Shown here one piece after another: positions 1-64,000 of a DNA stretch of 64,000 nt. Position 1 is the first letter of the stretch. The number at the start of each line of letters is the position of its first letter. The translations under genes were made by a program, and so were the position numbers. The DNA is from Protonemura montana (taxonomy: Eukaryota > Arthropoda > Insecta > Plecoptera > Nemouridae), in NCBI GenBank assembly GCA_947568835.1, contig OX387610.1, forward strand, positions 6,411,501-6,475,500, in the 5' to 3' direction. The notes beneath the pieces are model-generated. The model did no database searches and was not told the origin of the DNA. It saw only the letters and a program-made list of their open reading frames with translations.

Positions 1-2
1 AG

Positions 3-3000
3 AAACGCACCCCTGGTCTGGTACCGACGCCCATGGCGGAGATCTGCGTCGACGTGAGCGGTGTCTGGGGTCCGCGGAAGACTTACAAGGATGCGTGCCT
101 CAACGAGACGCAGTTGTCTCCTGACTCTGCAGGTGGGTTCGGTAACGAAGTAGACGACGAGTACTACGACGACGAACCTCTACCAGACTCGATTCCCGAT
201 TCGTTCTGGGCGCCGGTTGTCAAAGATGACCTTGAGCACTGGCCAGCGCTGGCTGATACGTCTCAGAGGCGGTCTCCGTTCAAGCAAGAAGAGATGAAGG
301 ACGAAGATTCAGATATGTTTTCGATCAAGGAGACAAAGATGGCGAGGCCAGGGTATCTGGAGATGATCGAAGAGGTACAAGAGGTCGCTGTTGAAGAGAA
401 AAAGTTGGAAGACGCTGTCGGGGTCGTCGCTCAGATAGAGGCGGTGGTCGCTCGGCGTTCAGACGAAGATCTCGCCAACAAATACCAGGTGAGCGGGAAG
501 GCGCGCAAGAAAAAGAAGGGGAAAAACAAATTAAAGAAAGTGGTCGATGTTCTTTAGTAAATCTAGTTGTTTATGTCGATACATTACACGATGAAAGTAA
601 CTAGTTCGAATATAAATAAACATACTAAATCGATCGATGGCCGGCCATGTTATTGAAGATGAGAGGTTTTCTTTCGTTTGGTTGTTGGTTTTTTTCTGCC
701 TCCACACCATCGATTCGTTTCCAATGCTTACCTTTCGACGCTTTTGCTTCTCGCGTTGTACAGTTTCAAGTCAACATCGGCCTCCTCCTGGCATCATACT
801 GATAGCATTGCCCCCCCGTGTAATTATTCCGTTAATATTGCTCGATTCTGTTGCAGGGTCTAAAGGAACAGGCATTGGAAACGATCGCTGTAATTAGGAG
901 GGGCGACTATGCTGGACAGACGCAAGAAGAAAGCGTCGATGACGGCGTCGATGACGACGTCGGCGTAGTCAACACCTGGAAGAAGCGTAAGTACCTATAG
1001 GCAAATACATATCTACAACTGACACTGATGGGGCTAAAAAGGACTTCCCTTTTCGGTACTCTATTCAGGAAAATTGATTTTGTATTTGTATTCATTTAAT
1101 AGAGATTGTCCAGTATTTATTTGATTTGTCTAGCACTAATCAAGCATTACATCAATTGATACAATAAAATGAACACTATTTTCTACTTTTTTCTGCAAAT
1201 TCTTCAGATCCACCACGTGAGTCAATGTTAGATAGCTGCATTTTTCAGATGCCTTCGTTTGACAAAGCGAATTATTGCCACAGAGAAACGAAATAACGTT
1301 TTCTTTCAATATAACCAATAAAAAAGGACAAAAAATCCAAACACTTTCAAGAAATCCGAGTGAAAGTGAGCACTTAATCCTTTCTCTTTGAGTATAACCA
1401 ATAAAAACAGACACAAAATCAGATTTTCTGTTTGAGTCTGGCAGCCTCGTTCATTTTCTAGATTTTCTGACATGTTCGGTAGTTCTCAACTTATCGCCTG
1501 GCAGGCCATGGCCAGGTAGTAGCCCAGGTTTCACACTTTTGACCAGGGGTGGGCACGCGTAAACGCCACTAATTTTTGCCATCAGTTTCACGAACATGAT
1601 TATAGCACAATCTATCTGCGATACAATTCGATTTGTCAGGCTGAAAATTTAATTAAAAAAAATGTTTTTAATGCTAATTAGATATCAGCTAAATATTCCT
1701 TAAGTTGGTTAGCTTAATCCTATTACTTAACTAGCGTGAAAGCTGAGCCTTAAATTAGATTGGACAGATACATTTTCATCATTATGTCTTGAATTTGATA
1801 AGTTACTGGTGAAACGCCAAGAAAATGTAGTTAGTTTTGACTTTCCAAGTAGTTTTGACTAAGTATACATACACATTTTTGATAACCAGTGCTTAATAGT
1901 TATAGTAGATAAATAAAATGTGAGTTTAAAAACCAGAATTTAAGTTTGAACATTTTTACACTTGAAAGGGTTGCTTTTCCACTTGGATTCTCAGTCTCTT
2001 CATTTTCCTATCTAGTTCAAGATTCAATTAAAGATTTCTTATCATTTCGTGAATTTCAGATGGTCGGACACACTATCACATATTTGCTACACCATCTGTG
2101 CTTTTACTGTTAGTGCCGACACATTTTCGGGTTGAGTTGCCAATTCATCAACCCCAATGTTACATTATGACGGGATGATGAAGCATCGTAGAATGATTAC
2201 TTAAGCTATTGTAGCACTCTGTCAATCTTTTAATTGGATTTGGCGTTCAAAATGATCGATCTTGATTATCGAAATTAAGATCGCTATAACAATTCGTAAT
2301 TTTACCGTGCAAATATTGTCATTTATTATCTAAAATACTGATTATATTTTGCTCACGAAACCCAGAGACCATTCAGGGTTTTTGGTATAGGATTGTTTCC
2401 AATCAATCCTCCAAATGATCATTTAATGATAGGTTATAAGTAGGTATACATGATAAGTAATTGATTCAGTGAATGAAAATTATTAAGAGTAATATATACT
2501 GTTTTTATTATTTTTCATGTATGTTTCGATATATATATATATATATATATGTATTGTGCTATATGTGAATCTGTAAACTGACAATTTCCAATACCCAGGC
2601 ACGGGTCTAAGGAAAATAATAAAGCATTATTATTATTATTGTAATAACTTGTTAAAAAATAATGCTAGGATCTCCTTAAGACCGTGGTTCTGCACATATC
2701 CCAGGAGCGCATGAGGATTTTTCCATCTAAACTCTTCCGACGAGTACATTACGACCAACTCGCTCTTCAGGAGTGAAAAATCGAACAATTCGTCATATGT
2801 ATCTTGAAGGAGTTTGAAGTGCTCTGAAGGGAAATCTATACTGAAATCCACGAACAGTTTAAGGTCCATTAGAGAGATGAATTTAAACCGCTCAATTGAA
2901 GAGTATCGATCTTCAAGCTGGGCAGTAATAGTGTCGATGAGGTCGCAATAGATTCCGTATAAGGTTTCTTGCAGTGTCACGGTCCCCTCAAAGTCTCGTC

Positions 3001-6000
3001 GCCTTTTGAGAGGGCGAGGTTCTTCGATTCCACAAGCTTGGTTCTTCGAAATAACTTCTTGCCATACGGTATCAAAACGTATGCATCTTTCACTTCCTCT
3101 TTGATTTGGTCCAGCATCGCCTGCCCCACGGCTTCGATAAGGCTATTTTGTATACTATTCGCAGTTCCGCGAAACTCTGTCGCAGTTTTCAAATGCCTCT
3201 TCAACAAATGATCATAGCTTCCTATTAGCGACAAAAGTTCTAAATAATGACCTTTATTGAGCGAAGTGCTGCTCTCGTCTTGTCCACGAAATGGTACTTC
3301 TAGTTTCTCTAGGTGACACACGGAGTCGATAAGTCTGTTCAGGATTTCCTTGTTATGCGTAACGAGCTCGTTGTGTTTAGCTTCATTCAACCTCTGCTGC
3401 TGGTCATGTTCGATTTCTATGACAGAATTGCCAAATGTAGCCAACTGCGTCTGCAGCCGGGATAAAATGTGCCTTTGCGATCGTTGGTTTATTTGTGGTG
3501 TTTTAACGACGCACTGTTTTGACAACTGGCCCTGCGGCACTGGTCTAATGGCGTCGGTGAATGAGTGGATGATGATGAGGATTATGATGCACCTAACCTA
3601 GCCTAGAAGGGAGGAGGGGAAACCCGGTGCCGGCACGTAGCCTACTCCTGTCGAAAAGCACCAAGGGGACCACCGGCTTCACGTCCCTTCCGAAGGACGG
3701 TACAACTCGAACAGCAGGATTCCTCCACAAATCCATGCTGTCGAGAGGTTGATAAGCAAGGCGAGTGAAGTTGCTGTACTAACTTTCATCCCTCCAACCT
3801 CTCTCCCGAACAGAACTGGTCATGTGTATAATGGTCACCCATTCAATACCTGACTCAGCGCAGTGTTGCTTAACTTCGGTAATCCAACGAGAACCGGTGT
3901 TTCCAACACGCCAAACCGTTCGGTTTTGCGATCGTTGGTGCTTTTTAACAGCATGTTGTTCAATGAATTCAGGTTGGCGATTCCTTTCTTGCTCCAGGCT
4001 GTTTTGTCGTGTCCAAAGAGCAAACAGGGCCAGCAGAAAAGTTGATGGAACCTGTGAAAGGTGTGTGATAACGGCACCCGACAAAAAATACCTCAAACTC
4101 AGTACCCTCAGCACTTTGTAATGTTGAAATATTGGAGTATTAATTATCGCTATAATTTTGAAAATTATAGCGGCAACCGCTCCCAATAATATTATTTTTT
4201 TCTCAAATACCAACTGTGTGCCTGCCTATGTTCAGCGACGCTCCTGGACGTGCCTCGCCTGGGTAAGCCGCCCAGCGTCGATGTAGGAGAGTCGAGCTCT
4301 GACGACGAGAGTCCGTTGATTCGTTGGTCGGCGCCGACGTCTGAGGGTGGCTATGTGGTTGCCGTCGACGTAGAACCACGTGTTCACCGTAGACCTTCGC
4401 AGGTACGCGATCCACGTTGTTTAGTGTTGATTGATTGATGAATGATCCTTTCGTAGTCTAGAAGGGAGGAGAGAAAACCCAGTACTAGCAGGTAGCTTTC
4501 TCCTGTCAAAGATCAAACGTCTCTTCCGAAGGACGGTACAATGCGAACAACAAGATTACTCCACAAATCCATGCTGTCGAGAGGTTGATAAGTTAATTGA
4601 GTGAAGTTGTTACTTGTTGTACTAACTTTCATCCTTTCAAGTTTCAACCTCTCTCCCGAACAGAACTGAAGGTGGTCAATTCCTGACCCAGCGCATTGTT
4701 GCGGCAATCTCACGAGAACCGATGTTTTCAACACGACAAACCTTTCGGTTGTTTGCTGAATTTTGTGTCTGTCTCGAGCTAGATCTGAAAATTTTTGAGT
4801 GCAATGAAAAACGAGGCGTGCTTTTTAGACAATTCTTTGAATTCTCGTAATTGGCATGACACTTTATTGCTTTACTAGGAACCCTACTAATCTCTCAAAA
4901 ATGTGTCCGCATTCGGGATTAAGATACTAAAATCCTAAACCCATTGGCGAGTTTCTTCTCAGCACACAAAAGTGATTGCTTAGATCTAAGAACTCGTGAT
5001 CAAATAGAAAAAAAAATATCGCCCGTGACCGATGTATCGATTCAACCGCACCCCACTGGGCTAATGACAAAATGTCTTCGCGAAATATGGTAGCCAAATA
5101 ACTACTTTACCGACAAAATCTGAGGATACTAACAGAGGTGGACTCACCATCGTTTCTAGTGTTACGAAATTCCATTTTGTTATTTCTCGTAGATTACTCG
5201 CATTTGAAACTGATTGACGCTCAATAAATGTTTATTAATCCTAAGCTCTAAAATTGATACGATTGATACGTGTATCGATTAAGTGAGTCTTAATTATTTA
5301 ATTATAAAGGTTTGTTACCAAAGTCAGCCGCAAGCGCAATCGGGTGGCACCTACAGTTACCACGTGTTACCAGCTCGTTTGGTCGTGCTGGTCCTCTGAC
5401 TAAATCTATAAACTCCATGCTACAGCTGTAGCCCACAAGTCTATAGAAAAATATTTAATTTTGTTAACTTATCAAGTTATCATGTATTATTAATATCATT
5501 TTTTTCTCTAGTGCCCTATCCCCGCCTCGACCACAACTACCGCCACCAACCTCAATTCGTCATTAACGGCCACGTTATCTACCGACACCTTACCCTGCAC
5601 TTCGTCCCTTCCAATCATCGTCTCCGCCGACGCCGTTGATGCTACCGACGCCGATGAATCCACGATCAGCCGCGTCTCGTCATGCATCACCCTTCCCGAT
5701 GACACGACCGCACCGTCCACCAAGCCAGCGTGGCTCAAACAGCCCCGCAAAAAGCCCCCCGGTCGACGCAAGCAAAGCAAACCTGGCACCAAACCAAAGC
5801 CCGACAAACCCGCCTGTTGTTCGCATCCCTTCACAGCTACCGACCGAAACGCCCTGGTCAAAATCGAGCGTGAGCTTAAAGAAAGGCGTGGACCAGCTGG
5901 ACTCCTCTTATTCCGCTGCGTCCGTCGCTTCGGCAACCGATGCGATGCCTGCGTTGGCACTGACTGTGGCGCGCACTTCGAAGCAGTCCCTGGAGCGCAG

Positions 6001-9000
6001 TTCCTCAGCTTGATCGACTCATCCTCCTCGCACGAATTGGGTTCCTCGCTGAAGACAGCGTGCCACTCTGTGCGCACGCTGAAGCCCCCCGAGTGTAGCG
6101 TCTGTTTGGGGCAGGTCACCAGCGTCCTGGAACGTATCCGGGAACATGTCACGGTGATGGACGGGCACGTCTGGGACGAGTTGTCGTCGAGGCTCAGGGC
6201 GGTTCTCAGCCACGTGACTCGGCTCGGAGAGATGAAGAGAGCGCCCGGGACGTGGGACTGCGAGGTCGATCGGTAAGTTCGAGGAAAGGTCGCTGCTCCG
6301 TTCAGTGAGAGAACGTGCTTTTTCGGCCGGGGCGCCACCGATCGTTTGGGGGTGACTTGAGGGCCAACTGACATTTTTTAAATCACTATAAATGCTATGA
6401 AGCTTTTGACGTGCCAATATATTTTGCTTTTCAAGAAATTATATAAAAATCTACCAATTATTTCAATCTTGGAAATTTTTTTGCACACGTCATAAATATT
6501 TTTAAATATCGCCACTGAAATACTAACTGAAATTTCATTCATGAGTTGGTAGTAATGCAGGAGCAATCCTTGTGCAGATATATTTTCTCACGGGCTAGAC
6601 TGTAGCAATGCAGGGTCTGTCCTTGTGCTGGTATCTTCTCTCGCAGGCTAGACAGTAGCAATGCAGGGTCTGTCCTTGTGCTGGTATTCTCTCTCGCAGG
6701 ATAGACTGTATCAATGCAGGGACAGTCCTTGTGCTGGTATCTTCTCTCGCAGGCTAGACTGTAGCAATGCGGGGTCTGTCCTTGTGCTGGTATCTTCTAA
6801 CTGAAGTGGTTATAGGGGTCATGTATAACATCATCATGGTGAATGTTGTCGGCTGAAATTGATTCAATTCCATAACTGCCTACATTTATTTTCACTCGAG
6901 CAGTAATTAATTTCTAAATAAAAAGATGGGTAGTCTCTTGACGATCGTCTTTTTTGTGTGGGGGAGGGGGGTGGGGGTTAGCTCTTATTGTTTTCTATAA
7001 GTAACTAATGAAATCATTGGTTGATAGTTGTGGTTTGTTGTCGGCAAAAAGACTTTATCTTACTAAAATGAGACTTACCCGAAGAGGACGTAACCATCCC
7101 ACATGAATTTGAATCCAACGAATTTTATTTGTTTCAGTAAAATACTTGTAATATTACCCTCCAATTTGTGGAAACTTCTAAATAAATGAGAGGTGAACAG
7201 TCCAAGTGACTGACGGGGTTTTTAAAACAACAAGGCACATTCCGGGAGGACAAAGGAGAGGAAATGGTACTTTATGGAAAGATTGTGCGCATGGGTTACC
7301 TCAGTCGACTTAAATTTTCCTGCTAGTGCCATTTTTTCTTCCTGGAAATGAATTGTTGAAAAGATCGAACAACTAACGTTGCTTGGATCTCCTCGCATGA
7401 GGAGTTGGGGGTAGGAATTCTAAGGCAATCCTGCTAACATCTTTTGAACAAAACATTAGCCCGAAACAACGGGATCGAAAGGAATTCTTTCCAACTTATA
7501 AATCGCAAGTTTTTACAAAATAAAATGGTGAAACGTCTGCACTGTTAGTAAATTTATATCAGCGCATTGGCCAGGCAAAATAAAAATAATAGGCATTTCA
7601 GAAATAATTGGGTGGGAGGACGCCGTCCACCCGCGTCCAGTCTCGAGTAACTAACACCGCAGGTAACAGAATCGCGGAAAGAGAATGGAGTTTGGACCCG
7701 CAGTTCACGGTTCTTTCCAGGAGCTGATAAACACTTGGCACGAACTAGAGGAAATTGGAGATCTAATAAATTGGTAATTTGAACCAAGAGCACAAGGTCG
7801 AGCTTGACGGCTAATAACATGACAGCTGACATTGATGTCGGAGTTTTTTTTTGAACTCATTTGACTCGATCTTCCCTTGAATTGCCCGTTCAATATAAGC
7901 GTGAATTGAAGGCTGTTAGGAGAAGTATGCACGCAATGGAATGTACGCAATTATTTCATCAAAAACATTGCAACAATGCATACATTTAATTTTCATTTCA
8001 AGGATAACTCGCTCCACACTTTTTGATATGTGACCAACCAGCGTTCGCTCAACGCTACGAGCACACTTTTTTTTTATATTTTACATTTTAACCCGTCGAC
8101 AATGCAGAGTTTTATGAGTTGCAGAGTTGAATACCAAATCATTACTAAATATAAATGCCAATCGAATCAAATGCAATCAAATATTCACTTCAGCAACCAG
8201 CCATGGAGGCATGTCAATCAGCGGCGGTTCGCGAGTGACTTTATATGAGGTTCTGTAGCCTTGCTGCCCTTCCTCACGAGCCAACACTAATTTTCTATAA
8301 AAGTTCCAATTTGATTGTCTTGTGTTTTTGTGCGTAGCCTGGTACGTACACACACAATAAAGCTTGTTACAACGTAGCTCCTTCGATTCGAACCTTCGAA
8401 ACTTCCTTCTCCAGAACCCTTTCTACAGCCTCAAAGAATACCTCACCACAACATCACACCAACCATCTCTCCTTCGACTCCAAACTCCGAACCTTTCCCC
8501 TTAACAATCCTTTCTACTCACGTAGCCCACATATGCATAATGTACCTGTAATGAGTTAATTATTATTATTATTCATTATTGTTATTATTATTATTTTATT
8601 TAACTGAGCTCATACAAATACCATGTACCTGTCAGCAGCACAATAAAACAATATACTAAACAGGCCATTTGTGTGAATTTTTAAGGTACTCACACTGCTA
8701 CGAGGTCTGCAACAAGAAGCTTGTCACAGACTCTTCGTCTTTTCTCGAAGCCTTTCTGCCAGCATTGTCCTTCTCTTACCACGAGAACACCTACGCCCCA
8801 CGCAACGGAGGGCATCCTCGAAAAGAATCCGTTAGCCTGCACCGCTCTGCCTACATATCGCCCAACTGCACGATGCTCGTCGGCTATCTCACCAGCACCT
8901 GCGAAGACGGCGCCCGATATAGCTCCCTACAGACGACCATTCTCTCCTGGCGCGGCATCTCGTTCTCCCGTTTGTACGAACCCATCCAATCCCTGCGCGC

Positions 9001-10123
9001 CCATGAGATCACGGCCTGGTCAGCGCTGGCTCGCCTGGAATCCGCCCTCAACCACTTCCTGCGCAGCGAAGGTAAAATGGCACCGACTTTCATAAGGCCA
9101 GGCATTAACGTCGGTACGCAGACATCTTACGGGGTCGGGAAGAATAGCATCAAGGCACTCAGTAAGCAATTGTTTCAACATCCACCGCCTGCTATCAAGA
9201 AAAATCCTCCTGCGCCGCCGAAAACACAGCCGTGCTGCAACGACGGCGTCGGACAGGGCGACGCAGTGAAACTGGGGTTGGGCAAGCAGGTTGCTCCGAA
9301 TAAAGACCTGGCCGGTCGCAGTGTGCCGAGAGGGGCGAAGGAGAGATCTGCTTTAGCGAAGAAAAATACTCCCGTTAGTCACATCCCTGTACCAACAAGG
9401 GTTCGGAAACGAACGGGGGAGCCCGAAATTACCATAGCTGATCCAGAAACTACAAAATCACAACCAGATAACGATCTGTCGACACAGACCGCGGTGACCA
9501 GCGACCAAACCGGAGAACAGAACGAGCTAGGAAATTTTCAAGACGCTAGTGTGCCAGCCAGTAATTCGGGCAGCTGCGCAAAACTGAAGTCGTCTGTGGC
9601 TTGCGGCTACAGTAACCCCAGGCAACCACCACCGACGCCAACGCCGACGAGTCCGCGGTCTGTACCTTGTGGAACGCCGCCGTCGAGAAAGTCATATTGG
9701 TTACCCGAACCGCTACGTCAAGCTACGGCTCGGCTGTTCAAGCGCGCCGCCCGGAAACAACTCGTCAATAGCAACAATGGTGGTGGTGTCAGACCGGACG
9801 CTGAAGTCATCGAAAACTCGACGACTTCCCCAGGAAGCGTGGGGAAAAAAGTGAAGAAGCGGATGATTACAACGATGAACGAGATACAGAAGCTGAAACG
9901 TGATAACGCCGAGATACAATGCATGTTGACACGTTGTTCGATGCCGGGATCTTTGGGCGATCGTCCCGGAGCGTCGCGGAAGGTGGACGACGTCGGAAAT
10001 GGGAGAGAGGGCAATGGGGATGCGGCGACGACTGCAAAAATATCGTTGGCGGTGGCGTCGCCGGTGCGAGAAGAAGGAGTTGGACCTCAGCAAGTGGGGG
10101 AACGAGGAGACTGTGACCGATAA
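3..10123 (+). CDS. Unrecognised multi-exon gene (5' end outside window)
   Basis: I do not recognise this protein. Five exons join in phase: 3-488, 857-986, 4236-4402, 5512-6272 and 8686-10123 (TAA stop). They give about 993 residues, and the frame is open to the window edge. All introns are GT-AG with pyrimidine-rich acceptors. The N-terminal 260 residues are acidic and contain DDEYYDDEP. Exon 4 has a Pro/Thr/Ser-rich stretch, a basic stretch (about residues 337-361), then scattered cysteines (CC at 363, C397, CxxC at 405-408, C413, CxxC at 456-459). The next exon opens with SHCYEVC, so a metal-binding region may span the exon 4/5 junction. The last 300 residues are Pro/Ser/Lys-rich and look disordered. 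If intron 1 is retained, translation ends at 557 with a Lys-rich tail. Introns 2-4 hold a hAT remnant, two 5S-SINEs and a 53-bp tandem repeat. Exon structure is fairly certain; function is unknown. Confidence 0.7.
2529..2550. repeat. (AT)n microsatellite
   Basis: Eleven uninterrupted AT dinucleotides lie in intron 2 of gene 1, about 85 bases before the hAT remnant. A short (ATT)n run follows at about 2628-2640. Confidence 0.9.
2636..4105 (-). pseudogene. Degenerate hAT transposase (ZMYM1/DUF4371-like) split by a SINE
   Basis: Read on the - strand, about 4060-3940 encodes a TTF-type zinc-finger stretch (FCWPCLLFG, then AWSKKGIANLN). After a 5S-SINE, 3473-2990 encodes the DUF4371-like part (PFRGQDE, HLKTATEFRGTANSIQN). 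A frameshift near 2980 leads to the C-terminal part ending in DIFDF/SELVVMYSS-type sequence. These blocks occur in this order in ZMYM1-like hAT proteins. Reading frames are broken by the SINE, by the frameshift and by decay of the N-terminal part, so this is a fossil. It lies antisense in intron 2 of gene 1. The catalytic RNase H core is too decayed to follow. The family assignment rests on remembered motif order. Confidence 0.7.
3489..3924 (-). repeat. 5S rRNA-derived SINE, full length, inside the hAT remnant
   Basis: The head (about 3924-3810, - strand) resembles the 5S rRNA internal promoter: AAGTTAAGCAACACTG (A-box region) and GGGTGACC (C-box region) at the expected spacing. A body of about 320 bp follows and ends GTCGTTAAAACACCACAAAT. 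The copy is flanked by a 15-bp direct repeat, TTTGCGATCGTTGGT, at 3474-3488 and 3925-3939. That repeat is a target-site duplication in hAT coding sequence. A perfect duplication of this length indicates target-primed retrotransposition, presumably driven by a partner LINE that is not visible here. Confidence 0.85.
4430..4749 (-). repeat. 5S rRNA-derived SINE, diverged copy
   Basis: This copy matches the body and a decayed 5S head of the copy at 3489-3924 (ACCGAACGG-type head end near 4749, AACCTCTCGACAGCATG in the middle). It lies in the same orientation just after exon 3 of gene 1. The C-box has lost several bases and the A-box is disrupted, so this copy is older. Confidence 0.75.
5085..5240. 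repeat. Half of a long-TIR MITE
   Basis: The stretch parallels one arm of the inverted-repeat element at 19906-20350: a GGTAGCCAAATAACTACTTT block, then CTCACCAT, then TTTCTCGTAGATTACTCG. Only one arm is present, so it is a decayed or solo-arm copy. Confidence 0.5.
6554..6798. repeat. 53-bp tandem repeat, about 4.6 units
   Basis: Units begin AATGCAGGGTCTGTCCTTGT and end in CAGGCTAGACNGTAGC. Four full 53-bp units and a partial fifth are aligned without gaps and differ at only a few positions, apart from a more diverged first unit. The array lies in intron 4 of gene 1, about 280 bp after the donor of exon 4. I see no coding potential in it. Confidence 0.9.
6800..8685 (+). other. Remainder of intron 4 of gene 1
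   Basis: AT-rich intron sequence with a G-rich run near 6960-6975. I see no gene or recognisable mobile element here. The acceptor TTTTTAAG at about 8678-8685 is weak in pyrimidines but keeps the phase. Confidence 0.5.
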
Positions 10124-10213
10124 GCAAATTTGTATCGGACTGCAGCTTAGTTGGCCTTGGAGCCGTGTTGTTGAAGATAGAGAGAGGTAATGTGATAATT
10201 CATTTATAATGAT

Positions 10214-10219
10214 AATAAA
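10214..10219 (+). terminator. Polyadenylation signal of gene 1
   Basis: A canonical AATAAA lies 91 bases after the TAA stop of the first gene, in AT-rich sequence. A second AATAAA-type site near 10540 could serve as an alternative. The position fits a short 3' UTR; the cleavage site itself is not determined. Confidence 0.45.
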
Positions 10220-10685
10220 CATTGTGCTGCTGACTACGTCAGAGTGATTACGTGTTCGTATTTTGTCTTGCTTCGCGCTTTGTGCTGATTAAAATGCACT
10301 TGTTACTTGTTGTAACAGTGGTCGGCCTCAGCCAATGACTTTCACCTATGCGCTAAGAACGGGAACATGCGCTGTTTTGATGAGTTGGAATTCCGTGACG
10401 CAATCAGATACATGTTCAGCAAATTCTGAAAGTTAAAATTGTGTTGTATATTTGTGTAATGCTTAGAAAACTTTGTGCAAGAAATATTGTTTTGAAGAAT
10501 GAGCTTTTATATAATAACGTCTGTTGCTGTTGAAAGGCAATAATAAAAATCTGGTTTTCCGTAGCTTCGAACGAGAAAAGCTAAAAAATAACGGAAAATC
10601 AAATCAAATCTAAAGTTTCTCAAGAACCTACCAAGTACTACTATCAAATCGACTATTTCTTTAAATTACTCGGGAAATTACTTGG

Positions 10686-11026
10686 ACCATGTGCATCCCT
10701 TCTCCATCCTGTGCCACCTCTTGCCACCCTGTACCACCCAGTGCCTTCCTTTGCCATCCTGTGCCAGCCCGTGCCACCCTGTGCACCCCCGTACCACCCT
10801 CTGCCACCCTGTGCCTATCTGTGCCACCCCGTGCCACGCTGTGCCAACCCGTGCTGCCCTGTTCCACCCCGTGCCACAATGTGCCAATGTATGCCACCCT
10901 ATGCCACCTTTTGCCATCTTGTGCCACCATGTGGCACCCTTTGCCATCATGTGCTAACCTGTGCTTCATTATGCCACTATGTCCAACCTGTGCCATCCTG
11001 TGCCACCCCGTGCCACCCGAATCGTC
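10686..11026. repeat. 10-bp minisatellite (CTGTGCCACC-type)
   Basis: About 34 degenerate copies of a 10-bp unit, consensus CTGTGCCACC, run without gaps. Because 10 is not a multiple of 3, several frames are open on both strands and give periodic Cys/His/Pro or Gly/Trp/His products. These are shadows of the repeat and not genes. The array lies about 560 bp downstream of the end of gene 1. Confidence 0.9.
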
Positions 11027-11029
11027 CCT

Positions 11030-12502
11030 GAAAAATCGTCCCTGTAAAACCTGTTATACGTAACCCAAAAACGTAGCTGATTTCAGTGTATTAAGTTAGT
11101 CAATTGTAGGTCAATCAGTTTGACGAACTTACATTGACACAATAAACCAATTTTATCCAGGTATTTTATTTTATTTTTTTCATTTTAAATTACAAATGTC
11201 GTGACATTACCAATAATACCTATATCCTTACCATAATTCCTTCCCATTTCATGTTATGACTACAATTGCAGTTCTCCATGTCAATATCAGTACATCATTT
11301 ATACCTATACAAGTAAATACGACTTAGAAAACTAGCCAGTGGTGTAAATACCGGCAGGGCCGGAAGGCGAACCAAAACAATGAAAAGTGCTCAAGTTTGG
11401 ACTGCTACTGCGCATGAACGATGCGAGACAAAATTTTGAAAAAAATAGTGAAAGTCTGTTCTAAGTCTACTTTATGCGTAAGCATACTTTTATACGTTGA
11501 TTTTGTGTGAACTATCCCATATACGCGTAAACACATGTAAAAACATGCGATTTTTTTCAAACGGCGATACATTTTAAATTTTATCTCAAAATTCCCTCGC
11601 TGTTCCACTTTGAAACTTTCAGAAAACGGAGTTTATACTTTTAGCTATCAAATAGAATTTTTTGCAAGAAAATCAAAATAGCACTTAAAAGGATAATAGG
11701 GGTAGAAAAAATAAAAAGGGGGAAGGGGGAGATTTTTTACTTTTTTTTAAACGAAATTTAAATTTTATGAAACAAAATTTCAATACCTTTCATAATTTTT
11801 TTTTTTCATTAATCTATTTAATCTACAGCCGACGCAATTTGAGAAAGAAAAAAGACGCGTGTACCCCAAAATTCAGTGCCGAACCGCCGTTTCGGGGCGG
11901 TACCGGGCGAACCATTTGACTCAGAGGCAAAAAAAATATGTCAACAAGAGAAATGATGTGGTCATCATCCTACCAAGTTTGGTTAATTTCTAAGAGGTGA
12001 AAAGTAAATTTTCCAAAAAATTTGGTTGAATTGACATAGAATGACCCTATTAGTTTATTAGTTTTAGTATTCCCATCCTTTCATCCTTCCAATCCATCAT
12101 CTCTCCTAAATTCGTTTAAGAACTTAAACTTTTTTTACTGCATTCAATATTTGAATTTAACATGTTGGACAAAACTTTGAATCGTGTCAATCAGGCTTTA
12201 GAAAGTTACATTTTCAGACTGCTTGACACAAGCTGACGGATTGATACAAGCATAATGGCTCTGTCATCGTTAGCTTATTTTTTCACTAGCAATATAGGCG
12301 CAAATGTAGCTTTTAGAAAGTTGGTGTTATTTGTAAATTTCAAAAAAAAATTGCTAAAGCAGTGGCGAAACTCCCTGTCGGACCCTTCCACCCCCTCTCT
12401 CCTGAAAAAACAAACACCCGCTCACTTTTATGAAAGAGCATTGATTCGAAAAAGAGCGTTTTTCATTAAAATCGTGTTTATGATTGTTTAGTGGGATTTA
12501 TC
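11030..12502. other. Intergenic, no recognised feature
   Basis: AT-rich sequence with poly-A/T runs. The only GC-rich patch is near 11880-11910. I find no supported gene. Confidence 0.5.
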
Positions 12503-12860
12503 GACGTTCTGTTTTGACAACTGACCCTGTGGCACTGGTCTAATGGCGTTGGTGAATGAGTGGATGATGATGAGTATGAAGATAACCCTTACCAAGCCTA
12601 GACGGAAAGAGTCCTGTCGAAGAGCACCAAAATGACCACCGGCTTAACGTCCTCTCCGAAGGACGGTACAACGGCCGTCAAGAGGTTGATAAACGAAGCG
12701 AGTGGAGTTGTTGTACTAACTTCATCCCTCCAACATATCTCTCAAACAGAACTGGTCATGTGTATGATGGTCAACCATCTAATAACTGACGCAGCACAGC
12801 GTTGCTTAACTCCGGTGACCTAACGAGAACCCGTGTTTCTAACACACTAAACCGTTCGGT
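12503..12860 (-). repeat. 5S rRNA-derived SINE
   Basis: This is a nearly complete copy on the - strand. The head lies near 12860-12750 and contains GTTAAGCAACGCTG and a mutated GGTTGACC. It is followed by the shared body and a tail through GTTTTGACAACTGA near 12515. The 5' part of the body carries a deletion relative to the copy at 42412-42858. Confidence 0.8.
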
Positions 12861-15800
12861 AATATTTATTTAAGATCCCGTGGATTCGTGAAAGATGTGA
12901 GGCCTTTGTAAAGTTACATAAAGAAACGGAAAACGACACATCCCTTGTAAAATTAGCATCAAAAATGGAAATGGTAAAAAAAAATGTCCGCGCTGGTAAA
13001 ATAATTGTTTGATTAGTATAGAAAGTCAACAAATTCATAAACCAAAAATGTGATTTCTCTAAGTCCAATTATTAAAATAGTATTGGTAACTTTGCTGATT
13101 CAACTTTAAAATCGAAGTAGCACGGTCGTTGGACCACGAGGGCGCCTTGTTTCACCACTGTGTTAGTAAATGCATGCCATTAGCTTGGCCACATTTTGGG
13201 ATTGCTCCAACACTAGTTCGTAGCTCGTCTGTTCCATTAATGTTGACGTGCACTCATGCGTGCTGTATTTTACGATCTCATGTTGGCACCAGTTTAGGCA
13301 AAGTTGCCCAATTATTCGTCACGGAACCTTTCCAACGAGGAACCATCCTTACCAACAGTGTGAGGAACGATTTGTTTTGTGTGACTCTCAGTTTAGATAT
13401 CCCAAAAGGGTCGATTTGGGGTCGACTTGTTTCCGAAAAACCTATCGTGCATTGGCAACGCATTCTCCTCCCCCCCCCCCCCCCTCTTTACCATCTTTGC
13501 CTTTTAGAACATTTGGGAAAATAACTGGAACATCGTGAAATGAGGAGAGGCTGGGGACGTGTATTAAATTATCCGGCCTTGGGACCCGAAGTTACGCCAC
13601 TGCTCTCAATCCTTTTATTTCTCGATTGCCTAGCAGGATCAAGGCAAGGCAAATCAAATGCCACAGTGGTTTCTGTAAGCATACCATCTCCGACTAACAG
13701 TGCATATTGAAAGAAAATAGTTCTAATACACTTATTATTACCAAAGTGGGTCAACTTCGAATGAGCGAGGCATATTTAAGTACGTTTACAGAATCGCAAC
13801 ATTACTTCATATCCACTGATATGATTTATTGCGTTGTTTTGTTGACCTTTATCTTCTGATAAATGTAATCTAGAAATTCAGTAAAAGTCTGTCTTATCTG
13901 AAAACAGCCGTCAACGAGATGCTGCGCGTTCTGAGATAGATATAATCTTTGCGATAACAGATCGTCAACAATGTTGCAGTTTGAGCAAGTTCCACTTTAT
14001 CAGGGGACGTCATTCCGGTTTAGGTGGGATGGTACAGTCGCCCACGGGGTTATGTGTAATATTCTTGCCTGCTGTTGGCCGCCCACACAACATTATAATG
14101 TACCACGCCGAAGTGGTTTCTTTGTCTTTGCATGGATGTTTGACAATTGCATTTATATTTATTGCTATGTCAGCATTTGAAATAGGTTCTTTATGTGTAC
14201 TGCATTGAAGTTTTTATATATATATTTTTTTATTTTACTGTAACTTTTAAGAGCAACTTATTTCTGTTCTTTTGTGTACATGGTCCTTTGTTCTCTATAA
14301 CAAACGCTCAACCTATACCGATATCTCACGTTGATTGAGTGGACCATCAAAACCATTTTTTTTTTTAATACGTTGTCCATTTTCATAAAACAAAGCTAAC
14401 AATAACATTGGAACATTTGTTTACTACACGGAATGACTTTTTATCAGTAAAAATATGTATGATTATTTTAGAATACCGCATTTCAGAGTGGCCTGCCCGG
14501 CTCTTGAGTCAACTTCAAGTCAATGTTTTCAGCGCGTATTGTAAGAAGGACGGCTATGTCATGGTTATTTAATGTCAGAAGGACTGCAGCTGCCACTGCC
14601 AGACAAAGTTCCGTCACGCTAAACTGCCTACAAGCAGGTCCAAGACAATATCGAACAGACTCGGCGCATGCAACTAAAGCTGACACAACGTGTGCGCTTT
14701 CCTTGCCCGGACTATACCAGCGCTGTATTTTTCTATGACTAGAGTCGATAACCCCCCCACCCGCTGCCCGCACACCGCCCCTGTAACCCGCAGACCACGA
14801 ACTTTGGTCGACCTGTCCGCTCATCTCGTGTCGCAGGCGACGACCCTATGTTCAGTTCGGAATCGCCGTCTAGAGAGTAATTTCTTGTTCCTTTGAAAAA
14901 AAGAACTATATCCCTTCTCATTGTTTGCTGCTGCAGCGCAGAGCAACATCGATGGTTGCTGGCGTCGCGGTAGGAGAGGGTCGACCTAGATCAGGTTTCG
15001 TTCTGTCTCTGTCAGTAAAGTGCACACACTCTTAGCACTTGACTCTCTCACTCGCGTGGCGATGCATATCAATCCTCTCTATCTAATCACTCTGCAAACT
15101 GCGCTGCTGAACAATTAACGTCAACGCGCGAGAAGTCATTAAATTAATTGAGAATTACCAATGTAACTCGGTATATTCATTACCCCTCAAGCGCCGCTAT
15201 TTTAGTCATCAGCAATTTTATGTATATTCAGAATATGTTTATGTAAATCGGTGAACATTAATACGACTTCCGCTGTAACTCTATAGGGGCCCCTCCACGC
15301 CCGTTCTCTTTTTAATGACGACCTGCAGCTACATTAACAATACAATTCCATGGGAAACCATTGATTTTTCCATCGTCGTGGTTCGCAACGGGCTCTTGGC
15401 AGCTGCGCAGCACAGTAAATTTGGCTTGCCCCTCGGCTGAATACCTCAACGCTGATTCCTGGTTGGTTGTTCGCTCGGTGCTGTTCGGAACCTGGGCCCC
15501 CCAGTTTGGCGCAGACGTGGTCGATCTCCCCCTACATACCTCCCAGTGTACTGTAGCCTGGATTTCTGCCGGGGTTTCATCAACTGCAAACGGAGACCGA
15601 GTGAGACAAAGCGATAGGGCTTTCAGTAATAACGACATAATCGCTCTCTGTCCTTCTACAACGTGAGCTGGCAACTCGCAATGCTGGCAGATAAGCCGGA
15701 TGTGTTTAGACTGATGGAAAAAGGAGAAACATGTTGACGATGGTTTTGGAGGAGAAATGTTCGTCGCGGTCTCGCTCTGCCAGCCTAGCACTAATCATGC

Positions 15801-17500
15801 CACTGTTAATGCTAGCCCCCTCGTCGCCCCCCTACCCCACCCTCATACACTGGAGTGAATCCAAACTCCAAAGTGAAGCTTTGAAACATTTCTAGCCTCT
15901 CGCCGCGAAGCCAGCTCTCACTCGGTTCAACAAACCGGTTCGACACGACTCACGTAACATCAAGTAGCACGCCTATCGCGTGTACTGAACCGAGTCCTAA
16001 AGTGCACAGGCCCCTTTCTGCCCTAGCTTAGGCTTTCTTTATATATCTCGAACTACCATGTTCCTGTAGATAGGACGGCGGGGTGTGATAGAGAAAATCG
16101 ATCGCTAAGTGTTTCACTTGGGTAGTACAACATACTCTAGTGCGCACTGTAAACTGGAAAGTGGTAATAAAAGGTCATGCGGTATAAGCCGAGCTGACGA
16201 AACCAGTCACGCCCGGTGGCCTTATTTTGTGTCGTAATTCTTCAACATCAATGTAAAGACCTGATATGAATTAATTATGAGCAGCTGTTGTCGTTTGTTT
16301 ATTCCTGGCAACACAGCTGTTGTCGTCCTTGAATGTTAGTCCATTAGCTAGTTATATTTTCAACTATCTTGCAAGCGCTTTTGTTCAAACTCTTGCTTAT
16401 ATGGATTCTTGTTCGAAGAAAGAAACTTTAGCGAAAGAAGTCGTGCAGTGAAGTTCTCTTCGAGGGGAAGTTGAAAAGCATAATTTTTTTGAAGAAGGAA
16501 TTTTTTTTTACCAGCTCTCGTAGTAGAGTCGAATTTGAAAAGGTGTACAAGTACAGCTTAAGATGATGAAGCCATGTTCACTGCACAAGTCAGCAATTTT
16601 AATGGAATTAATTAACCATAACTATGTTTATTACTGGCTGACAAAGCAAATTATTGTAGACGAACATAAAATGGAAATTGAAAACGGAACCATCGTGGCA
16701 AAAATTCAGCCAATTGAACTAGAGAAAAAATGTAATTCTGAAGATGGCAGCCTGGCAAGGCTCCAAAACTGAGCTCTATTGAGCAGAGTTGAAAGTTGAG
16801 CAGAGCATAGGTTTGCTCCAAAATATTACCCTAATTTAAAATTTTCTTAAAATTCCTCCAATCTTTCATCTGTTTCTGTGTAGTGTCAAGACTCTCTCTC
16901 TATCAAATATATTTTGTATTAATTTCTTTACTAATGAGTGGAATTTAATTTTTTACGCACAGTCCGCCACTGCTAGTCGTTACTGGTTTCTCGGATAAGA
17001 CGAGAAAATTGGAATTAGCAATCTGCTAGTACGAGCAAAAAAGCAAGCTAACATAATTGTGTGAGGTAATATAAATTGCTGACTCTTCGTCCTTATCACG
17101 GCTGTCGCTAATTGCTTCAGTCATGAAAGCACTGTCACTATGTAAGTACCGACAGGTACCATTTTACATTCCAGATAGCGATACCTATTAATTGAAAACA
17201 TCGTTCCGACAAACAAAAGAAGGAGCTTTTATGAAGTGTTACCCTGCAACATTCATTTCAATTATTGCAACACAATGGCTACACTTCTCAACGTCAACAT
17301 TTCCTACCATTTTAGCAACGGTACAACGCGATTCCAAGAAGCACGAAGTTTAATAATCCTATGGCAAGCGGCTGCAGGGTGGGGGACAAACCCTCCAACA
17401 GCAACAATCGGCTCTCTCTCTCCCACCGAATGTATTTCTGACGAAACTTGCCGCAACCCAAGCGAGTTGCTAGAGTTGGAGCTCGGCTTATTCATTGCTC
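12861..17500. other. Intergenic between genes 1 and 2, no supported gene
   Basis: Several short open frames occur here, including about 160 codons on the - strand at 15312-15791. None has recognisable domains, splice-compatible neighbours or a convincing coding pattern. A poly-C run of about 15 bases lies near 13472. GC content rises in 14480-15000 and 15280-16030, which could mark distal promoters or unrecognised 5' exons, but nothing shows this directly. Confidence 0.4.
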
Positions 17501-18071
17501 ATTCCATTTGAATGGTGGGGCACGCCAAGGGGGCGCTTCGTTGTAGGCGGAGCCGTTAAGGGAGGGAGATAAAGGGCACGAGGTGGAGTAGATCGGCTCT
17601 TCGTCCCTCCGCTAGGCGATGCAGCCAATAGAGATCATTTTACTGTGCACAGATAGTTGATTCTCGGCCTTAGCGACGCGTTGTGAACTGGCATTCGGGA
17701 TCGGTTCGGGTTTCGTAACACAGACAGTACCAAGTCAGTTCTTGCGCTGGAAGTTGCCGCGTGACTGAAGTTCCCAGTGCTCTGAATGCGTCACCGCGCT
17801 ATGACATTGATTATTCATCAAAATAAACTGAATTTATTTTAGGGTTCTTTCAGGTAAAGCGTGTGCAGGTAGTCGGGTTTTATTCGTGTTGAATGTGGTA
17901 GTGCCGAGTGACACCGAAACTATTGCCGAAAGAAGGTCAGCGACGGCGGCTGCATTTTTCAGTTCGGAGCCCCTGTAGCCGCTGGTTCTGCAGCTACCTC
18001 GGATCGGATTCCATTTGTTCAACATCAGTGAGACGGATCACAACGCTGTAGTAGCGTTGCCATGTCGTTCG
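17500..18071 (+). promoter_or_regulatory. Candidate promoter and 5' leader exon of gene 2
   Basis: The sequence becomes GC-richer and holds a CCAAT motif (GCAGCCAATAG, about 17623). It ends at a good donor, TTCG|GTGAGC at 18071/18072, which pairs well with the acceptor at 18455. Joining the two makes a leader with an upstream ATG at about 18062 (short peptide MSFGWK). Its TGA stop overlaps the main ATG as ATGA. The transcription start is not determinable and the exon itself is an inference. Confidence 0.35.
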
Positions 18072-18462
18072 GTGAGCTGATGAACTTAAACTCACTGGGG
18101 GTGCCTATTTTTAAAACAACAGCTAAAAGTATAAAACAATAGTAACAGTTTGATAGATGTATATATACTTTTTTTTTTTACTTGACCATTTAATCTCGGC
18201 GTAAAGTTCCTGTTTGTAAGTGAAATTAAGAAATATTCTTGATCGAGAAGATCATGTTATATACTTAAGTTAATCCACTTTCAAACTATTTTAATTTTGA
18301 CACATTTTTATTGACAGTTTTCATTGTATTCAGTTCGTGAATTCGAAACTAGATACTCAAAGTTTGAAATTATTTGTGGATTTTAAGCCTTTTTTCGACC
18401 TGTTACTGCATTTCATTAAAGCTGACTGAACATAACACGCATGGTTATTTTGCAGGGTGGAA

Positions 18463-21400
18463 ATGAACCAACAAGTGGGCACTGAAAGTACCTGTAAGTA
18501 CCCAAGTACCTGTGAGCATTTAATTACCATAAGTACTTCTGCTGTAAGTGTTTCGTAACGAATTCACCAATTTAAAACAGCTTTTTAATTGCAAAATAAT
18601 ACAGATAAGCATACTTCCTCAATACCTTCTTATATATTATACCAACAATCCTACCACCTATACAGTAAGTAGTTGGGTATATTATTTGTTTTTCATGAAA
18701 GGTTAGAGTGGTTAGTGGAATTACTGAGAAACCTTTATAATATTTATAACGGGTACATTTAAAATGCAGATACAAATTTGTGAAGTATTTTATCAGTGAG
18801 GAGGTAAGTATAGGTACTATACTACCACAGGAAAAGAAGATAAGCTGGCAGTTATTGACTGGTTTTGGCTATCGAAAAACCACCTTTGAGCATTAGTTAC
18901 CGAGTATTGAACTTGGAATAACCACCACACCGAGTGCAATATAATTTTAGAAAGAAGAGTCCTTTAAGTGCCTTGCTTTAATGTACTACATGCTCTTTAT
19001 GAGTTATGAATTAATTTCAAATTTTGTGTAAGATACAAATATTCCACTAGTATTTTGCTGGATCAAACAAGTCGACAACTGCTAATTCATGATGTGGTTT
19101 GTTTAATTACAGACCAAATAGGACCGCCTTATACATCGTCCAAGAGCGAATATCTCTATCATCAACCACTCTGCAAGGTTTGCGAAACTAGCGAAGAATT
19201 GACGGAGAGTGAGTTCTACGACCACCTTATCTCTCACGTTGAACTTCCGGACGTGACTTGTCAGAAACTATCAGATCGGTAAGTAGTTGCTGCCGAATGT
19301 ATTTTAGTTACAGAATCTACCATTACTATCGCTTCTAAATACATAATTTGTTTTATTGTCAATACTTCAAAATAATTTTAGAAAGTTTCAGAAAATCATA
19401 ACCTTAACAATATAAGAAAGGATGTCAAAAAGAACAGATGTGATACTAACTTAATTTTCATCCGAAGATATTGAAGAAGTTTCTTTATTTCACTAGCTAT
19501 CAAGCTATTAGTTCAGTTAGACATACAGTGTACAAAACACAAAGTACATTTCTATTACTAAGTCTTATTATTAACTATATAGGCTTATAGTTTTACATTT
19601 AGTAAACATGAAATCTTCTACTTGAAATCTTATAGTTTAACCGCCTATTTACTAGTTTTAATTTTTAAACTTAAGGTGTGCACCAAAATGAGTTATCGGT
19701 GCTACATCTTGTCCATTTATTTGGGTCTTTAATATGTTTAAGACACTCGCGCCTAAATATTCCAGTGTTCATTGCAATTCTTGTTGCATGTACGGTAATC
19801 CATTAAATAGTAGCACCCCCTTACAAACAATAGAATTGTTGCCAAAAGTTGAGGATGTTCTGTGTGCGTCTAACTTATTTGTGTTTCTAGTGTTGTGCAC
19901 TGGATCAGTAACATCGTTGAGTGTAGGTTCTAGGTAGAGAAACAACGTCAATGTTACAGTCTGCGTGAAAGATGGCCGCCAAATGACTACCTTACCAACA
20001 ATAATGCAGAGTACCGGAACATCACGTTAAGTGGAGCCACTGTAGTATGAAATTTAATTTCGATATTTCTCGTAGGTTAACTCGCTTTTGTAACTTTTTA
20101 TGCTCAAAAGATCTCCATCAATGTTTACCTCAACGATTTATTTACACGTAACAATATTCAAAATCGAGTAACCTACGAAAAATATCGAAAATACATTTTA
20201 TACGGCAGTGGCTCCATTTAAGGTGATGTTCCGGGACTCTGCATTTTTGTCGGTAAGGTAATCATTTGGCAGCTATCTTTTAAGTAGAGGCTGTAAAATA
20301 AACGTTGTTTCTCTACCTATAACCTACACTCAACGGTAACATCTTTGTCATTGCCCAATTTTACATTCAGACAATGTAGATTAAGTCCCATATCAACATT
20401 CAAATTAAGAGGTACTGAGTCCTTAATGGTGAAAAAAATTGTTGTCTGCTAAGATTCACAAATCACATGTCATACTTCTGCTGGGGAAATCAAAAGATTT
20501 ATGGGCAGACTTGCTATAAAACCTAACTAAAACCAATCATAGCTATTTTTGCAAGTTTATGCATTTTTTTCTTAATTACAAATGCATGCAATTTCTGGCA
20601 TCTCTTCTATTTTGATCCCTGGAACTATTGTTTACAAAGAAAATGAAAATCCTCATAAAAAATAAACCGTCAAGTTACTGCGTAGACCAAAGACACATGG
20701 ACGTACTGAATTTTTGTGACAACTGAGCGACTGCTGACGTTAAATTGTTGTCCCCGCAGCTACATAGCTCGGCGCACTAGTCGCAATCGCAAGGTTGCCA
20801 AGAAGCGAACATATCGTTCCACCGAAAAGAGTGCCAACGGGCGTCTCTGCCTCACGCTGAAACTCGACACCGCGACGTCGCGGTTTGAAGTGGTCACGCA
20901 GCGTCACCCAGAAACAGCTGGGCCTGACGACCCGGTCGCCGAGCTCGAAAACTACCCGGCCAGCGTGGAGCAGGTTAGTTATGCCTATCTTATAATTGGG
21001 TTTTTAGTTTAAAAAAAAACAACTTGGTACGTAAAAGACAACACATTTTCTCGGCTTTTCATAATTTATGTCTGTTGCAATTGCTATCATCCTTGATAAA
21101 GTAATAGGCATAAGTTACAAAAATTTGTTGTTTTTCTACGTAGAATTTTGTTGTTGTAAAGTTTTTTTTTCAAACCTAGCGCTGAGGTTAGATAGAGTAG
21201 ACATTCGACAACGGCGGTCACAAGCACCATCGGTGGCTATTAACAATTGCCAAGGTTAGGTAAAGTTAACATATTTAGTAAACACCATATAGCACACATA
21301 TGCCAGCCATTTTAAGACCAACTACTTTAAATCAAAATTAAATTTAAAAATATAAAAGTGGCTTCGTTGAATTGAACTCAAGATTCATCCCAAGTGTTTT

Positions 21401-24400
21401 TGTACACATTTTGTTGTAAATTAATGTCAGTGCAAATTGAACCCAAATCTTTTTATACCTGGCCCTGCTTCATCTTCCTCTGCACCATTTTACCGGTTCT
21501 CCATCTGGCGCAGGATCCTGACGACACGGCCGCCGCGGACAGGCTGAGCACGGGCGGCGGCGACTCTGCATTCGGAAGCGTAGGCGACTCCGACTCGACC
21601 CCCGAGTCTGGTCCCGCCCTTGAGCCCGCCCCTGTTGAAGGCGACGCCCACGACGACGCTGGATTCGAGTCGGCGGCCGGAGACGACGGCAGCGATACTC
21701 TTGGACATCACGGTGGCGGTGAGTCACGCTTTGTGCTCTTTATATTTGTGCTAGGGCTGGCCGTTGAAGACAAGGACTTTATATATCGTAAAATGCATGA
21801 TTGTAAGATGTTAAATAAATAAATAAATAATCATGAGTCCTGTTCACAACCAACAGATTTTGATTTAGCTGCTCAGTGCACCTGTGCTCGTATTTCTAAC
21901 CAATTGCCACTGATTACCAAGCAATCCATCTGTCAACTGCACTTTACTTAATGCCAAACTTCTTGTTTAAGTTATTTCCAATCATGTTTTTTTTTATTTC
22001 TTTATAGTAATTAATTTTAATTATAGTAATTTTTATAATATTATCTTGTTTGTATTAATTTTTACTAATATTAATTTTTATCATCTCACAATCTATCCAT
22101 CTCACCTTCCAGGGCAAACCTAAAGATTATTTTTCTCTAATTCTGTTTCTCCTTTGTGTCAAGATTTTGAAGACGAGGGATCAGGCCCTGAAGAAGAAAA
22201 CGAAGAGGACGAGGAGGAGGAGGAAGAAATAGACGAGGAAGACGAGCAGGAAGAGGAGGAAGAGAAGGAGGAAAAAATCGACATAGAAGAGCACCCGTTG
22301 GTACTCGACGATTCCGAGGCACCCGGCGCTAAACTGCTTGAAGAGTTTTGCCGTGAGACGACCGACCAGCTCAGCAGACAAGGTACGTGTCACGTGCTCG
22401 CCGACCGGTGCGCTATATTGCGCACCAAAAACTGACGGGTCCCGAAGTGGCAAACTACTGGCCGATCCTTATTCCCTATTTGAAGGTATACCAAAAATTA
22501 ATTAAAAATTATAGGAAGTTAAATACAGAAGAAATTAAAATTAAAATTTGGGTCCTAGGTCCAAATGCACTTTTGTTCCTTTTCTTTTGCCTGCTCTCAA
22601 ATGTGAGCTTTTTTGGGGAAATTTTTGCCACTAAAAAAACTGCCACTTTAGGCATTTTCACCTTTTTTGCTGCATTTTCTTGGTAGTTTCAGATGTTTAA
22701 ATTAAAATTTTTATGACATTTCTGTCTAAGAATTGCGGATGTTGTGGATGCTCAACCGCGGAGTAAATTACAGATTGTGAAAATGGCGAAAATGGCAGAA
22801 GCTTTCACTGGCAGTTGCTGCAAAGGGCATTGTACACTGTTGCAAAAATAGCTAAGGCTAAGGAAAATTAACCAGGTTTGAGTAGTCTCAATCCTGTTGT
22901 AAAATGATTAGCACTTATTTAGAGCGCAGACCACACCTGTGCTACGATCGTTAATGGAATACTGGTTCGCCCAACCTGATCACTACGTTGGGTAAGCCAT
23001 TGTAGTTGTTAGCAATGCGGAGCCATTTTCGATGTTGAAATAAGTGATTGTAAAGTGATTCAAAGCCGTAAAAGAATCGAACACGTGAAGTTTGACCTAC
23101 ATAGTAAATTAATTTGATAGTTAGGTTTGATAGTACGGCATAAAATTCTGATAAAGATAAAATTATATTGTTGAAAAGTTTTTCATTCACTATAAACAAT
23201 AGCTCAATTAAAATAGCTGCAAAGAGGACAATGAACAGTGATATATTTTTGGAAGGTCATTGGGTTGAATGCATTTTGACAATGCGAGTTGAACCTGTCT
23301 TGTGCATTTGTTACGAATAGTTTGTGGCTGTAGGATTCTGGCGAATACCGTGCATAACAATAGAGACTGAACCTTGCGCAAGTCGATATTTCAAACAGGT
23401 TTGTGTCATATAATTACCAAAAATGAACTCAAAATCCATTAATTTTGGCATCGTTGTTTCAGGGAACGACTCTTGCGGCTCTGGTGAATACGGCCCGCCT
23501 TCTCCGACTCCCAGCGAGCAGCTCCGACCGAGTGGACTTCTTGCTCCAACCCCACTGCCTCCGGGGCTTCAACCTACCAGCATGGTGAGTAGCCAGGCCA
23601 GCAACTAGATTCTCACAGTACTCGTCTATTGCATACCCGTTTTGGATTTTTTAGACTTATGTCTACTTTATCTAACCTTAGCACTAGTTTTAAAAACAAA
23701 AGTTAAACTGGGTTTTTGAATGGTAAAAAAACAGCTTATTTTCCCTGACGTTTCATAACTTATGCCTGTAACTTCAATCTTCATCGAAGCCAAGAGTGAA
23801 AGCATTTGAGACAAGAGTACTGCAAAAATATAAACAATTATCTTGTCTAGGGGTTCTAAAAGCAACTAAAATAAGAAAAGTCATTAATTTAACGAAGTAA
23901 AATATTAACCATTTTTGGTATAAAATGACCCCCAAATAATTGGTGTTTTTTAATCAACTAAACCTATTAGTGTGTGTGGGGAAAGTGCATTTTACAGCAG
24001 AGAAACTTGAAGATTACTGGTGTGTTATGGGTAGAGATAAGTGTTTTTAGTTCTAACTATAAATGCTAAAATATGTAAATACTCATTAAAAGTCCATGTT
24101 TTTTGTTATCTTTGCAGCTCAAGGAATTTGGGAATGAATGGTAGATTTTTCTATTTCCCAATAAATGCTAAATTGAGAGATAGTGAAGCTATTTCACTAA
24201 AATGTTTGTATTTTGCGAAATAGCAACTAATTTCCATGCAAATAATTTAAAATATTTATTTTTTCTCTCTAAACACATGTTTCCAAGAATTTGTCATATT
24301 ATTTCCTGCAGTCTTGTTGTCAGGTTGTTCCTCATCAAACGTTGTCACCATTCCTAAGCTTAGGGAGTAGAAGCAGTGGGGCAAATTGTTTACTGTAGGA

Positions 24401-27400
24401 AACCATTGCCATTGGTTGGCTGAATCTTCGTCTCCTTGCCATGTGAGCACCAGCACCACATGCATTCAGTCTACTTGTTGGGTTCAATCAGTAATGTGGA
24501 GTAGCGATTAGCTACAATTTCAAATTTCAATGGGGTGTAATAAATTTTTGACTTTTGAGGATCAAGCAAAGCAACTTTTTGTGAGTGATGGATCTATTTA
24601 CAAGTGTGGAATCTAGAACACCAGACTTGTCTGAGAGAAAAAAGAAAATCTTGCAAAGTGTGTTGTTCGTACCAGGCAGTGGATCTAATTCAAATTCTCA
24701 TGGCCATAAAAATCTCAAACCCCTCATTTGCAGTTCTGACTCTACAAACTATTTAGGCCCCAGTGAACAGTGTTGATGCAGAGAGGTTTTTTAGTCAATA
24801 AAACCTTGTGCTGACTGACAAAGGAACAAGAATGAAGGAAGCTATCATTGAAACTTGTTCAATGTGAAGTTTTAACAAGTAGTAGGTGTCCCTCATGCTG
24901 CCATACAATGTATTTCATGGTTGCATTTATGTAAAATATTTATTTGTGCTGTTTATTTTGTTTAAAGTCCTAACAAATACCTACCGATTTTGAGGACCTA
25001 CACTAAATATTTGCTTTATTGTTATTATTATTGATAACTTCTTTATTAGAGATCCCAGTGCTTGCCCAAAATCCGCATTCCTTTTGAATGTAGATCGCAA
25101 AAGCCCTTTTTTCTCTTAAGCTATAAACGCTCAAATTCAAATCCTCGGCACTAAAATTTTGATAAAATTAATGCCAAAAACACGCATCTCTAGTTATGGG
25201 GAAGAGGAAATAAGGAACACAATCAGCTTTTTCAACTTTAGTAAGTATGTTCATTCATTTCTAATCCCCAAAACTTTGTAACCTAATTTCCTCGCTCCTG
25301 CATGCAGGTGCAAGAAAACGGCACAGCAGATCACTCCGGCGGCTCGCCAGGCTTCCCATCCGTCTCGCCTGCAGCTCCGTCCGACGACCACGCGACGACA
25401 GAGAAGCCTCCCGACTTTCACTCGTTCCACTTCCAGTCGACGGAGACCGAATCAAACGCGACGTCGCCCAATGAGGAACATGACCCACTGCAGCTCAGCG
25501 ATCCGCTGGTCGGCGATTCACTGCTGCGTGGGTTCTTGGCGTCGCCGAACAAAGAGACGAGTAAGAACGCCCTCCGTTTGCTTTTCATTGATTTGTTGGG
25601 TTTAATGATGCACCATTTTGTCAAAATTGTTAAAAATGATGATGAACCTAACCTAAGGTAGGAGGAGAAACCTGGTGCAGGCACGTAGCCTACGTATCCG
25701 ACCTTACGTCCCTTTTGAAAGACGGTACAATGCGATCAATAGTGAGGTAGTAAAGCGTCACTGGAATCAGAGTGACTGTAAGCATTCACAGCCTCATGGC
25801 TGTCAGTCTTGCAGTAAAATTCTCTCACAAAAGCTATGTACAATTAGCTCAATTGGTTAGAGAAACAAATGCGACTCGGGGAGATCGGGGTTCGAGTCCC
25901 CGGCTGGGCATCAATTTTTGAGAGGTTGTTAGTGTTCCTTGTAATAAAATGAATGTGGTAAATTTAGGTGTTACGCTGGGGACTGAGAGCCACCTGAACC
26001 ACCTGATGAGCTCCGAGTATATGCCTCTTGACCGACTCGGTGAAAACCTGCCGAGCGTGGCTTGCGACGTTTGCGGGGAGCGCCTCACCGATCGAGCTGC
26101 GCTAGACGTTCACAAGGCTCAGGTACACTTCCGAAGAGCTTCGGTTCAATGTTTGTTTTTTACAACTTCGGATACACAGAAGTATTAATCAAGTGGTCGC
26201 TAGATGATATGTACATTTATATTTGTATAGCTATGACTAGCTATATAACTATACACTGTCAGGTAACAGTTTCAGTTAAAAGTTTGACAATTGCCGAGAA
26301 TTCCACTGGGAATGTCTCTGTCGCTGGCTTCGGTAACTGATTCCACAGACGTATCGAGTGTATTAGTTTTATATCGTAATGAGAGAACTACCATCGCATT
26401 CAAACAAAGCTGGTGTATGTTTTTTAGGTTAAAACAACATAAGTTGTTTGTGGATCATCATAATTTACTGTCTTCTTAATTTCTCAATTTTTTCTTTGGT
26501 AAAGCAAGTAAAGATGGCACAAGAATGACCACCCTTACACCCATACTTCATTTAATGCTTTTAGTTCACCAAAAACTCATTTCACAATATCTTAAAAAAT
26601 ATTGCCATTGAACAATTTCTTCTAATTCGCCTGGAATTTTGATGAACATTTTTGCAAGTCCTTACCAATCAACACATGAAGGTTGCACTGGTAGAAACAC
26701 ATGCCAAGTGCACATGCGGATTGCTCCCAGTCGAACAAGACCGCACCCGCTAATTGGTTGTCGAATTCTGCAGGCCGGACACTACAAGTGCCACCGTCTG
26801 GAGTGCTGCTCCAAGACGTATGCCACGGCTGAGGAGCTGGCCACGCACCTGCGCATGCCGCTGGCCGGCTCGTTCTCCCCGCGGCAGGGTATCATCTCCA
26901 TCAACCAGTCGCTGCAGTCGCCACCTGTGCAACAGCTGCAGCAGCAGGTAACCACTTGGCAACACTCTCTGTGTTTTACTGCTTTACTTGTGTCAAGCTT
27001 ATAGTGTGTGGCATGTATCGAGTTTACCAGAATGTAACTCAACAGGTTTTGTCAGAAATATTTGTATGCAAGAAGCATTTATTTGAACATACATATACAT
27101 ATTGAATATACGAACATCTACAAACATTTAATCAAACTGGTATCATTTAATTAATAGAAACATATCCTCTCAAAAATTGGTGGCTTGAATCCCAAATCTC
27201 TACCAACAATGTTTGTTTATTAACAACTTAGGATACGGATAGGATTAGGAGTAGGATAACACCTTTTGCGGGTGTTGTTCTAACCAATTGAACTACTTGC
27301 ACATATCATTTTTGGGAGGATTTTAGTGTGTTTGATGAGAATGACAGATCTCCACGGAGTAGAACCAAGATAATGTGAACACTCACATTCACTTTAATTC

Positions 27401-30400
27401 CAGTGACGCTTTACTACGTCAGATCAATTCAGTCTTGAGTGACTCCAAATTGTTGTTGGATGCGTTTTATGCTGTGAAATCTGATTTAAATTGCAAATGC
27501 TTGCAATACACAAAGTATTTTATTATTAGGAACACTATAACTTCTCAGAAATTGGTGCAAATGAAGTAATTTTTATTTATTTATAGTTACAATTTGTACA
27601 ACTACTTCCTAGTTATAAATCATGTCAATGTTCCATTGTGTGCATAGCTACATCCTACATCTAGTTAATTCCATCAAGATGAGGTGTAAGGAACTCATCC
27701 TGGCTTAAAAATGTTTCCTGTTAGAAATGTTGCTAGACTATTTTTGAAGGCAGGGCAATCTTTGGCTTCTTTGATTGCGACACTAAGCATGAAAAATAAT
27801 GTGCCGTACACTAGTTATACATGCATACTTGAACACGAACTCTCACTGAAGGTACAGCGAATGCCGATGGGGCCCAACATCTACCTGTCGCAGTCGCTGC
27901 AGGCGCCGCTGGTCCAGATCCCAAACAACTCGTCGACAATGCTGCAGCAAATGATGCAGCCACAGACGAGACCGCCTCCCCTCTACCGACTGCCGCCCCC
28001 GACGAGCATGGCAGGCCCTGGGTTCGCCAACGTTCAGATCATGTCGCAGCTATACGTGCAGCAGGTAAAGATAACACACACAATCTGGCAAAAAAACTGG
28101 CAAGAATTTATCAAAAATCTAGGAGTGATCTTCCAAAGATCGTACCATTTTGATAAAAAACTGCACGCAGCAACGGGCAAACTCTTGGGCAATTGTGCTG
28201 AAATCCTTGCATATTGGTGGGTGGGTCCATATAGAATGATTTGATTGAAAAACATCATCTTGGATAAAGTGATAGGTGAGGTTGTGTGTCTTCAATCGTT
28301 TTTGGTAGCTTTCATCCTGACAGTACTAAAACTTACCTATCGACCAGCCGAGGTCCTATAGTGTTATTGACACAGGTTTTATTCATCAATGTATGCAATT
28401 ACAGTGACAAATCAATCTGACCACTCAGAAAAGTCTGCTTCAATCTTTAAAAAAACCAGCTAAGTTTTAGGGTTTATTCTATTAAAGCAAGTCCTTCTTC
28501 AGAAAAACAGCTAAACCACTTACAGAAGTGAATTTTTTTCTTTTCATTGATTGTGCAGCAGAGTAGAAATACAACCTAGTTTCCAGCGCAAGTTCATTCA
28601 TCAAACTGTTCATGCAGGGACAGTTCCGCGCTCCACAGCCTACGTTCCAACAGCAGCAACAGCAGCTTCAACAGCAGCAACAAATTCAGCAGCAGCAGCT
28701 ACAGCATCAACAGCAGGCCAACTTCCAGCAGCAACGGCCGCAATACAATCCTATGCTGCAGCAGCAACAGCAACAGCAGCGTCCTCAGCAGCAGCAAAGA
28801 ATGATGCATCCGGGGAATAGCCATCAGCGGCCCCAGATGCAGATGTCTCCACAGCAGAGGGCTCAACAAATGCAGCAACAGCAGCAGCCTCAAGTGAGTA
28901 ATGCAAACTGAGCATTATGTCACCAACTTCCAGTTTAGTTACTACAGTTTAGTTAATTCACTACAGAATCCTGAACCTGGTTTCTGGAAAGTTTGGAGCC
29001 AGTTTTACGACCTTACATCTAATTTTAGGCTGCCAACAAAACTTATCTGGCCAGATGGCAATTTTAGTCTAACTAGTGAGTGCAAGTACCATGTCAAAGT
29101 TTTCTGTATGCATTTGTGTCTACTTGCTCTTATGGCAAATATGGATCTCAAAGGATTTGAATTGATATCTTCTCTCACTGGATGGGCAGAATCCAATTAA
29201 AAGCACACATTACTAGCAGCATTTTTTGCCGGCTATTTGATCTACTAATTACTAAATAAGATGTTTTCTGCAAGAGAGCATGGGTTGGCATTGCCAACCC
29301 ATTCACTTTGAATCCTTTTAATCTGTTAAATGTGGCCCTTCGAAAGTATTCAATTGCCTATTCTATCAATGTTTTGAATATCGAAAATACTCAAGGTAAA
29401 TAAACGAAGCAACGAATCAACACGGTAGCCAGTCGCAACCAATTCCCGCCCAAACTAAACAACTCTTGTCACTCGCAGGTGCGCAGCAAGCGAATTGCGC
29501 AGGCCCCACTGCCCCTTCCGGGCCCTGCGAAGCGGCGCATGGAGGACACTATGCGAGGCCGAGGTCCAGTTCAGCAGTCTCCATCGAAGCGTCCCACTGA
29601 AGGCATTCAAGTCGGCGACCCGATCTCCCTGATGCGGCAGCCGGGAGGCGCCGTCACCGTCACTCCTGTCAGCAAGAAGAGCGAGGCCAACGCCGTTGCA
29701 AGCGTCCTGGCTGCTCGCGGGATCACGGTCATCGCAGCCGGCAACACGCAGAGACAGGTCGGTGTTTGGCAACAATGGGTGTAAAAATGATCTTGCGCTG
29801 CTGTTCGATGCGTCTAACGATCGATAACGCTGGTTGGTGCAGGTGTCTCGAGCGCCGCCGCCCGAGGTGACTTCTCTGAAGCTCAACTCGGCCATCTCGC
29901 TGACTCCGACCAACAGCGGTGGTGGAAGCAACGCTGGCGGAAGCAACGCTGGTTTTGCTGTGCCGCAGAACCGAGGTCGGCCATCGCAGACCAACACGGT
30001 TGATCGACCTCCGAGACCGCCGACAGTCGATCTCACAGGTGAGTTCTGCATTTGGCGTGTGGCTTGCTGTTTGGTCTCTCAAGAATATTTTCGAAGTATG
30101 AAGAAAACGCTAAGTGATCTCAATCAAGACTGGCACTCTTGACCTTTGAGCATACAGATTTGGTCACCAGTCCCATCGCCAATGTTAAGCGTCCTGCTAT
30201 GCGATCAAATGCAAATTTCTACCTTCATTTAACGTGTGTTTCCTCCCATCCTCATCCCCAACTCATCTAGCACATTTTACTTAACATTAGAGACTTTCCT
30301 ATGTAAGGCTTCAGAAGGAAAAAAATATAAAGGAAATTCAGTCTTAACCATAAAGAAGGAATATGAGACACCCAGATCAGAGTACCATGACATGCCAGTG

Positions 30401-32176
30401 TATCGTGTAGCGTGCCTGTGTCGTGACAATGGTTGGATTCTCAGGAGACAACCCGCTGAACCAACGGCTGGGCGGTGGACTCCCCATGCACAAGCCCGGG
30501 CGTCGTGGTCGACCTCCTGGCGGCCGGCTCACGTGCCAGATGTGCGACAAGGCGTTCTCATCCGAGGAGTCGCTCATGCAACACATGCAGCTACATCGCA
30601 GCCCCGGAAAGCTCCCGTATCGGTGAGTCGGAACTCGGGAGTAGACCAGTATGTTGCATGAAACCGGTGCTGTCAGTCTGTAAATTAATTTAAGGGTCGT
30701 AGCTCGTTAGGGTGAGTTAAGGATCGACCTGCCTTTGAGGACAGAACTAGTGATGCTTCCATAACCCAACTTCTTTGTTGTTGTGTGAAGAAGGAAAGAG
30801 AGAGGGAGTGGAGCTTATTGAAGAAGAAAATTGGTGTCCCGCGGTGCACTTGTCGAGAAATTTCTAGTATTCCAGGAATTTTTAGAAATGCTAGACATTT
30901 TTGAACAAATGCACCACACTAAGGCCAAGCCAATTTTCTTCTGTGGTAAGTAGCTCTTTCTCTCTCCTCCCTTCACCACAACAAATATCCAACCTCTTAG
31001 TACCCTATTTGAATAACCCAACTTTAAAATCCCACAGTTCATTTCTACTTTCTGATTATTTTCTTTCTGCTTGAAGATGTTTGTATTGACTCTCACTGAA
31101 ACAGCATGTCTCTCGTGACATTGGTCTGTAAGACAACACTCCTTGGTGAACAAAATGGTTCCGTGGTTTCCTTGGTGAACAAAATGAGGACTGGATGGAT
31201 CAGCATGCCTAAGCTAACGTCATTTCGTTTCATTCAATTCCTAGCGCTTCCTGCATCCAAGGTAGTCTTGTTCACTTGGATTATAACAGAGTTTTTTTTT
31301 TCGGTTAATACTAGGCCAGCTTTAATACTTAGATAATTAAAGTGAATTTGTCTGCTATTAAAACAAGACTCCTCAAGCACCGTGTTTTAGTTGAGATAGA
31401 TGATCGTGCTCTCCGCTACCCTCAGGTGCTCCATATGCCCGGCACAGTACCCGACCGTGCAGGGTCTGACACAGCATCGCCAGCAGTTCCACAAGGAGAC
31501 GAGCGGGCCGGAGATGGCAATCCCGGTGGTCAACCTCAAGGACCCCGGCGTGCTGACGAGGCTTGCCAACCTAGGCATAGTGCACTTTGTGCCGCTATCC
31601 CAGCTGTCCAACTCACAGGTAACCACTGGGGAAGATATTTCTAGAAAGTGCAGAAATGTTGCCAAAGGAAAAATTAGTGTAACTTTGTTACTATTTTGTA
31701 CCAAAATCCCTCAATTTACTATTATTTAGTAAACACAATTGATCGACGAAAAGCCTCTGCCTTAGTGCAACTTTCACGTGCTTGACGGGCAGAGTTGCTC
31801 ACTATCGGGTCACTCCCGGTGCACAGTTCTTGTTTAGAGAATTTTGACGGTACAATAGGAAAACAAATAAATGCACTGCCAGTTTAGTTATCACTTGTTC
31901 GCTCGAAGCTCGCTCTCGAAGCCCTTGCTTGAAGCTAGTGCATACCTGGTGGAGAGCATGACGTCATTGAGCAAGTCTCAAGCCCCCCCCCCTATCCCTG
32001 GTGCAGGCCAGTCGAAAACCGCACAAAACTTATTTTTTTCTCCACAGAATGGCATCTTCGGTCTTCCTATTGTCTCGACCGACAGTGCACGAGATCCTGC
32101 TGTCGTCAACTTGGGCATGCTTGGGGCTTCCAACATCCTCTCGCTGGGCCCGATCAAGCAGCTCAACCGAAACTAG
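18463..32176 (+). CDS. C2H2 zinc-finger protein, possibly MEP-1-like
   Basis: Sixteen exons keep phase over 3003 nt (1000 aa): 18463-18493, 19113-19278, 20760-20973, 21514-21718, 22164-22382, 23463-23584, 25308-25560, 25968-26122, 26774-26947, 27852-28064, 28618-28893, 29479-29757, 29843-30038, 30445-30622, 31426-31618, 32048-32176 (TAG). Zinc-finger pairs are C31/C34-H48/H52, C436/C439-H452/H458, C461/C466-H480, C865/C868-H881/H885 and C895/C898-H911/H916. An acidic run covers about 208-240, a Gln-rich tract 585-676, and an AT-hook-like GRRGRP 853-858. The C-terminus carries LANLGIVHFVPLSQL and GIFGLPIVSTD. That tail, with spaced fingers and polyQ, recalls MEP-1, a Mi-2-associated repressor in flies and worms, but I am recalling the family and cannot align it. 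A nuclear DNA- or chromatin-binding role is the safer inference. Introns carry MITE, hAT and SINE insertions. Confidence 0.8.
19906..20350. mobile_element. MITE with terminal inverted repeats of about 190 bp
   Basis: The left arm starts GTAACATCGTTGAGTGTAGG, and the right arm ends with its near-exact reverse complement near 20345. Matching blocks continue inward through AGAGAAACAACGT, GCCAAATGA, CGGAACATCAC and TTTCTCGTAGGTTA-type sequence, leaving a short AT-rich centre. There is no coding capacity. It sits in intron 2 of gene 2. A solo arm of the same family is at 5085-5240. Confidence 0.8.
23650..23790. repeat. Single arm of the foldback family
   Basis: It shares the flank GACTTATGTCTACTTTATCT and the CCTGACGTTTCATAACTTAT block with the palindromic elements at 36245-36525 and 49531-49815. 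Only one arm is present. It lies in intron 6 of gene 2. Confidence 0.6.
24585..24866 (+). pseudogene. hAT transposase C-terminal remnant
   Basis: From about 24756 the + strand reads VNSVDAERFFSQ, an in-frame stop, then NLVLTDKGTRMKEAIIE. This resembles the hAT C-terminal dimerisation motif (NSxxxERxFS...LT..RxR). Upstream, 24585-24776 is open in another frame and may be the preceding hAT segment. The internal stop and frameshift mark it as dead. It lies in intron 6 of gene 2. Confidence 0.55.
25625..25745 (-). repeat. 5S-SINE body fragment
   Basis: The fragment GAACCTAACCTAAGG...GGAGAAACCTGGTGCAGGCA and the ACGGTACAATGCGA block match the body of the 5S-SINEs. The 5S head is absent and has been replaced by the adjacent tRNA-headed repeat. 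Confidence 0.65.
25755..25945 (+). repeat. tRNA-derived repeat with split promoter
   Basis: The tRNA-like head has an A box (TTAGCTCAATTGG, about 25847) and a B box (GGTTCGAGTCC, about 25889). The tail ATCAATTTTTGAGAGGTTGT recurs at about 34051-34070. The upstream block GCGTCACTGGAATCAGAGT recurs at 45220. The 5' part of the tRNA is decayed, so it is unlikely to be a working tRNA gene. It lies 22 bp before exon 8 of gene 2. Confidence 0.7.
26155..26340. repeat. Interspersed repeat shared with 41580-41745
   Basis: Common blocks in order are GTGGTCGCTAGATG, TTTGTATAG, CAGGTAACA and ATTGCCGAGAATTC, then TCTCTGTCGCTGG-type sequence. The two copies are diverged and non-coding. The family is not recognised. 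Confidence 0.55.
27165..27345 (-). repeat. Diverged tRNA-headed repeat, minus strand
   Basis: The - strand carries TAGTTCAATTGGTTAGAACA, close to the A-box region of the repeat at 25755. The CTCTCAAAAATTGG tail lies at about 27168. A sequence insertion separates the head from the tail. Confidence 0.5.
30778..31005. mobile_element. MITE, GGTTGGATATTT-ended family
   Basis: The arms are imperfect inverted repeats: one runs through GAGAGGGAGTGGAGCTTATT and GAAGAAAATTGG. The other runs through CCAATTTTCTTC and ends near CACAACAAATATCC at 30978-30991. Related arms occur at 36064-36120 with 36535-36670, and a solo arm at 39025-39150. It lies in intron 14 of gene 2. Confidence 0.6.
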
Positions 32177-33340
32177 CTGGCCAATCGTGGCTCCGCAGCC
32201 AGCAGGCTGACAGACTGACCGAAGGGCATACTTTATACGTTAACATGTTCCTCACGGTGGCAATCATGCCTCCGCTAGTTTTAGTACGAGAAGCGAAAAG
32301 ATCTGGGGGTTGCCTTTATTTATTGCGTTCTTCCTCGACTTAGACTCGAGGATCAACAAACAGGCAGAAGAAAATTAAGGTCTATAATTTTTTGAAAAAC
32401 TGTACCATAACAGTTAGTAACCATTTGTTATGTAACGATCTTTCAGAGGATATGAGTTTTATTGTTTATATATGGCTCTTTTTAGTAAGGTATAAAAGAC
32501 TTTCAGAAATTGAACATATACAATTTTTCAGTTTTTCTTCATTGAAAACACTCGTTAGTTCTTCAAGTGCTAAAGTTCGTGCTCACTCACGCCCTTTGTT
32601 TTGTTTAACTTATCAGTATCACCATTGAGTTTCAAACAAGTAGGTGCATCAGCACTAATATTAAACTGTCCTTGCCAAAAATGGCAGCGATATGACAACA
32701 ATACGGACAAAAATTGAGGTCAGTCAGCGTTGGAGTCACCGTCGTTTTGAATGGTTCATTTTTTTATATCTTGCATTATTGCTTGTTTTTGCACAACTAA
32801 TCTGTATTAATGCTAATACTATTTCTACAACTCAAATGTTTGAATTACAAATGTGTATCGATATTTTGAGTCTTAAAAATGTAGTTGTAAAGGTTTTTCT
32901 CAAAAAGGACTGCTGCAAGTAGCATCAAGTGGCCACCTCAGATATCGCATGTTGAAAGCTTCTGCAAGAAAGTTTAACATTAGTGCTGGTACTTTTGACT
33001 AAACCTTTAATAAACTCAATGGGGTCTTTTATTTCTCTCGTGCCATAGGTAAGTGGCAGCAGTTGACCAGAAAGAAAGCTTTTTTTGGGTAGAGAGTAGC
33101 ACAACGTGCTTTTTAAGAAGTCTGTTATTCGTTGCACAAATTTTAAGTATTATTATGTGACAAATGTTGAGTTTCACTGGCTAGAGAGAGGCAAGAGAGG
33201 AGCCCATTTGTGGTTCTTTGTTTTTTTGTGTTTTTTTAACCAGAGTACGATCTGCTTCCATGTTGAGCTAATATGAATCAATTATTCAAAATGCAGTTTG
33301 CCCATGTTGTCTCCTAATATTGCATATTATCGGTAGTTAA
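32177..33340 (+). other. 3' UTR of gene 2 and spacer
   Basis: AT-rich sequence follows the TAG stop. No clear AATAAA lies in the first kilobase, so the 3' end is not located. No other gene is apparent. Confidence 0.4.
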
Positions 33341-33341
33341 A

Positions 33342-33730
33342 GGACTACCCACAATAATTTACAATGAGTAAGTGAAGACCAAAGGGATAAAATAAGCGAG
33401 TGTCCACAGTAAACGTATCGCGAATTGAAGTGACAGCGAAAAGTCGAATTGTCAAGGCTTTTGGGATACTCCCTGTCGCTCATTTTTGCCGTGCAATCTT
33501 TAAAAACAAATTGAATATCATGAAGATCGTGACTGTGGGCTATAACAGTGATTTGACTTTGATGTACGATGATGTTAGTGTAGGCAAATTTGAAGTTGAT
33601 CTTATTTCCTCCTCTTCGGACTTTGTAGGCGATGTATTAGGTTGCTTGCAATTGTAGCGAGAAATCGCATTTAAAACGTTCTGTCTTCCCCCTACCGTCA
33701 TCCTCTTAAGTTTATTGTGGGTAGACCGTA
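33342..33730. mobile_element. Short TIR element with an 85-codon open frame
   Basis: The left end GGACTACCCACAATAA and the right end TTATTGTGGGTAGACC are inverted repeats differing at one base. Between them a frame of 85 codons (33400-33657) is open, but its product matches nothing I recognise and could be chance. No target-site duplication is obvious. It is most simply a MITE. Confidence 0.5.
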
Positions 33731-33982
33731 AATGATCTTTTTATTCCATTTCACTTCATGTAATGCATAGTGTATTAAGGAAGGATTCTCAACTTGATGC
33801 CTCTTGACAGTGGGAGCTAGATTTACCAAAAATGTTATAGTATGAATATTTTTTTACCATTTAGGCTATATGTTTTTGAAATTGTAATTGATTTCTTGCA
33901 TTAATGTGGATCTATAAGTTAGTATGTTTAATTGTGCAAAATCTGATGTACATTAACGTTTGCAACGCACGGGGTATTTAAT

Positions 33983-34090
33983 TATTAGGAATATTGCAAC
34001 CTCTCAAAAATGAGAGCTAGTGGAGATCGGGGTTCGATTCCTCGTTTGAGCATCAATTTTTGAGAGGTTATTAGTGTTCCTAATAATAAT
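33983..34090 (+). repeat. Truncated tRNA-headed repeat with inverted ends
   Basis: The B box GGTTCGATTCC and the tail ATCAATTTTTGAGAGGTTAT match the repeat at 25755. Most of the A-box half is deleted. Outer sequences AACCTCTCAAAAATGA and TCAATTTTTGAGAGGTT are inverted repeats. Confidence 0.6.
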
Positions 34091-34099
34091 ATTAGTATG

Positions 34100-34888
34100 T
34101 TTCTTTCAATGCATAGTATGGTCCTTATAGGAAAAGACATTAATTTTAAAAGATTCTCGTTCGAATCTTACATAAATCGACAGATTTTGTAATAAACCAA
34201 TACTGAACAATTACTGTGTTCGTTAATGAAACCTGCCAGACCCAACCTTCTCAATCTCCATATTTTTTATAAAGAAATCGGTTGAATTTTAGTTTGGAAG
34301 TATGAATGTAGTGGTATATATTCATACATTTTGTTTGCAATTAATACACCTTTTTTTCCAAAGTCCTTTAGTATCATGGCACTGAAAGTTCTATGGTTCT
34401 ACACACTCAATGGTTCTGTTCTACTGAGCAGTTGAAAGCATGACTCCATGGACCTTGGAAGTCACATAACCTAAAATCGGTGTTAATGTAGATTTTGCAA
34501 CCTGTAACATATAATAATAGCAAATCAACCCCTAATCAAGGATGTGGTTCAAATCTGCCGCTTTTCTCACCCCCTTACTGTGGAGGGTGCAACCCAGAGG
34601 GAGCCTGGATGCTGTGTTATTGATTTTGCCCCATCCTTGTACCAGAGCTTGTACCTATACTCTTGGAATCCCAGCATGTCTTGCCTGGTTTAAAATTCCC
34701 TTGCATTTTGTATCTGGAAACTGAAGGGTTTCATGCCTCTAATCAAGCAGGCAACTGAGATGGGGTGATCAGGGTGACACACCTACTCATCAAGCTAATC
34801 AAGCTAATGGACAGGCATTGCATCTTCTGGTATTGATTACCTGACTTCACACTGGATTCTACAGTGGCAAGCCGACAAGGAAGCTGAG
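34100..34888 (+). other. Upstream region of CEP104
   Basis: This 0.8-kb AT-rich stretch precedes the CEP104 start codon. I see no TATA box, CpG-rich patch or leader splice site that I would defend. Confidence 0.35.
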
Positions 34889-37800
34889 ATGCCTCAAAAG
34901 ATTGGGTTTACAGTCGTTTATGTGTCAGGTGAGAAGTATTTTGGACATTCTTAATTTAATTTATTTCACATGAGTTACTGTTTCTTGTGAAACTGATAAT
35001 TTAAAATCTTATAGTGTACCTAGGTGGGCGCATGCATCTTTGGCTCGGTATTATTTTTAAGACATTTTTTACAGTTAGAGCTAAATATCAATTTTGTTCA
35101 TAATAATATTATACTATCTCACTGTACAAATCATTATTTTGTCAATTGTGCAGTGAATACCTACAATGATACAAACATTTTTCATGTAAATTTCAAGCTA
35201 ATCGGATAGTTGCGTAATTACGAAAAAATCCAGAGTGTAAAAAAACAGCTACAAATGTTTGTAACTATTAGATCAGAGCCTGTCCAACTAATGACATCAC
35301 CTCCTGGCACTTAATAAGAGTACAATGCTTTAAATAACCAAATCAATATTCTCTCAGACTTCATAATTCCAATTATAAATGTACCTATCACACCTACAAA
35401 CAAATATTTAATTGAACTAAATTCATCAATTGACTTGTAGATCTTGTTCAAATTCCTTGAATAACATTATCATCCAAAGAGTAATTTATTATTACTATCC
35501 ACTCGCTAATTTCCCATTAATTTCTTAAATATTATAATATTGAAGCAATTAAGAAATGTTAAGGCACCATGTTTACTTGTAATCCTTGGATTTGGACTTG
35601 AAGTGACTCTCATTCACACTCCACTTTCCTTGTCAGGACTATTGGACAGCCGACCCCCATTTGGTGATTGATTATGGTATTCTAGGAGAATCGGACACCC
35701 ACCGTGGCAGCGAGCTCAACAACCATGGACCGACTGTTCGCGGGTGGCAATCAGCTCCGGATTGTCCATTTCCCCAGGAAGTTGTGCTACATCTGCAAGG
35801 ACAGGCGTCTGTGGAACGCATACAAGTTCTTTCGCATCAGTTCCTCATTCGTGAGTAGCTTTGGTTTTTACAGTGCACGTTCAAACAATGACGTAGACCA
35901 TAGAAGATAGTCAATCTTACTTGGCTATTAAACATATTATTGTTGAGTTTGAGCTTGTACCTACACAAGTTGCAACCTTTCACACCCACTTTGTCATTAA
36001 TATACCTGAACCTGAGGTATAATAATTTCGACATCTCCATCTATACATAACAATTTATTCTGATAGTCTTGAAGATGGAATGAGAGACGGAGTGCAACTT
36101 AACGGAGAAGAAAATATTTTATATTTTAATAATGTAAAGGAACTTGTACCACATTGACATCCCGTTTAAAATTAACAACCTGACATAGTCGACACTTTGT
36201 TGTAATGCACATAGAGACTGAATAAAAATACAAAAAAAAATTGTTTTTAAACTCATGTCTACCTGATGTAACCTTAGCACTAGTTTTGACAAAAACTATT
36301 TGAACTGGGTTTTGAATGCCAAGTGAAGAACAACTAAATTTCTTCATGTTTCGTACCTTGTACTTGTTACTTTTTCAAGGGTAAGAGTAGTCCTGCTTGA
36401 ACCTTACCCTTACCTAGAAAAAGTAACCCTTGAAAAAGTAACGGATACAAGTTACGATACGTTGGGAAGTTTAGTTGTTCTTCACTTAGCATTCAAAACC
36501 CAGTTCAGATGGTTTTTGTCAAGAAAATTGTAGTCTCCTGGTGCACTTGGCAAGAAATTTGTTGAAATTCTCAAATTTCTCAGCAAGTGCACCACGGGCT
36601 GCAAATTTTCATTATAAGTGCGTTCCCTCTCTTTTCTTCTTCACCACAGTAAATATCCAGCCTTTTGGCACCCACTTCGTATAACAATTCATTAAAAATG
36701 TATATCTGAAAACATAAATCAATTCAATTTATTTATGACAACTAGATTCAACCAAAGTTGAAGAACAATTGAGAAGAAGTTATTTTGGGCTGGTAAATAA
36801 TAAACGTGTATTGATTAAAATGTCCGACAAACCGGTCGCCCTTTTCTAGTTGAAATTTTTCTCTCTGTTTTTGTACAGCGGAGAAGCTGGAGCTGTGGGT
36901 TGGCGATTCAACACTCGAAGCATCGACGCCGACCACAGCAGAGTACGAATATCTTGGGTTCATCACCCTCTCGGACAACCGTTCCACTGAGTTCCGCTCG
37001 CGGGAACTCAAGTCAGTGACTGTTCCGTCACGTAGAGCACGCTTCCTCAAGCTTAAGCTGCACAAAAACCATCCCAACACCCTGAACGTTCACAACCAGG
37101 TGAGTGACGGCTAGGCGGGTTGTTTTTTGTACTGTTTTGACAACAGGCTTTGTGGTATTGCCATGATTTCCAACAAAGTATGTTATAAAATTAACTTTTC
37201 AAAACTCTACAAAGCAGGGGCCAAACAATATAAAAACTCTTTTATAGAAAGTGGAAGGTCCCGATAGCCTTATATTTGGAAAAATGATAAAAAATTGTCC
37301 AGTATCAGTGTCTATTAACTTATGTTTACTAAATTTACATTGATTAGCTAGAATGTTATAATTTTTGGAAATAGAAACTGAAAAGTTGCTGAACCATTTT
37401 TTTTTCCAAAACTATTATACCAAATTCTTTTAAACTAAGACACTCATACAAAAACAATTTTGTCTGCAAAAAAATAAATACAAACTTTAAAATACAAAAA
37501 AACACAATCCTGATTACTTGCCAGCCTTGTTTTATAGTTTACAACAAATAATTTGACACTGTTTTTCAATCAGGTTGGTCTGATTGCTCTAAATGTGCTC
37601 GGCCGCTTGGAGTCTGTCGTCACCGACGACGCCAACAACAATGGCGGCGGCCGCGTCGCCAACGGCAACATCAACGCGCTGCTGCTTGTCAACAACCCTG
37701 AGTACACGTCTCCGTACGATGACCTTGCGTTCGAGATGTACGTAGACCCCGCAATTGCTACCATCATTCGTACGCTTGACGAGAAGAAACAGCAAGCTGT

Positions 37801-40800
37801 CATCGGTGAGTGACAGAGAGATTTTAGTTTTAAAGAGGGTGTGCAAGGATAATAGGAGCTAGAATAGAACAAAGAAGAAAATAAAGAACTGAATGATTTG
37901 GTGTGGTGGTAACATGGGTTCTCGAGAGATCGCCGAAGTTAAGCAACACTGAGCTGGATTAGGTATTGGGTGGGTGACCATTATGCACATGACTGGTTGT
38001 GTATGGGAGAGAGGTTAGAGGATTGAAATCAGTACAACAACTCACTCCAACCTCTCGACAGCATGCATTTGTGGTGAAAACCTGTTGTTTCAGTTGTACT
38101 GCCCTTCAGAAGGGGCATTAAGCTAGTAATTCCATTAATGCTCTTTGACGGTGGTAATTACAGGTCTATATTCTATTCTATATTCTGATCAGGTCTTATT
38201 CTAAGAGTTAGATCCGTTATCATTTTCAGCATCACCCATTTGATCACTGACGTCGTCAGAACAATACCACATACCCTGTTGTCAAAACTGAGTGTTGCAA
38301 AACACCATAAACCATTTTAAACCATTTTATATAACCTTAATATTCATGCCAAATTTGGTAAAATGTGTTACAGATGCTTATCTATTTCCAAAATATGGTA
38401 AAAAGTAAAAACCAAAATAGCCGCAAATGCTCTCAAAATTCTCAACCGAGTGCAATCCTTGTCCTGTAGCCGAACGCTTTGAGTTTGCGCGCCGTCTGAA
38501 GCTAGCGATGTCTGAGCTACGTGTCGCTGGCGAACGACTTGGACGACTGGAGCTGGATAAGCGGCTGGCGATCGGCCGGGAAGACTTCGACCGTGCCAAA
38601 GCCAAGAAGTTGCAGATGGACACTTTCCGCCAGTCGGTGCACGAGGGGCTCGGTGTTGACACGCTGCTGGAACTGCATGGGGTGAGGCTCCAGAGCATGA
38701 TGTCATCAAGCAAGTTTCAAACCTGCCTTGGTGCTGGCCAGTCGAAAAAGCTATCAGATCTGCTACACTCTTGCTGTCAGCATGTCTCTTGCTCGCTCGT
38801 CCTTCAGTTTCCCGCTAACGTTCGTGCGTGTCGTGCAGATGGACGCTCGCAACGATGTCAGCCTAGAAGCTGCAGCCGAACCACAGATGTTGGTACCTGG
38901 TGCTACCGTCACCGCCAACCGTGCCATCTCACCTCCAGGCTCGCCACATCACCCCCATCGCATACCCAAGAAACAAGGTCTTACGTTCACTTATATTTGT
39001 ATAATCCAAATAGGTTGCCAAGAGACTGGATATTTTTGTGGTGATGATAGAAGGAGAGAGGGAGAGCAACTTACTAGAGAAGAAAATTGGCATCGCGGGG
39101 TGCAATTTTCGGGAAATTTCTATAATTTCCGAGAATTTTAATGTTTCGGCGTGTTCTAAAACCAGTATTCTTACTAGTTCTATTCTAACTAGTAAGACTA
39201 AAATGGTTTAATTACAGGCCTGGCCACCAGAGCAAGTCCCCCGCCAACAGTTTCGCCAACCAACCTCCTGGCTCGCAGTGGCATCACTGGCGTTGGCAGC
39301 AGTGGGTCGCTACGACGGCGTCAGAGCAAGCCTGCCAACAAGAGCAGCTACGAGGCGTACGAAGAGCGAACGATTCCAGCACTAAGGCAGTCAGTAAATT
39401 TCACAATTTCTAATCACACAATCACAACAATTAGCTAACTCTAGCATCGTTTAAAAGTCACAGAGAAGTAAAGAGAAGTGAAAGTACACTAAGACTACAC
39501 AGATCTTAAATAACCTTAGTAGAGATCCAGCCAGCTTATCAAAATTGAAGTCAGGCAATTCATTATTGGTAACAGGTAGAAGTCCCTACATCTGAGGTGG
39601 TGGCCCTATGATATCACTGCTCATTTTTGACTTTTTGAAACATGTTTTCAATAAATTTTAAGCGTTAAAGTGATGAAAACACTTAAAATAGAATGGGTTC
39701 TTTGAGAGAACTCAAAATCAGGGACTCTCAGGATGACATCCTTGGCTTCAAAGTCTCTCTATGGCAACCGCTATCCAGGTTATTTGTCATTTGCGACCAC
39801 CAATCGTATTATGTAGTACCAGGGTGCTCCCCCAAATGACCGCACTAGGGAAGGCACCAGACTTAATGAACCTAGCAAACAGACCTAATACTTAGGGATT
39901 AATTCTGATACTTGTGGCTGATAACTGTGGCTGCAGCCAATCAATGTCCATGTTCTGACCCTTGTGACTCTCTTGGGATTTCAGTGGTCACGTGACCTCT
40001 CTGCGAGACACCGACGACGCTCTGGAAGGGCCGACATCTCGTTCCAAGCTGACGGAACGGGAGAAGAAGCAGGCAGCACTTCCGCTTACCGTCTTTGGAA
40101 ACGAGATGGTCGAGAAGTTTTTTTCCAAGCACTATGCAGACAAGGTGAGGTTAGGTTTAGGTCTCTAGTTCTTTAGCATTCAGGTTATGTTGGACACTAA
40201 AAACTCTCGTAGTTGCTCGTACAACTAAGCCTAGGTACCCCAAAGTTCTGAATAGGATGCTTCATGTCCCATTCAGGAGGAAGGCCTGCGGTTGCTGAAA
40301 GACGAGCTGCGGTCGCAGATTGCACGCAACCGCGTTCCCCACGGACCCAACAAGACCGCGCGTGCCACCGTGCATCTTTTACACCGCGCGCTGCGCGACA
40401 AAGTCTTCGCAGTCTACAGCGCAGCGGCCGAAGCAATCCGCATGTTCTTTGCGGAGTTCGTGCCTTCTCGGTATGACTTATGAATAAACTTTTATCTTCT
40501 GCGTTAGGTCTAGGTTCTTTTGTGTTCTATATTTTTTAATATATTTATTTATTTATTATATTTATTTCTTTAATTCACACTTCTATGTGTGTTCAGTCAA
40601 TGTTCAGCGTTCTTAGAACTATGTGAGGTCTCTCAATAAGTGCCTAAAAAGAATGCCACATATGCCAAAAGCATATTTGCAGAGTTTTTGGTTTTTCTGG
40701 TGTTTCCACTAGGGAACTGAAACCAGCAAGCAAATGATGGAAGGGGAGCTAGACTGGGAAAATGTTCAACCGAACCGGGATACGAACCCCGCACCTCCCA

Positions 40801-43800
40801 ATTGCCGGTCGGGTGCTCTTCCAACTGAGCTATTCAGGTACACCCTTATTCCTTCCCGCAAAAACTGGAATATGTGTGCCCGGAAAGCTCAGTTGGTAGA
40901 GCACCCGACCGGCAATTGCGAGGTCCCTGGTTTGTATTCCGGTTCGGTTGCACATTTTTCCAGTCTTGCTCCATGGGAGCAGTCTAGCAGCAGTTTATAC
41001 CATGGGACAATTCCGGCTAAATATGGACTACGCTATCTCCAGAGTAGTTTATTGTCTTTGTACTCAACGGCAAAAAAACTAATGTAGAAGATCTCCGAGG
41101 GCTACAGATCAATGAAAAACGGAGTGAGTTTGTAGGGCTTGTTACTGCTTTTTTTTAGCCGAAAGGACCAAAATGGGTTTTATATTTTCACAAAATGAAG
41201 AGCGGATAGTTTTTTTCTTTTATTGTTCACAATTCATTTGGCATTCTAAACACTGCCGATATTTTTAAGACTAATAAGCACCCACAAGAGACGTGGCTTG
41301 TTCATACTTTTCAAAAGTACCGTCGGTCTTTGCTTTGCGATTGTGTTTTAATGAGCAGTCGACGTGTGCAGGGTGACGGCAGCGGAAGTTGCACGGAGCG
41401 TGGACCGACTTCTACCGGAGCTGCTGGCCAAGTCAGGTGACACGACGCCCCGCATACACAACATGGCCGTGCATACCGTGCTCAGCATGGCCGACTGTCC
41501 GCAAGTCAGGTGAGAGCCAAGACAATATCATACTTTCACTACAATTCAATTTAATGTTTGATTATTAACAAATCCGCATTACTCCGCATTACTCCGGTGG
41601 TCGCTAGATGTTACAAACATTTGATTGAAAGCATGTATTTTACATTTGTATAGTTAGCTATAATTAGACTTTATCAGGTAACAATTTGGCAACTGCCAAG
41701 AATTCATTTGGGAAGGTCTCCATCGCTGGTTGTTTTGAGCTGCCCAAAAAGGAGAAACGGCCCACGTCTGTCTTATATCTCGGCGGCTGTAATTTCTGAG
41801 CATGGTCAGATTTGCAAGTGAACACACACATCTGACTTATTAAACATAAACCTTAACCACCTTACCTTTACTACCATTAACATTTGTTGAGTCCAGCCAT
41901 CATAATTAAAAATTCAATCTGTTAACTCGTATTATTCTATTTTATGTTTATAAGTGTTTATATGTCCTAAGTTTTGTCATAAAAACACTGGGATATTTGT
42001 TTTAGAAATTGTATCAAGACCATATATCACTGATAAAGTCAAAATCTTAGGCTACCATGACGTTGGTGCCAAGATTTTATAACACAACTGTGTTTTTGCT
42101 ACTTACAATCAATGCAACAAGCTCAATTGACTGTTAATAATCGATTGTTTCTCTCCAGAGAGCTGCATGTGATCCCGGTGTCTTTGAGCCGACCCATGAC
42201 GGCCGCTACGCACCCTCGACTCGCACTCAGCCGCCTCGAGATGGTCGAGCAGCTCATAGTCAACCAAGGCATCTCCACTCACAAGCACAGGTACGTTAGG
42301 TTACGATACTAGTACCTTGGAATCCAAGCCTCATGGCTTGTGACAAAGCATGTGACATGGGAACAAAAACAAGAAATGGTAACGAAATGCCTGAACCTGT
42401 TTTGAATCACACCGAATGGTTTGGCATGTTGGAAACACCGGTTCTCGTTAGATCACCAAAGTTAAGCAACACTGCGCTGAGTCAGGTATTGGATGGGTGA
42501 CCATCATACACATGACCAGTTCTGTTTGGGAGAGAGATTGGTGGGATGAAAGTTAGTACAGCAACTTCATTCGCCTTGCTCATCAACCTCTCGACAGCAT
42601 GGATTTGTGGAGGAATCCTGCTGTACCAGTTGCACCGTCTTTTGGTAGGGATGTTAAGTCGGTGGTCCCCTTGGTGTTCTTCGACAGGAGTAGGCTACGT
42701 GCCGGCACCAGGTTTCCCCTTATCCCTTTAAGGCTAGGTTAGGTTCATCATCATCCTCATCATCATCCACTCATTCACCGAAGCCATTAGACCAGTGCCG
42801 CATGGCCAGATGTCAAAACAGTGCGTCGTTAAACACCACAAATAATAATAATAATAATGTTTTGATTCACAAATACTGTAACTGTACTGTATGTGGCTCT
42901 TTGCTTTGAAGAAAATGTAGCTACTAAATCTAATAATTTGTGGGGCCCTCATCTATTACCTAAAATAGGAAAATAAATTCAGTATTTGAAAATATAATTT
43001 GCTGAAACGAACAATTTAGCAAATTATATTTTCAAATACTGAATCTTTCAAATACTGAAAAATGTTAAGAATACTCGAGTGCTTTCCAAATTAATTAAAA
43101 ACATAAAGTAATTTGTCTCATGCACAGCTATTAAAAAAGTTTCTGCATGTCAATGAACACAATACCACAGATCATAAAAAGTTCATTACCACCTAAAATT
43201 GGCCACATTAAATCTTGCGAGGAATTTCCTCGCATACAAGAAGAAATGATTTGGAATGCTCCAAGGGATGGTTTGATCAGCAATTAAACCCTCTGCAATT
43301 CCCTATTTCTATCATTGCTATGTAATTCTTTTTGTCTTTATCAGTAACCAGTAGCACTTCATTACGACGCTAGCTTCCTTTGTCGCCAGATTTCATACCT
43401 TTTATAGAACTTTCAGCATAGAATGATAATCACTATTTAAAATAGCCAACACACTGCCTTCCAGCAAAATTCACCCACAAGAAGGCTGTGTCTTGGCTAT
43501 TTTCAAAGCCGGTTCTAATCCTGTGAACACTATTGCATAGTTTTTTTAATAAAAATCTCGGTACAATTTTTCCGAGTTGACATCAATGACATTTTTTAGA
43601 CTCATGTCTACTTTATTTAACCTTGGCACGAGTTTTAACCCAGTTCAAATAGTTAACACTGCTAACTATTATGTTCCGTTGACAGCGGCCTGTCCTGCCG
43701 TACTTTATCCGAGTTCGGCTCGTCCGCTTTGCACCACCCTGCCGAGGCGGTCCGTAAACTGGCCGAGCGGCTGCTAACGTTGGTCTACCGGGTGAACCCG

Positions 43801-46274
43801 CGGCTCGTGCGCCAGCAGCTACCCCCAGACGACGACATCACGCGCAGGAATCTGCTCTATCGGCAGCTCTTTGCGGAGTTTGATATCATCGACACGCAGG
43901 TAAGAAATTGTTAAAATGTAGTTAAAACTTAGAAAAACAGACTTACGGATCTATAATTCTTGGGCGTGGTTAAGCCATATGCAATGAACATACTTGAAAA
44001 GTTTGATACAATTTTGTGAAGTGAATTTTTATATTGAAGGTTTTCAAATTAAGGAAAATGTCAGGATTAAAAAAAAAAAAATGATGGAATGTAAGTTCCA
44101 CATTTCTCAGTCTAACATACCCATATGTTTCTGTTTCTCTTTGCCCCAAAATCTGGCTTATCTTTCCAACAAAAGTTATACTTATCTTTCATACCAATCG
44201 CTTTAAAAAACGTATCATGTCTAACTACAAAGATATTAAACTTGTCCTTTAAATTACATCCGAATAGGTGCAGCCGTTTAATTATTAGCTAAACAAATAG
44301 ACAGAAATCAAATCTTTTAATTTTTCTCTGGGGACGCCCTTGACTTGCAGATGAAGAAAGAGGTGCTGGAGCGCAATCGCATGGTGCAGAGTGTATCTGT
44401 GACAACTTCGATGAGTTCTGCGACAACGAGCCGTGCTCGGCCAGGCAGCTCCTCGTCTTCCGCTTCGGCAATCACGTCGCCTAGCGAAAGCACTCCGCCA
44501 GATGCTGCTAACGCCAACGCTGACAGGTATACTCCGTTCAGCGAGAGAACCTACTTTTTCAGCAGAGGTGCCCCCGGTAGTTTTTGTGGTGACTTACTGG
44601 TAAAACCACTGCAAATCATCTCTGTAGATATCTCTTGGTTTACTTTCGCTCTAAAGCCTTTTTTCAAGCCAAGACTTTTGTTTTTTAAGCTATTATAAGA
44701 ATTTTTTTAGCAATTATAACAATACTGGAAATTATTTTCCAATTTAGCATTTAGCTGTCCCGTCTGGTGACTAATTGGGACATAGAGGAGACCGGTGCCT
44801 GAAAATCGAGACGTCTGGTCACCTTACTTTGCCAAAAATTTCAGACAGTGCATCTTCTGTGCTGCCCGGTGCACCGAGAGTCTCAACAGCCACTACTGGC
44901 GAGCGTGCCCCATGCTTACTCGGTGCCGGCATTGCAAGCAGGTAGTCGAAGTGTCTGGACTCAATCAGCACCTTCTTGAGGAGTGCGACTGTCACGAGCT
45001 GTACCGGCGGTGTGACATCTGTCTCGATGCAGTCATGGATGACATGCCGCACGACACATGTTTGCGTGAGTTGGCCGTTTTTTTTACGCACGGTTTATTA
45101 CAAGTGTAGATCACTATTTTGTTTACGTTTGATAGCAATGAAGCTCTTCAAGGCCATAATGCTGACGACACCGATAATTCAATTTGTGTACCCAAGCATG
45201 AATGATATCGATGGAGTATAGCGTCACTGGAACCAGAGTCACTGTGAGCATTCACAGATTCATAGTTCTTATACATCCCATATTATTCATAGTTCTTATC
45301 TCATAAAATTCACTAAAATCTTCTCATAAAAGTTGTGTCCAATTAGCTCATGGTCAGAGCAACACCCACAATAGGGTACGACTGGCCCGATTGAGTACAC
45401 ATTTTTGAGATTGAATACCGTATGGGTTTGGCACGAGAGCTGTTTGCAACTGAGAGTTATTTCGCTGTTTAGCTGCCGACGATGACGGCAGCCGATGTCC
45501 ACTGTGCCACGAGAGCATCTCGCCATGGGACGATGGCTGGAGGCGGCATCTGCTGGATGACAAGTGTCCAAAGCACACGCGTGGCCGCCACCCAGGTAAG
45601 CCTCCCCTAAATTGTTATGATGTAACTTTCATTGCACTTTTGAAATAAATGCCTCCTAGTAAAAATGTCTCCTAGCAAACAAAAAGTAATAATAATTATT
45701 AGATTATTAGATTATATTAAATTATTATTACGCAAACAGTTGCTTACAGATGTATGAACGGAATTTTGGGAAAGAGGGTTTTGTGTCTTAATTATTACAA
45801 ACTGTGGCCATTGGTGTACCTGTATTATATGTATTCAATTTAATGGAGTGGAATTTATTTTTTTAATTTAATTTATTTGTTTTTCTTTTTCTTTTAACAT
45901 ATGGTACAAATAATATAGAGATAACATATCTGATCCACTCCTTCATACGTGTGAACGGTGTTAAGTATTAATTCTTGAGGTTTCTAATGACGAAGTGTGT
46001 GCTTTTATTTTCTGTATATTAAAGAACCACTTTTGCATTGACATCTTCTTTAAGTAAATGTAAATTTTTGTTCCCCAATGGAAGGACTAACCCTAAAAGC
46101 AGTGTTTACCCATGAATGAAAATCCATAAATCTTTTGCACCTTGGTCAATGTCTGCACATCACTTTTGAAGTCATAGTTGACAAGACTTTCTTTGTTTCA
46201 CAGGTGGGAAAATGCCTTCTGAGCTGTCTGATCAGAACATGTCAATGTCCTGCAGGGATCTTAACGCCAAATAG
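34889..46274 (+). CDS. CEP104: Centrosomal protein of 104 kDa (CEP104)
   Basis: CEP104 acts at the tip of ciliary microtubules and the distal centriole. Sixteen in-phase exons give 869 aa (human is about 925): 34889-34928, 35686-35850, 36879-37099, 37574-37805, 38470-38681, 38839-38977, 39218-39389, 39985-40144, 40277-40470, 41372-41509, 42159-42290, 43686-43899, 44351-44526, 44845-45065, 45473-45595, 46204-46274. The start MPQKIGF matches the family N-terminus. The jelly-roll domain covers 1-145 (FPQEVVLHL, RSRELKSV), the coiled coil about 195-290 (SPYDDLAFEMY, GERLGRLE), and the TOG domain about 395-680 (LLAKSGD). The Cys/His array at 734-845 includes HYWRACPMLTRC and CPLCHESISP. Donors of exons 6 (GTCTTA) and 7 (GTCAGT) are weak but keep phase. 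I find no canonical SxIP EB-binding motif. Its presence implies the host has cilia. Confidence 0.95.
36064..36670. mobile_element. MITE interrupted by a foldback element
   Basis: The outer arms (36064-36120 and 36535-36670) match the family at 30778-31005. Between them lies a foldback of about 280 bp (36245-36525). Its arms both contain TTTGAACTGGGTTTTGAATG-type and AAAAAGTAAC blocks in inverted orientation. The nesting shows that the foldback arrived second. All of it is in intron 2 of CEP104. Confidence 0.65.
37891..38300 (+). repeat. 5S rRNA-derived SINE, diverged
   Basis: The head carries GAAGTTAAGCAACACTGAGC and GGGTGGGTGACC, and the body ATTCTGTTCGG-like region is decayed. The end GTTGTCAAAACTGAGTG lies near 38280. 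It is inserted in intron 4 of CEP104 in the sense orientation. Confidence 0.75.
38692..38752. repeat. Short intronic repeat shared with 31955-32022
   Basis: Both sites read GAGCATGA(T/C)GTCAT, then AGCAAGT(T/C)T, then GGTGC(T/A)GGCCAGTCGAAAA. One is in intron 15 of gene 2 just before the last exon; the other follows exon 5 of CEP104. The match is about 60 bp and its origin is unknown. Confidence 0.55.
39025..39150. repeat. Solo arm of the GGTTGGATATTT-ended MITE
   Basis: GGATATTTTTGTGGTGATGA, then GAGAGGGAGAGCAACTTACT, then GAAGAAAATTGGCATC align with one arm of the element at 30778-31005. It lies in intron 6 of CEP104. Confidence 0.55.
39600..39984 (+). other. Part of intron 7 of CEP104
   Basis: I see nothing identifiable in this AT-rich stretch apart from the acceptor TTGGGATTTCAG at its end. 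Confidence 0.4.
40655..40850 (-). repeat. tRNA-derived SINE, minus member of a head-to-head pair
   Basis: Reading - from about 40850: A box TAGCTCAGTTGGAAGAGC, then ACCCGACCGGCAATTGGGAG, then B box GGGTTCGTATCCCGG, then the shared tail start TTGAACATTTTCC. The unique tail runs on to about 40655. The two boxes are well kept, but an acceptor stem does not close, as expected for a SINE head. It lies in intron 9 of CEP104. Confidence 0.75.
40868..41090 (+). repeat. tRNA-derived SINE, plus member of the pair
   Basis: A box AAGCTCAGTTGGTAGAGC, ACCCGACCGGCAATTGCGAG and B box TGGTTTGTATTCCGG are followed by TTGCACATTTTTCCAG. It is the same family as the neighbour 20 bp away in the opposite orientation, so transcripts across both could fold into a long hairpin. 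Confidence 0.75.
41580..41745. repeat. Interspersed repeat, second copy
   Basis: This is the counterpart of 26155-26340 (GTGGTCGCTAGATG, CAGGTAACAATTTGGCAACT). It lies in intron 10 of CEP104. Confidence 0.5.
42412..42858 (+). repeat. 5S rRNA-derived SINE, full-length reference copy
   Basis: This is the best-preserved + strand copy at 447 bp. Its head contains AAGTTAAGCAACACTGCGCT and TTGGATGGGTGACC, the 5S-type A- and C-box regions. A body with repeated CATCATCATC follows, then GTGCGTCGTTAAACACC and an (AAT)n tail. A 13-bp duplication, GTTTTGAATCACA at 42399-42411 and GTTTTGATTCACA at 42859-42871, differs at one base. Together the duplication, the A-rich tail and the Pol III-type head define a SINE of the 5S (SINE3-like) class. 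It lies in intron 11 of CEP104. Confidence 0.88.
42977..43044. other. Perfect 27-bp stem hairpin
   Basis: Arms 42977-43003 and 43018-43044 are exact reverse complements around a 14-nt loop. The stem is AT-rich (TTCAGTATTTGAAAATATAA). It lies in intron 11 of CEP104, about 120 bp after the SINE. It may be the centre of a decayed foldback element; nothing shows that it is transcribed as a small RNA. Confidence 0.8.
43595..43670. repeat. Fragment of the foldback family
   Basis: GACTCATGTCTACTTTATTT and AACCCAGTTCAAATAGTT match the edge of the foldback elements at 36245 and 49531. It lies 15 bases before exon 12 of CEP104. Confidence 0.55.
45215..45420 (+). repeat. Decayed tRNA-headed repeat
   Basis: GCGTCACTGGAACCAGAGTC and CCAATTAGCTCATGGTCAGA parallel the repeat at 25755-25945. 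The B box is lost. It lies in intron 14 of CEP104. Confidence 0.5.
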
Positions 46275-48100
46275 TCTTCAAATTTATTTCGTCCCGCACA
46301 TTACCGTCAGGAGAGATTAGTGCAGGAAGATCCCACATGGAATTCATGTATGTTTCAACAGTGACGTCAAAGCTTCGGTAGTCAAGGCTATTATATTTAC
46401 TAAGGGTACTAAAATAACTGGAGATTGTCGCTGTGGAGTCATGTAGATGACTGAGGGAAAAAAAACAAGCCGAAATATCGTTCGAAAATTAATTACTCTG
46501 GAACTGGAGTCTCAATGGCGTGGCCACGAGATCCCCTTGCATCCCCCAGGCCACCAGCTACGTTGCATGACCTGCAAACAGAGTTGTAAACTAATTAATC
46601 CATAATTTATGCATCTTCTTGCACTATTCTCGACTGATCGTTTTGTACTCCTGCCTCTAGTCGTCCATTAGTGCGTAGTTTTGGCCCATGTCCGCCACTT
46701 TCTCGTCTCACTTAGTCGGTATTTCTAACAATCGTCATTGCGTCCTGGGAAATTAAGAAAAGGGTAAATTTAACGGTAAGCAATTTGGGTGATGAGTGGA
46801 GGGATTGTTGATGTTCTAATTGTAGTTGCTTTTCATTATTTATTGATAAATAATAATTCATAGTTTTCTAAGTGACCATATCAGCTGTGTGCATCCTGTA
46901 TTAATTAACAAATTTTAAAACCATTTACTTCGTCGTTTGGGAAAAGCGAATAACTTCGTATCTGTACGCTCTGTGCTTTTCTTGTCTCACCTTTATACAC
47001 ACAGCAAATCATTTTAAATTGGGGTTAATATATAGTTTTTATCATCATCTTAGAATCCAAGGTACTGGAAAATGGTTGTTAACCGAAAATTTAGAGAAGT
47101 GAAAGAAAAATGGCCTCTGGTACTCTGTGCCATAGCTTCTGTAATGCTGGAAATGTTCGGTAATATTTTGGAAAGACTTTTCATTAATTGAGAAATTCAA
47201 CAGATAAGTAAAAGTCTTAATATCGATATTCTTTATTTAGTGGCATTGCCAACGTTTTGATGTTACTATTAATAAAAATGTAATTGAGTGATGTTGATTT
47301 CGAATTGCTTCCTTTCCTTTGCCACCGAAATGCTAAAAACTGGTGTCCATACATCATGTTTTCCTGTATTTGCCTTGTACCTAACTGCTGAACATCTTGC
47401 GTTTATGGGGGCTCTGCATGATTGATTGAGGGGGCTAACTTACAAGATGCTTTAATTTTATTCTAGTTCAAACTTCGAAAGATATGCTCAAGAAATATTG
47501 TCTTAGAAACTCTGGTCCGATTTAAAATGTATCAGACCCCAACTAGTGTCAGATTAAACATGGCGGATACCAAAGTACCCCTGAGTAGGAGGCTAAAAAT
47601 CCAGCACTGCATAAGAAATTCATACCACATTAAAATGTGCCAATTCTAGTTACTCATAAATAACCACAAATCTAAGTTGGCAAAATGCAAAAAGCTTAGT
47701 TAAATAGAACCACAAACAGCAAATATATTTGCATATAAAATAATGGAATCATAAAATAGGAAACGTGAAATTTCAAACTAAAAAAACAACTTCAATTTTC
47801 AACTGAGAGATCATTAGAACTAGGACAACAAAGCCACTTTTTTAAAGAGATTCTGCAACAAAGAAAACTGGACTCATCTTCAAATATTTTCTGACTTGCC
47901 TCATATCACACAAATTAATAAAAAAAAAAAATCAAATATATTTCCCGAACTCCAGGCGCAAAAAACCTTTAGATGCGATATTAAGCAGCAATGTATCCAA
48001 GAAATTGGGTATGGACTGGAGTATCTGGAGATGGGGTATTTGGGTATTGAGGGTTATATTAAACCCCTTCAGAAAGCCGGCCTAAATTTTCTTGTTATCT
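46275..48100. other. CEP104 3' flank, no recognised gene
   Basis: No AATAAA is found close to the TAG stop of CEP104, so its 3' end is not placed. The remainder is AT-rich with poly-A runs and no credible coding pattern. Confidence 0.4.
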
Positions 48101-48104
48101 CGAG

Positions 48105-48570
48105 GTACAGCGGGTCCAATTGCTTACGAGCCCTCCTAGAATCGTCTCACCGAACGGTTTGGCGTGCTGGAAACACCGGTTCTCGTGATATCACCGACGT
48201 TAAGCAACACTGCACTGGGTCAGGTATTGGATGGGTGACCATCATACACATGATTAGTTATGTTCGGGAAAGAGGTTAGATGAATGAAAGTTAGTACAGC
48301 AACTTCATTAGCCTTGCTTATCAAACACTCGACTGCATGGATTTGTGGAGGAATCCTGCTGTTCGAGTTGCACCTTCCTAAAAGCCTTCCTGAAAAATAC
48401 CTAAATTTCAGCCGAACTTCTCCATTTCTATTCTCACCGTTTTCACAATGCTAAATGCCAGTTCAATAAGCAGGTTAAGATGAAAACAGAAGTATCTGAT
48501 TAGGTTTAACCATGGTTATGACTCTCATAAGTTAAGTTGGACATATTAAAACTGCCCGTTGGAATAAACG
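48105..48570 (+). repeat. Fragment of the TIR element carrying a 5S-SINE
   Basis: This segment is the inverted counterpart of 50455-50925. Both begin or end with CGGGTCCAATTGCTTACGAG, hold a 5S-SINE (here about 48152-48390: CGACGTTAAGCAACACTGCA, TTGGATGGGTGACC) and run into AGTTGGACATATTAAAACTG. The SINE was therefore already inside the element before this segment was duplicated. Confidence 0.7.
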
Positions 48571-49530
48571 CAAAGTTGTATATGCACTCCCAAGTAAATG
48601 TCATAAAGGAAAGAAATTAGATTCACAGTTTTGTCAAAGGTTGACAAACAAACCGTTTCGAAACTTTTAACTCTTGTTTATTTTTATCTTTTAAAGTTGA
48701 TGGGTTTAATGCTTATTGAAAGGCAAACTCTATAATACTTGTAGGCAATTTTTATTACCAACTCTCCCATCCCGATGGGGTGGTAATACAATTCTACCAT
48801 GTAGCAAGCGTGTTTACCTTATTCAGTGCGAAAAGATAAGATCTGCTTCAAAAAGTTTTAATGACAGAAAAAAATTAGATAAAATAATTTAAAATCAATA
48901 TGAACATAATATAAAATTCTTGTAGACATAAATAAACAAAATAAAATAACGACGGGTCGTCTTCTGGACGCTACGTCGTTATCATTGCGCGATTAAAGTG
49001 CTCAATTACACTAGTTTACCCCGAAGTTCTTAATTCACTGAGGTCTGCCACCCAATTATCTTGTATGTATATCAAAATTACATTGTTTCATCATCAAAAG
49101 TCACCTTTAAATTCACTGCCATCCAAAAATAAACCGTCGTCAAAATGAATTTCTGTTAATTTGGTTTTATCAAGTGTGGCTGTAGCACCTGGTCACTGAC
49201 AGTCCCATTGGGTGATACATATCAGTCACAAAGATTAAAATAATTCTCATAATTCTTCACTTTTTTATACAACTTTCAACCCTCGTACTAGACCATGCAG
49301 TAGTACTCATAGTGCATGGTGGGATAAGGGCAAATTACCACCTTTTTTTATGACTAGAACCCGTAATAATTATGAACATACTGTTTGAAAGCTCAGAAAT
49401 GGTAGTAGATATATCAGCTTAGCTAAAAATTTCTGTTGTATTCAAAAATTTAAGCTCACATGGATCGGTATGCCCTCAAAGGCAGCGAGCGAGCGAACTG
49501 ATTATTGTGGTGTAATAATATGTAGCTTTT
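48571..49530. other. AT-rich spacer
   Basis: This is sequence between the inverted copies at 48105-48570 and 50455-50925. I see no gene and no clear repeat. Confidence 0.4.
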
Positions 49531-49815
49531 AGAAAAACTATTTGAACTGGGTTTTGAATGCTAAGTAAAGGGCTACTAAATTTCCCGACGTTTCGTAACA
49601 TATACTAGTTACTTCTTCAGAGGTTTGAGCAGTCCTGTCAAAATCAAAAAATTAAAATCAGGACTGCTCAAACCTCTGAAGAAGTAACTAGTAGGATGTT
49701 ACGAAACGTCGGGAAATTTAGTAGCCCTTCACTTAGCATTCAAAACCCAGTTCAAATAGTTTTTCTAAAAACTTGTGCTAAGGATAAATCAAGTAGACAT
49801 GAGTCTAAAAACCAT
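49531..49815. mobile_element. Near-perfect foldback element
   Basis: Arms of about 107 bp (49531-49637 and 49660-49766) are almost exact reverse complements around a short A-rich centre. Each arm holds GAAGAAGTAACTAGT and GTTACGAAACGTCGGG. An extra flank ending AAGTAGACATGAGTC (to about 49815) recurs at 23650, 36245 and 43595. It has no coding capacity. Confidence 0.85.
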
Positions 49816-50180
49816 CATAATATGTAGCTTCTTTTACCGCCAATTCACAAATCTAAGCGCAAGCAATTTGAGGTATGCGTAAGTTTTACCGCCCTTGGAA
49901 TCGGCAGAAAAAAATCCAGAAATGGTGGTTATGGTGTCTTACCAGATGTGTTACCAACTTACCACCATGCCTCTTAGAGTTAGCAAACAAAAAACATTTT
50001 CTTATTAGCAGTTGCCAACACTGCAAAATCGGCTCTTATATTGAAGATTCAAAGGATATATTCATAAAGTAGATTCATATGATAGTATAGCTGTCAGAGC
50101 CGTACTGTTAAACTGTCTGCTGAGCAAACGAGCCGGCAACACGTGGTAACGGCAGGTGCCACACGATAACACTTGCGGCC
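49816..50180. other. Spacer, nothing recognised
   Basis: I see no gene or repeat that I can support here. A 65-codon open frame at 49875 has no recognisable content. Confidence 0.4.
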
Positions 50181-51705
50181 ATGGGCGTCCGGAGGGGGGG
50201 TGCAAGGGGGAGTGCGCTTGCATCCCCCTGGAAATCTTCAAACATTAAAAAATAAACACTCTATTAAGGCACTCTATTATTTTATCATTCAAAGGGCAAG
50301 TTACACATATTCTCCCATTTAATTGATCAAAATAGTGTCATTTAAATGGAAAACGCTACATTTGTATTGCATTCTAGAGAGGAAAGGTGGGTGACCATCC
50401 AACCTTTCTAGCGAAAAAATCGCGGCGTAATTCTATGAAACTGGGATCCTATAAGAGTTGTTACGGGGAGTACGGGCAGTTTTAATATGTCCAACTTAAT
50501 TTATGAGACTCATCCCCATGGTTATACCTAATCAGATACTTCTGTTTTCATCTTAACCTGCTTATTTATCTGGCATTTAGCATTGTGAAAACGGTGAGAA
50601 TATAAATGGAGAAGTTCGGCTGAAATTTAGTTATTTTTCAGGAAGGCTTTCAGGAAGGTGCAACTCGAACAGCAGGATTCCTCCACAAATCCATGCAGTC
50701 GAGTGTTTGATAACCAAGGCTTATGAAGTTGCTGTACTAACTTTCATTCATCCAACCTCTCTCCCGAACATAACTAATCATATGTATGATGGTCACCCAT
50801 CCAATACCTGACCCAGCGCAGTGTTACTTAACGTCGGTGATCTGACGAGAACTAGTGTTTCCAACACGCCAAACCGTTCGGTATGACGATTCTAGGAGGG
50901 CTCGTAAGCAATTGGACCCGCTGTGTGACTTGATTTTGTCAAGAACATTCACATCTAACAAATGCTAACATAGTTAAAATGAATCTAATTAAACATCCGC
51001 AATCAAGTACGAGAATTTGCAGTTCTTTAGCATCTGCATGCCTGGAAAACATTTGGTCTGTGATAGCAGCCGTGGACGCCATTGCTGTTATCACCTAGAT
51101 CCACTTCGAAAACCGGTCAGCCAATGGGAGCCGAGCTTCAGTCGATCGAAAGTACGAGGTGGGGTCGATCGAGCACGTGTTGTGACGTCACTTGCACAGC
51201 GATGCAGTAGGTTTCAGGCGATACTCTTCTGTCGGCTACTCGCCTGGTACGATGAGACAAATTTTCGCCTCGTTTTAGACGATTATTTCAGTTAAAATTT
51301 GTCATGGTTGGATTAACCGTACGTATAGGCAGTCCCGTGGCACTCACGCGTACCACGAGTTGCTTCAAAGTTTTCACAGGCAAACTAAATTTCCTGACAA
51401 CGTCATTCGTTCACAGCTACTTGACACAATTTTATGAAATATAGCTTTGAATTTTAGGCATAGGCAACGACTCATAATAGGACCGATCGGGAGATAAAAT
51501 TCTTAAAATTCTTAAAATAAAATTCTTTTGAAATAAGGGACCTGGACCAATACTTTGTTCGCTGCCAACAAAAACTAAAAATTGATTTCGTTGCGTGGAG
51601 CGAAACAGGCACCCTGTTACGGAATGTCCTTCACAGAGGCGACAGCGAATGTAATTTCCAGGGGGGTGCAAGCGCACCTCCTTGCACCGCCCTACGGACG
51701 CCCAT
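50181..51705. mobile_element. Non-autonomous TIR element, copy 1, with a nested 5S-SINE
   Basis: The ends are inverted repeats of about 53 bp: ATGGGCGTCCGGAGGG at 50181, and CGGACGCCCAT ending at 51705. Both continue into a GTGCGCTTGCA block and TGGAAAT. The flanking GCC (50178-50180, 51706-51708) could be a 3-bp target-site duplication. A 5S-SINE occupies about 50655-50885 on the - strand. The only conserved open frame is 92 codons (51017-51295) with no recognisable domain, so mobility would need help from elsewhere. A copy of 51000-51700 recurs inverted at 60661-62310, with very few differences in the part I compared. Confidence 0.75.
51110..51200 (+). promoter_or_regulatory. Promoter-like motif cluster inside the TIR element
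   Basis: Within 75 bases lie an AGCCAATGGG CCAAT box, a CACGTG E-box (51174-51179) and a perfect CRE palindrome TGACGTCA (51183-51190). All three are conserved in the inverted copy near 62130-62215. This is sequence evidence only; activity is not shown. Confidence 0.4.
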
Positions 51706-51779
51706 GCCTACTTCCCCAAAATTCTCCCTCGTGATTCCGATTCCGCGAACAGAATTTTACACTTAATGAAGTGTTAGTT

Positions 51780-52255
51780 TTCCTACCGTTCGAACCTAAC
51801 TTTACGTAAGTCAGTTATGTTTCGGGAGCGAATCTAGTAGGGTGCTTTGTTAGCCCGAGCGTTTTTGTTCAGTGTGTTGATTGTGGGAGTATGGATCTAC
51901 GCAAATATTTTAGTGCGAGTGTGAAGAGAAAGGCGAACGATGACGCGCGTGAAATTTCGGACAGTCATGGCAACAGCGATCGCAGTATTGAAAGTGCATG
52001 TGCATCTACATCGACGACTGCGTATTCCGAAAAGCCAATACCAGACTTTGAAACTGAATGTGATCTAGGTCCTCAAGCTGCTATGGATATTGGCCACTTC
52101 GTGAATCAGGACCTAACCGACCAACTGAGACACACGCTGGTGACAAAACCATGGTCTCCGAGTGCATACAAAGCTGACGTGCAGTGTCGGACTGGCCAGG
52201 GCAGCCAGGCGGCAAATACCGCCGGGGCCTCCAGCCGGCCGGGGCCCCTGGGGCC
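51780..52255 (+). pseudogene. hAT (ZMYM1-like) N-terminal fragment
   Basis: An ATG at 51891 opens with MDLRKYF and a Ser/Thr-rich leader, then DIGHFVNQDLTDQLRHTL and KPWSPSAYKADV. This is the arrangement at the N-terminus of ZMYM1-like hAT proteins, just before the TTF zinc finger. From about 52190 the sequence changes to a GC-rich stretch and the zinc finger never follows, so the copy is truncated. It starts about 75 bp after the TIR element ends. It is a different copy from the one at 2636-4105. Confidence 0.6.
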
Positions 52256-52499
52256 CCCATTTACAATAAGGAAGTTTTTTAAAACATTTTTTAATTTATA
52301 GTCATTTGATTATGTTGTCTTAATGTTGCAAATAGCCAGTGCTTGTTATCATTGAGCCACGCTGCCCTGATGGCAACAGGTTGGTGGAAGTCGTATATAA
52401 ACACTTGATTTTAGACTTGGAAAAAAAAAATCATGAAAGTTATATTTCGGATCATCTCTCCCCATCCCTTCACTTGATCCATGTTCCAGGTGAAGGGCT

Positions 52500-53290
52500 T
52501 TGAAAGACAAAAATAGGAGGCGCCGTGAAGCGAACTCCGGACCTCACGCATTGGAACTCACGACCATCCCACCGCGCCACGAGGACACGTATGCTGTAAC
52601 TGATTTGTTATCAACATGCAAGTCAATAAAACAAGATGTAAATAAATCACTTCTAGCAGTAGTATTTATGTGTGAATCCTGATGGGTAGGCCACTCATCG
52701 TACACGTATGCACTGACGTCGTGTTTACAGTCCAGGCGTTGGGTGTGCCGTCACTTCAATTTCTACTCAAGAAATATTGAAAAAGCAATGGACGTTTTTT
52801 ACGTTTCTTACGTTTATTCTTGATTTTTGAAGATTCGCCCATACTGTGGTCTATGGGGTAGTTTGCACCCCCGAACACGATGGGCTATTATGGGCACGAT
52901 TCCGTTATTTTATAGCTTCAAGGTTGGCAGCTCAGCAAGGTGGGTACACGGGTTACCGACCGATGGCCGTGATTTATCGACATTTTAATTGATCAAGTAC
53001 ATTTGATATTCAACAGATTGCGTTTGCGTTCTCTGTGTGCTTTAACTCGACTGCTGGTTCGGTGATACTTGTTTGGTATGGTTGACCAGGGGACCTGACT
53101 GCGAGCAACGGGGTTCGACTGGCGTTCCTCCAGTCGGCCTTCAAGGCTTGCATTTTCGCGTTAGATCGTGGCAACTGGTGAAAGCCCATTTTTTGGAGTG
53201 GCCGCGTGCCTCAGCACTGCTTGGTGTTGGGGTCCGGTCCGGCATTTACACATTGTGTAAGAGCGAAGCCTTCTTTCTCTGTTAGCGCAT
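52500..53290. repeat. tRNA-like-headed repeat unit, left copy
   Basis: Order: a minus-strand tRNA-like sequence; AAATAAATCACTTCTAG; then a GC-richer block with GGCGTTCCTCCAGTCGG and CTGGTGAAAGCCCAT. The same order recurs at 59640-60110. The two units flank the tRNA-like cluster as direct repeats. The family is not recognised. Confidence 0.6.
52516..52588 (-). other. tRNA-like sequence 1
   Basis: Minus strand: A box TGGCGCGGTGGG, B-box-like GAGTTCGCTTC, then TCCTATTTTTG, a possible Pol III terminator. The acceptor stem does not close cleanly. It is a pseudo-tRNA or the head of a SINE, not a functional tRNA. Confidence 0.5.
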
Positions 53291-53330
53291 GGTTGATATC
53301 GTGGTGGTGGTGGTGGTGGTGATGGTAACG
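53290..53330. repeat. (GGT)n-rich microsatellite
   Basis: A run of GTGGTGGTGGTGGTGG lies near 53299-53325 and continues with degenerate GGT/GAT units to about 53400. Confidence 0.8.
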
Positions 53331-53399
53331 TTGATGTTGGGATTGATGGGGGTAGTGTTGGTGGTTTTAGTGCTGTTCGTGGTAGTGGTGAATGTTGGC

Positions 53400-53908
53400 T
53401 TCGTTATATTGCTTCTCGTGATGTTTATTAATGTCTGTATGCATATCACATGATGATATACTTTAATTTTAATTCCGAATAATTCGTGTATATATTAATA
53501 CTTCCCCCTTTTCCTACTTCTTCTTATATAATTACTTTATATAAATTTTCGTACTTAAGTTACATTTTATTTTAGTAAAAGTAGCCATCTTTTCATTTAG
53601 CGTTCCCCACCATGGCCAATATTGTTTCGTCGATGCTATCACCCCCTGCTGTTTAACTGTGACAACTCTGTCAAATAATCCGAAAAAAATCTCAAACACT
53701 GCCTCCATAATTTTCAATAAAAGATATTTCGACGAAGCATTATAAACATCAGCTTCAGTATTGCCGATCATCGTACAAAATAAAAAATACGTTCGAAGTC
53801 TTGTACAGTTTACTCATCCTGGATCTTTCACTATGTATGAACAGACTGTCGTCTAACACCCCTTGGACACTCAGGACGACGGTGCCTTACTCTGGCGCTG
53901 GTCCTTAG
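53400..53908. other. Spacer, nothing recognised
   Basis: I find no gene or element that I can support in this AT-rich stretch between the microsatellite and the MITE. A 79-codon minus-strand frame (53532-53771) has no recognisable domain. Confidence 0.4.
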
Positions 53909-54190
53909 GTCTAGCATCAAGCGTATAGGAACGATTATAATGAGTGTTACGCATCATCAGCGCCACCTGTTGACAGGATTTTGTACTACACTTTGGACAA
54001 ATATGTTGATATTTTCCTGCTGTATTTCCAAGTTATTTTCCGATTAGTTAATCAATTAGATTAAAAATCAGACTTGGCAAATGTCTTCAATTTTTACAAG
54101 TCCAGAGTATAGTACAAAATGCTGCCAACAGGTGGCGCTGATGATGCTTAACACTCATTCACACTCGTTCCTATATACTTGATGCTAGAC
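53909..54190. mobile_element. MITE with TIRs of about 95 bp
   Basis: Left end GTCTAGCATCAAG and right end CTTGATGCTAGAC are exact inverted repeats. They continue inward with few mismatches through GAGTGTTA(C/A)GCATCATCAG, CGCCACCTGTTG and TTTTGTACTA. Total length is 282 bp with no coding capacity. No clear target-site duplication is seen. Confidence 0.85.
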
Positions 54191-54224
54191 GTAGGAGTCA
54201 ACGCGGGATACGGGTGGCACGCCC

Positions 54225-54454
54225 GGGTGCGTGAGCGACTGGCGCTCCGCGCCAGTCGCTCACGCACCCTGCTGGACCCTGGCGCGAAGCGCCAGGGTCC
54301 AGCAGGGTGCCGGTGCGCCCGTGCACCTGAGCGCGCGAAGCGCGCTCAGGTGCACGGGCGCACCGGTACGCGTCCAAGCGCGCGGAGCGCGCTTGGACGC
54401 TACAAATTTGCGGAGCGCGACTGGCGCGAAGCGCCAGTCGCGCTCCGCAAATTT
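54225..54454. repeat. Array of five consecutive GC-rich hairpins with 3-nt loops
   Basis: Five perfect inverted repeats follow each other with almost no spacer. Stems are 21 bp (54225-54245/54249-54269, loop TCC), 22 bp (54264-54285/54289-54310, loop GAA), 27 bp (54310-54336/54340-54366, loop GAA), 14 bp (54370-54383/54387-54400, loop GGA) and 24 bp (54404-54427/54431-54454, loop GAA). Stem sequences differ, yet every apex is GCGC-NNN-GCGC with loop GAA or GGA (TCC is GGA on the other strand). Hairpins 1 and 2 overlap by 6 bases. The array is far richer in GC than its surroundings. The family is unknown to me. Confidence 0.95.
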
Positions 54455-54519
54455 CCTGGTGTCTACACTGTGCGCTCAAAAAAAAAAATAAGGGGTGTGA
54501 AACTGCAGTAGTTTTGCGG

Positions 54520-54602
54520 ACGGGATTCGAACCCGGGACCCCGGCAATCTCATGATTAATCACAAGAGGTAGTGCCTTGTACCGCACGACCTCGCGGACA
54601 TC
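54520..54602 (-). other. tRNA-like sequence 2
   Basis: Minus strand: GAGGTCGTGCGG in the A-box position and a perfect B box, GGGTTCGAATCCCG. It lies 65 bp after the hairpin array. The 7-bp acceptor stem does not form, and no T-run follows immediately. Confidence 0.55.
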
Positions 54603-54699
54603 TAGATTCCCAGGCATTTTTATGGCATATAATTTCTTCAGACTGCAGCTACCATATGTGAATCATTTGAATGTCGTATTCCAATAGAAAAAATATCCT

Positions 54700-54784
54700 G
54701 TCGGTGAGCGGGATCGAACCAGGTCACAATATAGCTTCATGGTTCCGAAGTAACGACATGTCCATTGTGCTACGCAGACGATCG
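54700..54784 (-). other. tRNA-like sequence 3
   Basis: Minus strand: A box TAGCACAATGG and B box GGTTCGATCCC at tRNA-like spacing, followed after about 15 bases by ATTTTTTCT, a possible Pol III terminator. Confidence 0.55.
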
Positions 54785-55247
54785 CCCCTGCTATGGTTAA
54801 CTGAATATATTTAATTTCATATCTGATGTCCCTGTTTACCGGGTTGACTATAGGCACATGTCAGTGACGGCACTCAATGTATACTACGGTTCGGAGTCGC
54901 ATTCTTCTTTGCGTTTCAGTGAACCATCATTTAAGAAATTCAAGATATTATGACCGACTATGACCGACTTACGCAGCGAGCAAGAACTGGACCTGACCCC
55001 CGCACCAAGTAATGCAGGGGCAATCGTCCACTCCAAAGATACGGGCTACCACCAGTTGCCGCGATCTAGCGTGAAATTGTCAGCTGATAGCGCCCTCTGC
55101 AGGGACGCGAGCCACACCCAGTTGCTGGTTTGTCGTTCTTTTTTTTTTGCCTTCTTATCCGACCCCGGCAGCATGGAGATCGCTTCACACTACATCGCCT
55201 CTGCCATGCACTATCAAAGATTGTGCAAGCTATGTCGTGAAGAACAA

Positions 55248-55335
55248 AAAGCGGAGCGGACAGGACTCGAACGCGGTCACATCCGGATTGCGCTTCCGAG
55301 GAGCGACTTTTCCAACCGGCCATCGAGACGAGATA
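55248..55335 (-). other. tRNA-like sequence 4
   Basis: Minus strand: A box TGGCCGGTTGG, B box CGTTCGAGTCC, then CTCCGCTTTTTGTTCTTCA. The TTTTTG is a good Pol III terminator. The tail TTTTGTTCTTCA is shared with the next unit, which shows a common family. Confidence 0.6.
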
Positions 55336-55496
55336 GTTATCGATGGAACAAAGAGATATATGAATAGCAGAAGACGACTACAGTGTAATAATGAAAAGAG
55401 TCAAAAATACTTTGAGAGTTTCGATGGATGAACGAGCGATGCAATATTTGCAGCATTCAATGAATGCCAGTCGCCACTTGATGAAGAACAAAATGA

Positions 55497-55576
55497 GGAT
55501 CGGGCAGGATGCGAACTCGAGACATTTACGCAATGTCCCCATGTAGAAGTGGCCGTACCTCACAGCCACTGAGACT
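55497..55576 (-). other. tRNA-like sequence 5, next to the transposon
   Basis: Minus strand: TGGCTGTGAGG in the A-box position, GAGTTCGCATCC in the B-box position, then TCATTTTGTTCTTCATC. Its 5' end lies only a few bases from the long-TIR transposon that begins at 55581. Confidence 0.5.
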
Positions 55577-55580
55577 GTTA

Positions 55581-58500
55581 GGGTCATTCCATATCAAGTG
55601 CCCACACTCAAAACCTTCACTATCTCAGAACTTGACGAAATTTTCAGGAGGGTTAGAACACCGGAAATAAAAAATCTCTTTTAAAGTTTTTTTCCATACG
55701 CCTAGCGGTTTGCCCGTGGCAGGGGATGGAAAAATAAAATATTTTACTTTTTGCCCCGCACGGCCATTCACTATATTCACTCTAGCGTTTGAACAAATAA
55801 ACTTAAAACGATGGGATTAGTTCTAAAATGATAATCGTGCTTTCATTAACAAGAAAAAATGCATAAATTGCTTACTTATCAAGTTTAGGGGTAGAAAAAA
55901 TCCACCCTTAAATTTCAACCCTTAATAACTCGAGAAGTAATTTTTTTTTTTTTTTTTGTTTTGTTGTGAAGCATCTCCTGTCTATTATCTTTCCATGAAA
56001 AAAAAATTAATCATTAACAGCCGTATGATCAGAAGTTATGAGATTTTTATTGTATAAATGTGTGTGCATTTAGTTGTGTTTCTGCAAGTCTGTTAGCATG
56101 GTCCATGCAATTCACCCGTAAATTGATAGATTATATAATTTTTCAGTTTAAAAATTGTGTGTAAGTACTACAAAGATTCTTTTTACTCACTCATTTCTTC
56201 GTTTCACTCTGACCTATCACTCTGGCTTCTTCGAACAACGGCGAGGAGGAGAACACCCGCGTGGCTACTGAGTGCTCAGACACGGGTACGAAGCAATGCA
56301 GTTTTTGCGTGCCGGGAATTGGCCGGGATGACGCAAATCGTGTGGCTAGCAGCTGTTCTGTGTCTTGGTGCTCCTCAATAGTTCCGAATGTGAAGTTGAT
56401 GGTCGGGATGGCTTCGACCGCCCAATCGAAGAGTTGCCGGGGTGTTATTATTTGCGACTCGTAGGGGCGCTGAAGACTCGCCCGCGCTGCCAGCCGCTTG
56501 ACCGTCCCTCCGACGCCGTCGCAGGCGCTCTTCCCATGTGACGTCGCCGTGAAATGCCACTCCACGTCGGCCCCAAAGTCTCTTTGATAGTGGCACAAGT
56601 TGGCAAAATTTTTCCTATTTTTATATTGCGAGGCTGCCCCATCAGAAAAAAAGAACATCTTCTTTATGGTCTGAAATTTATTGTGCAAAAAGCTCACGAG
56701 TTTTTTTATGAATAGATGCACTGCGACAGTGTTGTGGATCAAACTCTCGGAAATTACAACAAAGCTGATGTGGCGCTCTTCCCCGCCCTCTTTGTAATAT
56801 GCCACGAAGGGGTGGATGGTGGCGGACGCATTGTTCCAGTGGAACCCCTGGGCCTCGTCTTGTAGCACGAACGCATAGTTTTCGGCAAAATCACAGATCA
56901 CCAAAAACTCGCCGGGCAGGAGACCGCACTTGATGTCCGATTGGTGCGAAGATTGTTTTTTAGCAATAAAAGAGTGGCGGCACAGAGCAACTAATTTTGC
57001 ACAAAAACTGTCCACGAATTCCTCGGATGAATCGATGTGCGTTTGCAGGGTGCATCGGTCGGTGCTCTCCCACTGCTTGTAGATAACATTGTCCACCATT
57101 TCGTCGTCCAGCAGTTGCGTGAGGCGCTCCTTTAACGGCTCGATGCCCGGGCACTCCTCACACTCGCCTAGATGGCATTCGGGGAGGGGACTGTCGCAGA
57201 CCAACTGCTCAAGGCAGTCGTGGTAAGATGTTATCGGATAAGATTGGTCCACTGTCAACTTCGTCAAGTCGGCACCGATGATCATTAGCTTGACGTTTTG
57301 GTGGATAGTGCACACGCACACCGAATGAGTCCCACTGGCACCAGGCAACACACAGTTCTTCGGCCGCAGCTCTGCAAATTTTGAAAATCCTATTTTTTTA
57401 TTAGGAAATTTGTCCTTGAATTGGGTATGGAGGTCCTTAAGGTTTGAGAGTACGAGCCTTTTCTGGATGTGCACTCGAGTGCCGCTCGCCTCCTTGACGG
57501 AAACATAGTCTTTCTTGCCCGGCATGGCTCGGCTCACATCGTCTGAATTGTAAAAAGATTTTACTCGGTCAACTGTGGCTCGGTCAATTGTTTTTCCTGG
57601 CTTTGGATTCGGGGTTGACAAAATTCCCTTTTCCAGGACGAGCTTCTTTGCCTTGCGGACCATGCGCTCTGACGCTTGAAACTCTGCCACTGTTCGCCGG
57701 ACAGAGCAGCTCTTCGGGAGGACAGTTAGAACATGCACTTTCTCGCTGTTGGATGTGGACGAGTGAAACTTCTCTTTCAGCTGATTAATCATTTCGCGAC
57801 CATCAGCTGAATCTTGGCCACTGTCGCTTTCAGCGTCGGAGGTAGTGGTTCTTTTAAGCGCACCTTCGAGTTTCTTCAATTTCTTCCTGGGATAACTGGA
57901 TTGCGCCAACTTTTTCTTAACAATGGGCGATTGCCCTAGCTCCGCCAAGCCCACGTTGATGTTAGACAAAGCAGCGTCTTGTCGGAAAAAATATGCTTGA
58001 CTCTCGGCGTTTGCACCACTGCAGCCGGGCTGCGAGTTGTCGCCATCGCTGGAGGTCGTCGTCGTCACTGGAGAGTCGCTGCTGATTGGTTTTACGTAGT
58101 TATTTAAATCTTTCCTACATTTGGCACAGATTTTGCTTCCTACTGGAATCGAGGAAATCTTTTCAATCATCCACGGCTGGACGTTGAGGAGAGACTTCAG
58201 CTGTGTGTGGGAAACGTGTTTAAAAGGATTGCAGCACTTCGCTCGAGTAAACGAGTCCATGATTAAATTACATAAAATATACAAAACTAAACGCTGTGAT
58301 TATAACTATTAAATAAACTAGCTATTACTATACTATTGCTATTAATTAAAAATATGTTCACAAGACACTTCCAACGGTATTATTAACACCCCTCAATTCA
58401 CGACGCACAAAAATAATGCAAAGAAAACTTCGAATCACTCGTCTACTTGCACTGAGCTAAGTGTTTTGCGACTGACCAAGAAACCAATGCAGAAACAACT

Positions 58501-59360
58501 GAATTCGCTGTCTCACGGCTAAACTTCCGGCCATAAGGGTTGAAAAGAGAAACAGGTAGCAAGGGCTGCACGTGTTCGTGGTGGGATTCTTTAAATAGAA
58601 GTAGGTAAAATATGAATTTCGTCAGATCCGTGGTCATAATGCACGGCAGAAACACAGACCTAGTATCGTGACCAGAGCCACATATTATCATGTTTATAGC
58701 ACAAAGCCCAAAAATATCACATCCTTATAATAAAATTTTAATTGCTCGACTCCATCCCAAATTCAAATCTTTTCAAGCTTTATTTATGCTATGACAAACT
58801 TAGCATAATCGAATGCTTCTGAATTCAATTTGGTTCATGCTCAACAAACTATTTAGCAAAAGCACTTCTAAATTCATACACATCTATACAATAAAAATCT
58901 CATAACTTCTGATCATACGGCTGTTAATGATTAATTTTTTTTTCATGGAAAGATAATAGACAGGAGATGCTTCACAACAAAACAAAAAAAAAAAAAAAAA
59001 TTACTTCTCGAGTTATTAAGGGTTGAAATTTAAGGGTGGATTTTTTCTACCCCTAAACTTGATAAGTAAGCAATTTATGCATTTTTTCTTGTTAATGAAA
59101 GCACGATTATCATTTTAGAACTAATCCCATCGTTTTAAGTTTATTTGTTCAAACGCTAGAGTGAATATAGTGAATGGCCGTGCGGGGCAAAAAGTAAAAT
59201 ATTTTATTTTTCCATCCCCTGCCACGGGCAAACCGCTAGGCGTATGGAAAAAAACTTTAAAAGAGATTTTTTATTTCCGGTGTTCTAACCCTCCTGAAAA
59301 TTTCGTCAAGTTCTGAGATAGTGAAGGTTTTGAGTGTGGGCACTTGATATGGAATGACCC
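55581..59360 (-). mobile_element. Complete DNA transposon with TIRs of about 490 bp
   Basis: The element is 3780 bp. Ends GGGTCATTCCATATCAAGTG (55581) and its exact complement (59360) continue as near-perfect inverted repeats to about 56074 and 58867. They match in length, including a 17-base T/A run. GTTA flanks both ends (55577-55580, 59361-59364) as a 4-bp target-site duplication. One long transposase gene lies inside on the - strand. A 4-bp duplication fits Sola-type and a few other superfamilies; I cannot assign it firmly. The close match between arms and the intact gene suggest recent activity. Confidence 0.92.
56191..58284 (-). CDS. Transposase of the long-TIR DNA transposon
   Basis: An unbroken 697-codon frame fills the interior of the transposon. 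M9 (ATG at 58258-58260) in MDSFTRAKCCNPF is as likely a start as M1. The N-terminal 60 residues have C17/C18 and C53/C56, a probable zinc-binding DNA-recognition region. A basic, Ser-rich linker (about 120-160) follows. The conserved core has VICDFAENY (D465), FFFSDGAASQYKNR (D548) and WHFTATSHGKSACDGVGGT (E575, H583, D589). These are plausible acidic catalytic residues of an RNase H-like fold. Many invertebrate genomes carry proteins with this core, usually unnamed. No introns or stops interrupt it. I infer the role from the motifs and the flanking TIRs. Confidence 0.85.
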   Translation of the reverse strand: MYILCNLIMDSFTRAKCCNPFKHVSHTQLKSLLNVQPWMIEKISSIPVGSKICAKCRKDLNNYVKPISSDSPVTTTTSSDGDNSQPGCSGANAESQAYFFRQDAALSNINVGLAELGQSPIVKKKLAQSSYPRKKLKKLEGALKRTTTSDAESDSGQDSADGREMINQLKEKFHSSTSNSEKVHVLTVLPKSCSVRRTVAEFQASERMVRKAKKLVLEKGILSTPNPKPGKTIDRATVDRVKSFYNSDDVSRAMPGKKDYVSVKEASGTRVHIQKRLVLSNLKDLHTQFKDKFPNKKIGFSKFAELRPKNCVLPGASGTHSVCVCTIHQNVKLMIIGADLTKLTVDQSYPITSYHDCLEQLVCDSPLPECHLGECEECPGIEPLKERLTQLLDDEMVDNVIYKQWESTDRCTLQTHIDSSEEFVDSFCAKLVALCRHSFIAKKQSSHQSDIKCGLLPGEFLVICDFAENYAFVLQDEAQGFHWNNASATIHPFVAYYKEGGEERHISFVVISESLIHNTVAVHLFIKKLVSFLHNKFQTIKKMFFFSDGAASQYKNRKNFANLCHYQRDFGADVEWHFTATSHGKSACDGVGGTVKRLAARASLQRPYESQIITPRQLFDWAVEAIPTINFTFGTIEEHQDTEQLLATRFASSRPIPGTQKLHCFVPVSEHSVATRVFSSSPLFEEARVIGQSETKK

Positions 59361-59496
59361 GTTAGCTATACCAGAGGAAATAACATATACTTGAATAGCA
59401 GCTGGCGGGGATCACGGTACACCATCGAGAAGAGATGTTAGTTTTCTCTGTAAAGATTAATACATATCCAGCAGTTTTACACACATGTGACTTACC

Positions 59497-59580
59497 CGCT
59501 TCGAACCAGCGACCCTCTGCACCCTGGCGCTGAGCACGAGAGCGATCTTCACTCGCCGCCGAATGGACGCTACGAAGACC
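59497..59580 (-). other. tRNA-like sequence 6
   Basis: Minus strand: TAGCGTCCATTCGG in the A-box position and GGTTCGAAGCGGG in the B-box position. The middle contains GCGCCAGGGTGCAGAGGGT, which resembles an arm of hairpin 2 in the array at 54225-54454. Confidence 0.45.
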
Positions 59581-59639
59581 GGCGAGAGTTGCATGACAAT
59601 ACTTTAACAATCTTGGTAGGTGATTGATTCTTAGTTAAA

Positions 59640-60110
59640 AATAGTGCACCAAGCGGGATACGAACCCGGCCCCGTTTATCCTCCGTTCCACTTTCATGTA
59701 CCTTTTGCAGGAAGTAAATAAAACAAGATATAAAGAAATCACTTCTAGGCCACAGTGCCCCTATTTACTCTTATTTATAGAGTTTATATCAAATGTATTA
59801 TGATATAGTCCGAGTATTATATTTTCGTTTACTCATAGTAAATATTCGTATCCAAAATAATATTTATAAATATCATAATATCCAACAGATCGCGCTGGGG
59901 GTCAGTGTGCTTGGAGTCAAGAGAACCTGGAAGCCCTCCTTATAGCAACGGAGTTTGTCTGACGTTCCTCCGGTCGGGCTGTAAAACTTGTATCATCGCG
60001 TTCGTCTTGCTTTAGTTAAGTAGAAAGCTGGTGAAAGCCCATATTCATAGAGTGGCTGGGCGCCGCTCGTCTTTTCAACCCTGGTGTTTCCTTCACCTTG
60101 CAGCCTACTG
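59640..60110. repeat. tRNA-like-headed repeat unit, right copy (includes tRNA-like sequence 7)
   Basis: Minus strand 59643-59700 has the B box GGGTTCGTATCCCGC and then TGCACTATTTTTAAC (Pol III-type terminator). It is followed by AAATAAAACAAGATATAAAG, then GACGTTCCTCCGGTCGG and GCTGGTGAAAGCCCAT. This is the same order as in 52500-53290 and the two are direct repeats. Confidence 0.6.
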
Positions 60111-60660
60111 CAAATACAATGTTTAGGCATTCACGTGATCCGATCCCAGTAACTACCGCACGTGGATCGCTTAGCCTCACCAAACGACCACATGAGCCTG
60201 CGTGACTAATGACTACTTTTTTGAAGATAAGAATTTCTAGGTGTTGTTAGATGTTGAAGAAACGATTTTGTCACTTTTTAAAGGCTAGCGCCACCTGTTA
60301 GCAATAAAAAAAAATATTTTGACGGCGCTTTTCCGCATTGCATGAATCCTTGCATGTCCGCACATCAGATATTCCTGTTGCTTGCAATGGGCTCCATAAT
60401 CACTGATAGTGTAAGGCAGAGGCGATGTAGTGTGAAGCGATCGCCATTATGCCGGATGATGCATGATGCATGATTCGACGGATGGGGGGCTGGGCAAAAA
60501 AAATTACGACCTTATCATGTCACGAGATAAGCGCACCGGTTTGATGCACTCGTAAAAATCCTCGAGGATGCCATTCACGGCATCCTCAGAGATGGTACAT
60601 TGCAGACAGCACAGCACCACGCCAGACACCATAGCCAATGAGAGGGCTGACTTGACAGGG
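60111..60660. other. Spacer, nothing firmly recognised
   Basis: A single GCGCCACCTGTTAGCA segment near 60290 recalls the MITE arm at 53909-54190. No gene is supported. Confidence 0.4.
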
Positions 60661-62397
60661 ATGGGTGTCCGGAGGGGGGTGCAAGGAGGTGCGCTTGCAC
60701 CCCCTGGAAATATCATTCGCCGTCGCATCAGTGCAGGACATTCCGTAACAGGGTGCTTGTATCGCTCCACGCTCCGCAATCAATTTTTTGTTTTTGCTGG
60801 CAGCGAACAAAGTATTGGTCCAGGTTCCTTATTTCAAAAGAATCGGGAAGCTCACTCCTTGTTTTTAACGGCTATCTTACAGACACGAAACTCCGCGCCC
60901 ATCCAGAGCCGAATTACTCATTTCGCTGTAGTGCTGGTCACCGCGAAACAAGTCCACTGGTTAAAATTTAACTCGGCAGTCAAAAAAGCAGAAAAATCTC
61001 TCTCCGTGTTTGATGTTTCAGAACTGCAAGAGAGGCTCTAGCAGACTGGAGTTCACTGATCTGGCTGATCTCTGAAATATGATCGCTGCTCCGGCGCCTC
61101 TGATCGCTGATATCATAAGGGAGCATGCATGTAATACAAAATGTCTCCTGCAACTTAATTTGACATTTACATTGTGGTTATTGAAGTTATTTTCCCCGTA
61201 TCGACTTCGAAATTAAAACTTTGAAATGGCATGTGTTTAACGAGCGTAGCGAGCAAAACAATCCAATCCCAGTTGCAATTCAAATCTATGCTTTAAATCA
61301 TTTCACATAGTTGTCAGCTTTTGGATTTGACTTCTGAAATATGGGCGACCATCATACACCTGACCACTTCTGTTCGGGAGAGAGGTTAGAGGGTTGAAAG
61401 TAAGTTCAGCAACTTAACTCGCCTTACCTCTCGACAGCATCAATTTGTGGAGGAGTCCTGTGGTTCGAGTTGTACCGTCCTTCGATTGCTGTCAATTGCT
61501 GTCAATTGTTCAATATTTCAATTGCGGAGAGCACGCTAAGCCAGTGGTCCCATTGGGGCTCGTCGACAGGAGTAGACCATGTGGACTGGGTTTCCCCTCC
61601 TCCCTTTTTAATTAGGAAGGTAAATCATCATTATCATCATCACCCACTCATTTACCAGGACTATTAGACCAGTGCCACATTGTCCGTTGTCAAAAAAGTG
61701 CGTCGTTAAGCGTCAATAATCAATCAATCAATCTGTAAGATCACACTACAACTCAGAAAATATCGTATCTTGTAAAGGTTTGCAACATGTTTTGCAACAA
61801 AAGTCAGAATATCACATATTTTTATCTCCCGATCGGTCCTATTTTGAGGCGTTGCCATTGCCAAATATCAAAGCTATATTTCATAAAATTGTGTCAAGTG
61901 GCTGTGAACGAATGACGTTGTCAGGAAATTTAGTTTGCCTGTGAAAACTTTGAAGCAAGTCGTGGTACGCGTGAGTGCCACGGGACTGCCTATACGTACA
62001 GTTAATCAAACCATGACAAATTTTAACTGAAATAATCGTCTAAAACGAGGCGAAAATTTGTCTCTTCGTGCCAGGCGAGTAGCCGACAGAAGAGTATCGC
62101 CTGAAACCTACTGCATCGCTGTGCAAGTGACGTCACAACACGTGCTCGATCGACCCCACCTCGTACTTTCGATCGACTGAAGCTCGGCTCCCATTGGCTG
62201 ACCGGTTTTCGAAGTGGATCTAGGTGATAACAGCAATGGCGTCCACGGCTGCTATCACAGACCAAATGTTTTCCAGGCATGCAGATGCTAAAGAACTGCA
62301 AATTCTCGTACTTGATTGCGGTTGTTTAATTAGATTCATTTTAACTATGTTAGCATTTGTTAGATGTGAGAGTTCTTGACCAAATCAAGTACCACAG
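60661..62397. mobile_element. Non-autonomous TIR element, copy 2 (inverted, one end missing)
   Basis: One end, ATGGGTGTCCGGAGGGGGGT, is at 60661 and corresponds to the right end of copy 1. Homology runs to about 62397, but the opposite terminus (50181-50450 of copy 1) is absent. The 92-codon frame at 62023-62301 (- strand) differs from that of copy 1 at only two residues. A different 5S-SINE insertion lies at 61341-61737. Confidence 0.7.
61341..61737 (+). repeat. 5S-SINE, 5'-truncated
   Basis: It begins at the C-box region (GGGCGACCATCATACACCTG). It then has the SINE body with an internal duplication of TTGCTGTCAA, and ends GTGCGTCGTTAAGCGTC followed by (AATC)n. It is a separate insertion from the SINE in copy 1 of the host element. 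Confidence 0.8.
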
Positions 62398-62639
62398 CGG
62401 CAGTGATGTATTGGTCAATGCACGCGGGTGTACGCAGTCCACCCACTATTAATTTTATTTTTGGCCGTACCCCCACTTTGAACTTTTGAGGGAACGCAGG
62501 CGAACGCACGGGAAAGCAGTATTAAATTATGATTATTCGAAATATCCTGCACTTCTTTATTTTCAAGGCGAAAATATCCCAGTTAAGGGTTTTATTCCTA
62601 ATAAAACCTAATATTCCTAATAAAACCTAATATTCCTAA

Positions 62640-62722
62640 GTAATGTTTTGTATTGTAATTGTATTGTATTCACCATGGCTTCTGAGCTAATAATAAAACC
62701 ATTGATTGATTGATTGATTGAT
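62640..62722 (+). repeat. Probable LINE or SINE 3' tail with (TTGA)n
   Basis: TTCTGAGCTAATAATAAAAC is followed by ATTGATTGATTGATTGATTG. This form is typical of the 3' ends of some non-LTR retroelements. The body upstream is not recognised, and the call is tentative. Confidence 0.35.
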
Positions 62723-64000
62723 AATCCACTTACTTGAAAATAAACCTACCAAGAATGCCACTGTATGCGAACGTACTAAGAGTCGGTAGGCTGGAACTGC
62801 CTGCGTCGCGACTTGCAACAAAGGGGTTAGTTAGAACCATATTACTGTTATCACTTAGGGAAGTCGGTAGCCGCTTTCGCGGCGTCGCACGGCGGTGCAA
62901 GCTCTCAGAAGCAAGCCCGCTTCAAATAATAAGAATTCGCAGGAAAGACAAAAATACAAACAATAACCAAAATGCCACATACGAGCCACACTGGACGAGT
63001 TAGTTCAATTCAAGATACAGAAGAGGAAGCAAGTGGATTTGCATTCCCTTTCGGGCCTTGCTCCTCCTAAAAAACCAAAATTTGGTTTGGGAGAAGTTGA
63101 AGACACCACCAACGTCGAATGAAGAAGAGCTTAATGAAAAAGAGTCATTGTCGAAACTGATGTAATCTCCTCAACGCGAAAGTACGCGCGTATCTATGGA
63201 TAGTTTCAACAAAAATTTAAACCAGTATTCGATTAAAATGATTGACTTTCTTTTACCAGATTCCCGAATCCCCACCAAATTTCAAGACTGCAACAATGTG
63301 GGAAGGTGCAGACATGAGAGGGCGGCATTAATTTAATTTTCTCAAAATCATTACGTAATTAAAAATGCAGTTCTGACCATGTCATTCCAAGCCCAATTTC
63401 ATCGTAAACTCGTAGATTGACTCCAAAAGAAACCTTAGAATAAAAATTCACTTGGAGCTGCGCCCGAAGCCCCCTATTTTCCACTCTTTCGGTGCATTCG
63501 CCTTGGGTCTCCTCCTCCTCCCCCCCCCCCACCCACCCCGCCCGCCGACACAAAAAAATGTGTAAACCCCGCTAAAAATTTTACGAATACATCACTGCGA
63601 GGTACCTCAATTTGTTGCTGTTTGCTGTTTGTTGTACAGTTTTTTTTTGCTAGGTGTTTTTTTGGTAATTAGAAACATTAGCACATTTTGATTTTTAATT
63701 TCGTCACATTTTCACGTTTTATTTTTGTACAAGTTGTCTAATTTTCCTTCATTTTGTTTTAAAATGTTGTATATGCCTGTATATTCTTATACATTTACAA
63801 GACTTGTATATTGACTTGTTTATCGTTGTTGGTTTGAATTTCAGCTTACTGGTGCATTCCATGGGAACATATTCACACTCTTCGTAGTCACCATTCCGTT
63901 TTGAGGTTAGCATTCCACTGGTTACTGCACGAGGAGTGGATTTAGTTTCGACAGATTATTAGTGATAACTGTCTTAAGCTAAGCCAGGCTAAATATTATG
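62723..64000. other. No supported gene
   Basis: An 89-codon + strand frame at 62734-63003 shows nothing recognisable. A C-rich run lies at 63516-63545. The rest is AT-rich. A gene may begin beyond the window. Confidence 0.35.

Follow-up and report, generated by a model that had tools for sequence, protein, structure and literature searches.

An array of perfect hairpins with short, partly inverted spacers inside a dispersed repeat of Protonemura montana

Inverted repeats separated by very short spacers have been studied in yeast, where template switching homogenises the two arms and inverts the spacer between them; in the sections consulted of PMC8604942, Table 2 includes 3-nt spacers changing from tcc to gga and from gaa to ttc, and spacer inversions were observed only with arms of more than 9 bp. 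The same case has been argued for RNA hairpins (PMC8794818), compensatory changes accompanied by loop inversion being very rare there according to the parts of that paper at hand. At the level of single molecules, the sequence CGCGAAGCG is presented in the excerpts of PMC10527192, along with d(GCGAAGC), as an extraordinarily stable DNA mini-hairpin; CGCGAAGCG melts at 88.5 C. Perfect palindromes whose maintenance appears to be active were described in the mitochondrial genomes of Nematomorpha, and repeat conversion and template switching are both discussed in the portion of PMC6649704 consulted.

The array described here shares several features with these systems. As in the template-switching papers (PMC8604942, PMC8794818), the arms are homogenised, complementary changes affect both arms, short spacers are exactly inverted and the flips are recurrent. 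The consulted sections of those papers deal with inverted repeats that stand alone in genes for proteins or RNAs, however, whereas here five to six hairpins lie in a row in a non-coding dispersed repeat, show a single type of apex, and three of the six never flip. The mini-hairpin (PMC10527192, excerpts) is a short oligonucleotide, whereas its counterpart here caps long genomic stems, and the value of 88.5 C refers to the GAA form. The perfect arms and their apparently active maintenance recall the Nematomorpha palindromes, but the latter, in the portion of PMC6649704 consulted, are mitochondrial, coding and up to 284 bp long, whereas the present hairpins are short, clustered and located in non-coding repeat DNA. 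GC-rich hairpins lying in repeated DNA are also found in organelles, namely the RHE of sponges (PMC2800124), the palindromes of Volvox (PMC2670323) and the mitochondrial elements of yeast (PMC4478555); according to the abstracts of these three papers, those elements spread themselves, whereas the present hairpins ride in a larger repeat. A literature search of partial coverage yielded no description of such a hairpin array in a dispersed nuclear repeat. The process is already known; it is the array of five to six hairpins in a dispersed repeat, flipping singly between fixed outer members, that did not turn up in this search.

The window, i.e., the whole stretch of 64,000 nucleotides analyzed, carries the following hairpins:

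54225..54269, unstranded, hairpin H1, 21-bp perfect arms, spacer TCC at 54246-54248
54264..54310, unstranded, hairpin H2, 22-bp perfect arms, spacer GAA at 54286-54288
54310..54366, unstranded, hairpin H3, 27-bp perfect arms, spacer GAA at 54337-54339
54370..54400, unstranded, hairpin H4, 14-bp perfect arms, spacer GGA at 54384-54386
54404..54454, unstranded, hairpin H6, 24-bp perfect arms, spacer GAA at 54428-54430 (H5 is missing in the window copy)

The last one was named H6 because most of the related copies carry an additional hairpin, H5, ahead of it. When the arms were extended to their maximal perfect length, we recovered the five perfect inverted repeats counted in the sequence-only reading, with arms of 21, 22, 27, 14 and 24 bp and 3-nt spacers between positions 54225 and 54454, H1 and H2 overlapping by 6 bp. 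The common apex GCGC-GAA/GGA-GCGC proposed in that reading is present as such on the plus strand in four hairpins; H1, which has TCC on the plus strand and GGA on the minus strand, conforms to it only when the other strand is read. In H2, H3 and H6, the sequence CGCGAAGCG is present, the hairpins with a GAA spacer matching the mini-hairpin letter for letter. Among perfect arms of at least 12 bp with spacers of 3-8 nt anywhere in the 64 kb, a scan listed hairpins of the array only (overlapping matches were merged, so that H2 was not listed separately), and the single-stranded DNA fold of positions 54220-54460 was found to have an energy of -157.5 kcal/mol, versus a mean of -69.25 kcal/mol for shuffled sequences (sd 3.59, n = 200, z -24.58). 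Chance, already dismissed in the sequence-only reading, is excluded by these two analyses. Since this block recurs at many other sites, it is unlikely to result from a local error of assembly.

The other copies were sought in one assembly of 258,480,905 bases in 34 contigs. Genome-wide counts were 331 + 321 for the apex GCGCGAAGCGC, versus 66 + 53 for the reversed pattern. The census of arrays, which may miss those with quite different stems, comprises 40 loci that were read (the window, 12 and 27 others), plus two divergent arrays, L125 and L126. Of the 40 loci, 36 have four or more hairpins that could be classed, while L073 and L085 consist of H6 only and L094 and L097 are degraded. Exact cores of H3 were found at 32 sites, all inside the 40 array loci, and those of H4 at 37 sites (one array being counted twice), of which the two new ones correspond to L125 and L126. 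All 40 loci entered the arm and spacer counts given below with whatever hairpins were classifiable in them, and the two divergent arrays entered none. H5 is absent in 14 loci, which is a slight overcount since L087 is wrongly included: the classifier assigned one of its hairpins to H4 alone, and an H5-like hairpin with a GGA spacer is present by eye.

In the two divergent arrays, whose hairpins were named by eye, the left flanks are about 95% identical to that of the window (36 of 38 positions in L125 and 69 of 73 in L126), and the right flanks about three quarters identical (64/86 and 75/101). L125 carries five perfect hairpins whose stems are largely different, the five-hairpin plan being retained. 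L126 has two hairpins without mismatch in the part that is known (21 and 14 bp), one H6 that is perfect over 16 bp and one hairpin with a damaged apex. Apex-to-apex fusions, which were observed in L097 and L027, show that deletion or recombination acts on the arrays too.

The sequence surrounding the array belongs to a dispersed repeat, the window copy of which is split by a nested transposon lying outside the array:

52182..59748, plus strand, copy of the dispersed repeat in the window, 5' end CAGTGTCGGACTGG, 3' end ...CTTCTAG
55581..59360, minus strand, DNA transposon nested in the repeat, terminal inverted repeats of ~505 bp, GTTA on both sides

Left and right of the array, long parts of the window sequence can be aligned with 12 other loci, at ~85-92% identity. 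The DNA queries scored the best 40 of 183, 139 and 391 candidates, and the counts obtained from them are lower bounds. In L031, the repeat is ~3,946 bases long (~3.9 kb), the array is internal, at ~2170-2439, and the longest stop-to-stop stretch listed amounts to 144 codons. The array is an internal module of a ~3.9-kb dispersed repeat that is apparently non-coding. Its position at ~2.17-2.44 kb out of 3.95 kb in this copy runs counter to the earlier suggestion that the hairpins might mark a hairpin-ended mobile element, and it does not match the terminal hairpins of elements with parvovirus-like ITRs or of foldback elements. The repeat begins with CAGTGTCGGACTGG and ends with ...CATCTA, and many copies continue into another unit starting with the identical 5' sequence. 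By eye, no inverted ends were found at its termini, and possible target duplications of ~5 and 7 bp were seen in two copies only. The first 33-34 bases of the repeat are tandemly arrayed just upstream of two copies (G000:C13:1871824-1872536 and C5:921508-921608).

Helitrons begin with TC, end with CTRR preceded by a hairpin just upstream, and insert between A and T. An assignment to this class was rejected, since the repeat starts with CAGTG after varied bases, ends with ...CATCTA before varied bases, and has no hairpin near its 3' end. The minus strand of the L031 repeat carries motifs that we take to be B-box-like, and a search of this region against Rfam with E values up to 1 gave no tRNA match. 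The nested transposon is 3.78 kb long and carries a frame of 697 aa, which had no match in a Pfam search of six window frames.

The spacer is GAA, GGA or the reverse complement of one of these in 209 of the 213 hairpins. Its orientation, counted as purine/pyrimidine, is 23/13 in H2, 9/28 in H3 and 21/16 in H4, where there is also one CAA. Despite arms of 14-24 bp, no inverted spacer was found in H1 (0/37), H5 (0/26) or H6 (0/39) at the array loci, and this constancy goes against the expectation from a simple model that any long-armed hairpin flips. Among 15 close pairs of copies, picked by hand from the tree, a spacer flip was observed in six and none in nine. In three comparisons the flip is clean, the hairpin being otherwise unchanged: H3 between the window and L072 (1 difference in 148 flanking positions), H2 between L072 and L080 (3 in 230), and H2 between L086 and L089 (4 in 219).

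The window copy can also be compared with the copy on contig C2 (L064, L080, L104). The flanks of the two are 96.9% identical over 2,986 aligned positions, half of which lie outside the repeat, and 99.3% identical over 147. Since they share flanks on both sides, they most likely derive from one insertion that was duplicated later; the C2 duplicate spans only ~4 kb, which means that the nested transposon is seemingly absent there. Between the two, H2 and H3 are inverted and the spacer of H1 differs by one base, and the inversion of H2 and H3 between duplicates of a single insertion indicates that the flips occurred in place.

One explanation for this pattern is that the array serves the repeat as a functional DNA structure, such as a replication or insertion signal, whose pairing and G(A/G)A apex are kept by selection in the active source copies. 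The near-uniform apex, the fixed orientation of H1, H5 and H6 and the persistence of the five-hairpin plan in L125 all speak for it. The free flipping of H2-H4 does not, nor does the presence of flips between duplicates that go back to one insertion, on which no selection for mobility is to be expected, and arrays that are broken or reduced to H6 do occur (L073, L085, L094, L097). We regard this explanation as unlikely. As regards the origin of the apex itself, the background sites CGGCGCNNNGCGCCG number 23, of which 18 have a different spacer; of the remaining five, which have GAA, GGA or a complement, four lie in L125 or L126. The restriction to G(A/G)A is consequently not a general result of switching, which leaves an apex that was either inherited or selected; an apex common to all the hairpins fits a common origin as well as selection.

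The arms were compared position by position in the 40 loci. Within the compared arms, 168 of the 213 hairpins are perfect. Over 3,705 arm positions, 62 changes affect both arms with pairing kept, 69 affect one arm and two affect both arms and leave them unpaired. Complementary two-arm changes account for 62 of the 133 changed positions, versus ~0.9 expected under independent arms, although these cells are not independent because the copies share ancestry. The 62 changes represent 22 site/variant types, eight of which are transversions without a G-U intermediate, and private variants affecting both arms exist, such as those in H1 of L014 and H4 of L083.

Changes in sequence that leave pairing intact are what would be expected if the hairpins acted as RNA, either as hairpin RNAs or as precursors of small RNAs, their pairing being held by compensatory selection, and microRNA-family matches below threshold are present over the array in one copy (L031, in which 12 sub-threshold matches were obtained). 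Over the window array, Rfam 15 gave no family at gathering score. The transversions without a G-U step (8 of the 22 two-arm types) are not accounted for by this explanation, the loops of H2-H4 are inverted as whole triplets, and perfect hairpins are found in many copies which are probably inert. The structured RNA envisaged in the sequence-only reading does not seem to be favored, in view of the lack of an Rfam match at gathering score and the presence of both spacer orientations in three hairpins, and we consider a role as RNA to be highly improbable.

A longer imperfect inverted repeat located just upstream of the array served as a control:

53906..54193, unstranded, control inverted repeat, arms 53939-53998/54100-54159 and 53906-53934/54165-54193

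In this repeat, 101-230 nt separate the arms across copies. In 13 copies, it shows 2 two-arm and 32 one-arm changes, with 1,051 of 1,157 positions paired, whereas the hairpins of the same 13 copies show 11 two-arm changes, 15 one-arm changes and one unpaired double change, with 1,309 of 1,325 positions paired. Fisher tests gave p values of 0.0013 and 2e-21, from cells that are not independent. Arm homogenisation is much stronger at the short spacer, and the control and the hairpins also differ in their G+C content. The control, at 53939-54159, contains CCAACAGGTGGCGCT and its near reverse complement, which we take to resemble a CTCF motif, and cassettes similar to this inverted repeat recur in other repeats.

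The minimum number of orientation changes was eight in H2, four in H3, four in H4 and none in H1 on a tree of 34 rows with short flanks (111-236 bases, without L073, L085, L094, L097, L095 and L096), and five in H2, three in H3 and four in H4 on a tree of 13 rows with longer flanks; neither tree is well resolved, and the counts could be inflated by exchange between copies. The flips and two-arm changes might indeed have arisen rarely and been spread by recombination or gene conversion, without any special local process: the copies are similar and dispersed, shared apices do recombine, as in the fusions in L097 and L027, and the trees have poor resolution. Exact inversions and two-arm changes must still originate in some way, however; the long inverted repeat, which is present in the same copies, shows two-arm change to a smaller degree, and private two-arm variants (H1 of L014, H4 of L083) also speak against it. 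We consider this explanation to be distinctly unlikely.

A quasi-palindrome related to H6, with a GAA apex and mismatched arms, occurs outside the arrays, where its 33-base form has 85 exact matches. A genome search with its 26-base core gave no site with the inverted TTC spacer. Four array copies (L014, L087, L089 and L092) have in common a two-base mismatch in H6, so that the perfect H6 of the other arrays may be a corrected form. The close relatives L086 and L089 differ exactly in this two-base mismatch.

We propose that template switching in DNA synthesis maintains the perfect pairing of these hairpins, which are carried by a dispersed non-coding repeat, and inverts some of them, and we consider this to be probably correct. 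The proposal rests on the shared apex, the unlike but perfect stems, the complementary changes in both arms, the inversion of H2-H4 and the weaker effect at the long spacer. The nascent strand would switch at the hairpin, copy one arm off the other and then rejoin its own template. The arms would thereby become identical, and a switch between strands would additionally invert the 3-nt spacer. The stable GCGC-G(A/G)A-GCGC apex probably nucleates the folding. We infer that the route is one of replication, that the apex has this nucleating role and that the array itself is without function. Of the possibilities raised in the sequence-only reading, repeated hairpin-templated copying is the one that gained support, since the arms change together and the spacers invert, while neither the hairpin-ended element nor the structured RNA did so. 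Some points go against template switching: 69 one-arm changes persist, nine of the 15 close pairs lack a flip, the quasi-palindrome has neither lost its mismatches nor flipped although it shares the apex, and the states of the hairpins could have been passed from copy to copy by recombination or gene conversion.

The fact that the apex was inherited or selected and that H1, H5 and H6 are never inverted led us to retain a reading in terms of function in cis. The array might be a cis-acting DNA device in which the fixed outer hairpins, H1 (pyrimidine) and H6 (purine on the same strand), frame the flipping inner ones, giving a defined multi-hairpin single-stranded DNA structure that takes part in the copying or insertion of the repeat, its stems being able to drift provided that the pairing and the G(A/G)A apex are preserved. 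Such a device seems rather unlikely.

If template switching is indeed responsible, the ~40 array copies, the flanks of which date their divergence, constitute a natural experiment on this process in the repeat DNA of a eukaryote, in which flips and arm corrections can be counted by hairpin, arm length and spacer. On this view, a perfectly "compensated" stem need not reflect selection on RNA, which calls for caution in the prediction of RNA structures and microRNAs.

Several other features were detected in the window. Stretches resembling 5S rRNA, scoring 46-59 bits, lie at 3804-3924, 42412-42530, 48149-48269 and 50762-50882 and are perhaps 5S-derived repeats. A tRNA-Ala is predicted at 40766-40840. 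The reading frame at 2977-3540 on the minus strand, the only one with a Pfam match among the six window frames searched, matches DUF4371 (PF14291, E 2e-8) and is likely to be a transposon fragment.
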